From assembly GCA_032173965.1 (NCBI GenBank), contig CM063290.1, positions 1,178,001-1,242,000 of the forward strand: 64,000 nt of DNA. Reading direction: 5' to 3'. The stretch is from Sitta carolinensis. Taxonomy: Eukaryota; Chordata; Aves; Passeriformes; Sittidae. Below, piece by piece: positions 1 through 64,000 of this stretch; the first letter of the stretch is position 1, and each line of letters opens with the position of its first letter. Below the pieces are notes generated by a model that made no database searches, was not told where the DNA came from, and saw nothing but the letters and a program-made list of their open reading frames with translations. A program made the translations under genes and the position numbers.

Positions 1-3000
1 TTGGGGATGTGTTTGGGATGCCAGCTCCTGTTTGCTGTGGCCCAGCAGAGCAGCTCTGCTCCCTGGGAATGCTCAGAGCCTCCCCAGCTCTGCCATCCCA
101 CTGCAGCACCCGAGCCCCATCTGTTCCCAATCAGGGGCTGGCTGATGGAATGCTGGAATTTATCAGGCCAGAGCAGGGGTGAGCACTGCAGGGGAGCAAT
201 GAGCTTTTCCCTCCCCGCCGTCATCTGGTCCCCATTACCCCTCAGAACCACATAAAACATCCTAACAGCCACACTGGGGGCCAGCACGCTGCAACCTGCT
301 CCCCCTGCTCTGGCAGCAATCCCACGGAATGCCTGCTGGATGGGTTTCCTCCTGCATGGCACCGAGGAGCCAGGAGCCACTGCTGGGAAATGGCTCCAAT
401 GGGCTTTGTTGGATGTCACCGATTGAGCGAGGGGGAAATGATTCCAGGGCTCTGTCCTTCCAAAAGGAGGCTGGAGAGGGCAAATCCCTCAGCATCCTCG
501 ACACACAGGTATTGTAAAATGCTTTCTTCCCAGCAGCTCACTCCACATTCAAAGCTCTGGGCATTAATGGTGGCTTTCTTATCCAAATCACCTGAAAATG
601 GAGCAGAGCTACAGCACAAACCAAGGGCCTGTCCCTGTTGTAACCACACCCAGCAGCTGTGCAGGCTCCTGGCTGGGATCACCTGCACCCAGCCACTCCC
701 AAAGGCTGGGCACCCATGGCCATGGGGCTGGGGCACTGCCCTGGCACGTGTGGGGAACCAGGAGAGCAAACCAGAAACCCTGCAGCAGGCAGGGCCAGGG
801 TGGGGGCAGCAGAGCATGGGGCTGGGCCAGGGATGCCTTGCGTTTCAGTTTTTATATTTTTCACATTCTGGTTTAGTGTGCAGTTCTGGGTTTCATATTC
901 AGTGTTGGTGAGCTCTCTTCACAGAGCAGGGAGACAAAACAATTCCTTCTCCAGCTTGGGACCAAGGACAACTTCCACCCCAAGAACAAAACCCACAGTG
1001 AAGTGAGAATTAAAAACCAGGATGGAGCTTCATAACCTGGAGCTGTAATTGCACAATGAACTCCAGTGTGCAAAGGACCAGAACCTATCAAAGTGTGAGC
1101 CCTCGTGCCTTGGAGCCCATTTTGGGTTCCCTCTGGGTGTGGGCACTGCCCAGGTGTGCCCAGAGAGGCCTTTTAATAAATCCCTGCTTTATCCTTTTGC
1201 TCTTCAGTCTCTGTTCCAGGTCAGCCCCCAGAAGGCATCACCAGGAGAAACTGAGTGCCCTCAATCCCAGCTGGGTGGTGTGGCTGTCCCCAAACCAGCA
1301 CTGGCAGGTCCAGACCCCAAAAACCACAGAATCACCGCAGAACCTGCAAGGGTTTGGGTTGGAAGGGGCTGGGCTGCTGCCCTCAGTAACATCCTGGAGG
1401 TTCCAGGAGAATACAGATCCCAACCCATCCCAAAAGATATGGGCTGAGGAAAACTGAAGAGCATGACAAATATCATGGCTTGTTGTTTTTCTCTTCTTTT
1501 GAGGAAAAGATCCCCAGGGTTAAGAGGCTTTAAGTGATGAACATGACATTAAAAAATGCCTCAAGCTGCTTCAGGTATGTCAGAGATGTGGGCCGGGGCA
1601 CAAGGCTTCAAACCAAGCAGGAACTGAACCAATAAATGGATTTTTGTGGGTTTGGGTTGTTTCTTTCTGCCCTAGCTCAAATCCCCTCTCTGACTGCAGT
1701 GCTATTCCAAACAAATTCCCTTCTGCACACGAGGCTGGAGTTGCAGCTTGTCTGCTCTGTGAGACACCCCCAGCTTAGCTCGGGTCTTTAGGATAAACCC
1801 TCCTGGCCAAGAGCCCAGTGCTAGCACTGCTCCTGCTGCAGGATCATCACCCAATCCACAGCTCTCCCCTGCCCCAGGCACAGCCAGCCAAATCCAGAAA
1901 ATGTTAAACAACAGCCCTGACATGGCAATTTTTCAAGGTCTGTATGAGGCATCTTCAAACTGTCACAGACAAGTTCATGGATCCACCCTGACACTTCCCA
2001 ACCTGCAGCCCTTCCCAGCTGTTAAATCTGACACTCCAGTTAATATTGCATCCAGTTGGACGTGGAAATATAAATTGAATGAGCTTAGAAGTCAACAAGG
2101 AGCCTGCAAATCACACCCTGTAAAGCACAAATACTCTGTGAGGGGTAAGCCCTACCCAGCAGACGTCTGACTCGAGAGCAAAAAAGCCAATTTGCAAATC
2201 ACAGACAATTTAACAGAGCAGTGCCTATTCTGTGTGTTTTGAACTTGCCTCTGACAACTTCACTGCACGTTCCCCAGCACCTGGAGCAGGGCAGACACTC
2301 AGTTAATCCTCTCAGTCACTCGTGATATTGCAAATCTCTTTTCCAGGCTGCAGAGTCCATTTATCTCCACATGGAGGTCTCTGATTTTCCTCACACTCCT
2401 GCAGACACTCTTGTTCTTTATCATCCCAATTGAGGCCCTAATTAGTGCAGGCAATCCCAGAATGGGTTGGGGGGGACCTTACAGCCCCTCCAGCTCCTGG
2501 GCAGGGACACCTTCCCCTGTCTTTAATGCCCACACCTGAGGGGTTCTGCAGGAAAACTGGGATATTCCCAAGGTTCTGTCCTCAGCAGCACACCCCCTGA
2601 TGGAGGAGCCCCCAGCCTGGGGTCAGGCAATGAGGAATTCACCCCATTCCCAGCCAGGCTGCCCCAGGACAGACCCCACCAGCAGCAGGGGTGGAATTCT
2701 GGTTAGGAGAGCAGAATTTGGCCCCAACACCCCTTGGAAATTCCTCTAAGTGCCATTAAGGCCCTGCTGACCCCCCAGAGCTGGCACTGAGACCTCAGGA
2801 AAGGCCTGAACGAGGGAAGGAAAGGTTGGGAAATGTGCATTCTTGCAACCCATTTTACCACTATTTCCTTCCAATCCTCTGTGCCACGAGGGGCTGCTCT
2901 GGAGTTCTTATCCTTCCATACCTTCCATGCCTCACACATCAAATTTCCAGGTCAGACTCCCACACAGCCAACATAAAATCAGCCAGCTATGTTTATGAAT

Positions 3001-3860
3001 GTCTTCTGATCTTGTATTTTTTCTGCTAAACACGTTGGTGAGATGTAAAACACGCCCCTGTTCGAGTTTGGGGATCTCTGAAGTGCAATAACTGCAGGTT
3101 TGGAGAGGTTTATGCAATATCTGGAATATTAACAGAGCTCTCCCCTGTGGAATGAGTGGGGCTGCATTTCTTCAACAGATTTAGAACGAGTCCCATAAAT
3201 CTCTGCTCTGCACATGTGTCCCTGCTCAAGGAATTTCCCTAGGAATGCTAGCTGAGGATTTTCAGGAAATTACAATAGTTTGAATGAATTCACAAATAGT
3301 CACATGCCTAGGATGTATCATAAGAGGTCCTGCAGAAAGGAAACTGAGCAATACATTAAAAAATATTCAATATATGGGATTTCATTAATGTGGGATCAGA
3401 GCACTCAGCACTTCAAAAGCCACGTTGTTCACTCTCATGTTCTCACTGGAATTTTATGCAACACAAGTTTTATCCTTAATTCTACCAAATAACTATTTCA
3501 GCTACTAAACCTGGAATTTAAGGTATTTAGGAAATTCTTGGGAAGCATAAGCTTTTAAAATATATATAGAGAAAGAATTATATCCTTTTTATGACCTTTT
3601 TATCCACCTCTTGACCACTGAGAAAGCAAAGAAATAAATCTTTTATCAACTTCAGTGGATGCTTGTTGGAGCTGAAGTGATGCTGTATTAGAAGGTGATG
3701 TTTGAAGTGACTGGAAATGTAATTAATTACATTAAATTACATTTAATTGATTGAGGCAGCTGCTCTTTGGCATTGTGGAAGGGTTGGGCTGTGAACAGCT
3801 CATGGCCAACAGAGAGGGGGTGGATGCACCCAAATTCACCTCAAAGGGAGTAAGCAGGAG
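1..3860. other. VEPH1 intron, no coding exon seen
   Basis: I looked on the minus strand for the VEPH1 C-terminal exons (for example KLFFTCSLKGHYCLYSK or the PH-domain motif VRWKFIKRWKTRYFTL) and found none. A weak CR1-like piece occurs near 1,345-1,400. A palindrome tgtaattaattaca lies at about 3,718-3,731. Confidence 0.7.
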
Positions 3861-3867
3861 GCTCCCA

Positions 3868-4232
3868 ACCCAACCCATCCCAAGCCAACAAACCCAACAA
3901 ACCCATCCCAACAAACCCAACCCAACAAGCCCATCCCAACAAACCAAACCCAACCCAACAAACCCATCCCAACAAACCCAACCCAACAAGCCCATCCCAA
4001 CAAACCAAACCCAACCCAACAAACCCATCCCAACAAACCCATCCCAACAAACCCAACCCATCAAGCCCATCCCAACAAACCAAACCCAACCCAACAAACC
4101 CATCCCAACAAACCCATCCCAACAAACCCAACCCAACAAGCCCATCCCAACAAACCAAACCCAACCCAACAAACCCATCCCAACAAACCAACCCATCCCA
4201 ACAAACCCAACCCATCCCAACCCAACCCATTC
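3868..4232. repeat. CCCAACAAAC / CCCATCC pentamer-decamer array
   Basis: Units of 5-10 bp (cccaa, caaac, ccatc) assembled into a higher-order repeat of about 60-85 bp. Over 360 bp the plus strand has almost no G apart from a few caagc variants. It sits in the intron after VEPH1 exon 8. Confidence 0.93.
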
Positions 4233-5916
4233 CCTTCAAAGAGGAGCAGATCACAGACCCAGCAGGGATGAAAGCAGCAAACATTAAAGCACCCCAGGGG
4301 TGGGTGAGATGGGATCCAACCCCACCCAAGCCATGGGGCTCTCCCCCTGCTGTGCCCTCAGGGAGTGCTGTCTCTGAGGGTCCTGCCCTGCAATCCCAAT
4401 CCAGCTGATTTAATAACTGGACAATGAGGGAGGAGCCCCAGATCTGCCCCAGGCCAGCCCAGCAGGAGCCTCCTGGAGGCTCAGGGCCCGTGGCCTGGGC
4501 AGCACACATGTATCTAACCCAGCTCCACAGGCTGGAGCTGGCAATGCCCCCTTCCAGCCCTGCCCTGGTGAACCCTCAGGGTTCATTCCCCACGACATCC
4601 AAAGGGAAATCTTCACCTGAGCCCTCGTGGGAGCCTGGGAGGGGCAGGGGCTGCACTGTGTCCCTGGTGGGAATGACTCCTGGCAGGCTCCAGGAGATGC
4701 CTTTTGGGAAGGGTGTTGCTCTCTGAAGCTCTGCTCCTCCCTGCCTGTGCTGGAGGGTCTCTGCTTCCCTGCCCTCCTGTCAGTACAGGGTGAAAATGTT
4801 TCTAAAATCGTGGGAGAGGAACGCTGGGCTTTGGTTTTAGTGGACCATGCCAAACTGCACTTAGGGAGGTTATAATTAAGCATCTTGATAAGAAACACAA
4901 ATGGTGTAATTATTATTTGGGGGTGAAATATTTGTTGCTTTGGGGATCACGAGACTCAATATTCAGAGTTTCCAGGGTGCCTGTAGCTGAGATCCTGTTG
5001 TACAATATAAGTACAGTTATTGTAATAATTGTGTTGCTTAAACAAATATGGAGTTATATAACCATAATAAAATGGTATAAATATGGTGATATTTCTATAC
5101 CTATATACAATATAATATATCATAATAAAATGGTATAACTATGTGCATTCTGAACAGATGGATGGAGCTAGATTTGGGGAGCTGTACCCCGAGTTCCTGA
5201 GTGCCTTTAATAAATCACCTGGCATGTAATCTGTTGGAATCCAGGATATCTCTGTGACAGCCCTGGATGATCCCAGCTCCAGCCAAAGGGTTCTAAATTT
5301 GGGCAGGGGGGTTGGAGACCCTGGCGTGCAGCCAGGGACTCTTGTGGCTTTGAGTTTGACTTATGGAATAAATTACTACCTGTGAATGAAGAATTAAAAG
5401 TCACAAAAGTTTAGATAGCGTGATAGTAGGAGTTGTAGAGTGAAAAGGGAAATGTTGGGGATTTTACCCTGGGGCTCAGGGGGTGAGATGGAGGCACTTG
5501 GGCCCTGTCCTGTGCTCCTTCCTTCTTCTTCCCAACCCCATCTCCTTGGGGATGGTGGCATTGGGGATTGGAGTGGAGTGGAATGGAACTGTCTAACACA
5601 GGTGATGGGCATTGGATCATCACTGTCAATAACTAACAGGGAATTTGGAGTATAAAAATCAGTGGGCAGAGAGTGAGCCTTGGGCTGAGCTGGGCAGCCC
5701 AGACAGAAAATATCTGAGATGAGAAACAATAAAACAACCCTGAGAGCATCAGCTGAAGAGTCCTGACTCATTCTTGGACAGCTGGGTTGGGAGAGAGCGA
5801 CTTTTACACATCTGGGTTCACCCTGAGCAAAGCACCCCCGGAGGTAACCCACCCGTGACCGTGCCTGCCGAGCCTGGCTGGGCGCTGAGCTGCTCGGCAC
5901 GGCTCGTCCCGCTTAC
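4233..5916. other. VEPH1 intron, no coding exon seen
   Basis: GC-moderate sequence to 4,800, then AT-rich. Two copies of cataataaaatggtataa lie at about 5,061 and 5,120. Nothing else is recognisable. Confidence 0.7.
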
Positions 5917-6979
5917 CTTCGATCACACACTGCTCGGGGATGGGAATCCTCCTGCCCAGCTGCAGCACGTAGTCCCTCACCTTGCCCAGGTTGTCCCTCA
6001 GGTGCAGGTACAGCCGGTCCGGATCGCTGCTGCGGGCCCGGCCCGGGGGGCTCTCGGTGGGCAGGGGCGGATCGGGGTCCCGGGGCCGGCCCGGGGGGCT
6101 CTCGGCGGGCAGGGCTCCGGGCTGGGCCGGGGGGCTCTCGGTGGGCTGGGTCCCGGGCTGTGCCCTGGGCTGTGCCCCGGGATGTGTCCCGGGATGTGCC
6201 CCGGGATGTGCCCCGGGATGTGTCCCGGTCTGTGTCCCGGGCCGTGCACCGGGCTGTGTCCCGTGCTGTGCCCCGCTTTGTGCTCCGGGCTGTGCCCCAG
6301 GCTGGGTCCCGGTCTGTGTCCCGGGCTGTGCTCCGGGCTGTGCCCCAGGCTGTGCCCCAGGCTGTGTCCCGGTCTGTGCTCCGGGCTGTGTCCCGGTCTG
6401 TGTCCCGGTCTGTGCCCCAGGCTGTGTCCCGGTCTGTGTCCCGGGCTGTGTCCCGGGCTGTGCTCCGGCTGTGCCCAGCTGTGCCCCGGGCTGTGTCCCG
6501 GGCTGTGTCCGGGCTGTGTCCCGGGCTGTGTCCCGGGCTGTGCTCCGGGCTGTGTCCCGGGCTGTGCTCCGGGCTGTGCTCCGGCTGTGTCCCGGTCTGT
6601 GTCCCGGGCTGTGCTCCGGGCTGTGTCCGGCTGTGCTCCGGGCTGTGTCCCGGTCTGTGCTCCGGGCTGTGCCCCAGGCTGTGCCCCAGGCTGGGTCCCG
6701 GTCTGTGTCCGGCTGTGCCCAGGCTGTGTCCCGGGCTGTGTCCCGGTCTGTGTCCCGGGCTGTGCCCCGGGCTGTGCCCCAGGCTGTGTCCCGGGCTGTG
6801 TCCCGGTCTGTGTCCCGGGCTGTGCTCCGGGCTGTGTCCGGGCTGTGGTCCCGCGCTCCCCGCCGGCTCGGGCTCAGCAGCAGCTCGCAGAGGAGCTGCC
6901 CGCGGCTGTCCGCTCGCCCGACCCGGCCGCCGAGCTCGGCGCCTTCACCCGCAGCGCCTGCAGCGCCAGGCTCTTGGAC
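5917..6979 (-). CDS. VEPH1: VEPH1 coding exon 8, greatly enlarged by a coding minisatellite and with an apparent frame break
   Basis: The acceptor is gcccacag at 6,980-6,982 and the donor GAAG|GTAAGC. The first residues [16 protein letters not shown] follow exon 7 in phase and match human SKSLAFHT. The last residues [18 protein letters not shown] and [12 protein letters not shown] match human KLYLHLKKNLSKVK. The ends lie in different frames: the opening frame meets TGA at 6,874-6,876, while the other frame is open through the rest of the exon. The exon is 1063 nt and phases need 1064, so one base appears lost, probably near 6,915-6,945. About 700 nt is a 12-bp array that makes this disordered linker roughly 230 residues longer than in human. 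Confidence 0.85.
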
Positions 6980-9900
6980 CTGTGGGCAGGGAACAGGGAT
7001 TGGGATAGAGGGGCGAAAAAACCCCAAACCTGCCCTGGGCAACTGCCTTGGAATAGAGGGACAAAACCCCCAAAAATCTGCCCTGGGCAGCTGCCTTGGA
7101 ATAGAGGGACAAAACTCCCCAAACCTGCCCTGGGCAACTGCCTTGGAATAGAGGGACAAAACCCCCAAAAATCTGCCCTGGGCAGCTGCCTTGGAATAGA
7201 GGGACAAAACTCCCCAAAGCTGCCCTGGGCAGCTGCCTTGGAATAGAGGCAGGGCACAAAAATCACCCCCAAACCTGCCCTGGACAGCTGCCTTGGAATA
7301 GAGGGCACAAAAAAAAAAACAAACCCAAACCTGCCCTGGGCAGCTGCCTTGGAATGGAAGGCACAAAAATTGGTTGAAATTGTGTTTATGCTGCCTGTGG
7401 GTATTGCATGAGCAGACCAAACCCTCCGTGTTTAGATAAAGTTTTATGACAAAACTGATCTCCCTGAACCCCTCACACATTTTCCAGAGTCATACCTGTT
7501 AAACCTCATGTCTTTCCTTTCTTCTTTAGAAACCTGGCCCAGGCTGTATCTCCTCACTGAGCCAGGGGTGCTGTTGTCCACATTTATTTTCTCTTCAAAA
7601 GCCTGGATTTTAACTTGAAGCTTTTCATCCTCCTCACTGCCATTCTCGACAGATTTTAAATCATCCAGTGGTACAGGGCATTCTGCCTCGGGGTCGTTTT
7701 CCATCCTGAGGAAGCAGAAAGCAGAGATTTAACCCTGGCACAGTGTGTTCATTGTGCTGCTGCTGTGTTTCTGCCTGGGACTTGTGGTTTGGATCTGGTG
7801 AAACAATTCTGTTTAAACAGAGATTCCCTGAGATCATTTTGAGGAACATCATCTAGATCAATATATCTGATAGGTCAGAAACACTGAACATCTCTGACAA
7901 CCCTGGGTTAGGAACTGCCAAGCACCAGGAAATCACAACTCTGTCCCTGATAGTCAAGAGTTTTTCCATCTGAACTCAAACCATTCTCTCAAAATTGCTA
8001 AACGCTGACTTATTGAATTATATTCATAAGGCAAAAGTCAAGCTATTTGCAGACTTTATAGAATTCTGTGGTTTTAAAGCTTTGACCAAAGTACATGCAG
8101 TTCTTACTGAATTATTGCCCTGTAAGAAGAAAAAATACCTTTTAAAACTCAGGAAAAGTTCTGAGCAATGTGACTCCAGCTCAGCAAAGAGCAAACAAAG
8201 AGTTAAAAGGAACTTGTAGGACTGCAGGAAAAGTAGTTTTGGTTTGGATTTATTATGTTTGCCTTAAAATCACAGAATCAGAGAATCATGGAAGGTTTGG
8301 GTTGGAAGGGGCACTGCCAGGGATGGGCAGCCACAATGTGCAACATTTTAATGCAAAATCCAAAGATAGCTTTCAAACAAATTGAAGGGAAGCTGTTGAT
8401 CTTACAGGACAAAAAGAAATCTGCTGGAAGAGATGCTGTTGGTAAAAATGTGCTGGGTTCCCTCACACAGCTTTGAAAATGGCTTTTTCTGGATTCCCTC
8501 ATTGCTCAGAGCCTGCAGGGACTCAGCTCCTGCGAATATTGGCTGGAAATCTGAATTCTGAGGATCTTTTCTCTGCTCTGAAGATGCTGCAGCAGCAGCA
8601 GGACTGGATTTCCCAGGGACCAGCAGCAAGAACACCTTTGCTCCTTCCCCTCCCTTGCTGGGGTGATGTGCACATTCCCATCTCACTCCTGCAAGCAGGG
8701 AGGAACTGGCACAAAAATTCATAAAGCAAACAGGAATCTCTTGGAGAATCGAGCAGGACTGGACAGTATTTACTTTTCAAACTCTACCCACAGCTCTAAA
8801 ACAAGTTTGTTATGCTTCTCACTATCTCTTTGTTTGATTTTCCTTTTTTTTTTTCCCCTGATGAGCAAACATGTGAGTAGTTAAATCTGTAAAACACGGA
8901 TATATAAAACCACAAGTGAGGGGTTTAACACAGCCCTTCCAAAGCAGCAGAGCCTCACAAGTCACTCTCGCAGCAGGAGAGCCCATTAAAAACTCCCCAA
9001 ACTGCAAATTACCAATTGTAAAAAGCCAGGTTTTGAAAAAACAACCAGAAATGCGGCATCACAAAATGCAGTTTTTCACTTGTTTTGATAAAGGCAGCTC
9101 GGGGCATTTCTCAGGGGAGCTGGCGAGTTTTGTCTTGCTTTGTTTTTCATTCAAGCAAGATCTCGTAATATATTAACACTGAGGAGCACTTCAAAAATAT
9201 TCCTCTGTAATAAAGACCCTTGATGTGACCTTTCCTAACAAATCTTCCTGGGGATGTAGGACAAGATTTAATTTATTGGGAAGCAGTCACTCCACCACAG
9301 CTCCCAACACTGCTCCATTGTGGGAGCTGAGCTCGAAGGGAAATTTCTGCTCCCTGTGTAAATAGAGGCAAAGCCTCAGGACACAGAGAGGGGATTGATG
9401 GACTGATGGGCTTTGGGAGGGACAGACCCCAACCAGGGAGCCTTGGAGTTAAAAATGGGGTTTCCAACAGCACCTCTTTGTCCAACATCCTCCTGCTGAG
9501 CTCCCATGGCTTTGTGAAGCGAATGCACGGAAATGCTTCTCCTAAAGAATCATAAAATGGCTGGAAAAGAAACGTGGGTGAATCCTATTTTCCATATGTA
9601 GAGCAGAAAAAAGGCACTCCTAGGGTGTGGAGGGTGGGCTCCTGAAGCCACCAGCTCATTCTTGCCCCTGTTGGTGCCAGGATTTCCAAGTGGGAAGCTC
9701 CGAGAGCCCAGGAGCTCTGCTGTGCACCAGCCTTGTGCTCACATCAGCTCCTTGGGAAGCCAAAAAGCACAAACCCCCCTCAAAACCCTCAGTGAGGGCT
9801 CCATCCCACCCCACTGGGGTGCCTGGGCTCCCCTTCCAGCTCCACTCAAACCAAACCCATTGTCTGCAGGCTTGGCAAGAGGCACTGGAGCATTGCTGAG

Positions 9901-12900
9901 GCTGCTGGAGCAGGATCAGTTTACACCAAAGCTGTTTGCAGGAGGAGGATGCACGAGCTCGTGGAGAAACAAAAATGGCAAAAATAGTGCTGGTGGCTTC
10001 ATGCTTTAAATCCTCTGGCCAAATGCTCCTCCATGTCCAGGTGGTGCATTAGATAAAGGATATTTCTCCAAAGCAGCAGCACCATTGTCACACTCAGGGT
10101 GGGGAAAAGAACATCCCAAAGGGACATTAATGAAAATTCACCTGGGATTGTGGCCAGGGCTTCACCTCTGGGCACACGGGGGCCACGAGGATGGATCAGG
10201 TGCTCGTGGTTTGCTAAGGGAGAGAAAATCACCTCCTCAAATAGGATGGAGGAGAGTGTTTGAAGAAGGGAAGTGGTGGAGAAAAGTTAATGGCATTGTC
10301 AGCAGAATGCCAGACTGGTTTGGGTTGGAGGGATGTTAAAGCTCATCCCAGCCCACCCCAGCCATGGCAGGGACCCCTCCCACTGTCCCAGGGTGATCCA
10401 AGCCCATCCAGCCTGGTCTGGGCACTGCAGGGATCCAGAGCTTGCCATCCTCTGAGCAAAGAACTTCCTCATATTTAACCTAAATCTCTCCTCTCCCAGT
10501 GTAGAACAATTCCAAGGAGCCACAACTGTGGGAGGAGCAGCAGTGGTGCAGCCTCCCCTGCTCAGAGCTTACCCAGAACCAGGACTGGGAAGCTTTCTTT
10601 CCCTTGACTGCACTGCCCCTCCAGATTGGAGAAGCCCATTAAAACCCTGGATATGTTCTTTAAAAGCCCCTCTGGGACTGAATAACTTGCAATTTTGGGA
10701 CAGTGAGGAGCAGCAGAGCATGGCCTGGTTTTAATTACGCTCCCCGGTCCCTGCATGTAAAATTCCCTGTGTCAAACAACACCAGGGCAGCCATGGCCCT
10801 GCAGAAATGAGCTTCTCCTTCTGCAAACACAGCAGTTTGGGAAGGAATGGTTATAACCCAGGCCCACAGCTAAAATCCTGCTTTCCTTCCACAGCACACT
10901 CTGCATTGCTGCTCTTCAGCTCAGGGACAGTGACTTCCACCTTCCCAGCTGGACTGCTCCCACTTCCCAAGCACGAGTCAAAATCAACCCTGCTTAAATC
11001 AGCAGAGAACTCTCCTTCAGCCTTGGCTGATACTCTGCCTGATACAGGCCTGAAATGTAAAACCAAATAGCTAAAAACTGGAAAAAACCAGCATTTTGCT
11101 GTGACCCCTCACAGCCATGTTGAGATAATGAGGGCACAGAGGGTTGGGGAGGGAATGAAATTTAAAATAAATCAAGAAATAAATAAAATGAAGGAGCAGA
11201 GAGAAAATCATCTGTAACCACACTCACACAGACCATGAAGCTTCTACTCCCCAGCCAGTCCTTAACAAAGAGAATTTTAGTGAGAAACAGTCAGATTTTG
11301 ATGAAAACCTTGTTTTTAACTGGGTTTTTTCAGCAGCTCTAGAGATAAATATTTAAGCACAGAATATAATAAGGAATATATATGATATAAAAATATAATA
11401 AGGAATAGGAATACACAGTATTTTAACAAATGAAGTAATTTTTCAACCATAAATGGAGGGACCACAATGAGTTCTGAATGCTGAAGGCAGATTCCTGCTG
11501 AGGTTCTGCCACCAGAACTTGGAAGCTTGGACATTTCTCAGTCTCACAGGGGCTCTCTCTGGGTTCCTCTCCTTTTTCATTTTTACCTCTCTCCAGGACA
11601 CCAATTTTTTGTTTCTCCACTGACCTCAGTGTTTTGGCTCCACCACTCCCAGTCTGGCTCCAGGGCTGGCCTTCACCATTAGGAGTTTTCTGACATCTGT
11701 GTTCCATTTTTTCAAAGAATCACTACTCCTCTGTGCCCCCCTGACCTGCTGCAGTGTACACAACTCTAGTTATAAGTCTCTCACTAATTAGAAGTGACTG
11801 CCACCCTGTATTTAAATAACATTTCATCCTCACCATGACGAACCCCACAACATGTTAACCTTGGAGTGCACGGTCAGAAGGAGATGAGTGAGCACAACAT
11901 CTCACTGTGGACGCTCCAGAAAATTTTTTCTGACATTTTTTGGACAATTCTTCACCGGGGAGCTACGCCAGCCATTGTTCTCATCACCCTCAGTGGGCAT
12001 TTTCTGGAATAAACTCAGTGATAATTGTGAGGCCTGACTTCACTGATTTATTTTTAACTGAAGCTTTATAACTTGCTCAAGTCTACTTATCTGGGACATG
12101 GATTTCTTCATGGCAGTGGGAGTATATTTAAAGGGAATTTTGGTGCCTCACAGTGATGCCTAAAGAAGCTCCCTAGGACAGAGGGTGGGCAGAGTTACAG
12201 GAATAAAGCAGGGATTTGTTAAAAGGTTTCAAAGGATTCACCTTGGGCAATGTAAGAGCCTGGCCGGGGCTACACCCAGGATGGGCCCAAGTCAGGAGTT
12301 TTCCCCCTTTGCTCAGCTCTGCTCCATTTCCATGCTGGGTTCATTGTCCAATCCCAGCCCCAGGGGATGCAGTCCCACCCTCCCAGATTCTCTCCTCAGT
12401 TCCTGCTCTTGGCACTTTTTGGGGCCAGAGCTGCAGCAGTGCCCTTGGTTCTGGGGCTGGAAAAGGATTGTTCTGTGCCCTTGGTTCTGGACAAGGATTG
12501 TTCTGTGCCCTTGGTTCTGGGGCTGGAAAAGGATTGTTCTGTGCCCTTGGCTCTGGGGCTGGAAAAGGATTGTTCTGTGTCCTTGGCTCTGGACAAGGAT
12601 TGTTCTGTGTCCTGAGCTGTGAGGAGAACTCACTGACACTTTCTGTGGAGTTCAGAGTCACCCCCCAGAGCAGGGCAGAGTGTGGGAAATGTGAAATGTG
12701 GGACTCAAGGCTTCACAGAGCCCTGGAGGAGGCTGGGGCTGTGTCAGCCCCACCATACCTGTCACACCCCCCAGTACCTGTCACCCCCAGTACCTGTTCA
12801 CACCCCCATACCTGTCACCTCCAGTTCCTATCACCCCCACTCCTGTCACCCCCACTCCTGTCACCCCATACCTGTCACTCCCAGTTCCTCTCACCCCCAT

Positions 12901-15900
12901 ACCTGTCACCCCCTGTACCTGTCACCCCCACTCCTGTCACCCCCATTCCTCTCATCCTCATACCTGTTCACACCCCCCACACCTGTCACCCCATACCTGT
13001 CACCCCCATTCCTCTCACCCCCAGCACCTGTCCCCCCACCCCTGTCACCCCACTCCTGTCACCCCCATTCCTCTCATCCTCATACCTGTCACCCCCATAC
13101 CTGTCCCCCCACCCCTGTCACCCCATACCTGTCATCCCCCTACCTGTCACCCCCATTCCTCTCACCCTCATACCTGTCACCCTAATACCTGTCCCCCCAC
13201 CCCTGTCACCCCCATACCTGTCACCCCCATTCCTCTCACCCTCATACCTGTCCCCCCACTCCTCTCACCCCATACCTGTCATCCCCATACCTGTCACCCC
13301 CATTCCTCTCATCCTCATACCTGTCACCCCCATACCTGTCCCCCCACCCTTGTCCCCCCACCCTGTCCCCGTCCCCCCGTACCTGCCGGTGGTGCCCAGG
13401 CGCCGTGCCAGCAGCCTGGCGATGGCAGAGAAGCTGTTGCTCATGCGGTAAATGTCCCTGCTCTGGGTGCCCAGGATGCCCGGGAAGGTGTCGGTGAGGC
13501 TCTTGATCTCCAGCAGCAGGAGGTGGTGGAAGGAGTGCTCCATGTTGGCCAGCTGGCTCACCAGGTACAGCAGGGACGCTCTGGCTCGCTCCTGGGCAGC
13601 GGGGAGAGAGAAGAGCAGAGCTGAGCACAAGCATTCACTGTTTGCTGCTGGGAGGGGGTGTTCTGTGTGCAGGGACTGAGGCACTGTCCCTGGGGAGCAG
13701 GGGCTGCCCCACCAGGGCAGAGGCAGCTGCCTCAGACACACTTTGTTTGTGGGTACACTGAAGAGCTTTTGTTGCTCTTGGTGCTACCTAACCCAGCCCA
13801 GCTCAGGAGATGTTGTCTCCTCAGACCCCCAGGCAGAGCCCTGGGGGCTCTTTGAGGGCCTGCATGGGCTCTGGGTTGGTAGCCTGGCTCAGTGGTCAGG
13901 GCCCCAGCAGCACCAAGCTCCCCTTTCACCTCTGCTGGGTCTGGCTCAGCTGCTTCATAAAACCAGGGAATGGTTTGGAAGGGACCTCAGAGACCACCCA
14001 GTGCCACCCCAGCCATGGGCAGGGACTCCTTCCCCACCAACACCTCCAGGGATGGGGAGCATCCAGCCTGGATCTGAACATCTCCAGAGGAGGGCTCCTC
14101 TGTCATAGTTGTCCTAATCAGATTGGGTTCCACAGTCCAAAAAACACCCAAGTGGGAAAAGCAGTGGAAAAACCAGCAATTAACTCAGGAACTCCCATCA
14201 GATCCTTCACTGGAGGAATCCTTTTGCCCAGGGAAGCCCACTTGGTCCTCAGCAGATTGCTGAGGAGAAACTGGGAGGTGTTTGGATCTCAGCCTGTGCT
14301 GAAACACAAACAAAGGCAAACCCAAACAGCTTTCTTCCTCCCGAGGAGGGCCAGCAGGGAGCTCATGTGCCACACATGTGCTCGGGACTCTGCAGGGTCC
14401 CATTTCCTCCTCTCTTCTGGGACCTCGTAACCAGAGAGCAAAAACTGCTGCAGGTTTGATTCCAGACCCAGCTGGGCTGTGAAAATACCCGGGAGACTCT
14501 GGCAGGACACGAGCATCAGGGGTGAGGTTTTTTTGGAAGAGCAAATCAAGGTAACCGAAGGAAAAGCAGCTCTGCTGCATCGTGCCACGGCTGAGATAAA
14601 AGGGAAGAGTGGATCAGAGAAATTGCATCCCTACAGCCATACGGGGAAAACTCCAGCCACGCCCTGGGCTGGGCTGGTGTGATGAAGGAGCTTTTTCCTC
14701 AATGGCTTGAACGAGGTTGGCTTTGTTGGTGCACAGTCACTCGTTTATTTGAAAGCCGATCCTTCCTCCAAGAGATAAACAGAGGCTCAATTAACATTTA
14801 AAACACATTTGTGTTTTCTAAACAAACTGTGCAGCAGACTAAATGGAGGAGCAGTTTTGACCATTTTCCTGTCGCTTTGATCCAGCTGGAGAGTCTCCAG
14901 CCATGCTGAAATGCTGCTACTCGCCTGGAGTGAGGTAAAAGAACAATAAACTCGCCTGAGTAATGTAATATGTAACTGTTATACAAAACAAAATTAAAGC
15001 AAAAGAGCTCAACATGAAAGCAGCTGTTATCCCTGCCACAATTCTTATCCCAAATGTTTCACAAAGCCTGTTTGGATGCACGTTGTTATTTCAGCAGTGC
15101 CTGTTTGATGTGTTCGTGTGTTTTCTCCTAAGCAGCCCTTGCATTTTATGGCATTACATCTGCCAGGAGGTGGAGAGCTGAAGCACAGGTAATGAGGTGT
15201 GGCAAAGCAGTGTGCTTTTTTTCTTCCAAACAGGTTCAGGAGCCTACAAAAAGATCACAAGGCTTTCAGAAATAACTCCAGCTCCCAGGTGGCTCAAAAC
15301 ATAGGGGGGAAAGAAAATAAAGTGTCTGCTTGCCCTAAGCCCCAAGATGGTTTTCTCATTTGCACAAATTCATGGTTAAGGGACAAGTTCTGATTTCAGT
15401 TTGCCCCCTGAGGGTGTCGCTGACACCAACAGAAAGGGTGTGTGTAAACAAGGGACAACCTCTCAAATCCAGAGCTCTCCTCTCTCCCGGGGTCCCTGGA
15501 AGCACAAGAGGCTTTTTCTAGGAGCCAGCAAGGATTTGCTGCTCACATCCACAGCCTGGACCGTCCCAGGCCAAGCCTCAATCCTTGCCACCTCTTTTCC
15601 CCAGGCAAGCCTTCCAGTGAAATAAAACACCAGCAAATAAAATTCCAGCAGTGCCACTGACGTGTCCTTGGCCGGGCAGGGGATGCTGATTCCTGCCTGG
15701 GAAGTGGCAGAATGTCCTGGCACAGCTGGTGACAGGACAGGCAGGAGGGGGGCTTTGGGAAGGCTCTGGCACAGGGGGTGGGAGGTGAGCCCAGCACAGG
15801 CACACAGGGGTTGATGGTTGGACTCGATGGGACTGCAGGGCTTTTCCAGCCTGGGAGATTCTATGGTGCCGTGGTCTCCCCTTGGGAATCAGCCATGGAG

Positions 15901-18900
15901 GCATTCCTTCTCCTCTCAGGTGAGGGATTCTTTCTCCAAGGCCAGGTTGGACGGGGCTTGGAGCAACCTGGGGTAGTGAAAGTGTCCCTGCCCATGGCAG
16001 GGGGGTGGGATGAGCTTCAAGGTCCCTTCCAACCCAAACTCTGCCATTTTAAGACCCTCCATAATTCAGAATAATTCACACTTCCTAACTTTTCAAAGAG
16101 CAAAACAAGAGAGGAGCCCTCGATCTCCTGGTGGAACATTCACCTCCACCACCCCTTATGTGTTGTTTTTATCCCTGGTTTTGAGTCTGGAGCAAAACCA
16201 GGGATGTCAGTGACAAACACAGCAAAGAAATGACAAATGTGTCCTCCCCTTGGGCTGGGAGGCTGCTGAGTCAGCAGCTCCCTAAAAAATCAGCCTCGTG
16301 ACAGGGGACATGGTGAGAGCTGCTCAACACTCACTCCAGGGAGACTGGCCATGAATTATTCACTGCAGGCTGCGTGTGCTGCACTCAGTAGATTGGTGCA
16401 GCCACCTAAACCAACAGGTTAAAGATGTGAGGGGAGAATATTCTTTGAATCATGGCTTTGCAAACATTACCCTAGCGGGTAATTTCCAGCACTACGTGAA
16501 ATCCAACGGGGCTGCTTGGTTGCTGTCTTATTCTTGGTTTGGTATAAAACAATCACAGCAACAAAAGGCAAAATAAATAAATTCAGCCCCTTTGAAGTAG
16601 CAGAACTTGGTGGAAACAGAGCCTCAGAGACAGCCAGATGGGGAGAGCTGGTTCAGCACCCCAAAACACAGAACCTGAGTTAAATCCTTCAGTCCCCAGC
16701 CCAGCTGTGCCCAGCTGAGGATTGGCTGGTCAGCAACTGTAAAGTTTCTAAAAAATGCTGACTCTCAAATACTAAATACAGGATTAAATGTGGTCACCTG
16801 CAGATCTTATAAAAGTAAAACTTGCTGGGGGATGGAAGTAAACAAGGAGAGAACAAAAAAACTTCATTTGGCTCCCAGGCCTCAATGGGATTTTGGCTCC
16901 TCTTCCCACTCAACAGAAATAAGATTTACAAAGCCAAGCCAAATCTGGTTTTGATTCTTCTGAGATAAATTTAATTTTACATGAATATAAAGCACCAGAT
17001 CAGTAGAAACAGCAAGGATGGTGTCTTCCTGTGCTGCTCAGGCACAGGAGGCCCAGCCAATGCACACCCAAATTAATTGCCAAGGGGGTCAGAACTGGAA
17101 TAAGATCATCCTTAGGGTCCATCCCAACCCAAACCATTCCATGAGTCCGTGGCAGGGCAGTCTGGTTACTCATGAAGAAAGAAATACTTTATACAAGATT
17201 AAAACCAACCCATCCCCAAACCTGAGGTGTTTCCCACCTCACCTCGTCGAGATGTCCAACAGCTCCAAAGATCTTTGCTGTCTGCCCAATCAAACTGGGA
17301 AAACTCTCCCCAATTTCCCTCAGCGTGGGAAGGAAAGGGGCCAAGGCTGCAGGCTCGTAGCTGGATATTTCCAGAAGGATGTTTAGAATCACCTCACTGT
17401 GGTTGGGGTCCCTCAGGTGTCCAAATAAAAATGGCAAACACTCTTTCAGCACCTGTTAAAAAAAATGAGAAACAAATTGGATCTCTGGTTTGAATTGTGA
17501 GCACATCTAACCAGAGGAGATACAGCCACCAGAGTGATAAAAATAAGGCACCAGACTCTGAGTTAATAGAAGAGATTTCCCCCCTTGGTGACCTTTGCAT
17601 GGAGCTATTGCTGAGGTCAATCCAAGTTCAATTGAACATATGGGATAAGGGTAAGCTCTGCTTTAAAATATGGCAGTTATGCATAAATAAGTAAGGAAAT
17701 GCCCAATTAAAAAAATAATACCAAAAAACCACCTTTACCAAATATTTTCCTTGCTCCAGGCCAGTGTATATTTTATTGATTTAAACAATAAAGACTCAGC
17801 CTTCCTCAATGACGCAGTAAATTAAAGCACTTGCAGAAATTTTTGGGTTCCACCAGAAATGAAACAATGTGACATGGCCAGGAGTGGGAATAGGGGGAAA
17901 AACGAGGGGCAAGACCCTCATTGCATAATAAATGTGCTGTAGGTAAGTTGTCATTTCTTGTAGGAACCCAATTTTCTTGTCATTTCTTGTAAGAACCCAA
18001 TTTTCAGGAGAGTGAGGGTGCAGCCCTCGGAGCCATCTGCCAAACAGGATGCAGTTGTGTACAAGTCCCCACTGAGGGATTAATTCAGAGTACACAGCCC
18101 CACTAATGCACCCTGGATCCAGGGAAGCTGCTGCATCTGTGGAAGAGACATTCAGACACAGACACGGGGCATAAAACAACCCCTTCTTATGTTTTTTTTT
18201 TGTGAGGATTATCAGTTCTCCTCAGTTCCTAAATCAAGTTAGCTGTCCTTGACGTGGATTTTAATACGCTGTCAGAAACACAGTTATGGGAATTCACACT
18301 CAGCTGACAGAGGAAGAGCCAAAACCATTGCAGACAAATGGCTTAAGCCCTGATCTCCTTATGACTAGGTGGAGAACCTGGGATGGGCTGGCAGAATTCA
18401 CAGGGAATTGGCCCAGGAGGGCAGTGCCCTGTGGGGTTCCTCCCTCCCCAAGCCTGTGAGACACAAACCCCTCCAGAGCAGGGGCAGGCACACATTCCCC
18501 GTGTGGTTTACCCCCAGTTCTCTCTTCCTGGCCACGGTGTGCAGGAGCCTGAGGAGGTGGAGCTGCTCGGGGGGGTCCAGCTGGGCCAGGGGGCCACCAG
18601 CCCGGGCAGGTGGGCGAGGATGGGCTGGGGCTGCTGCTCGAGGAGCGCGGGCAGCACCCGCAGCAGCAGCCAGTTCCCTGGGGACACAGAGCACACAGTC
18701 AGCCAGGCCCTGCACGGACCCCCAGCCCCACATTCCGTGTTTCCAGACTCTGCCCTGCTCTGGGGGGTGACTGAACCCCACAGAAAGTGCCAGCGACTCT
18801 GCTCCCAGCTCAGGAACAGAACAATCCTTGTCCAGAGCTCAAGGAGCACAGAACAATCCTTGTCCAGAGCCAAGGGCACAGAACAATCCTTGTCCAGAGC

Positions 18901-21900
18901 CAAGGGCACAGAACAATCCTTGTCCAGAGCCAAGGGCACAGAACAATCCTTGTCCAGAGCCAAGGGCACAGAACAATCCTTGTCCAGAGCCAAGGCACAG
19001 AACAATCCTTGTCCAGAGCCAAGGGCACAGAACAATCCTTTCCAGAACCAAGGCACAGAACAATCCTTGTCCAGAACCAAGGGCACAGAACAATCCTTGT
19101 CCAGACCAAGGACACAGAACAATCCTTTTCCAGCACCAAGTGCACAGAACAATCCTTGTCCAGAATCAAGGGTGGCCTTGAAGGATTATGAGTATAAAAC
19201 CAGAGAGACATAAAACTGTAGAAAATTATACATTTGGCCAAGAAACCAAATAAATTATCAAAATAGAGCAAGTCATTGCAGGTGTAACAACATTGTGTAA
19301 CCCCCCCCCACACACACTAATTCCTATTAATTATCATTTTATTTCTGAATATCATAAGAACACTGTTTAATAAACTTCCAGTTTTGGATCATGCTCTGTT
19401 GAGTTCTAGGCCAAACTAAGTGTGATTTCAATTAAGAAAGAAACAAAAGAAGAAAGAAGGAGAGAAATGACAAAAACAACAAAACCAACAAAAGACAAAA
19501 ACTACAATTCTCCTTTGCTGAGATTCAGATTTTCAAATTAAATAAGCATCATATGGAAGGAATAGTTGGTTAGCAGAGAACTAAACATGCATTTGAACAG
19601 AAATAGTTAAGGATGCCATTTCCAGGAATAGAAAGGAGCCAGAGAGAGCCAACTGCAGACAGAGATATGCTAAACCCTCTCTCACACGTTTTCTTAAGAT
19701 GTCTGTGCATAATTCAATTTGAAGCCCAGGCTCATACCAAAATATATAACTTCACATCGCAGTACATGCCTGCCTCAATGGATTTAAGTTTCACTTGAGC
19801 AACATATGGAAAACATCTGCCTATTGCAACCTAGTCTGGCTCCTTTCTGTAAACCCCTGGAAGTCCTCACGGCCTCTTTGGGTTTGGTTTCCAAGAGGAA
19901 TCAGCTCCCTGGCCTGCTGCTTTCCCTCCCATTTGCATCCGAGCCGGATGACTTTGGAAGATAAGCATATCTGTCCATGGCTGGGAGGAAAAGGATATTT
20001 GGGTTCAGACTGGAGCACGTGGGGCTCTTGGCAGATACAGAAAATGCACCCCAGGACACGGCTGGGAATCACAGCCTGCCCCCCAGCCCAGAAACCAGCC
20101 CATAACTCACACAGCTCTGAGCCCAGCAGCTCCTGATGACCCCTGAGGGTCCTTATCCTTCCCAGCAGGGGCTCTCCACTCCAGCCTGCTCCTTATCCTG
20201 TTTGGGGGATCCCTGGCTGCCTCCCAAGGCTGCTTCCAGCCCTCGAGCAGCCCCAGCAGTGCCAAAGGGCAGGCACACCCCACTGCCAGATCTATCTTGT
20301 CCTGTTCTCCACAATCCCACAGGCCAGGGGCAAAGGGAAGAGATTTGCTGATGGATCCCCCAAAGAGAGGAGCAGACTGCTCCATTCTGGCCATTTCCCA
20401 ACCACGCTCCCCAGGCTCTCGCTGCTGTGCCCAGCGGGTCTGGATTCAAAGGATCCCCACTAACGTTCCATGGGGTTGATGCCAAGCACCACTTCCCCCA
20501 GAGGGAGAACCTGGAGACCAGGGAAAGGTTCTGGTCCCCCCAGAGGGTGCTGGGCACTGCCCCAAGGCTGCCACAGCTCCAGTGCCTTTGGACACTGCTC
20601 CCAGGGATTGTTGGGGTGCCTGGGCAGGGCCAGGGGTTGGACTGGAGGAGCCTTGGGGGTCCTTTCTGACTCAGGCTACACAGTGAGAGACAGGTGAGAG
20701 GATGGATTCACTGGAACGTTTCTAGACTCGTGTCATAGTTCAAAATTGAAATATTTTGTACTGAACACACCACAAATTATTTTCTCTCTGGGTGACGTCG
20801 TGCTTCAGCTCTAAGTCCTTGCTTTGCACTTGCCCTTGCTTAGGCAAACTGAAATTTTTCTGCCCATGTGGAGCAGAGCCCTTAAACTCCAGTGAAATTT
20901 CACAACGATTGCAAAAGAAGAAATTCCCGTATTCCTGGACAGGCAGATTTCCTCTCAGCTTTAGAAGTGTGATGGGAAGGAATCCAAGAGGCAGTAACGA
21001 AAATAACAGCTTTAAGCAAGGAAAGACACCAACCTGAGCCTTGCTCTTGCCTAAGCTGGGATGTCAGGGATAGGAAGGGATCTGGAAGGGAAAACTGATT
21101 ATTTAGTCTGGCAAAGGAGTGTGGGGTGTACCAGAGGAGTGATGCAATCACAGATGATGGACTGCAGCCACCAAACCTCTCTGAACAAAAAATACTTTGT
21201 GCTAGCACAGCTTTGGGCAGCTTCCTGCAGCAAACACCGCTGGGCTGATATTCCCTAACCAAGATAAATGAAAAGCAAAGGCAATCAGAGCAACCCCCTC
21301 CCTCTGCAGTGAGGCTGAAGTGACCTCACTGACATGGAATGGCTTTTAAGTGGAGAACCTGTGTGCACACGTGTAAATAATCCCAGATACCCCACTTTGG
21401 GGCTGTTCTTCAGAGACCTCAGGAGAGGTCAGCAGGCACAACCCAGTTGGCCATTTCCTGGTCTTTTCATGTTTGAGGTAGCAAGGGATACTCAGAGCTG
21501 TTTGTTTGTCACAGCTTTCATGGGCTCTGAGGGGGTTTTTGCACACCCAGCTCCTCAAACCCCTGATTCCCAGAGCTCAGGTGGTGACATCAGGAATTCT
21601 GAATAATTCACTTTTTCCCAATCTTGCTTCATCTGCCTCAGTCTAAACTAAGAGCCTGTTTGTTGTGTGAGAATGGAAAAAACATCCCACTCAACTCCCT
21701 AAATGCCTTCCTCCCCTCTTCCTTCCCTGCCACCCTGACCCCCAATACTTTCCAGATCAGATTTTCTCAGCCTTCCCAAGCAGACCACAGGCTGGGAAGG
21801 ACAAAGTGTCCTGCAGCTGGGGACACTGCATGGCTGCAGGGGAGCCAGGGAGGGACCCCAGGGCCGTGGCTGGGTGGTGCCAGCCCTGCACCCACTCCTG

Positions 21901-24900
21901 GAAAAGCTGAGCTCCAGCTCTGCCCATCCCAGCCCCGAGAGCTTGGGCAGGACCTTGAGGGCCCTGGAGCACATTGCAGTGTCCATGGGCAGGTGGATTT
22001 TCACTCCAAGGGGACTTTCCAAAGACAAAAGCACCAAGATGGATTTTTCCCCCAGGATGACTCAGGTTTGGCACATACCTACTTGAAAATCATGGAATTG
22101 TTTAGGTTGGAAAAGATCTCCAGGATCAGAGTCCAACCTGTGCCTGATCCCCACCTTCCCAGGGAGGAATTCCTCCCCAGTGTCCAAGGCACAGGGAGTG
22201 CAGGTTTGGGTAAGCAAAACCAGAGACACAAATGGAAAGGAAACACAGATTTCAAGCTAGATGTAATTACAGGAGGGTTTTTTTTGCTGTTCTTTGGATA
22301 TTTCATAGCTGATATAGAATTTGGATGAGATCACCCCTAATCTCACCTGAGCAAGACATGATTAATGGCCTGTTGAACCAATAAGATTACAGAATTTAAA
22401 CCAGATTAATACCGATAATATTTAGACTAAATTAACGTTTCATCCAAGAGCACCTTGTTTTGCTTTTTCCAAAGGTAGCAGACACAACTCTGATTGTGCA
22501 GCTGCAGATTTACAGTTCCCAAAACAGGATACAGCCCTAACAGATTATCCACGGAGTAATGGCGCTGTAAGTGCTAATTAGGGCTGGAAAAGCAGAACCC
22601 TAACAAGCTGTTAGAACTCCTTAAGAGCTCGCCTTTATTGCTTAAAGCAATAAACCGTTGGTACATAATAGAATTTATTATACAGCGGTGCCTGACTCTC
22701 CAAAAACAAGCTGCGCTGTTTAGCTGAACCAGACGCGTGTACCCAAACCAACTCCAGGTATGTTTATTTTCCTCCCAATCCCCTCCAGAGCCCTGGCACA
22801 CACCGAGCACAAACGGAATTCGCATGGAGCTCTTTCCTTTCCACAAACGACACAAAACAACCCGAGCCACTCCTCCCGTGCAGCCCGAGCGCTCCCGGCC
22901 TCCCGAGCCGCGCTGGGGCGAGCGCGGCTCGCCCCGTTTGTGCCCTGGGCCAGTCAGAGCATCCCGCAGGCAAACCTGGAGGGCTGGGATTGTCGAGCGA
23001 GCTGCCCGCCCCCTTCCCCTCCCGGCCAAAAGGCACGGCCGGCAGCGCTGCGCTCACAGCGCCCGCACCGCTCATTCATTCGCAGCGCTCGCCGGCACCG
23101 CCGGGGAGCAGCCCTGGCTCTCTGAACCCCCGGGCACTGCCAGAGAGCAGCTCCGGGCACTGCCAGAGAGCAATCCCGGCTCTCTGAACCCCCGGGCACC
23201 GCCGGGGAGCAGCCCCGGAGCGCAGGGTATCACCAAGGAGCGGCCCCGAGCATCGCCAGAGAGCAGCCCTGGCTCTCTGAACCCCCGGGCACTGCCAGAG
23301 AGCAGCCCCGAGCATCCCCGGGGAGCAGCCCCGGCTCTCCGAACCCCCGAGCATCACCAGGGAGCAGCCCCAACCCCTCATCAGCCCCGGCTCTCACCAG
23401 CCCCGGGATCACCAGGGAGCAGCCAGGACAATGCTGCCCCGAGAACTCCTGTCCCTGCTCACGCTGCTCGGCGTTTTCAGCGCCTCTGGCTCCGGCGTGG
23501 ATGAAGAGGATGATTACGAGCTCATGTACGTGAACCTGGATAATGAAATCGAAGGTCCGGCCCCTGCGACGGAGGAAGGTGAGTCGATTTAAACGGGATT
23601 CGGGTTAAGTGCAGAACTGCCATCACTGCTGCCGAGCTCTTGAAAGAGTTATTTCTGCAAACATAATTTCCTTTTTTCAGAGGGAGAAGCTCGTGCTCGT
23701 AGCAGTAGATTATTATGGGCAATAATGGTAAAGCCCTTGGATGGGGTGCCTTGGACTTCTGTTTCTCGGTTTTCCTGCAAGAGGCTGTTGCTGTCCCGGG
23801 GTTTAGGATGTCTGTAATCACAGCCCTGCAATGTTCTGACACAGAAGGAAAGGCACTGGCCCCAGCAGGGCAGGGGGCTGGGTCCGCATTGTCTGCAGGG
23901 TCCCTTCCAACCCGCCCCAGTGCCGGACTCCACTGGGGCAGCCCGGGGCACACAAGCCTTGCACAGAGCCACATTCTGCCAAGCACTCCCCTTTAAACCT
24001 GGCTACAAAGGAATAGCAACATCTGTCCCTTCCCTTCCAGCTGCTTCGTGCGACTGCCAGCGGGAGCACAGCAAGTGGGACAAGCTGTTCATCACGCTGG
24101 AGAACTCGCAGATGAGGGAGAACATGGTGCTGCAGGCTCTGGACGAGCTCCCCAGGCTGGAGCTGCAGACCCTGAAGGCAGAGCTGAGCCAGCTCGCCAC
24201 CACCCTGGCGGGCACCTTGGCCACTGTCGGCTCGCAGGTGGCGTCCCAGGTGGAGCAGGCGCTGGCGAGGAGCAGGAGCCAGGCTGAGGAAGCCGGGAGG
24301 CTGCGGGAGTCGGAGCAAGGGCAGGTTCTGGAGCAGGTGCTGCGGCTGAGCCACAACGTGTCGGCGAGGCTGGGCTGGCTGGAGCGCGCCTGGGACACGG
24401 CCCGGCAGCAGGACAGACGGCCGGGCAGCAGGACAGACGGCCCCAGCCTCAGCTCGCTGTGGAGGGAGCTGCAGCAGACCCGGGCTGAGCTGAAGGTGTC
24501 GCAGCAATGGGCAGCTCAGCACCTGCTGCCGGCAGGTAAGGCCAGAGGGAGAGCTCCACTGGGACAGGGATGCCCAACCCCATCCTGGGCACCTCCTTCT
24601 CCAAAGCAACCCCAGGAGCAGCAGGGCACCTTTGGATGGGCTGTGCGTGAAGGGGGGAACCCCAGAGCTCGTGGGAAAAGAGGCACTGAGCTTTTCAAAG
24701 GTTTCAGGGCAGAGCCGGCCAGGATCCCCCCTCGTCCAGGCTCTCCCAGATCACAGCCATTGTCAGAGAGCAGCAAATGCATTTTAGACACCCGGGTTAT
24801 GTTCTCTCACCTTTTGCCTTCCCAGCTGGTGACTCCTATGTGTTTGCACCAGTCACGGAGCTCTCCTGTTCTCCTGCACGTTCCCGCTCCTTCCTCTTCC

Positions 24901-27900
24901 CCCTTTAACATCTCCTGAGCAGCTCTGGTGTCCAGGGCTGGAAATGCTGCCAGCCAGCCAAGCACGCTGCCAGGGCACTAAGGGCACATTCCCTGCCTGC
25001 CAGGGGAATGTTCTGCCCTGAATATTCCCACTGGCACTGAGAAATCTCTAACCCGTGCTGCTGCAGTTTGGGGGATTTTTCCCCTCCCACAACACCTGCA
25101 CTGGTCAGCGAGGTGCCATAGAAAGGTGGGCTCATACCTCAAATCCCGACTTTGCTGTGCAGCACAAGCAGCAAACTCAGGTGTGGCAGAGCAGCCCCTC
25201 GTTTGTTCGCTTTGTTTGGGTGCAGAATTCCCACGTGCAAGATAAAAATGCCCTGAAATCACCCTGCCCACCAGCGAGCTGGCACTGCCCGCCTTCTAAC
25301 TGCTGCTGAACGGCTCTGTTCTCCACAAATACAAATTATTGCAGCCTGACCCCCCCAAAAACCACCCCGCGGGGTGGGTGTGTGGGAAGGAGGGGGTGCA
25401 GCATCTCCGGAGCGAGCTCTCACTCCGGGGAGCAGAAAGGAGCAGTAATTGCTCCAGCAAAGGCAGCAGCTCAGCCCCAGCCCCCTTGCCATCAAAGCTT
25501 TTACAGCCTAACCTGAGCCCAGCCCCTCACGCAGGGCACTCGCCTTTAGAAGAAAATTGTTTTCACTGCTTTATCACAACGCCTCAGAAATCTTTGGGGA
25601 GGTCTTGGAGCCTTTTCCTCAAACACAAACCTTGCAGAGATGTGATCTCATTCCTTATCTCCTCATACCCCAGCCAGCCTCAGCAGCTACTCTGCACTAG
25701 GTGAGAGCAACAAACTCGATCTGCATTGGAAATTCAGTTTATTTCCTCTGGTTCCCACATGATTTTACATAAAACAACCATACTTGTAAATTTAAAGGCT
25801 ACATTTTAAGTACTTCCAGAGTATCTCTCTGGATTATTTTTTTTTCCAAGGGAATTTTTAGCAACTGACTTTAATTTCTCACATCTTGACTTACTGCCAG
25901 CCATACTCTTGAGGGATTTTCTAATCACACTTTTTTGTTCTTTACTGAGGCTGGTTTTAATTTTGTTTAAGCTTTGATAATAGAGCCTGAAAGCCTGCTA
26001 ATTAAAAGCTCTTTCACAATAGTGCTCCTAAGTAGCATTTTAAGGAGAATCCCCAGCAGTTGCTCACTGACCCTGCCCCTCCTCAAAAGGGTCAATGGGA
26101 GATGTAAAATCTGCTCAAAGCTGGAGGGAAGCAGCCCATGAAATACCACAGCAGCTCAGACCTGGAGGGCACAAAGAGTCCTTCATTCCCTGGAGCAGAA
26201 ATTTCCACACACGTTTTCGACATTTCAGATCCTCCAGCTTCTTTAAACAGGAAATAAAGCAGCTTAATTGGAGAAGGGGCTGCTTGTTCCCTCCTGTCAC
26301 CTTGGATATTAACTTAGGTACAACCAGGGAACAGCACAGAAACCACCAGAAATGCCTTGGCTTTCCTGATCTCCAGTTGCCTTCCCAAGCTGCATACATT
26401 TCTGTTTTATCTAATTTCTATTATCAACACTTTGATTAATTGGACGTGAGAGAAGAGCTGGTTTAAAATATCATTGGCTCATCATTTCCCAGCACCCAGG
26501 AAAGCTCTTGGCCAAAAATTCCTAAAGGCAGGGCCAGGGAAGGGAGTCATGTAAATTAAATAAGCAAGCCCATCTCAGCGGTGTTCCTGCTTCTCAGAAG
26601 CTCCTGTGCCCTGATGCCCTGTTGCCCATGGCAGTTCCCTTCTCCAGGCACAGCCTCCCCCCATCCTGGCAATGCCTGGGATGTCCAAACCTGCCCTTTG
26701 AGGGGATCCCTGACCCCCTCCCTCAGCACAACCGAGGTATTTTCATTATTCCACACTTAGAACAGAGGATAAAACAACCGAGGGAGGGTTCCCAAGTACC
26801 TGGCAGAATTCCCCATCTCCAAGGGCTGGAGTCCCTCTCGCAGGAGGTTGTGCTCCATTCAGAGCTTCCCAGCAGCAGCAGCAGGCTGCATTAACCCTTT
26901 GGAGGTCACAGGACTGCACAGTGCCCCCCTGTGCAGGCAGGGAAGAGCCAGGAGACCCCTGCAGCCAGCTTATCCCTTGCCATAGTGTCCAGCAATTCCT
27001 CCACCAGCTCTGACAGCTCCTTCACATCATTCTGGGGCAGGTTCATGTGTCCCACAGGATGAGCTGAGCTCTCAGCTCCCTTTGGGAAGCTTGGAAGTGA
27101 GCCCTGGAGCAGGTGTGGGGACAGGCTGCCCAGAGGAGTCCCCATCCCTGGAAGTGCTCCAGAACAGGAGGATGTGGCACTTGAGGGCCTGGCTTAGTGG
27201 TGAGCATGGTGGTGCTGGTGAAGTTGGGCTTCACAGCATCATGGAGAGGTTTGGGATGAAGGGATCTTGGAGATCCTCCTGTTCCAAGCCCAGCTGCCAC
27301 AAGCAGGGACACCTTTCCCTCTCCCAGGTTGCTCCCAGCCTCATCCAGCCTGTCCTTGAACCCTTCCAGAGACGGGGCAGCCACAACTTGGTGACCACAG
27401 AGGTCTTTTCCGACCTTAATGGAACATCAAAGGTGCCAGCTGTGCACACACAAATAACCCAGTTCTCACCCCCTGACCATCCTCCAAACCTTTCCAGGCT
27501 GTGAAACCGCCATCCTGTTCCCCATGCGCTCCAGGAAGATCTTTGGGAGCGTCCACCCGACCTCTGGGATGACCCTGAGCTCCTTCACTGCCTGCATCTG
27601 GCTCAAGGTGACCGAGGCCTTGGACAAAACCATCGTCTTCTCCTACGGGACCAAGTTCAACCCCTACGAGCTGCAGCTGTACCTGAGCGGGGCGGCGGCC
27701 GTGCTGGCCGTGGGGGGAGCCCAGCACAAGCTGGCTGCCAGGGACGTGGTCACTCCTGGCCAGTGGCTGCACCTGTGTGGCACCTGGAGCTCGGAGAACG
27801 GCTCTGCGTCGCTGTGGGCACAGGGGCAGCTGGCAGCCAGTGCCTGGGACGTGGCTGCTGCTCACACCATCCCTGACGGGGGGCTCCTGCAGCTGGGCCA

Positions 27901-30900
27901 GGAGAAGAACGGCTGCTGCCTGGGAGGGGGCTTCGATGAGGCTCTGGCCTTCTCAGGGAAGCTGACTGGCTTTAACCTGTGGGACAGGGTGCTCAGCCCA
28001 GCTGAGGTGACTGCTCAGGGCACGGGGGGCACCTGTGGCACCCGGGGCAACGTGGTGGGCTGGGGGTCACGGAGGTGCTGCCCTACGGAGGAGCCCAGTA
28101 CGTGTCCTAAAGCCTCTGCACAGACAATGTCCCAGCAGCCGGAGCTGCAGGAGCCCCTGCCTCTGGAATTCTGAGGAACACCAGCACTGCAAGGCCACAG
28201 CACGAGCTGCTGTGGGGATGGGCTCCATCTCTGCCTGCTGGCCTGGCAGAACCCAGGAACATCCCACAGCCGAGGCTTGGGAAAAGCCGGCCCTGGGGCC
28301 AGGCAGCTCTGCCTCTGCAGGGCAGGGTCTTCTGCTGTCTGAAGTGAGGGGCACCGTGGGCATTCAGGAGCCAAATGGAGCTCCTGACATCCCTGCTGAG
28401 GAACATCTGACCTGGCTCTGCAAAACACAGCAGCTGGGGCTGCCCCTGGAGCCCTGGCAGTGCCCGAGGCCAAGCTGGGCAGAGCTTGGAGCAGCCTGGG
28501 ACAGTGGGAGGGGTCCCTGCCCATGGCACTGGCTGAGCTTTAGGGTCCATTCCAACCCAAACCATTCCAGGCTCCTCCAATCCTTGGGTTCTTTAGTGTT
28601 AATGTGAATTTTACAGAGGAAGCACCCAAGTCAAGAAACGTGTTGCCTATTAATTGTTGTTAGTAATGTGTAGACTCTAAGAAAGCTAGTTCCTTGTTTA
28701 AAGCATTATTTATGCCACGGATTGGTATAAAGATAATATTCCCCATCATAATCTGACGTTACATTGGGAGGAAATGCAGCTGTATTATATTGTACATTGA
28801 CTTTACGATAATTTTATTGAAATTATTTTTGTAAATAAAGATACTTGACTAGACTAAAACTCTCTACTCTTCTTATAAACCAAAATTCTGAACCAAGTCC
28901 CAGGTGGGACTTTTTCCACGTTTTGAACCATGCAGTTTTAGCTGCTGATAGAGCAAAAATAAAGAGCAACATCTCACAGGAGCAGAGAGAGAGAGACCCC
29001 ATGCACAATCCTGGCCCTCTGGGGCCAGGTTTTAAGGTACATTTGGACTTGTTTGCTGCCCTCAGGGGGTTTGCACGAGATAGAATTGCTGCTGAGTGCC
29101 AGTGATCCTCTTCTCTCTCACACAAACTTATCCCAAATCCCCTAAAAGCCAAGGGCTGGCTACAGAGCACAGCAGCAGCTGCAGAGAGCCAAGGAGCTGC
29201 TGATGATTTTCATGTGGAAAACACAGCATGAGCAGAGAATGATGAATCCCCTACTCCCTGGCTATGTAACATTTACAACAAGAACCATTACTTGCTACCT
29301 GTTGAAGCCTCTGAATGAGTTATCATGAGGAATGTCTTATTCAAAGCAATTCCTATTTCTCCTGGAAGCAGCCCATCCTTCTTCTCTATTCCCCGTTTCC
29401 CTGTCTCTCTCATTCTCTGCAGATGTCCTAAGAACACACTTGGACAAATTTCTTGTCAGGTTTTTGCTACACTTCCTCCTGACCATGACAGATCCTTGCT
29501 GCCTGGATACAAAAGTAGTAAAAAAAGGTAAATTCCACTTTCCCGTGCCATTCAAGGGGCTTGTGCTTCATACCTAAAGTTATATGACCTGCTCCAAAGT
29601 TTTGGCAGCACTTTGCTTATTTAAGGGAAAGGGAATTGCTCTGATTGCTGGAATTTCTCCTGTTACCCTGCAATAAAAATGTATCTACGTTATAAATGCT
29701 TGGCAGTAAACTTGACAAAAATCCCTCGCTAAGTAATATCTGCAAATAACCTTACAGAACAATGAAATATTACCTCTGTTCATCTCTGGCAGCCAAACCC
29801 CAGATCTTCAGAGTTCCAAAAACACTCGGGGTCCCAACATTGTGCAAGGGCAAAACCACTCTCAAGCCCTCCCTCTGTTCAGTGCGCTCCATTAAGTGAA
29901 AACAAATGTCCCTGAAATGCAGCAGGAAAAGGAAAATCCTCCCAAAGATCAACAGAAATCCTTCCTGGCTGCTCCTCTAACTGCAGCTCATACCTGAGAT
30001 GCTTTGTCTTGGAGGGAGCCCTCTCCCATCTCAGGTTTGGCAGAGGAGCAAATGCAAAGCTCAGCCTTCCATCCTCACTGGCTCAGCTGGAAAACTTCCC
30101 GAGGGCTCTGCTCTTCCTTCAGCACCTCCCAGGACCAGCAAAGCTCCCCCACAGCCAGCACCACCGCTCACCCCTCTCTCTCCTGCCTCACTCAACCGCC
30201 TTTGTCATCAGTTTGGAAAACACCGAGGAAATCGCCTTTTGGGAGAACTGGGGCTGCAGTTATGAAAAAACCTCTGCGAGCCTGCAGTGCTGACACAGAG
30301 CAAGGATCCTGCATCCTCGGGATGCCGGAGCTGCTCTGGAAGGTGGAGCAGCCACGGCACTCTGGGATCACAGGGCAGAGCTGTGCTGTCCCCCGGGAAT
30401 GGGAATAAACCCGTGTGTGATGGCCGGGGGCAGCACAGGCGTGCCCAGAGCCCGCGCTCGCTGGAGCCAAGCCCTTCCCAAAGAGCTCTTTTTTAGCTAA
30501 CGAGATAAGAACCTGGCTGCGCAGCCAAAGAGTTGCCCCAAGTAATGAAAAACTCCGGTTCCTCTCCAACATTTGCAGGCAAGGGGCCAAAGTTTGCTCC
30601 GGCTGGTGCCACGAGGCTGAGCCCCGTCTGTGCAGCCCCACAACCAGGCTTTGTCTCCAAAAACTGCCTTGGAAATCCATCCTGGGCAGCCTCGCCTCCT
30701 GCTGCCCTCAGCAAACCCTCCCAGGGCAGCTCCCAGCGTGCTGCAAACGCAGCTTCTCCTGCCTCCCATCCCGATTCCGTGCAGGGGATTCAGTCAGCAC
30801 GCTGAATAAATCATGCTGCCCGTGCCGAGCCGCCCCTTCCAGGCTGCAATTCCCAAACCGGATATCCACAGCAACATCTGCTGGTGGAAGAACATAAATA

Positions 30901-33900
30901 CACAGCTCAGCCCTGCTGAAACCTTCCCTCGTGGCTTGTGCACTTTCCCCAAAACACACACACACACACTGCTTCTCCCCAAACCACCAATATATTCAAT
31001 ATTTGTTTCTGTTCCTACCCCGCAGTTACATGTGGCAATGCAATATGTTAGCACACTAATAAGCCTTAAAATAATAGACTTATAAATTAATTTATAAATG
31101 AGTAAATACAGGATGCACACGTTTAATTTGAGGGCTTAACACCTTCATAATAATGTTCTTTTAATAATTAGCTATTGCTACTTACTGCTATTACCCCTGC
31201 TCGAAGGAGAGCACTGATTTTCCCACTGCAGTAGCACTATATTGCAACAAACACTGTGAACTTTATTACTCCAATTCAATTGGAGTTCCTTTTATAGAGG
31301 AATGAATATTTTTGGCTTTTTAAACCACAAAAATAATAAAATGTAAAGAGATTAGCAACATTGTTCTGTATAAAGCTAATAACGTAGGCAAAATGAAAGA
31401 ACCACTACAAAGCTCTTATATCTTCCATCTGACTATTCCACCACAGAATGGGATTAATTTCATCCCCATTTCTCTTTTGGAGCCTTGCCAGTGACACGAA
31501 GAGGGAGGATAAGAGCTCCATGGCTGGTGCCTCATATCAGGGCTGATAATTTGGAGTCCATTAGCGGGGAATATTAACGACTCCAGATGTATTTCCTGCC
31601 CCATGGGTCAGCCAATCCATACCAAAACCTCCAGAGGGGCACTAAATTCACATATTCCTTGAGCAAGTCTGCCAGCAGAGTGTGATTAATACGTTTGATC
31701 ACATTTAGAGATATTTCCACAGCCCTGCTCTCATCTGCTCAGATCGGTTCCGTGGCTGGGTTGATCCTGGAGCCCTGCCCACCCCTATGGATTCTGTAAG
31801 GTGATGGTTCTGGACATGCCTGGCACAGCCTGGCTGATCCAGGACTAAAACCCTGGGCTGGGCTTACCTTGCAGGACGCTGCTGACGATGGTTTCTGTGT
31901 GCTCAGCCAGCAGCTCTGCCTTGGCAATGGCAGCCAAGGACAGGTAGCTGGACATGTTCCTGCACAGCTCCTTGCTGCCCCTCTGCAGGAATTTCACTGC
32001 CACTGGCACAGCCAGGGCCATCACTGGGGGACGGTTGTAATTCTGCAAAAACGTGGGGAAAAAAATATAAGAATGTGAAAGTCTTGTGCTAGGCAGAGTG
32101 GGGAAACCAAAGTCAAAGCAACAAGGGGAGAAAAAGCAAAAAACTCGTTAAGAGAGGTCAGGTTTTGGTAGCACCACTGGAGGCAGGAGTCAAAGAAAGC
32201 AAATATAGAAATTTAAAACTGCTGCAGCAGGAAATGTGAAGAATAGCCTTATTTTTTAGCTCTGCTAGAGGAAGTAGAAGGGCATTAACCAAATATGTGG
32301 TGCATAAATATAAATCAATATAAATAAAATGTATAAGATATGAAGTGCACGAAGTACAGGTTAACATTTCTAACAAGACATTTTGTGCTTGGTGCTCCCT
32401 GGAAGGCAGGGGCTGAATCCATCATCCCAAAGGAAAAACCTTGGAGCAGCCACTCCCTGGAACTGCTCTGGAAACTTGCTCACAGTGTGACAGCTCTAGT
32501 ATTGATCATTACTTATTCTGTAATCACTGAGATTTCATTTTTCATTTAAACTCACAGAATGCCAGAATGGTTTGGGTTGGAAAGGTCCTCAAAGCTCAGT
32601 GCCATGGGCAGAGCCACCTCCCATTATCCCAGGGGCTCCAGCCTGGCCTTGGGCACTGCCAGGGATCCAGGGGCAGCCCCAGCTGCTCCGGGAATTCCAG
32701 CCAATTCCTCTCAACACTGAGATTTTTCAGGAGTTCAAACTCCTCCTAAAATGGCTCCAAGCTTCTGGAATCCTATGGTCCCTGAGTGTACACTGGGCTT
32801 TTTGAATCGAGGTCAGGAAAGGTTTCCTGCTCTTATTTATACAGAAAATTGTGTGTACAAAGCACAGCCCCCTGGCCTGCTGAACTCCCAGAGTGTGGCT
32901 GGGACCCACATTGCCCCTGGAGCCTCCTTAACCAGTGCTCTGCTCTCCACTCAGCTCTGACTTGGAAACTGGAGCAGCTCCCTGTTTCTGAAAATAATCC
33001 TGCAGTGAGATTGTGTCTAATTGGCAGCTGAGCTCCCAGGCAAGCCCTGGAACCCAGATGTTCCAGACAGCAGCAGAACAGGGCGAAGAAGGCAGAGCAG
33101 ACTTTCACTCTGGAGCAGCTCTGAACAGAATAAATCCAGACTGAGAACCCCCAAATCTTTATTCCACAGTGTGAGTGGCTCTTCCCTTGGAGCACAGACC
33201 TGCCAAGCAGTGACACTCCCTCCCAGAGACCCCTGAGGAAGAAGGGGCTGCAGCCATCCCTTGGTGTCAAGACAGACAATTCTGGCAGCTGCCATGTGAC
33301 CAAAAGCTGCATCTTTAATGAGAAAAGCCCTTCAAATAAATGGAGCTTTCTGCAGCAGCATGTTTAAATCAACATAATGCCTCGTTATGTTTGGCTGGGA
33401 CACCACGGGGCAGGAGCCAAACGCTGCTCCAAGTTATTGCTCTGCTACTCCACACAAAGGATGGGAAGATAAGGCTTGGCTCTCTGACTAGGGCTTAAAA
33501 GATCTAAGAAAATTCCAAAGAACAATTCTTTTTTTTTTTTTTTTTCCCCCCACCCCTTACAATAAAGATAAAATCCTTAAAATTGCATTCAGAGGGAAGG
33601 ACAAAGGTTTCGTTTGTTCCATGATAAACATCAGGGCAGGAAGGCACACTTAGAAAATGTGGAGGTGACAATGAAGAGCAGATTTCAATAAAGTGATACA
33701 GTGATGTTTGCAAACCTTGGGGACCTCCCTGCTGCTGCTATCAACAGAGACCTGCCTGAGAGCCAGCCCAGCTGGCAGATAGATATTCATTATTGTTCCA
33801 ACTGTCCCCACATCTGCTGGAAAACCTCATTTTATCCCTCTTTTTTTTTTTAATGCAAAGGAACTTGCCAATAAAAGCTCTGTTTTAGGAGCAGCAAATG

Positions 33901-35169
33901 CACTTTTATAACCCATCTGTGGCTGCCCCATCCCTGGCAGTGTCCCAGGCCAGGCTTGGAGCAGCTGGGACAGTGGGAGGGCTCCCTGCCATGGCTGGGG
34001 TGCCATGGCTGAGCTTTAAGCTCCCTCCACCCCAACCCACGCCGTGATTCCACGATTCCACCAGAGTTAAAACCCAGCCCAGTGCAATCCCCACGCTCCT
34101 AGTCGAAACACAGCCACCCACAAGCAGCCAGGCAGAGAGCCACAAACCCCACGGCACCCACGCAGCCGAGGCGAGCGCAGCCCCACCTGCAGCATGCAGC
34201 TCGTGATGTCGGAGGCGATTTTGGCGTGGGGGGAATCCTCCTCCCTGCCCGAGGGCGCCAGGTTGTGCTCCAGGCAGGACTCCCAGAGAGCCACCAGGGC
34301 TCTGCCGTGCCTCTCGATGGAGGCAGTCTCCCTGATGGCCGTGGTGATGCGGGTGATGCAGATCTCCACCACTGCCTGGTCGTTGTCGTTGGTCTGGTAG
34401 TCCTAGGGCACAGCAAAATTGGTTTACCTCCCCCAAAAAATTAAGTTTTTGTAGAGGTCCAGTGTCCATTTTGCCACGGCCACCTTTACAATAAATGTCC
34501 AGCGTGATGGAATTTTGGAGTTTGCCACCCCACAGGTCTTAATTCTTGTTACTGGGAAGGTATGGAGCCCTGGAATCTCATATAATCTTTAATATGCTTT
34601 AAATAACTATTGAATTAATAAATATTATATAATTATTATTAACCATTCTTTAATAACTAACCATTCTCTAATAGCTATTCTCTAATAGCTAACTATTCCC
34701 TAATACCTATTCTTTAATAACTAACTATTCTCTAATAACTATTCTTTAATAACTAACTATTCTCTAATAACTATTCTTTAATAACTAACTATTCTCTAAT
34801 ACCTATTCTCTAATACCTATTCTTATAAAGATGAACTTGAACTATCTTCAGGGGAAAACAAGCTGCTGAGAACTGGATTTTGTCAGCACATTTTTAAATC
34901 TTACACTTTGCTCTTCAAATCCTATCAGAAATCTGAATGGCTTATATCCCCTCCCCTTATTTATATGATATAATATCATAAAAAAATTTAAATATTAATA
35001 CTGTTTCACTCACTGCAGCTGAGCTAATGATTCTGATCTGTTCAAGGGCTTCGGAGAGGCTCCCTTCGATCTCAGCATCCTCCAGGGAGAAGAGCTCCCC
35101 TGCCCGGGACAGGTCCTTGTGTGCCAAAACCTGCCTGAAGAGATGATGCATGGCCCTGCTCTGCCTCCT
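5917..35169 (-). CDS. VEPH1: VEPH1 (Melted homologue), N-terminal eight coding exons, gene continues off the left edge
   Basis: VEPH1 is a cytoplasmic and membrane-associated adaptor. Drosophila Melted acts in insulin/FOXO/TSC and Hippo contexts, and the vertebrate protein has been reported to bind the type I TGF-beta receptor and dampen SMAD signalling. Eight minus-strand exons translate to a protein that aligns end to end with the remembered human sequence, from the start [18 protein letters not shown] to [11 protein letters not shown]. All boundaries have GT/AG and matching phases. Coding introns are, in order, 611, 2144, 13190, 1059, 3651, 5677 and 516 nt. The human protein is about 833 aa; the C-terminal part with the PH domain is not in this window, and none of its motifs occurs in 1-5900. 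PTX3 is nested antisense in the third coding intron. Exons 4 and 8 each appear to lack one base. Identification is very secure; untranslated 5' exons are not resolved. Confidence 0.95.
6034..6138. repeat. Short GC-rich repeat beside the coding minisatellite, coding (T/A)ESPPG
   Basis: Three copies of ggggggctctcgg with flanking gggc, spaced about 45-55 bp, inside exon 8. They encode ESPPG on the VEPH1 strand. Confidence 0.8.
6146..6850. repeat. 12-bp coding minisatellite inside VEPH1 exon 8
   Basis: About 57 units of gctgtgtcccgg and variants (gctgtgccccag, gatgtgccccgg, gctgtgctccgg). On the coding strand the unit gives TQPG / DTAR / HSPE type tetrapeptides depending on phase. A few units are short by one or two bases, which switches phase inside the array. 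Many units carry CCCGGG, so the exon is very CpG-rich. Confidence 0.95.
7003..7370. repeat. 47-56 bp tandem array filling most of the intron between VEPH1 exons 7 and 8
   Basis: Copies of a unit with ttggaatagagggacaaaac and tgccctgggcagctgcc, with gaatag or a variant at 7,051, 7,099, 7,146, 7,194, 7,241, 7,296 and 7,352. The unit grows from 47-48 to 55-56 bp to the right. The array starts about 20 nt from the exon 8 acceptor. Confidence 0.95.
7496..7705 (-). CDS. VEPH1: VEPH1 coding exon 7
   Basis: 210 nt, phase 2 to 2. It contains [17 protein letters not shown] and [20 protein letters not shown], almost the same as in human. RRYS fits a basophilic kinase (PKA-type) consensus. The acceptor is cttcctcag and the donor AACAG|GTATGA. 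Confidence 0.95.
8268..8340 (-). mobile_element. CR1 LINE 3'-end fragment
   Basis: cacagaatcagagaatcatg followed by ggtttgggttggaagggg is the reverse complement of a CR1 3' end. Confidence 0.7.
10300..10525 (-). mobile_element. CR1 LINE 3' fragment
   Basis: ggtttgggttggagggatg, then gctcatcccagccca, gccatggcagggacccctcc, gggcactgcagggatccaga and cttcctcatatttaacctaa. This is the usual order of a reverse-complemented avian CR1. Confidence 0.85.
12436..12614 (+). repeat. 30/36-bp minisatellite, copy 1 of an inverted pair
   Basis: Six units of tgcccttggttctgg followed by acaaggattgttctg (30 bp) or ggctggaaaaggattg (36 bp form). The reverse complement of the same unit forms the array at 18,812-19,170. 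Confidence 0.92.
12614..12697 (+). repeat. Non-tandem flank shared with 18,740-18,812 in inverted orientation
   Basis: cctgagctgtgaggag ... cactttctgtggagttc ... ccccccagagcagggcagag matches the reverse complement of 18,740-18,812 at most positions. The array plus flank is therefore one dispersed element present twice. Confidence 0.85.
12752..13380. repeat. 15-bp minisatellite abutting the VEPH1 exon 6 donor
   Basis: Units such as cccccatacctgtca (13-15 bp) with variants ccattcctctca and ccactcctgtca, about 45 in all. On the VEPH1 strand the major unit reads gacaggtatgggggt, so roughly twenty copies of CAG|GTATG resemble a 5' splice site. The array runs without a gap into the true donor at 13,381-13,382. 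Confidence 0.95.
13383..13591 (-). CDS. VEPH1: VEPH1 coding exon 6
   Basis: 209 nt, 69 codons plus two bases. It begins [20 protein letters not shown] and ends [15 protein letters not shown]. The acceptor is gctgcccag and the donor CAG|GTACGG. The donor lies directly against a long array of donor-like repeats (see the repeat at 12,752). Confidence 0.95.
13960..14105 (-). mobile_element. CR1 LINE 3' fragment
   Basis: gggaatggtttggaagggac, then ccatgggcagggactccttc and cagggatggggagcatcca, in reverse-complemented CR1 order. Confidence 0.8.
15811..16055 (+). mobile_element. Two adjacent CR1 LINE 3' fragments
   Basis: ttggactcgatgggactgca with a gattctatgg tail at about 15,818-15,866. A second copy at about 15,950-16,050 has cttggagcaacctgggg, gggatgagcttcaaggtccc and ttccaacccaaactctg. 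Confidence 0.75.
17093..17155 (+). mobile_element. CR1 LINE 3'-end fragment
   Basis: agggtccatcccaacccaaa ccattccatgag is the typical plus-oriented CR1 terminus. Confidence 0.65.
17243..17452 (-). CDS. VEPH1: VEPH1 coding exon 5
   Basis: 70 codons, phase 0 to 0. It starts [20 protein letters not shown] and ends [11 protein letters not shown]. The acceptor is a long T tract plus aacag, the donor GAG|GTGAGG. Intact and well conserved. Confidence 0.95.
17949..18005. repeat. Two-copy tandem repeat of about 29 bp
   Basis: tgtcatttcttgtaggaacc and tgtcatttcttgtaagaacc, each followed by caatttt, in the intron between VEPH1 exons 4 and 5. Confidence 0.85.
18512..18677 (-). CDS. VEPH1: VEPH1 coding exon 4, apparent one-base loss
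   Basis: The acceptor is tgtccccag and the donor GGG|GTAAAC. The exon opens in frame as [20 protein letters not shown] and closes in another frame as [20 protein letters not shown]. Both halves match the family. The length is 166 nt, where flanking phases need 167 (56 codons completed by one base from exon 3). The frame changes at the five-G run 18,589-18,593; one more base there would join the two halves. This looks like a homopolymer consensus error, or less likely a real frameshift allele. Confidence 0.9.
18740..18812 (-). repeat. Inverted copy of the 12,614-12,697 flank
   Basis: tctgccctgctctgggg ... gaaccccacagaaagtgcc ... cccagctcagg is the reverse complement of the flank beside the 12.4 kb array. 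It lies about 62 nt upstream of the exon 4 acceptor on the VEPH1 strand. Confidence 0.85.
18812..19170 (-). repeat. 30-bp minisatellite, copy 2 of an inverted pair
   Basis: About twelve copies of cagaacaatccttgtccaga gccaagggca, several of exactly 30 bp and near-identical. It lies just upstream of VEPH1 exon 4, in the intron that holds PTX3. Confidence 0.95.
20605..20695 (+). mobile_element. CR1 LINE 3'-end fragment
   Basis: ggggttggactggaggagcc ttgggggtcctttctgact resembles the CR1 3' end of the ttggac...gatgatcttgaaggtc type. Degenerate. Confidence 0.5.
22085..22205 (-). mobile_element. CR1 LINE 3' fragment
   Basis: aatcatggaattgtttaggt tggaaaagatctccaggatc agagtccaacc is the reverse complement of a CR1 3' end of a different subtype from most others here. 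Confidence 0.7.
22790..23430 (+). promoter_or_regulatory. PTX3: GC-rich, CpG-rich 5' flank and probable promoter / 5' UTR of PTX3
   Basis: CpG density and GC rise sharply from about 22,860 against AT-rich sequence to the left. The segment ends at the PTX3 start codon. I do not see a convincing TATA box near the expected distance, nor a clean NF-kB consensus. Promoter assignment rests on position and composition. Confidence 0.5.
23095..23424. repeat. GC-rich tandem repeat abutting the PTX3 start codon
   Basis: About ten degenerate units of roughly 33 bp (sometimes paired into 60-70 bp). They are built from gccagagagcagccc and ggctctctgaaccccc modules. The array ends only six bases before the ATG, so it probably supplies most of the 5' UTR or core promoter. 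Confidence 0.8.
23431..23578 (+). CDS. PTX3: PTX3 exon 1: signal peptide and N-terminus
   Basis: 148 nt, phase 1 at the end; donor AAG|GTGAGT. It encodes [20 protein letters not shown] (signal peptide) followed by [16 protein letters not shown], the most conserved N-terminal block of PTX3. The start context is aggacaATG with A at -3. Confidence 0.95.
23431..28110 (+). CDS. PTX3: PTX3, long pentraxin 3 (three exons, nested in VEPH1 intron 3)
   Basis: PTX3 is a secreted soluble pattern-recognition protein of innate humoral immunity and of the hyaluronan-rich matrix. Exons are 23,431-23,578, 24,041-24,535 and 27,498-28,110, with introns of 462 and 2,962 nt. The protein has a hydrophobic signal peptide, the hallmark [16 protein letters not shown], a CDC pair, a coiled-coil N-terminal domain and a C-terminal pentraxin domain with HLCGTWSS (the HxCxSTWxS signature) and [19 protein letters not shown]. 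Read to the conserved stop at 28,108-28,110, with one base added in the G run at 28,062, it is about 418 aa, against 381 in human. The extra length is in the coiled-coil region. The human N-glycosylation site (VLNKT) is ALDKT here. As assembled, the frame is lost near the C-terminus and runs on to 28,174. Confidence 0.95.
24041..24535 (+). CDS. PTX3: PTX3 exon 2: coiled-coil domain
   Basis: 495 nt; acceptor cccttccag, donor CAG|GTAAGG. It starts [20 protein letters not shown] and ends [12 protein letters not shown]. It is rich in Leu, Glu and Gln with heptad-like spacing. The two Cys of CDC are kept, but the third N-terminal Cys of human PTX3 (C103) has no counterpart. A sequon NVS lies in [10 protein letters not shown] direct 20-bp repeat occupies 24,401-24,440. 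Confidence 0.95.
24401..24440 (+). repeat. PTX3: Direct 20-bp duplication inside PTX3 exon 2
   Basis: cccggcagcaggacagacgg is followed at once by ccgggcagcaggacagacgg. The 20-bp period is not a multiple of three, so the two copies are read in different frames (RQQDRR then GSRTDG). Confidence 0.9.
24536..27497 (+). other. PTX3: PTX3 intron 2
   Basis: 2,962 nt bounded by CAG|GTAAGG and cctttccag. A CR1 copy sits at 27,232-27,412. No other gene is seen. Confidence 0.9.
27232..27412 (-). mobile_element. CR1 LINE 3' fragment in PTX3 intron 2
   Basis: gagaggtttgggatgaaggg, then agcagggacacctttccctc, ccaggttgctcccagcctca tccagcctgtccttgaaccc and ggggcagccacaact. This is clear CR1 order in reverse complement. 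Confidence 0.85.
27498..28110 (+). CDS. PTX3: PTX3 exon 3: pentraxin domain, apparent one-base loss near the C-terminus
   Basis: The acceptor is cctttccag. The exon opens with [20 protein letters not shown] and contains HLCGTWSS and [20 protein letters not shown]. The frame holds to RGNVVGWG at the five-G run 28,062-28,066. After it, the expected ending [14 protein letters not shown] and its TAA stop (28,108-28,110) are present one frame over. In the assembled frame the protein instead gains an unrelated tail ending at 28,174. Three Cys of the family's pentraxin-domain pairs are visible (CETA, FTACIW, HLCGTW) together with NGCC. Confidence 0.93.
28430..28568 (+). mobile_element. CR1 LINE 3' fragment within the PTX3 3' UTR
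   Basis: agctggggctgcccctggag, then ggcagagcttggagcagcct, gggacagtgggaggggtccc and ttccaacccaaaccattcca. It lies between the stop codon and poly(A) signal, so it would be part of the mRNA in sense orientation. Confidence 0.8.
28834..28839 (+). promoter_or_regulatory. PTX3: Poly(A) signal of PTX3
   Basis: AATAAA in ttgtaaataaagatac, the first canonical signal after an AT-rich 3' UTR. It sits about 725 nt past the conserved stop. Confidence 0.65.
28856..31867. other. VEPH1 intron 3, part right of PTX3
   Basis: No exon is recognised. A short (CA) run lies at 30,954-30,969, and AT-rich sequence with homeodomain-type TAAT cores at 31,060-31,390. Confidence 0.65.
31868..32042 (-). CDS. VEPH1: VEPH1 coding exon 3
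   Basis: 175 nt, 58 codons plus one base. It runs from [19 protein letters not shown] to [11 protein letters not shown]. The acceptor is tttttgcag and the donor CAAG|GTAAGCC. It is followed by the 13.2 kb intron that contains PTX3. Confidence 0.95.
32552..32705 (-). mobile_element. CR1 LINE 3' fragment
   Basis: cacagaatgccagaatggtt tgggttggaaaggtcctcaa, then gccatgggcagagcca and gccttgggcactgccaggga. Confidence 0.85.
33905..34065 (+). mobile_element. CR1 LINE 3' fragment
   Basis: tggctgccccatccctggca, then aggcttggagcagctgggac, tgagctttaagctccctcca and a degenerate ttccacgattcca tail. It ends about 120 nt downstream of VEPH1 exon 2. Confidence 0.8.
34187..34402 (-). CDS. VEPH1: VEPH1 coding exon 2
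   Basis: 72 codons, phase 0 to 0. The acceptor is ccctag and the donor CAG|GTGGGG. It begins [20 protein letters not shown] and ends [12 protein letters not shown], both strongly conserved blocks of the N-terminal Melted-type helical repeat region. Confidence 0.95.
34580..34832. repeat. AT-rich 33-bp tandem repeat in the first VEPH1 coding intron
   Basis: ctaataactattctttaata / actaactattct units repeat about six times, becoming degenerate at both ends. It lies 180-430 nt upstream of the exon 2 acceptor. Confidence 0.88.
35014..35151 (-). CDS. VEPH1: VEPH1 coding exon 1
   Basis: 46 codons from ATG at 35,151, ending phase 0 in IISSAA. The donor is GTGAGT. The motif [20 protein letters not shown] matches the human N-terminus closely. 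The start is fixed by this match and by the lack of upstream in-frame homology. Confidence 0.95.
35152..35169 (-). other. VEPH1: VEPH1 5' UTR part of the start-codon exon
   Basis: The minus strand reads a pyrimidine-rich tract ending tgcctgcag, a plausible acceptor, then aggaggcagagcagggcc and the ATG. A G at -3 gives an acceptable start context. The start exon is therefore probably preceded by at least one non-coding exon to the right. Confidence 0.5.
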
Positions 35170-36029
35170 CTGCAGGCACCATGGGCAGGGAGAGCTCAGC
35201 TGGGGACAAAACGGCGACAGTCCTGGCCAGGAGCCACCAGTTTCATAGGAAGGATGAATCTGGGTTGTATTTCAAGGCTTCCTCGGCCCCAGTCTAAAAG
35301 AAAACAGTAACAAAAAAGAGGAAAAAAAAATCAGCAAATGCATTGATTGGCATGTTGCAGGTCAGCAAAGATTTTTAAATGTGTGTGAGAGCGTCAGACA
35401 GGGCAGGGACATCCTTGAGCACATTCAGGAACTGAGTGAATTTTTACCTTCAAACACTAAGTAGCTTAAAATTAGATTTAAGAGTACCTAATAACTGGAC
35501 CCAGGGTTTTGTCCTGCTTTCCGTGCAGGTTCCCTGAGCAGGCTGTGCCTGCAGCAGCTGCTGAGGGCTCCAAACCCATTCCCTGGTCAGAGCAGAGCCC
35601 AAGGAGGAGGGTGAAGCCTCTTCCTTTGCTCGCTGGGTTGTTGTGTCTTGACTCCAGAAAAACATTATTAGCGAGATTGAGAAGATAACGAGCTTTGTTT
35701 AGAAAAAGCTGTCACTTTTGTTGCCAAAATGACCCCTAGGGTCTTGTAAACTCCTGTGAAACAAAGCCTTGGCTGAGGTGAGCTCTGCTGCTCTCCTTGG
35801 CTGGGGAGTGGAGCAGAGGCTGAGCCAGGCTCACACTCTGGGCACTGTCCTGCACTCGAGTCCTAAATCTCTGCTCAGCTCCCTCGTGGATTGACTCTGG
35901 GTGTCAGCTCCTGGATCCTTCTCTTGGCTTGGCAAAGCCACAAGATAGAGCATTTATCATTTGAGATATGAAGGACCCTTAATCCCTATTTTATTCTCGT
36001 TTTTCAGGGGAAAAAAATGCAGTCAAATA

Positions 36030-36175
36030 TAATCACAGAACGTTAAAGAGTTGGGAGAGACCTTAAAGCCCAGGCAGCCCCAACGCCCTGCCATGGAACA
36101 GGGCCACCTCCCACTAGCCCAGCTTGCCCAAGGCCTTACCCAGCCTGGCTTTGAGGGATGGGGCATCCACAGAAG
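36030..36175 (-). mobile_element. CR1 LINE 3' fragment
   Basis: aatcacagaacgttaaagag ttgggagagaccttaaagcc, then gccatggaacagggcca and gggatggggcatccacag. Confidence 0.8.
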
Positions 36176-39100
36176 GGGCAAACCCAAGGCAAAACACTGA
36201 GAACCTTCTGGAAGCAGCTCCCTTGGCCAGCCTGTTTCACCAGGCAGCACATGGCCAATGCCACGAGCCAGGGCTGCCTTCACTCCCCCAGCTCCACCAA
36301 CACCATGGCACAGCACTCCCGTTTTCCTCCAGCAGAAGCAGAAAGGAGCTGGGACTGCAAATCCCGAGGCACAGATCACCCACCTGGAGCACGGGGATGG
36401 TGGCAGCTCAGACACTCTCACCCTGCTCCCACTCAGCCATCGCCACGTCCGGAAATCAAAGTTCGGAATGCCCCAGACACAAACAGATTTATGTTTGTTT
36501 TACCTGCTCGGGGTCCCCCCGGGCCATGCTCAGGGATGGGGCCAGGTGCTCTGGGGATAAAGGGTGTCCCTCTCCTCCTCTCCCCCCGGGCAGCATCCAG
36601 GGCAGCAGGCAGGGATCCTGTTCATTGCGGTGCCACGGGGAAGGCATCCCAGGAATGCAGACTAAAGCAGCCTAAAAGTTACCCAGGGCTCCGTCAGGTG
36701 ACTGGGGGAACCCGAAGGCAGGGAGGCCTTATCTCTGAAAGAGCTGCTCTGTTTCCAGGGTAAAATACAAAGCCTGCTCCACTTGAGGGCAGTTGTTTTT
36801 AATAGAGGAAACAGAACGCTCTGTGTTAGTGGAAAGCTATCCTTCCCTGGGAAGGAGGGGAAACAGCCCTCAGTAAGCTCCCACTGTTTGGAAGAAAGAG
36901 AACAAGGGAACAGCCTTGCTGGAGAGCAGATTTCCTGGCCAGAGGAATAAATGCTGTCGTTCTGCAGCCTTTACATAGGCACAAAAGAGGGCCTGAGCTT
37001 TGCCCTGGCTTTTAACATCAGCCTCAGGAGAAGCCCAACCAAATGTGCCCACACACTGCAGCAAAGTGCTCCAGGAAGGAAGGTCCTTTGAGCCCTCCCT
37101 TTGATCAGCTGCTCTGAAACACTGCAGCCCCTTCTGCAGGAGCTGGGCTTCATCCTCCTCCTGGGCCCCTTCCAGCTCGGGATATTCCCTGATCCTCGGG
37201 AATAGCACTGGCCTTTGGCAATGATCCTCCCCTGGGTGTGCTCCTGCACAGGAGTTTCTCAGAGAGGTCCTGAGCTCGACCTGAACAGAGAATTTTATGT
37301 GAGTTTTATAGACAATGCTCAGGAGAATGCAGAAAAACATTTATTTACTGTGAGCTCTTGGAAATGGAATTATAGCAAATCCTCTTAATGCTTGCATTGT
37401 GTAACAGTGCTGGAAGTACTTTCCTTGCATCAGCATTAAAGAGAATTGCTCCTTAAGCATTTCCTTGCTCACTACACGATTTGCTATTAATAGGCAGCAG
37501 GCACTGAGCAAGAGGGAAAACAAATCATGTGTCTCATAAAATGTCATTTCTAAATTTTCCTTTTTTATAAAGGGTCAAGCTGGGCAATAGAATTGCTTCT
37601 GGGTGTAGTTCCTGAGGTGTCTCATCACCTTGAACCTCCATCAGCCTGACTGCACACCACCCATCAGAGTTTTCTGCCTTGCTGTATTTGTGTCCCACAC
37701 AGAGAAGGAATGGAAAAGGAAAAGGTTTGGCCAAAGTTTGCCCTGGATCCCCCCAGCAGTGCAGAGGGGATTCCCAGCAGGAATTTGCACCTTTCCAAGG
37801 CCAGGACGTGGGGAACAAAGCAGAACTCCAACGCTGGGAACAAACTCCACAAGTCATCCTTAGGCAGGAAAAACCCCTCAGCTCATAACAGCAAACCACT
37901 TGCACGGGTTGTGGCGCAGTCCCACATTAATTCCGAGGTTTGATCTGATTTTCAACGCCTCCTTTCCCTTTTGATGCCAAGCTGAAAGAGCCACCCTTTC
38001 CCTGGGCCCTTGAAGCTGCTCCCCTCCAAGGTGAGACTCTCCACTTGCTGCAGGCACAGCATTCTTACCAAAGCTCCTTATCAGAAGCAATCAGAATAAA
38101 AGCCAGCCTGACAGGTTTCAGAGCTTGAAGCTACTGAATTGGTCTGTTTGCAAAATAATTCCCCCAATAATAGAAGATTAACAATAAAAATTCCATGTAA
38201 AAGGGCAGTTGGACCTTCAGGCATCCAAAAGCCAATTGAACTTGAGCTGAAAGGCTGAGCCTTGGTTTGTCAGGAGCTCAGTTTCTGCAGAATGACATTA
38301 GAAGGACAGGAAAAAAAGTCTCTTTTAGACCAAAGAGGAAGGGAGAAGACAAAGTTTTTTTTATATTTACAGTGAAGGAAATTCTATGAGAAAATTATTT
38401 CCTTGTCTTCCAAAAGACTTGAAATGTAAACCCAGCTGCTTGATTTTCTGAAAACAGAAACAGAACCTTCAAACAATTGTGCAGTGACATTTTTTACCTC
38501 GTTCTGTGCTACACAATACCCATCAGGAAAGCCTTTGCTCTGTTTAAGGAATTTTAGGGAACCCAGGCCACTGGAGTTCATGTTGAGTGAACCTTTCCAG
38601 GATTTTCTGCTTTCTCCCTTGCTGGAGCTGCAGTGAGGACAGGGATGCTGCCAACCCAGGGTCCCAAGGGAATCCAATTAATCCAATTAATTACCAGAGC
38701 CCTCTGTGACCCCAGTTTGCCACGGGCACCACACCATGGTTCTCCCCAGATGCTGCAGCACAACTCCCACATGGAATTTTTCATTCCCCATGGAAGGGCT
38801 GAGCCACCACAGATGCCAATGCTCTTTGCTAAACACAAGGCCGTGCTCATCTTCTGAAATCATCTAAAAAGATTTAGATCCTTTTAGATCAAAAGATCTA
38901 ATTTAGAACCAGAAGGAGGATCTGGTTCAAAAATTTAAAGTGTCCAGTAAATTCCACGGGAGAGGAAAGAGGTCTGGGAATTCCCTCAAACTGGAGGGTC
39001 TCGTGTCAGAGAACTGGGAGCTGTTTTACTTGGAGCTGTCATCTTGGGTACAACACAGCCCAGAGCTCTGAGTAACCTCCAAAAGGAAACCATGAAAAAG

Positions 39101-40035
39101 AGACAAAACCTCCTTACCCCACAGCCATGTTGCCATGCTTAACTCATGGATTCCACCGAGAGCTTGGGATGCCTTGGATGGAAGGCACTGGAGGAAGACA
39201 GAAGGGAGATGGTGTCAGTGACTCTCTGCCTTCCCAGATGTAAAATTCCCCTCAGGACTCCTCCAGGAGGGATTGGTTTGCACCAGTCAGGGTTCGATCC
39301 TTGGGATCTGGCCCTGGAAGCAGAGCTGAGCTGCGTGTTTACCTTTAGTTCCCTTTTCCATGAATAGCAGGAAGATTAGAATAATCCTCAAGTAAAAATT
39401 CGAATTTCAGGTTGAATTCCCTTCTGTTGAAATCCTTCTTCCCCATCTTACGAGAAAACAATTTGTGGAATTCCTGTCTCAAAGAGTTACAGAAGTTTGT
39501 AATATTGCCAAGAGGGCTGGATACTTCCTTCCCCCCCTGCCCTGACCCAGGAAAAAAAAAAAGCCTGGATAGATTTCCCAAGAACATCTACATATGCAAT
39601 CCATGGGCAGAATATTATGAGATATTTCAGAGAACCTTTCCCCTCTGTGTTGCACTAATCAAAATTTATTTTATTTTTACGCTTGGAAAACATTTACTCC
39701 CTAAACCAGAACATTCTTTCAAAACTTGGAAATAAAGTTCTCACATTTTTCAGTGAAAGAAAAGGATTAAAGATTATATTGAGAGAGCATCATTTTCACA
39801 CAGGGTGAACAAACTACAGCAGTTCCCATGGGATCAGCTGCATATATTTAAAATCTTCCCACAAGACAACCATTGTTTCCTATGAGCATCTCTTTTTTTC
39901 TGTCACAACAGGTTTCCACACTTCACATCCCTTGAAATCCCACGGATGCTGAGCTGGACCAGATGCTGAAACAATAAATTATGAAGTCTATTAATTAATT
40001 TTAACCCCTAAAAATTACCTTTAGGGCTTAAAACG

Positions 40036-40059
40036 TTTTTTTTTTTTTTTTTTTTTTTT
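40036..40059. repeat. Poly(T) tract
   Basis: 24 consecutive T. It could be the tail of a minus-strand retroposed sequence, but no body is recognisable. Confidence 0.8.
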
Positions 40060-42892
40060 ACTAATGGAACACCTTGCTGCTCTCAGCATCCAGCTCTTGG
40101 ACACAAGGGACACTGCAGGACAGTCAGGAATTTTAGGAGCTCTCTCCCAGCAGAATCCCAGGGCTGTGGATATTCTCCCCGTGGTGAACTGGTTTATTCA
40201 GCAGGTTTGTGGGTCAGAATCTGCCTGAGCTGAACCAGACCTCACCCAGCTCCGAGGCAGTTCTGGCTGCACTTTGGAGCTCGCCAACCTCTGCAAACAG
40301 GCAACCCCATCCATTTCTTAGAGAAATAAATTACTTGAGAATCTGGGTGCTGTCAAGACAGCTCTCCCTGATTCTCAATCTATAAGAAAATCTTATTTGG
40401 CTGCAGGTTCAGCACTCACCGATGCTTTATGTAACACTTCATAAGACTTAGCGTTTTTAACATCATTAAGGCAGATCTGTAAGAATTCCATGTTTAAATG
40501 TCTCTGCGATATTAAATATTAGGCTAAAATAAACAACACCACGCTAAGATAGAATAAATTGCTTCATAACAAACACCAGTTCCATCACTGTCACAATGAT
40601 GCTGTCAAAAGCTGCTCATTTTCAAGGGTTGCCTGATGAGCTTTTAGATCTGTGACTTATTTTCAAGACCGCAGTGATGTTACAGTAAAAGAATTTGGTT
40701 TAAAATTTTACAAAGGGAATAACGTGCATTTCTGGCTGAAGAGAGCAAAGGAGGAAACAGGGCAGAGCAAGAGGGATGACAGGGTCAGAATACACGGACC
40801 CTGTCATGAAAAATGCCACTCTGGCAGGGAAGATTGGACTGGAGCGGTAAATAAATGCGAAAACCACTGAACCTCAAAGTCTCCTGAAGCAGCAGTCAGC
40901 AGACAAGTACTGAGTGTCCTGAAGTCCCTCCCAGGTTCCTGGGATTTAACAGGAGCAGCAGGTGCCCAGCCTGGCAGGGTCCCCCCAAAGCAAGGCTCCC
41001 GTTCTGGGGCGCAGGGACAAAGTGAGCACGGGGAGGGCAGGGGGCAGCTGAGCCCCAGGAGCACCCGGGGGGCTGCAGCCTCACGTCCCACACACACACC
41101 CCCTCCTGCCTCCCCTGGCACCTCCTGCCCTTCTCACTCTAATGCATTCCTACACCTCCCGCGGTTCCAGAAACCCGGGAACAGCCACGCTCCCTCCAAA
41201 ACCTCCTCCATTATTTAACACCCCAGCCCTGCTCCTCGACTCCCCTCCCCGCAGTAATTTATTCATTATTCAAACTGTTACACCAACACGCATTAAGTTA
41301 TTCATACCTCTCAGAAGCGAGACCTCGGAAAGCCATGAATAATTGATGGCGAATTGGCGCTCTTTAGAGGAATTGGGATGGGCTCCATCCCAGCTGCCAG
41401 TGCCCCTTCCATCCCCCTGGCTCTGGTATGTGAGCAAGGCTGCTGGCGCTGCTCAGCCCCGTCAACCCGACCGTACAGCCTATTCAGTTACCCTGGAGTT
41501 GTCATGTGGAATCAAGCAAACAAAAATCTTCTCTCCCTCTGCCCCGAGCCCCGGTGCTGGAAAACACATCAGGAATAATTCCTCACCCAGCTCAACTTGG
41601 GCGGCAGCTCCAGTGAAAATGCTCCCAGCTCGATACGGAATTTGAATTCGTTAAAAGGATTTATCAACAGCCAGTGGTTACATTCAGTTAATTAATAACC
41701 TGCTTAAGAGTAACAAGGAAATTGCAGGAGTTAATATTACTGATGGGGCCTCCTCTCCTGGAGGGTTGGAGTTTGTCAGTGCCCCTGGAGGGGCTTCAGC
41801 CGAAGGAGGAGGCAGGGGAGAGCAGGACACTGAGGAGACGCAGCCTTCAGCTGACACTGTGGCATCCAGAGCTCCTGGATCCCAGCCAGCCCTTCCAAAG
41901 GGACCTGCCCAGGTGGGACCGTGCCCAGGACCCACCTGAGCACCTCCAGCCTTGGCAGCTGTAGCAGAACTGAGCTCCAAAGCATTCCAGAGGTGTTCCA
42001 CGCACACCTGAGCCTCCCCAGCAAGCATGTCCGTGCTTTTCTCCTTAACTTCCCTCTGACAAATGAATTCCAGATTCCCACCAAGTCAGGCTTAACTAAA
42101 ACTGATCCCCTGGACCCGAGCTGGGCTGTGTCCTCCTCTCCTGGGAGAGCACGGGGCAAGTCCCCATTGGGAGTGTCCCAGCAAGGACATTTTTCTAATA
42201 ACAGCCAAAGAAATATCAAAGGAACCAGCTGGGAACAGCCAAGTGTAAGGTCAAGCACCCTTGGGCAGCTGCTGGAGAAAGGAAAGCCTGTTTGCCCAAA
42301 GATAATGAGGGGAAAACTTTTGTACAACTCTTGTAAGAATGAAGGAGTTTATAAATTACAGGTTTTTTACAAAATCTGCCCCCTAGAACACACGTTCAGT
42401 CACACAGGGCCTCAATTTTGATGGCAATTCCTCCTAATGGCTTTTTTGCTCCTCTTCGTTGCACCACAACCTGGGCAATCAAATACAAAATTAATGGGGG
42501 GTGAACACATTCTTTTAACGAAGTTGAAGTTGTTGTTCTTTAAGGGAAATCCAATTGTGCGTTTCCTACACCTTCCTTTTAGCCCAGGAACAACAGGGAC
42601 ACAGCTGGCTTCTCTCCCACTTCTATAAGACTGCAAAAAAGCCTGTGAGATGATGGCAGGACAGAAATATCCTCACTCTGAAAGGCATTTTCTAAACAAG
42701 AAGTTTTAATGTCATAAATTTCACAGGGCAGAGTGGTCTGACTAGGAGAGCACAGACACAGGGTTGGATTTTATTTCTGCATCTGATAATGACTTTATTC
42801 ATTGTACAGCAGGAAGTCAGAGCTTCCTTTGCTCACCATGGACCTAATTTTGACTTCTAACAGCAACCAAAATCACCCAGAGATTGTGGATT

Positions 42893-42978
42893 CCCCATCC
42901 CTGGAAGTGTCCCAGCACCTGAGATGGTGGAAGGTGCTCATGGCAGGGGTGGAACAAGAGGAGCTTTAAAGTCTTTGC
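42893..42978 (+). mobile_element. CR1 LINE 3' fragment
   Basis: ccccatccctggaagtgtcc, then gatggtggaaggtgctcatg and gaggagctttaaagtc. Confidence 0.65.
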
Positions 42979-45900
42979 TGTAATAATAAGACAAACCAAG
43001 ATATTGTGAAAGTAAAGCAGAAAGATTCACACACATCTTTCACCAGCTGAAAAAAGAGAATTTGCTTTATGAAAATAGGTTTTTTCTCATCCTAGAAAAA
43101 AATAAATTTGTTTTAACTTTTATTATAACGGCTACAATGAATGACGCCCTTTTTCAGCAAAGCCCTGAAAATATTTATTTTGTTAGACTTTTAAAAACAA
43201 ACATCTTGTTAGGGAAGAGACAGGCTATTGTTCTCCCTCCAACTAATTGGGGAAAAGCAACAGAATATTCCATATTCATTACATTTCACCAAAATGACTC
43301 ATGTTATCTTCCACCCAGACAAAGTGTTTTAATTTTAATAACGACGATGCCGACAGCTACAATACTGTTCTTGCAGAAGTTTGCTTGTAAATAATTAACA
43401 ATTGTTGTATAATGATGGGGGGGGGGTGGGTTGATAGCTCTATTAATTTCACAGTCAGGCTGGAGACTCTTTAATTTTTGATATTCATAAAAACCCACTC
43501 CCCTCCTATAATAAAAGGCTAATGACAAAACGAGGTTTATGTCCCTGCAGCCTGTCCCAGTGCCAAAATCCTGCTGTATGCCAGGAACTGGCCATGGAAA
43601 ACCAGGGAGAATTGTGCAGGACTCACAGCTCACACCTCCAGAGGGTTGGCTAATAATTGTCTGGGTTTGAGGCTGAAATCTGGGATGGGATATAAATAAA
43701 GAGTTTAGAATCCCACCCTGTGCTGGGGTGGCTCAGCAGGGGATAGATCCAGGACAGGGCACCATTATTAATGACCTTTAAATCAGTGCACTCCAAGGCT
43801 GGCCAAGCAGGACACCCAGGAGTGTTCCTCTAATCCACTCATTCCTTAAAATCAGGCAGCATTCCCCTGGTTCTGGAGGAATCAAACACCTTGAGGACCA
43901 TGCTAAGGTTTCCCTTGTTTCCATCCCACATCTCGCCTGTTCTCCAGTTACCAGCCACGGCGCCTGCTGAAATTAAAAGAGGTTTTCCCCTGAATAAAAC
44001 CGTGGGATTATGATCCAGGGCTTGGAGAAGCCCAGCCCTGCCCAGGCCTGGCTGTGCCGTTCGGGTTTGCAGGTGGGCATTGCCTTGTGCAACGCTCAGA
44101 GCTCATTAACAGCTGCCCTGCTCCGAAGGCTCATTTGCATCACAAACCCAACATCTGCTGCGCTATCCTGGCCATGAAGTTTATCACAAACAGGGAAACC
44201 TGGCAGACTCATTTCTTTATAACCACTGCTGGTACAGACAGCTCTCCAAAACACCCACAAGCAACAAAAAAGGAGTCACCTCAACCTCCCTTTGGACAAA
44301 CTCAAACACACCCCGCCTTGTTTTTACATCCCTACACACATTCACATTTCACTTCTCAGGTAACATTTTCATTAACCACCTGCATCATTTCCCCACTGAA
44401 CGCATATTTTATTACTTCAGGCATCTCCTTCCACCGGCTTTGCTTTCCACGGACAGGGCCGCCTTAATTGAGCTGCATAGCTGATGAACTGTGCTAATTG
44501 CGCTGCATAACTCCGCTGCTGCCGGGGTTCCAGCCCCTGAACCCGACCCAGCATCGAGCGCTGCAGCTCTGCAGGTTAAGGAGCCCTTTGTCAGCGCTGC
44601 TCTCCTAACATTCCTAGAGGGTTTTCCCACTTCCTAACACCCCAAGGGGCCAAAACCTGCATCCAGCTTTTCGGGAGAGGCAGGACAAACGCCCGAAGCT
44701 GCTGCTGCCAGCCCAAGGAGCGCTGGGGCTCTGAGAGCATCAGAGGGGAAAACTCACCCAGCAGAGCAAAGGCGGCTACTCCCACACAGAAAAAAAAACC
44801 CGTCCGACACCAAGGACTGCCCCAGCCACGCTGGCAGGTCCTGGGTAGGAGCCAGGAGCCTTTAAAAGGGTCCTGGAAGCAGGAAGGAGGAGCGGTATTG
44901 ACAGGTAACCGGGAGGTCCCAGCTGCCGAGTTAAGAGCTCGGCAATCAGGGCAGAGACGCCGCGTCTGGAGCCAGGGCTGGCTGCGCACAGCATCCAGCT
45001 GTTTCTCACCCTCATTAAGTCTGTAGGCTAACAGGGATTATTAATATTAATCACCCAGCCTCTGAAGCTGCTAATGAAACCAGCTAATCCGTAGCAGTGA
45101 AAATCAGCGCAGGGATTTGTGCCGAGTTCCAGGGGAGAGGAGCAGTACCTGCTCTACACCTCACCTGTTCTCCTCCTGGCTCCGGAGATGCCTCAGTGAG
45201 GCGCTAAAATCCCTAAAACGTCTGCTCAATAAGCTTTCCATCATCAGTGCTGCCCCTCAGAGGAGCACAGGGCTTTGGAAGGGGAGCACCTCATTTCACA
45301 GCAGCAGTTACTCCAGAGTTTAAGAAAACCAGGCAGGGAAAACAGAAGAGAGGCAGCCCCTCACAGGAAACATTATTTAAATTAATTAAAGCCAGCACTG
45401 GTGTGGAAGCAGCTTGGCAGGCAATGTTTTGTTTGCTAGATTTGTAGAATTCTCTGTCTAAATAAGCAGGAAACTGTAGAATGTTGGATGGAAAATCCTC
45501 CAGCTTCCCAAACCTGTTGAGGCAAGAGCTGCCAGGTCTGGGCTCACCTGATGTTTGCCCTGATGTTGCTTCCCTAAGCAAAGCTTTTGGATGCTGCACA
45601 ATTAGGAAATTACTCATTAGCCAGAGAGTTTGCCCTACTCCCTTAGGAAGGGAGGACACCAGATCGCTGGTTCGTTCTGCTGTCTGAATTAATGATTCTT
45701 TGCTCTCTCAAAAGTCTCTTTTTGAAGGAAACATCTCCTTTTCATCCCTTTCTCTGCTCATGTTGTCCTGTCCTGTTCCTGAGCAATCCTCACTAAAGTT
45801 GCATTTCTTCACTTTCTCTGTGTTTTGTTCGTTTGGGTTTGTTTATGGGGTGGTTATTTTTGGGTTTTTTTGGGGGTGGTATCACTGTATCTGCTTTGTT

Positions 45901-46235
45901 TTTCCTCCAGCACCCTCCCTAACCTTAGAACTTCCTGCTCCAGAAACCAACTCCCTGAACTCTCAACACATTTTGCAGAGAAACCATTTCCCTCTCATAA
46001 CTTCAAAATTTAAACCAATAGTTCCTGTGAAATAAAACAAGATCTGATCCTTTGTGTCCAAAATGTGGTTCCTGGCTTTTCCCCAGCAGGTCTGAATTCA
46101 TCAAATCCTGAGGTGTACACATTGCATTAAAACCAAGTAATAGAAAATTCAGTGTTCACCTTTCAAGTCCAGCTCGGTAGGAAACCCGATTCAATTTTGC
46201 TGTCAATTACGTTAGGGAGAAATAGGAGAAAATAG

Positions 46236-46253
46236 AAAAAAAAAAAAAAAAAA
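46236..46253. repeat. Poly(A) tract
   Basis: 18 consecutive A with no recognisable retroposon upstream. Confidence 0.75.
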
Positions 46254-46754
46254 TCAGATTAATGCATTCTGAGATAAATGGTATTTCAGAGAAGTTTAAT
46301 CTTACTTTTGAGAGGTGCAAACTCATCACGTGCATCTACATGGAGGAGCCTGGAAGGCACAACACCAAAACAGCTTCACCCTCATCTAACTGAATTAGGT
46401 TTTCCTTTTTTACCCTCAGCAGGACTCACAGGACAGGACGAGGATTTCAGCTGGGGCCTGAAATTCCATATCCAGTTTAACTGATTTTACCCATAAAGGC
46501 AATTTTCTCCTCTCAGAAGTTAGATTGGCCCTTTGGTCTCCCTTGTCAGGCTGTAAATAGATGCTCCCCTCTCTCCCCAGGAGGACAAGGATTGAAGGAA
46601 GACAACATGGAAAAGAGATTGGAACCCACGGGAACTGGAGGCCAGGAACTGCAGAGAGGTTTTCAGGAGGTTCCAGAGCTCAGCTCAGCAGATTCTTCAG
46701 CTGAACTTTAACCACCTGAGCAAGAGTCTCAACTTTTTAATTATTCCATGTCCC

Positions 46755-46965
46755 AGCTCTTAGAGTGGGCTTGGAAGGTGCCCCCAGTGACCATCAATCC
46801 ACCTCCAGCTGCATTCTGGACCATTTTCATGGCTCTCCCCTGGATTCAGGGCATGCCTGTCCTTCTTGTACTGGGAAGTTTGGGATTTAGAACTGAAGTG
46901 CATTTATCACCTCTCATCCACAGAGAAACCTTCCTGAATGTCTTCAAATCCCTAACATTATTTCA
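46755..46965 (-). mobile_element. Probable internal CR1 fragment
   Basis: attttcatggctctcccctg ... gcctgtccttcttgtactgg resembles the CR1 region upstream of the 3' end in reverse complement. Divergent. Confidence 0.4.
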
Positions 46966-48049
46966 CCTGTAAGATGATAAAACCTAGCAGTGCCTCACCC
47001 ACCCTCTATTTTGCTCCCAGAAGGGGTTAATGTCACACATATACACACGCCAAGGGTTTTTATATTTTAACAGCAAGGCAACAAAGAAATTCACTTCATG
47101 ACAAGTTCTTGGACTGATGCATTATTCATTTTGTTATGTGACAGCAGAACAAAATTGTAGCCATAAATATATAATGTTACACACCACTTCTAATGTCGTT
47201 TACATTTATGGAGTAATTGGCTGTCTTCCACATTATCATCTCTTTAGTCACTTCTTTTTTAAGGGAGTGTCATGAAATGCAGCCTGTGACATCAAAGATG
47301 TGTTTATTCAGGAACAGGGACAGCAACAGGCCTGGATAAACCCAGGAATCTCAATCTCTGCTTCTGAAAACTTTTTATTTTAGTCTCTGGAAGGATTTTA
47401 GAGGTATCTTTACCCAGTTTTGCCACATATAAGTTTCTTTTTTGCTCCTTTTTTTCCTACTATTAACATGAGTTTTTAAATATTCTGAACAAAAGGTGGG
47501 AAGGAGGACCTGTGACAGGGCTACAGCACAGATCCAAAGGAAACAGAATTCCGGCTGGTGGGACAATGTTCACATGAAGGGTCCACCCAGGAGCTCCCCT
47601 GCTACAGCCACAGAATCCTGGAGTGATTGAGGGGGCACCTTCCACTCCAGCCTGGTCTGCCCCACATAAAATCCCAAATCCTTCCACAAGCCTGCCACTG
47701 GAACTGATACAAACCCTCCTGCTTTTGCCCACCCCAACAGCAGAGTGTCATGGACATAACTGGGAATTTCACCGTGCCAGACGAATGCAGCTCAGCTGCC
47801 AAAACCAACACTGAATCATTGCCTGAGCAGCAATTAAACCAGAACAATGCAGATATCCAGAGCCTGCCTTTAATCATTCCCCCAGCCCTGTGTTAATTAG
47901 CTAGGCTGCAGCAAGCACTGACATGATGAGCCTGTGCGAGAATAAAAAGTAAAACTGTATTAAAAATTCAGTAAATTATACAACACTATCAAAATATTCT
48001 AAAATATTCATGGCTGGCTTTCCAGGACCTAAAAGGGGCCTGCAAGGAG

Positions 48050-48345
48050 GCTGGAGGGGCACTTTTCACAAGGGTCTGGAGAGATAGGACAAGGGGGAAT
48101 GGCCTTGAGCAGGAGGGCAGGGTTAAATGGGATATCAGGGGAAAATCCTTCTCTGTGAGGGTGGCAGTCCCTGGCACAGGGTGCCCAGAGCAGCTGGGGC
48201 TGCCCCTGGAGCCCTGCAGTGCCCAGACCAGGCTGGATGGGCTTGGATCCACCTGGGATGGTGGGAGGGTCCCTGCCATGGCAGGGGTGGGCTGGGATGA
48301 GCTTTACAATCCCTTCCAACCCAAACCACTCCATGTTCCTAAAAG
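48050..48345 (+). mobile_element. CR1 LINE 3' fragment
   Basis: gggggaatggccttgagcag, then gtgcccagagcagctggggc, ggatgggcttggatccacct and cccttccaacccaaaccact. Nearly 300 bp, one of the longest copies here, directly left of the CpG island. Confidence 0.9.
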
Positions 48346-48540
48346 GACAAAGACCCCTACAAAGCTCCTCGGATGGTTGATTAGAATTCTTTGCTCTAGG
48401 GTCTGTGCTGACCGGATTAAGGGTGTTTGAGGCAGCCGGTGGGTGCTGAGGTCTCAGGGGAGGTGCCGCGCTCTGCCCACCCTGCGGGGCACGGCCGGAC
48501 ACGGGCAGCAGGGACGGGCAGCGAGCCCTCGGCACTGCCC

Positions 48541-48600
48541 GGGGGGCACAGGGGGGACCCAGCCCGGGGAGGGACCCAGCCCGGGGAGGGACCCAGCCCG
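48541..48600. repeat. 18-bp GC-rich tandem repeat
   Basis: Three copies of gggacccagcccggggag in the left part of the CpG island. Confidence 0.7.
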
Positions 48601-48905
48601 GCGGGCTGTGCTCGGGGCCGTGCTGAGCCGTGCTAAACTGTGCTCGGGGCTGTGCTCGGGGCCGTGCTGAGCTGTGCTAAACTGTGCTCGGGCTGTGCTC
48701 GGGGCCGGGCTGAGCCGTGCTAAACTGTGCTCGGGGCTGTGCTAAACTGTGCTAAACTGTGCTCGGGGCTGTGCTCGGGGCCGGGCTGAGCCGTGCTGAG
48801 CTGTGCTGAGCCGTGCTGAGCTGTGCTAAACTGTGCTGAGCTGTGCTCGGGGCTGGGCTGAGCTGTGCTAAACTGTTCTAATCTGTGCTCGGGGCTGTTC
48901 CAGTC
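48600..48905. repeat. Tandem array of gtgctcggggc / gtgctaaact / gtgctgagc modules
   Basis: Shuffled 10-11 bp modules (gtgctaaact, gtgctcgggg, cgtgctgagc) are repeated about 28 times with higher-order units near 45-60 bp. They form the left half of the CpG island. Confidence 0.85.
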
Positions 48906-49007
48906 TGTGCTCATCATCTGTTCCAATCTGTTCTAATCTGTTCCAGCCTGTGCCCGCTCCGCTCCGCTCGGGCCCTCGGGCGCCGAGGCCGCCGCGCCGC
49001 CCGCCCG

Positions 49008-49020
49008 CCAGCAGGGGGAG
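49008..49020 (+). promoter_or_regulatory. CTCF-like motif in the CpG island
   Basis: CCAGCAGGGGGAG fits the vertebrate CTCF core (CCASYAGRKGGCR) except one position. It lies in the unique, non-repeated core of the island. Function is inferred. Confidence 0.45.
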
Positions 49021-49049
49021 CCCCGGGCCCGCGCTGAGGAGAGGGAGGG

Positions 49050-49345
49050 CATGGGCATGGGAATGGGAATGGAGCGGGAGAGAGAGCGGGATAGAGAGGG
49101 GGTAGAGCGGGATGGAGCGGGATGGAGCGGGAGAGAGAGGGATAGAGCGGGGATGGACCGGGAGAGAGCGGGATGGACCGGGATAGAGTGGGATGGAGCG
49201 GGATGGAGTGGGATGGAGTGGGATAGGGCGGGGATAGAGCGGGATGGAGCGGGATGGACCGGGATAGAGACCGGGATAGAGCGGGATGGACCGGGAGAGA
49301 CCGATAGAGACCGGGATGGAGCAGGATAGAGCGGGAGAGACCGGG
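49050..49345. repeat. Purine-rich 10-11 bp minisatellite (gggatggagc / gggatagagc)
   Basis: About 28 units such as gggatggagc, gggatagagc and gggatggacc. The plus strand is almost all purine, and pyrimidines occur mainly as the t and c of each unit. Strong strand asymmetry next to a presumed promoter. Confidence 0.9.
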
Positions 49346-49495
49346 ACAGCCCGGGAGACCACGGCTATCCGGGACAGCCCGGGACACCGCGGCTACCCGG
49401 GCACCACGGCTATCGGGGACAGCCCGGGACACCACGGGACACCGCGGCTATCCGGGACATCCCGGGACATCTCGGCTATCCCGGCCATCCCGTTT
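49345..49495. repeat. GC-rich array of cgggacagcc / cgcggctatc units
   Basis: Modules gggacagcccgggacacc and gcggctatcc recur about five times with variation. It continues directly from the purine-rich array and probably arose from it. Confidence 0.75.
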
Positions 49496-49839
49496 TGCCC
49501 TGCCATCCCGCTTTTCCCGTGTCCCTCCCGTCCGCAGGGTCTCTGCTCCAGGCGAGCCCCCGGCAGCCGCAGCCGCTCCGGCCCCGCTCGGGGCCGTGAC
49601 CCCGGGGCCGTTCCCCGTTGTTATTCCCGGTTGCTATTCCCGTGTCCTGCCTCTCCCGTTCCCGTGGCTCCCCCCAGGACCCGCCGGCGCTCCCCGGCCC
49701 CGCAGGGAAAAGGGGAACGGCAGCCCCGGGCCCGCCGCTCCCGCTGGGATGCGGCTCCGCGGGATGGGATGCTGCGCGCTGCAGGAAGGCGCTTCCTTCT
49801 GTTCTCTGGTTTATTATTGTTAATAAACCCGTAAAATCC

Positions 49840-49950
49840 ATAGATCACCGAGTCAAAGAATGAGGGTTGGTTTGGTTTGGAAGGGGTTGTAAAGCTCATC
49901 CCATTCCAGCCCTGCCATGGGCAGGGACACCTTCCACTATCCCAGGTTAA
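49840..49950 (-). mobile_element. CR1 LINE 3' fragment
   Basis: gatcaccgagtcaaagaatg, then ggtttggaaggggttgtaaa gctcatcccattccagccct and gccatgggcagggacacctt. Directly right of the CpG island. Confidence 0.85.
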
Positions 49951-50714
49951 GATAAACTGGGGTTTTGCTCTGGGAACTGGTTTCCAGGTGGGATCTGGCC
50001 AAGCGGAATTCACAACCAGGAGTGCCAAAAATGCTTTCAGAGAACAGTTTAAACCCAAATCCAGTGACCGGGTTAACAGTGGGACATGCTTGCACAAGCC
50101 CTGGTTACCCCATAGCCCAGCTCCACCTTTCCCTTCCCCAGCAGGAATTAAAGGAACGCTGTGAAACCGAACCCCTTCTGGGGCTTGAGCAGCTCTGAAG
50201 CGCAGTTTAAAGACCTTGCACCCCAGCCAAACACACCCCCGAGCTCCTCACACATCACTTGCAGTCCTGGTTATTTGCCATGCGGAGCACAGGGGTGTTC
50301 TCAGCAGCTGGAGAGGCAGAGGAGCTGTGGGAAATCTCCCAAATTCCAGGGGAAAACCTGCATTTCCTCATCTGCACCGGGAGGCTGCTCCTAGGCACGT
50401 GGAGTTCACTTCTACCCCATTGTTTCTGTTTATCCACTCCAGAAGAAGACGTTAACATGAGAAAAAGTGTCCAGGCAAGAGGCTCAGGTTGTGATTCCTT
50501 ATTCCTAAATCGTTTGTAGCTGGAGCATCAAAAAAGCACACACAAAAAAAAGCACTAAACCGTTGGAGAAAGGGATGATGCCAAGGATCCAAGGTCACAC
50601 CTCCTCTGGAACCTTTCCACATGGAAGTAACGAGGATTGGAGCAGCAATCTAAGGAAGACTACGAGGTTACAGGCAAAGAATTGTAGGAACATACACCAT
50701 TTTTAATATAATTT

Positions 50715-50778
50715 TATAATTAGGGGCTTGGAACTGGATGATCTTTAAGATCCCTTCCAACACAAACCATTCTGAGCT
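50715..50778 (+). mobile_element. CR1 LINE 3'-end fragment
   Basis: cttggaactggatgatcttt aagatcccttccaacacaaa ccattctg. Confidence 0.8.
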
Positions 50779-51641
50779 TTTGTCATCACTGACAACTTCA
50801 ATGCTACAGGAAGCAAAGAAATGTCCTGGCAGTCTCCTTGTCCTCTTTTCATGTGGAATTCCTGGGTTTGCTCTTCCTGGGACAGGATGTTTTGCCAAGG
50901 ATTTAAGAAAAGTAGCAATTTTTGTAATACTAAAATTATAGTCTCAGTGACTGGCAACACAAATATTCTGCTGCATAAATATTGGATAATAACAACCCAA
51001 AAAATCAAGTTTAAATACCATGCCCTGTTTTAGTGAGTCTGCTCAACTGCACAGTGCCAGAATGGGAAAATAAATACTTGAAATACTACTTTCAACATTT
51101 TTTTCCTTTAAAATTACTTTCAAAGATGGCTACAAAGTCTAATAACTTCCCCAGTATAAGCAGAATAAACTGAATATATCCTCCAGGCTCAGGTGATTTC
51201 TCAGTGTATAAAGGTATGTTGTATTTTTATTGTTTAATTGGTTTAGGACCAATGATGGCAGTTCTCTGGAGAGGCAGCCAATTCCTGCAGGAAACTTGTT
51301 CCAGCATTTAAAGCCACAAAAACCTGAAGTCTCATGGAAAGAAAAAAGAATTTCTGGGCCATGAGCAAAATGAGTCCTAATTTTACAGAGAATGATGCTC
51401 TGTGAAAACAGATTTTGAAACTTTTGTAACATTTGAATAGTTTGGTGCATAATGCTGGCAACATTTAGGGAATTTTGGGGGCAGGATCACCCTACATTTG
51501 CCATCTGCAAATTTTTTATGCTTCCCATCTTTCCTGTGGAATGTTAAATAACACAAATTGTTTGACACTGTGTTGAGTCACTGATTAGGCTGGATGGATT
51601 TCAGTGGCTTTAAACCTCACCTGGAATCTGAGTCAGAGCTT

Positions 51642-51966
51642 TCTTGTTCAGAGCATTCTCTCCAAATTAATTGCATGGAAGCAGCAGATATTTTGTATAA
51701 ATATATTTTGAAGAGTGAGTAGCATGTTCAGAAAAGGAAAGATGACTTTATCAGCATCACACTGAACACGAAAAATTGGAGGTTTGGAATTGGAATTCCA
51801 AAATTCCAACAAACTCCCAGGTTTGGCTCATGCTGCAGCAGATTCTGTCCCCTCAGTGTCACCACGAGCTCAGCCTGAAGTGCTGCAGTGAGGAACCTGG
51901 AGTGTTACATATTGGATATACACGAAGAATTTTTCTTTCTTGGAAGTCCCGCCTCTGTGTGTAAGC
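51642..51966. repeat. Tandem segmental duplication, copy 1 (about 325 bp)
   Basis: It starts cttgttcagagcattctc and ends gtgtgtaagc. It matches 51,970-52,296 over its whole length at roughly 90 percent by eye. Confidence 0.92.
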
Positions 51967-51969
51967 TTA

Positions 51970-52296
51970 CTCGTTCATAGCATTCTTTCCAAATTAATTG
52001 CAATATATTTTGTATAAATGTATTTTTAAGAGTAGCATGTTCAGAAAAGGAAAGCTGACTTTATCAGCATCACACCGAACACATGAAAAATTGGAGTTTT
52101 GGAATTGGAATTCCAAAATTCCAACAAACTCCCAGGTTTGGCTCATGCTGTAGCAGATTTCTGTCCCCTCACCATCCCTGGCCACCTCATCCACCACGAG
52201 CTCAGCCTGAAGTGCTGCAGTGAGGAACCTGGAGTGTTCATACTGGATATACACAAAGAATTTTTCTTTCTTGGAAGTCCCCCTGCGTGTGTAAGC
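51970..52296. repeat. Tandem segmental duplication, copy 2
   Basis: Directly follows copy 1. It carries an extra segment of about 22 bp (accatccctggccacctcat ...) and several small deletions. No recognised gene is duplicated. Confidence 0.92.
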
Positions 52297-53641
52297 AATG
52301 TGGGCAATGCCAAACCTGGCTGGTTTATTTTCTCCCCTGGCATTTGGCAGGCTCCTGGGGCAGGCTGGGAGCTGCTGCATCCCTCTGCTTTGCACGGAGC
52401 ACGTTCAGCATCCCGGAGGGATTCGGGGGTGGGAAGGCGGGCAGAAATCCGCTGCTGCTGGGACTGCAGCTCCTCTGCTGCTCCCGGGATGTGCCCAGCA
52501 GGGAGCAGGAGATGGGGCAGCAATGGGGTGTCCTGGATCTGGCACCTCCTGGGAAAACGAGCCAGGGCTGTGTGGGAGTGCTGGAGCCCTCATTTCCACT
52601 GTGCCTGCTGAAAGTCTTAAGCACTTCTCAGATTCAAACATGAGTAATCTTGCCTGAAGCCTTTTGCAAAAGCTGCCTTTATTTTTTTTTTTTTTAATTT
52701 TTTTTAATTTTATCTTGGATATGTTCCTCTGTCTGCATAATACAGATAGAATAATATGCCAGAGAAGCATGTTGTTCGTGTTTGCAAAAAATATTTGGTG
52801 GTTGACAAATGAGCTTGATGTACTGGGCTGTTGTAGTGACTTGACACTAATCTCTGCCACTTAGAGCAAATGAGAATAAATCACCTCTCCTCTCTTATCT
52901 CCTCCACCCCGAGTTGTGTGTGCACTCGCAGCTCAGGCTGGCTCAAGGTTTATTTAAATCCATGCTTTTCCCACCAATCCTGTGCTGCCAATTCCGTTTG
53001 GGTTGGGAAAAGGTCAGGAGCAGCCCCGGAGGTGGCACTTGCACCGTGCTCAATCACTTGGTCTCTGCCTTCAGGATTCAGACCTGCAGAGATGACAAAG
53101 GGGAAGGGGGAATGATCTCAGCAGCTGAAAATGCCTGGGAAAAAATGGGATTGACTCCCAAGTCTGTCTACATAAGGGGGACATCATTTCCTGGCCTGGT
53201 AAAAGGGCTGTGGAATATCAAGTGGAATAAACCCACGCTTGCTCAGCTGTTGAGCTGCAGAAATGGGAGCTGAAATATTAATTGGAGAGGGGCTTTACAT
53301 TAAAAGTGCCATGCCTGTGAGCAGGGAATTCAGCAAGGTGTGGCCAGCGGGCTCAGGTGGGGATTGCTCCCCTGTCCTCAGTGCCAGGCTGGGTCACAGC
53401 TCTCCAGGCAGGGCTGAGGGGGATCTGAGCTCTCTGCTCCTCCTGTGCCCAACACAGGGCTCTCCTGCTTCTGCACCTAGAAACCAAGCCCCCACTGCCC
53501 AAATATTGACACTGACCTTTATTTCTGGCAGTGGTTTGGTGCTTGTCGTTCACGTTTATGATTAGGAAGCAACATTTCTGTGCAGCTGGGGTATTTCAAA
53601 TTATTTACCTCCTGAACGAGCAAATGTTTCGTTTCTTTCAG

Positions 53642-53722
53642 ATTGTCACTGCTGCTGTTTATGGGAACAACGACCTAATTATGATTGCACGATTTGTTTA
53701 CTGGAAACTCAAGAATGAAAAG
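53642..53722 (+). CDS. Candidate exon of an SLC66A1-like (PQLC2-like) lysosomal transporter gene or pseudogene
   Basis: 81 nt, 27 codons, phase 0 to 0. The acceptor gtttctttcag is strong and the donor AAAAG|GTGACA acceptable. Including the acceptor-adjacent Gln position, it reads IVTAAVYGNNDLIMIARFVY then WKLKNEK. Human SLC66A1 at the same place reads LQTYTAVYYVLADLVMLTLY then FYYKF. The spacing QxxTAxxYxxxDLxMxxxxxYxK is kept. SLC66A1 exports cationic amino acids from lysosomes through PQ-loop helices. A like gene lies on this strand next to VEPH1 in human and is now considered a probable pseudogene. GNND and AR inside a membrane segment are unusual and hint at decay. I found no other exon, so this is tentative. 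Confidence 0.4.
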
Positions 53723-56700
53723 GTGACAAAAGAGTTTTTACAACAATGAAATGTTCTCCATGATGTAGCACAGTCTTTACTGAGACATTTTCCTACGGCA
53801 TCTAAATACATTTTTTTCAGAGGGATCCAAAAGTAGAATGCACAAACCCTGGAGTTCTGAGACCTGTTGCCTCCAGTTTTCCCTTCCTTCTCATTTCTGA
53901 CCCACACACATCTGTGAATATTTTCCATGGAGTGCTTTCAGTTGATATAGACATAAAAAAATGCAATAGATTTTTGGAATCTGGTTCCATACTTTAACTG
54001 ATGGTTTTTATGGAAATATGTGGGAGTTGAAACCAAGCCTCATTTCTTTGTGGGGTTCAGTTGGTTTCCTCCCTGTTCATTGAAAGTGGGCTTTATTTGC
54101 TTACAGCATAAAATAAGTTGACATCTTCATGTGTTCTGTTTCAATATATGCATTTAAAAAAAAACCCAAACATATTCCAGGGAATGAAATTACTGGAGTT
54201 GTGCTTGAGCAAACCCTGGCAGTGGCTGGAATGTTCAGCCTGCCCAAGGACTACTGTTTTGTCTGAAATGGAAGACAGTTCTCTTCATATTGTATCAAAT
54301 CAAAACCTTAACTCATCAATTTAAAACAAAACAAAAAAAAAAATAGGAAAGAAAATCTGTGGTACAGCAGAGGTAACAAAAAGCTGAAGTGAACCAGATG
54401 CCTGCCCACAGCCCAAGTGGGGATAAAGCAGATTCAATATGGAACTGATAATAAACCTGGAGATAGGGCAGTGCTGAGGGAAATCCTTCCTGCTGCCTCC
54501 TCTGGGAACAAACCCAGGCTTGGAGCGTGGGACTGCCCCAAAATGACACAGCCATCAATATCCTGAAATTTAATAACTCCCATTCCAGACATCCTTGCCT
54601 TTGCAGCTTTTTGTCAAGGTGTGTGCAAAGTTACATTCTGCTCTATCCAACCCATCAGTTTTGTTTATTAGCTGCTCTTTAAACATCAATTAGATGCCAT
54701 ACCTAATTATGATACAAGGGAGGAGGTGAGCATGAACATTTGCTGCCAGGAGCAGTGTCCAGCAAGGAGCTGCCCAGCAATTCCTGCACTGCCACGGTGA
54801 GCAGGGCTGGGCACAGAGCCCAGAAAAAAAGAGGTGGAACTTCCCCTGCTGCCAAGAAAAAGAGACATGAAATTCTACCTTTGCATTTGCATATTTGTAC
54901 TGCAAACAGAAAGTGACCTCAAATCAACAGCAGATGTTATTTTTTTCAGCTAATTTGTTTGTGTGTCGTTCCAGGCAGTCCCAGCCTGAGGAATTTGGGC
55001 ACAGCCTGGATTGTGGGGTGTGGAGCTCTGAGTGGCCCAGCAGCACTGGCCAGCAATCTCAAGGAATAATGTCAATTCTTACCTGTTTCCATGAGGAAAA
55101 AAAAAAAAAATAATCCCACCTAGAAATGTCTTGAAAAGTTTGTGCACTTTCAAAAAGCCTGGAGGATTTTTTAACAAGGATTTAGCAATCATGTATGTGG
55201 ATGTTTTTCCCACCCATCCCAAAATAAAGGAGTTATAAGATTGTTTCTTTCAGCACTTCCCAGGCTCGTTGTGTCCTTTGGGCCCCGAGGATGAGCTGCT
55301 CTGAACTAACAGAACAGAAATGTTGTGTCTCTGCCTGTGGGAAATGCTGTAAACATCCACGTGGAGACCACAAAAAAAAAAAAAAATCAATAAAGGTGGA
55401 AAATCACCATTGTACCTGCAGCTGCCCCATTCCAGCAGTTTGCTGGCCTCCCTGCTAATGCCAGGGAAATAATTGTAATCCAGCAGCAGGGCCCAGCAGG
55501 GAGGCAGCTTATTTTCAAAACACAGCCAGAGTGAGAAAACCAGCAACTTTTAAACTGTGAAAAATGACTATTTTCTTTTCTCCAGACAGGATGATTTTTT
55601 TTTTTTTTTTTAATTTTATTTTTTTTTTTTTCGTGGCTGGAGCTACAGTTTTTAGTTTTGGTTTGAGTTATTGTGCATTGTGCCCAGTTTGTTTTTTTTT
55701 TCAGCAGGACTGGACAGATCTCAGTGTCCTATCCCAAAGCCTGGCACCAGTTTGGATGCTGTGAGATGAAGATTAAACCCTTCCTCACCCTCTCTGGTCA
55801 GCACTGCCCTGCCTGCAGGGAGCTCTGTGCCCGAACTCAGCCCGTGGATTCTCAATTTAACCCTCTGAAATGCCAAAATCCAGGTGCTTTGCTTTTCCAG
55901 AACCCTCCTGATCTGGTTGAAATGCCAGGCTTCATTTGGGGCTGTGTGTCCTGCCTGCTCCTGGCCAGAACATTCCCTCAGCTCCACAAAAAACCTGAGA
56001 TTTTTGGCTTTTTGGCACTTGTTTATTTGATTTTCTGCTCCTTTCAGGGTTGGGTTCTCCCCCACACTGAGCCCTCCTCAACTCAAACCCCCACTTTGCT
56101 TTGGTGACTGAAAAAAATGTGATTTTTTTTTCCCATTCAGAGAATTTTAGGAAAATGCTGGGAAAAGATTGATTGGCAAGAGAAGAGGAAGGGAATGTTT
56201 ACAGCTGGATTTATCAGCAGAAAAATTGATTTGTACAATTGTTGCCATGAGCAAGTGGCACCCTCCTCCCCTTTTTCTTGTTCCAAACTATTCCATCTTG
56301 GGAATAAAAATTAGAATTAGAGGAAAATTAGTTTTAAATCTTAGCCCCTTCTCCCCAAGGTGCCATTACCTTTCACCACAGCCTCCTCACTATCAGTGTA
56401 TTTAAAAAACCCTGGCAATTCATTTCAACATTCCTTCGTATTCCTAAAATTGTTATTTCAGTGATTTGTGTATTAAATCTGTGTTTAGCTCCAGAGAGGA
56501 TGCACAGAAGGCACCTCTTACCTGCAATGATGGGAAACTGAGCCTTGTTCTAAAAATGCCAAAACCTGAACCCTCTGCTGTGTTCTCCACCTTCCCTGCC
56601 TCGTTGGGAGATATGGAATTTTGTTCCTTGACATTTTTGCATCATTTCCTGTTACAGCTAAAGATTCAGAGTAGGTTTGTTAATAAATTGAGCAGAAATT

Positions 56701-57311
56701 AAGTGATTTTTTTTAAAAAAATCACATTTTTTCTAACCTGACAATAAAATCTTCTTGCTGAACAATAATTTGTACGCTTTCTATAATAATCATTCTTACA
56801 AGAATAGCAATTTAGAGAAAATACCAATATTAAAGCTGCTTTGAACAGGTTATTTTATAACTTGGAGACAATAAATAGACACTAAAAACTGGGAGGGGGT
56901 TGCACATGGTGCTGAGGTGTTTTTATATTTAATGTATTCATACCCAGTGTAGTTGTTTTTGTTAGTCATGCTCTTTCCAGCTGGGGCATTGGCATTTTGT
57001 GCTCAATAAATGAAAAGCAAAAATCTTTGGAGAAACTTTTGGCTTTAAACACCTGGTGAGCAGGGATGGATTTGGACTGTGCCCTACAGTCTTGGTACCA
57101 GAGCTTGGATCTGCACTTAAAAGAGTTAAAAAAAAAAGGAGATTATCTGATTTTTTTTTTTTTCTGTAGGAAGAATTGTAGGTTTGTGTGTGAAGACATC
57201 CCAGTGCTTAACTCCAGGAACTGGAGCCAGGATGGAACCAGGAGGGATTGCAGGCATTTGGGGTTAACCCAGGCCACATTAAAAGCAAGTTCTTCACCGG
57301 GTCCACCTGGG
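53723..57311. other. No gene recognised
   Basis: AT-rich with several T or A runs (55,590-55,630, 55,686-55,700, 55,372-55,386). No further SLC66A1-like exon is found. Confidence 0.6.
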
Positions 57312-57868
57312 ACTCTCCCAGGAGTGATGATTCCAGGAGTGATGATTCCAGGAGTTATGATTCCAGGAGTGATGATTCCAGGAGTTATGATTCCCAGGAG
57401 TTGTGATTCCAGGAGTTGTGATTCCAGGAGTGATGATTCCCAGGAGTTAGTTATGATTCCAGGAGTTATGATTCCAGGAGTGATGATTCCAGGAGTTATG
57501 ATTCCCAGGAGTTGTGATTCCAGGAGTTGTGATTCCAGGAGTGATGATTCCCAGGAGTTAGTTATGATTCCAGGAGTTATGATTCCAGGAGTGATGATTC
57601 CAGGAGTTGTGATCCCAGGAGTTGTGATCCCAGGAGTGATGATTCCCAGGAGTGATGATTCCAGGAGTTGTGATCCCAGGAGTTGTGATCCCAGGAGTGA
57701 TGATTCCCAGGAGTGATGATTCCAGGAGTTGTGATCCCAGGAGTTGTGATCCCAGGAGTGATGATTCCCAGGAGTGATGATTCCAGGAGTTGTGATTCCA
57801 GGAGCTATGATTCCAGGAGTTATGATTCCAGGAGTGATGAGTTTCCCAGGAGTTGTGATCCAGGAGTT
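57312..57868. repeat. 15-bp minisatellite ccaggagt(t/g)(a/g)tgatt
   Basis: About 36 units with two main versions (gtgatgattccaggag and ttgtgatcccaggag) and 16- or 19-bp length variants (cccagg, gttagtt). Long blocks of several units are themselves repeated, showing recent block duplication. Confidence 0.95.
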
Positions 57869-59521
57869 ACGGATGAGTTAGAGACTCCAGTCAGTGCTGT
57901 CTTCCTGATTAAAGGAATTTCAGAATGTTGCAGTCAGAGGAGTGACCAGGCAGCCCTGGAATTCCAGGGCCATTCCCAAGCCCCGGGCTGAGGGTGGGTG
58001 AAACCTTCTGCTCCATGGGACACAAACCCCCACGCAGGTGGGGACACTGGACTGTGGGTCCTGGCCTGCTCTGAAATAAATTCTGTTTAATCTTGCACGG
58101 GGCAGTGCATTCTGTGAGCAGACTCTGGGATCTGGGGGGTTTATTCCATGAACAAAATCCTGACTTTCTCCAGCCCCCAGCTGGAAACATAAACCAGGCA
58201 GTATTTATTTACCCAAAACCCCCCAGAAGCTGATTTTGACGACCCTCACAGTGCATTCTGTACAGATTTGCAGATGCTTTTCTATGACAGACTCTGAAAA
58301 TCAATTTTTTATTGCCCCCAAAGCTCCCCCCCTCCATTCCCTGCCCCGGGATTGCAGTGCCAGCCGGCACATGACATCAATTCCTGGGTTCTGCCTTGAT
58401 TGGGGTCTGAATCCAATCTGGTTAATAGTCCTCCAGTTCAAACTGTATTGGAAACAGATGCCTCCAGATCAGGTTGAGGAGCTTGCAGGAATCTGGTCAA
58501 GTATAAAGTGTTGGTTGGGAAGGGATGAAGCATTTGTAATCAAGAGGAAACAAAAGCAGACCTCCTGCTTGGAGAGCCCTGAAGGTAAGGAAGGCACTGC
58601 TTTAAAAAAGAGCTTCACTGCTGCCTCTTGCCAACAAGAAAATAAAAATCTGACAAAGTTATCCATCACTCCAGTCCACAAACCCAAGGACAGGCTCACC
58701 TGGGTCTTGGAAAAGAAGAATTAACCCCCAAAGTCCTCATTTCTGAGAGGGAGAGGTTCCATCATTGGTATTTGTGTAACAGTCCAGTTTGAGGAGAAAT
58801 TGCCTAATTCTGGTCGACTTTACTCCTGATTGTGTCCCCAGTTTCATTAGGTGGAAAATAAACCCTCATTCCTCAAGGTCCAAGGCAGGATTAAGAGTTC
58901 ACTCACTCTGTGTCTGCTGCACTATTCCTGTGCTTCCATCTGATCCTGGAAAGAGAAGGGCTCTGCTCGGGCTGCAGGGCAGGATGCCCTAAGCCTGGCA
59001 GGACAGCACCACCCTCACCCCAAAGCTTTGGGGGCTGCACTCCCAGGGGATTGCTTGCACAGGGAGCCAGTTAATCCCATAATTAACGGGAGTGTCCAAT
59101 TGTCTGTGCAGCACGAGCTGGTCACTGCCAGAGCAGTTGCATCCCTGCACTTTTGAGTTAGAAATTGGACAGAATTTCCTTTTCTGGTCAAAGCTGTGCA
59201 GCAGGAGGTGGTTGGGATTGCTCGAGGTATTCTGGAGCTTGTCAGAGAGGCCAAATCCTGGTTTGGATTTTAGTGGAGCTTCCTGTCCTGTGCAGGGTTA
59301 TTTATTGTTTCCCTTGTACACAGGGCTGCAGTCCCCAGGTTTGAATCAGCCCTTGGTCTTGGAGCAGCACCCTCCTGAAGTTTCTAAGAACCTGAATCCA
59401 GCACAAGTTTCTCTGGAAAACTTCATCCTTCCCTCTTATTTCCTCCCTTGTGTCCTTCCTCCCGTTCTCCCAGCTCTGCTTTCTGTTCAGTTCAGAAAAA
59501 TCCCTCCACCGAGACTATTTT

Positions 59522-59523
<2 letters not shown>

Positions 59524-59552
<29 letters not shown>
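59524..59552. repeat. Poly(T) tract
   Basis: 29 T without interruption after a pyrimidine-rich stretch (59,440-59,520). Confidence 0.85.
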
Positions 59553-59555
<3 letters not shown>

Positions 59556-60269
59556 TTGACATCACCCTATTGTCAGGGAATTGTGCTCAGCTCTTCCACA
59601 TGTTTTCCTCTTCATTAGACATGGCCAGGCTGTGACTGGACAGCCAGAGTTTATTCAGCAAGAGCCAAGCTGCTGTGCACAGGCTTCTCCTGCACCTTTG
59701 GAATCCTTTCTCTGCCTCCACAAAACACCAGGCTCTGCAATTTAATTACTGGGCTAAAAATAAAGCCTGGCCTGACAACGGAGCCAGCAGAGTTTCCCAG
59801 CCAGACACTCAACTTCTCTGCACTTGGGGCTGCCTCCAGCTCTTAAACTCAGCTTTTAAATTCCTCTCAGATTTTGGAATTGCCAGTGCATTGTTTAATT
59901 TCATGGGACAAATTTGCTGCAGCAGCTCGGTGGCTGTTGGAAAGTTGACCCTGGGATGTAATCTGGTTTCAGGCCTAAAGTTTCTGAGTTTCTAAAGTAC
60001 TGGTTTTCTAATATTTTAATTTACTGAAATTCGTTCCTCAGGAAAAGAACAAAAAAAAAAAAAACAAAACAAAATTGTTTTCATAACAATATTCAAATTT
60101 TAAATTCTTTCTATAAAAAAAATATCTTTTAATATCCCTCTAATTTAACCAATGTAAGTGAAAAAGTTTCTCTTCCTCTCACCAATCCCAGTAATCTATA
60201 AAAAATTATATATAAAAAAAAAATCCCTAAAAATAAATCCATTCTTCACACAACCTTAAAAAATCACAA

Positions 60270-60345
60270 AGAGTCTGTATCATATATTATATTACAACAA
60301 TCATATATTATACTAAAACAATCATAGATTATATTCCAACAACAC
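60270..60345. repeat. AT-rich repeat of about 26 bp, three copies
   Basis: caatcatatattatactaaa and variants in an AT-rich, A-run-rich interval. Confidence 0.75.
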
Positions 60346-62363
60346 TGAGACTCACCCAGGTTGGCTCCTCCACTCTGGGCTCTCTCTTGAGGTCTCAAAG
60401 ATCCTGCATCCAATATTTTGTCAGATATGCATTTAAAAATAAATAAATAAATAAAAGAAGCATATAAAGAACATGATATATTTGCTGTAAAACCCTGGAA
60501 ATACTCTTTGATAAGGTGCACATAATTAATATTATAATTTATTCACCTGCAGAGCTCAGGGTGCTGCAGCCCAGGAAAACTTCCAGCTTTAAAAACTTAA
60601 AAATTCTGCCATCCTGTAACCACAGAGGGAATTCAGCAGATTTCCCCAGTTCCCAGGGAAGCCTCTGTAGAAATCCAAAGTGGTTTGTCCCAAACTCAGA
60701 ACTCAAGTACAAAACTCCTCGATTATCCAGCAAAACTTCCGGAGAATTGTGATTATTCTGCATTTATGGTTTTTATTTTGGGGCATTTATTGCTCCAAGT
60801 CAATCATTTTGCTGGAGAGCTGGCACCCCCAGGAGAAAGGAGAAGTTAATTGTTAATTCTTTTAACTGAGCAGCGTTTCAATGGCCTGCTTTACAATGGG
60901 GATAAATAATTCTGTCTGATTGCACAACTCGTGTTGAAAACAGCTCTAAATGTTGACTCATTTGTTGTTTGAGTGTCAGAGCCTGGAAATTTGAGTGCCT
61001 GCAAGTTTTGCAGGAGATGAGAGTTGTGTTTTGTGGCCAGGCCCTGCTGAGCTATTACTAAGAAAGGTTTTAAAATTATTTTTAATAACTTTTTCTCCTT
61101 ACCAGCCTCTCTTCTCCTTTTATCCATTTGTGGGCTGATCATGAAGCTCCTTTGATTTCAGGTAACTTAAAGGCACACAATATAAATTTTGGGTTTAAAT
61201 AATAAAAACTCTTAAAGAGTAATTTGTTTTTAAACAATGAACTAATGGATTCGATGGGTTGTATTTAAATTCCTGCCAAAAGCACACACTAAAAATGAAA
61301 TGTTCTCCCTGTGTATTTGAGGATCCACCTCGGAGAACTCCATTACTTTATTAGTTTCTGTCTGTATTTCCCTGATTTCTGGAGTGAGAAGAAGGAATTA
61401 AAAATTAACCTTTTCAGCCCATAAATTAAAATGCAGTTTTGTTGTCCTCCCAATTCTATGTGCTGTACACATGAGATTAGCAATCTCCTGCCTGCCTGTG
61501 ATTGAAACCATGACTTGCTCCTTCTTAATGCCCTTAGAATTTGTTCTTCCATCATTTCTTCAAAGATTATTTCTCCTCTTATTGCTGCTCTGTGTAATCC
61601 TATTTTGGGATGTCTTTTATCCCCGTTTCATACTGCTGGTTAGAACTGCCAAATGTGGGGTGTATCAAGTTGCTTTGGAGGCTTTTGACTGAAAATAATT
61701 CGAATTTTTAAGTGTGAAGCTGTGGCAGCTATTTACTGATAGGTCAGATACAAGTAAGTATTATGTATGGGTTAAATCAAAGTTTAGGTTGAGAAAATGT
61801 TATTTTCATGCTCAGGTATTCCAGGTTAGAGCCTGAAAGGCAGATCCTGATCACCTCTTCCTTAATCCCAGGAAAACACGGCATGGGGTTTCCATCCCAG
61901 CTACTTTATTGGAGAGCAAAGTGCCTTAAATCTTCTTGATTTATTTTACTAATTCTTCCCTGGTGCTGCTTGTAATCCGAGATTAACGGCATTGTTTGCT
62001 AATTTCATTGTTTTAACTATCATGGAAATCTCATTAACTAAAGGAAACATCTAAAACGTCTCCGGGGCTTTATTTTTAAACAAATTAATCCCACTTTAAA
62101 CAAATTCCCCCCACCACAGCTCTCTGTTGCTGTCAGAAGACTCCTCCAAGCCTGGAGTTACTCCTGGTTGTTACATCACCTTTGATCCCTTGTTCAATAA
62201 GAAAACTGGGTCTAAAATAAGAAAACTTTGTTTTATTTGCACCTTCTGCCTTTCTCCTGGAACGGGAGGTTTTCCCAAGGCCATCCTTGGGTTCATCCTT
62301 GGGTTCCCACTCCCCATACTCGAATTATTGGGAGGGGAGTTGGTTCAGCACGGGTGTGGAGCA

Positions 62364-62700
62364 GCTGCTGGAAGTGCCCAGTTCTCTGTTCCATACTGGG
62401 ATGAACTGGGATCCTGCTGGAAGTGCCCAGTTCTCTGTTCCATACTGGGATGAACTGGGATCCTGCTGGAAGTGCCCAGTTCTCTGTTCCATACTGGGAT
62501 GAACTGGGATCCCTGCTGGAAGTGCCCAGTTCTCTGTTCCATACTGGGATGAACTGGGATCCCTGCTGGAAGTGCCCAGTTCTCTGTTCCATACTGGGAT
62601 GAACTGGGATCCCTGCTGGAAGTGCCCAGTTCTCTGTTCCATACTGGGATGAACTGGGATCCCTGCTGGAAGTGCCCAGTTCCCCCAGCCCGTGCCGGGA
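62364..62700. repeat. 49-50 bp minisatellite, seven copies
   Basis: gaagtgccca starts at 62,371, 62,420, 62,469, 62,519, 62,569, 62,619 and 62,669. The first two periods are 49 bp and the rest 50 bp (one extra c in gatccctg). The last copy decays into unique GC-rich sequence. Confidence 0.95.
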
Positions 62701-63804
62701 TCGCTGCCGGGCTGTCCCCGGGCCCGGGAGGTGTCAGGGATGTCCCAGGTCACAGGAATGTCCCAGACATTCCCTGGCAGCCCAGCGCCCCTCCAAAGGC
62801 TCTGGAGCTGCTCCCTGGAAGCTGCCCCAGTTCCTCCCAGTCCGTTTTTCCCAGCCCTCCTGCTGCTAGGACAGGGTGAGGTTAAGGAGTTAAGGAGCTC
62901 CAGCGCAGCAGGAGAGTTAAATTTGGATTTTCCCTCCTTGCTGGAGGGGGGTGTTGAGGGAATCCTGATGGCAGCAGGGAGGATTCATGAATATTAACAG
63001 CTCGTAGTGCCTCGGTGTCCATCGTGTGGCTGCTCGTGAGAGGCTGCTGGAAATATATGGGATGGAGACAGGGCATTGATTCATTCCAGGATGAGGGGGG
63101 TCGCCCTAATGTGCTCCAAACAGCTTTTAAATAATGACTGCGGAGGAATTAAGACCAGTTTAATCCGACTAAATAATACTCCTAATGATAAACCATTAAA
63201 ATCAAGTTGACTTTTAGATTCTAGCAATTGTATCAGACAAGGTGATTACATTCACCATCAGTATTGATAATCATTAAAATAGATTAAACCATGGACTGAG
63301 AAATGAGAGATGCTGGGTGACTCTGGCAGAAACGCTGCTTTGACTTTCCAGCAGGGCCCCTCGTGCTCCCTGGAACTTCCCTGAATCCCTGGGGATTCAG
63401 GGACCAGCCACTCTTCTCCACGAGCCTCACAACGAGCAGCTCCTGAAACAGCACATTTTACCTCAAAATGGCTTTGGAGGCTGCAAACAACAGGAGGGAA
63501 AGGATTTTGTGGTCTCGCCTTGGTGCACCCACGAGCCCAGCCCTCCTTCTGCTGGAGGGAATTTTCCAGGGTGGGAACACACCCAGAGGGAAGGGCCCTC
63601 ACTGGGAGCTGAGCTCGGAGTTCTTCAGCAGCAGCCTGAAAAGGAAGGAGCCTGAGGTTTCTCCTCTTCACGGGAGCTCTTGCAGATGTGGCCCAAAGTG
63701 GCTCTGGGGAAGCTGAGCATTGGGAGCTGCCCACGAGCAGAGCCTCAGCTCTGGGCTGGATGTGGCTGGACAGCAGAGAGCCCCAAAGCCACCAGCCCAG
63801 GGGC

Positions 63805-63865
63805 TCAGAACCAGATGTTCTTTGAGGTCCCTGCCAACCCAAACCATTCTGTGGTCCTGTGACAA
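63805..63865 (+). mobile_element. CR1 LINE 3'-end fragment
   Basis: tttgaggtccctgccaaccc aaaccattctgtggtcctgt. Confidence 0.75.
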
Positions 63866-64000
63866 TGGGAAGGACCCGAAGCAGCCAAGGCAGGAGGGAG
63901 AGGAGGAACCACCTCATCAGAGCCACCTCGTCAGAACCGAGCTTTCCTCGCCACAGGCAGCACTCCTGCCCTGTGAATCTGCCACAACCCCCGAGCTCGA

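What the first reader, a model, noticed from the sequence alone, without database searches (positions are those of the whole stretch)
12752..13383. A minisatellite made of 5' splice-site copies directly abuts the VEPH1 exon 6 donor
On the VEPH1 strand the intron begins CAG|GTACGG and runs at once into about 45 units, roughly twenty of which contain CAG|GTATG followed by a G run. Decoys of similar apparent strength lie 47, 62, 92 and 107 nt past the true donor. They are spaced by multiples of 15, and all add 3n+2 bases, so their use would break the frame into exon 7. The G runs could form quadruplexes or act as intronic splicing enhancers. The array probably grew by slippage from the splice site itself. 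Decoy use is inference; the sequence pattern is seen directly.
Basis: partly seen in the sequence, partly recalled or inferred. Interest (0 to 1): 0.8.

Follow-up and report, generated by a model that had tools for sequence, protein, structure and literature searches.

The report
Repeat array starting at a splice site
In what looks like a bird gene, the signal marking where an exon ends is the first copy of a 43-piece DNA repeat filling the start of the next intron; it resembles a recently described bird-genome instability, and whether the spare copies are used for splicing is unknown.

Summary
On the minus strand the array starts in register at the last three bases (CAG) of a VEPH1-like exon: 43 pieces, 24 starting CAGGT. 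The real donor scores as a typical unit; none of 126,592 other window positions and none of 182 other CAGGT sites match as well. Twenty-three GT sites score no more than 1 bit below the true donor on a recalled matrix.

The four named decoys would shift the frame and stop in the next exon. One short-loop quadruplex motif exists.

It is not unique. In the same genome such arrays begin exactly at the donor of PYGL and of a CYP11A1-like exon, and probably of others; PYGL units carry about 12-15 exonic bases, pointing to growth from the junction. The kind is published: 'sequence stuttering', Hron et al. 2026, PMC12954441.

Best reading: a junction-seeded, probably neutral minisatellite of that broad kind, on a 25.8-Mb contig, with only 3 exonic bases copied. 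For VEPH1 itself the direction of growth is inferred. Decoy use is untested.

The parts
13383..13591 (-).
   Evidence: gene name recalled, Pfam 0 families
12744..13385 (-). 43-piece array, consensus CAGGTATGGGGGT(GA), in register from exon base -3
13377..13385 (-). true donor CAG|GTACGG, first unit of the array
13276..13336 (-). span of the four nearest CAG|GTATG decoys (first intronic bases 13335, 13320, 13290, 13275); use would frameshift and stop in the next exon
13263..13271 (-). GGG|GTGAGA at +114: in-frame alternative donor that would add 38 residues; best U1 pairing of the 8 sites tested
13265..13267 (-). first in-frame stop (TGA) if the intron start is read through
   Evidence: derived
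13354..13378 (-). the only short-loop G-quadruplex motif (intron +5 to +29)
7496..7705 (-). next exon (210 nt), acceptor TTCCTCAG|G, own donor CAG|GTATGA without such an array

Best explanation
This is a minisatellite that grew out of the exon-intron junction: a stretch starting at the exon's last CAG and running into the G-rich start of the intron was copied in tandem, so that the working 5' splice site is unit 1 and later units carry donor-like copies. The exon stayed intact because selection removes changes in it. The array is most likely a neutral or mildly deleterious by-product of a replication or recombination instability that recurs at splice junctions in GC-rich parts of bird genomes ('sequence stuttering'). 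Shown: register, membership of the donor in the array, recurrence at PYGL and a CYP11A1-like exon. Inferred: direction of copying at this locus, neutrality, and that the first donor still dominates with rare decoy use removed by nonsense-mediated decay.
For: The donor scores as a typical unit, 0 of 126,592 other positions do. In PYGL 12 exonic bases recur in 8 copies (1 of 200 shuffles reaches this) and 15 in 6 copies (0 of 200), within one mismatch in eight; that exon's 35-residue reading is identical to liver phosphorylase up to the donor codon, so the exon is constrained and the unit is likely the copy. A second array starts at the donor of a CYP11A1-like exon whose homology runs to the codon before the donor. 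Published precedent: in chicken, sources of exon copies lie within 1 base of the exon border in over 90% of cases (PMC12954441 section 7). Decoy transcripts at +47 to +107 stop about 47 nt into a 210-nt exon, so decay is expected (recalled 50-nt rule).
Against: In VEPH1 only 3 exonic bases recur; with 6 or more there are 0 close copies, so growth from G-rich intron sequence with a shared CAGG is not excluded. CAG in the units of the nine loci is partly a result of choosing them by a CAGG motif. Donor-type arrays are not in excess genome-wide: CAGGTRNGG x3 has 887 matches against 1,190 for the pattern read backwards and 1,888 for CAGGGRNGG x3. In the sample of 27 arrays only 2 donors have homology up to the border (Fisher p 0.49 against 0 of 26 controls); 5 of 27 with by-eye borders counted, p 0.05. 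Control arrays also lie by acceptors: one (L103) abuts one by eye, another (L102) lies near one.
Confidence: 0.62

Rival explanations
1. Ordinary intronic G-rich minisatellite that expanded until it met the exon; the donor looks like a unit because both are CAGG plus a G-rich intron start, and selection keeps the exon edge.
For: G-rich arrays abound here and crowd contig ends with or without GT; VEPH1 copies no exon beyond CAG; four sampled arrays start 13-60 nt past a donor by eye; control arrays can also border exons (L103).
Against: The donor is in register and scores as a typical unit; PYGL units hold exonic bases.
Confidence: 0.28
2. Functional donor cluster: several donors are used, giving frameshifted (decayed) and in-frame (+114, +38 residues) products, so array length tunes VEPH1 output, as in the human IFI6 minisatellite.
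For: 23 GT sites no more than 1 bit below the true donor; U1 pairing: true -7.4, CAGGTATG decoys -7.2 to -7.7, +114 -9.3 kcal/mol; precedent by title, Turri et al. 1995.
Against: No RNA or conservation data; matrix and U1 end were recalled; strong sites fall in all phases, unlike a selected in-frame set.
Confidence: 0.1
3. The downstream U1 sites and G runs act as an intronic enhancer that strengthens the true donor without being cut themselves.
For: U1 binding just downstream of a 5' splice site can enhance exon definition (abstract of PMC5933811); 43 runs of three or more G in 631 nt, the first at +5.
Against: Nothing tests it here; a by-product needs no function.
Confidence: 0.1
4. Assembly artefact that copied a junction.
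For: GC-rich repeats assemble badly; the CYP11A1-like (L118), STRA6-like (L088) and PYGM-like (L012) exons do not read in one frame to the donor, by eye.
Against: Units differ from one another; similar arrays at several loci; the published ones were checked in raw reads for PHF8 (PMC12954441).
Confidence: 0.05

Closest known systems
Sequence/exon stuttering in bird introns (Hron et al. 2026, PMC12954441; abstract, found passages and sections 7, 9 and 16 read)
   Same: local tandem expansion inside an intron, source at the exon border, splice donor copied, exon intact, GC-rich context
   Different: here 3 exonic bases, below their 20-bp limit; unit about 15 bp; a 25.8-Mb contig, not a dot chromosome; variation between individuals unknown
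Human IFI6 (6-16) minisatellite providing multiple splice donor sites (Turri, Cuin and Porter 1995; only the title seen, in reference lists; paper not held; the 6-16 name recalled)
   Same: minisatellite whose units are splice donors
   Different: donors serve a transcript there according to the title; use in VEPH1 unknown; the first four decoys break the frame here
Intron gain by tandem duplication (PMC4974935, search listing only)
   Same: tandem copying that involves splice sites
   Different: no new intron here; copies lie in an existing intron

Membership tests
Sequence stuttering (broad) | massive local expansion of short sequence within an intron | tested here: met
   43 pieces in about 640 nt
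Sequence stuttering (broad) | repeats stay inside the intron, exon intact | tested here: met
   exon reads through in one frame, array match stops at exon -3
Sequence stuttering (broad) | extensive length variation between individuals | not testable with these tools
   one assembly only
Exon stuttering (strict screen) | copied exonic part of at least 20 nt | tested here: not met
   VEPH1: 3 nt; 0 close copies with 6 or more exonic nt
[quoted passage not shown]
   first unit spans the border
Exon stuttering (strict screen) | mostly on dot chromosomes (190 of 236 introns; not absolute) | tested here: not met
   contig C15 is 25.8 Mb
IFI6-type multiple-donor minisatellite | several array donors used in mRNA | not testable with these tools
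   no RNA data

The most novel reading that the evidence does not exclude
Splice junctions are themselves recurrent seeds of minisatellites in GC-rich bird introns also outside dot chromosomes, with sense copies (CAG|GTRNGG) at donors and antisense copies (CCTCACCTG, holding a branch-site-like CTCAC, motif recalled) at acceptors, and in VEPH1 the array length tunes the share of frameshifted, decayed transcripts.
Probability: 0.08. Interest if true: 0.8.

Novelty: new member of a known kind. Interest (0 to 1): 0.4.

Why it matters
It would extend a just-described instability to a copy unit that is almost only the splice site, and it offers a natural test of how cells choose one 5' splice site among some twenty near-equal ones. 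Homologous exon borders of PYGL and a PYGM-like gene both carry such arrays with different units, which lets one ask what makes a junction prone to it.

Tried and rejected
Genome-wide excess of donor arrays: rejected as stated (the CAGGGRNGG pattern read backwards gave 715). A narrower pattern, CAGGTAWGG x3, gave 50 matches against 24 read backwards, and CAGGCAWGG x3 gave 4 against 5 read backwards. The 50 lie in 10 arrays (my grouping); 4 were examined: PYGL exact donor, NHS-like exact donor by eye, two with no exon seen (L051, L083); 6 were not fetched. Quadruplex as a general property of the array: weak. Pfam for the VEPH1 exons: 0 families. The first unit-splitting script was faulty and replaced; one search had a wrong next-exon start and was redone. 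VEPH1 with minisatellite: 0 papers; 'sequence stuttering' or 'exon stuttering': 1 paper. Other birds could not be compared here.

Mended on re-reading: I first counted SHARPIN-like L061 and STRA6-like L088 as homology-supported donors. Their matches cover only the front of the exon (residues 1-49 of 76; 1-21 near the exon start), and L061 has another possible donor 49 nt upstream, so its '18 exonic bases' may be intronic. L058 starts 17 nt past its donor and is now 'near'. The controls are not free of exons (L102, L103).

The NDUFS2 label for L016 rests on eye and a weak Pfam match (E 0.23).

Full report
What is there. On the minus strand a 209-nt coding exon ends CAG at 13383 and the intron starts GTACGGGGGG. 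Cut at CAGG-like boundaries, the DNA that follows is 42 pieces plus a last one: 21 are 15 nt, 11 are 14, 5 are 16; 24 of the 43 start CAGGT and 16 start CAGGTATG. TRF's 15-bp array starts only at 13346, probably because the first pieces vary in length. The exon's own donor belongs to the array: it scores 18.61 bits on a profile of 35 interior units (median 18.77); no other of 126,592 window positions reaches this, nor any of 182 other CAGGT sites. The donor of the next exon, CAG|GTATGA, scores 1.34.

Splicing consequences. Of 67 GT in the array, 23 score no more than 1 bit below the true donor on a recalled matrix. U1 pairing by ViennaRNA, with a recalled U1 end, gives -7.4 kcal/mol for the true site, -7.2 to -7.7 for the six CAGGTATG decoys tested and -9.3 for GGG|GTGAGA at +114. 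The +114 site would add 38 residues in frame. Beyond about +115 the reading is stopped. Whether any decoy is used cannot be told from DNA.

G runs. There are 43 runs of three or more G in 631 nt, the first at +5. Only one short-loop quadruplex motif exists, at +5 to +29; allowing loops to 12 gives nine.

Not alone. A similarity search gave 50 matches in the same genome, the window included; 39 stretches around the others were fetched. Among them, arrays of CAGGTGAGG start at two donors of a phosphorylase gene on a 2.0-Mb contig, borders by eye. I call it PYGM-like; chicken PYGM lies on a dot chromosome (PMC12954441).

A sample not chosen by likeness to VEPH1. I took the places that one search lists for CAGGTRNGG three times (the first ones in contig order, of 887); by my grouping they form 27 arrays, and I read the 5' side of all 27 as far as the fetched stretch went. 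First motif exactly at a donor: 5 of 27. In two of these homology runs to the border: PYGL and a CYP11A1-like exon (E 4.8e-7). In two the exon has homology but the border is by eye: SHARPIN/RBCK1-like L061 (another possible donor lies 49 nt upstream) and STRA6-like L088 (Pfam just under cut-off; PDB 1.3e-4). One, NHS-like L084, is by eye only (Pfam 0 families). Four start 13-60 nt past a donor by eye (L116, L058, L060, L048). Three lie antisense within about 15 nt of an acceptor: CPSF1 with homology to the border (L078), L079 (weak TMEM214) and L062 by eye. Three are unclear (L049, L052, L086) and in twelve I saw no exon.

Control. For CAGGGRNGG, one search lists places that I group into 27 arrays; 26 were fetched. 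None starts at a recognisable donor, but in one (L101) the array edge was not reached, one (L103) abuts the acceptor of an ankyrin-like exon in antisense by eye, and one (L102) lies near an acceptor. Fisher p against 0 of 26 is 0.49 for 2 of 27 and 0.05 for 5 of 27. I labelled the sets knowing which was which, the control pattern cannot carry a GT donor by design, and the sets lie on different chromosomes. The sample shows recurrence; it neither measures a rate nor proves an excess.

Direction of copying. In PYGL 12 exonic bases recur in 8 copies (1 of 200 shuffles of the exonic part reaches this) and 15 in 6 copies (0 of 200), within one mismatch in eight. The PYGL reading is identical to a liver phosphorylase chain (human, recalled) over 35 of 35 residues, the first from a split codon, so the array most likely copied the exon. 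In L061 12-18 bases recur (0 of 200), but its border is uncertain. In L017 9 exonic bases recur in 11 copies (7 of 200) and in NHS-like 6 in 7 copies (68 of 200), so these say little. In VEPH1, STRA6-like, CYP11A1-like and the second PYGM-like donor there are 0 close copies with 6 or more exonic bases, and in the first PYGM-like donor no more than shuffles give. For VEPH1 the origin from the junction is therefore inference from register plus analogy.

Place in the genome. Of the 27 donor-pattern arrays 20 lie within 2.1 Mb of a contig end, against 7.6% of the length of those contigs; of the 27 controls 13, against 4.9%. VEPH1's array is 1.19 Mb from a contig end. Contig ends need not be chromosome ends.

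What is known. Hron et al. 2026 (PMC12954441) describe 'sequence stuttering' in chicken: intronic expansions that in some genes copy the exon edge with its splice donor or acceptor; [quoted passage not shown] sources within 1 base of the exon border in over 90%; exonic parts 20-187 bp. With its 20-bp limit their screen would not list a case with 3 exonic bases, and they expect many more stuttering introns than it found. The human IFI6 minisatellite is an older precedent for an array of donors (title only). The VEPH1 array fits the broad kind and fails the strict exon-stuttering cut-off.

Verdict. The surprising part, repeats that copy splice junctions, is in print; the open part, whether some twenty near-equal donors are ignored and how, is testable with RNA.

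Noticed in passing
L012 (C36) and L085 (C11:20083900-20085000): Two phosphorylase paralogues (PYGM-like, PYGL) both carry donor arrays at the homologous exon border, with different units, in one genome.
   Followed up: partly
L016, L033, L038, L062, L078, L079: CAGGTGAG-type arrays lie antisense close to acceptors; on the gene strand the unit CCTCACCTG holds a branch-site-like CTCAC (recalled). CPSF1 (L078) is supported by homology, the L033 exon matches F-box-like in Pfam, the others are by eye or weak.
   Followed up: partly
L016 about 1200-1330: The start of an NDUFS2-like exon (by eye) appears at least twice inside the array, like exon stuttering at an acceptor.
   Followed up: no
window 12439-12613 and 18812-19172: A similar 30-36-bp unit (ACAGAACAATCCTTGTCCAGAGCCAAGGGC) forms two arrays 6 kb apart, one just past the array studied.
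   Followed up: no
L088, L118, L012: STRA6-like, CYP11A1-like and PYGM-like exons do not read in one frame to the donor, by eye; assembly error in GC-rich DNA or decay.
   Followed up: no
window 62365-62682: 50-bp unit, 6.4 copies, 99% matches: probably a very recent array.
   Followed up: no
window 27458-28171 (+): Pentraxin domain (PTX3-like) on the strand opposite to VEPH1.
   Followed up: yes
L103: A control-type array (CAGGGGGGGAAAAAA) abuts, in antisense, the acceptor of an ankyrin-like exon by eye: exon-abutting arrays are not limited to donor-like units.
   Followed up: no
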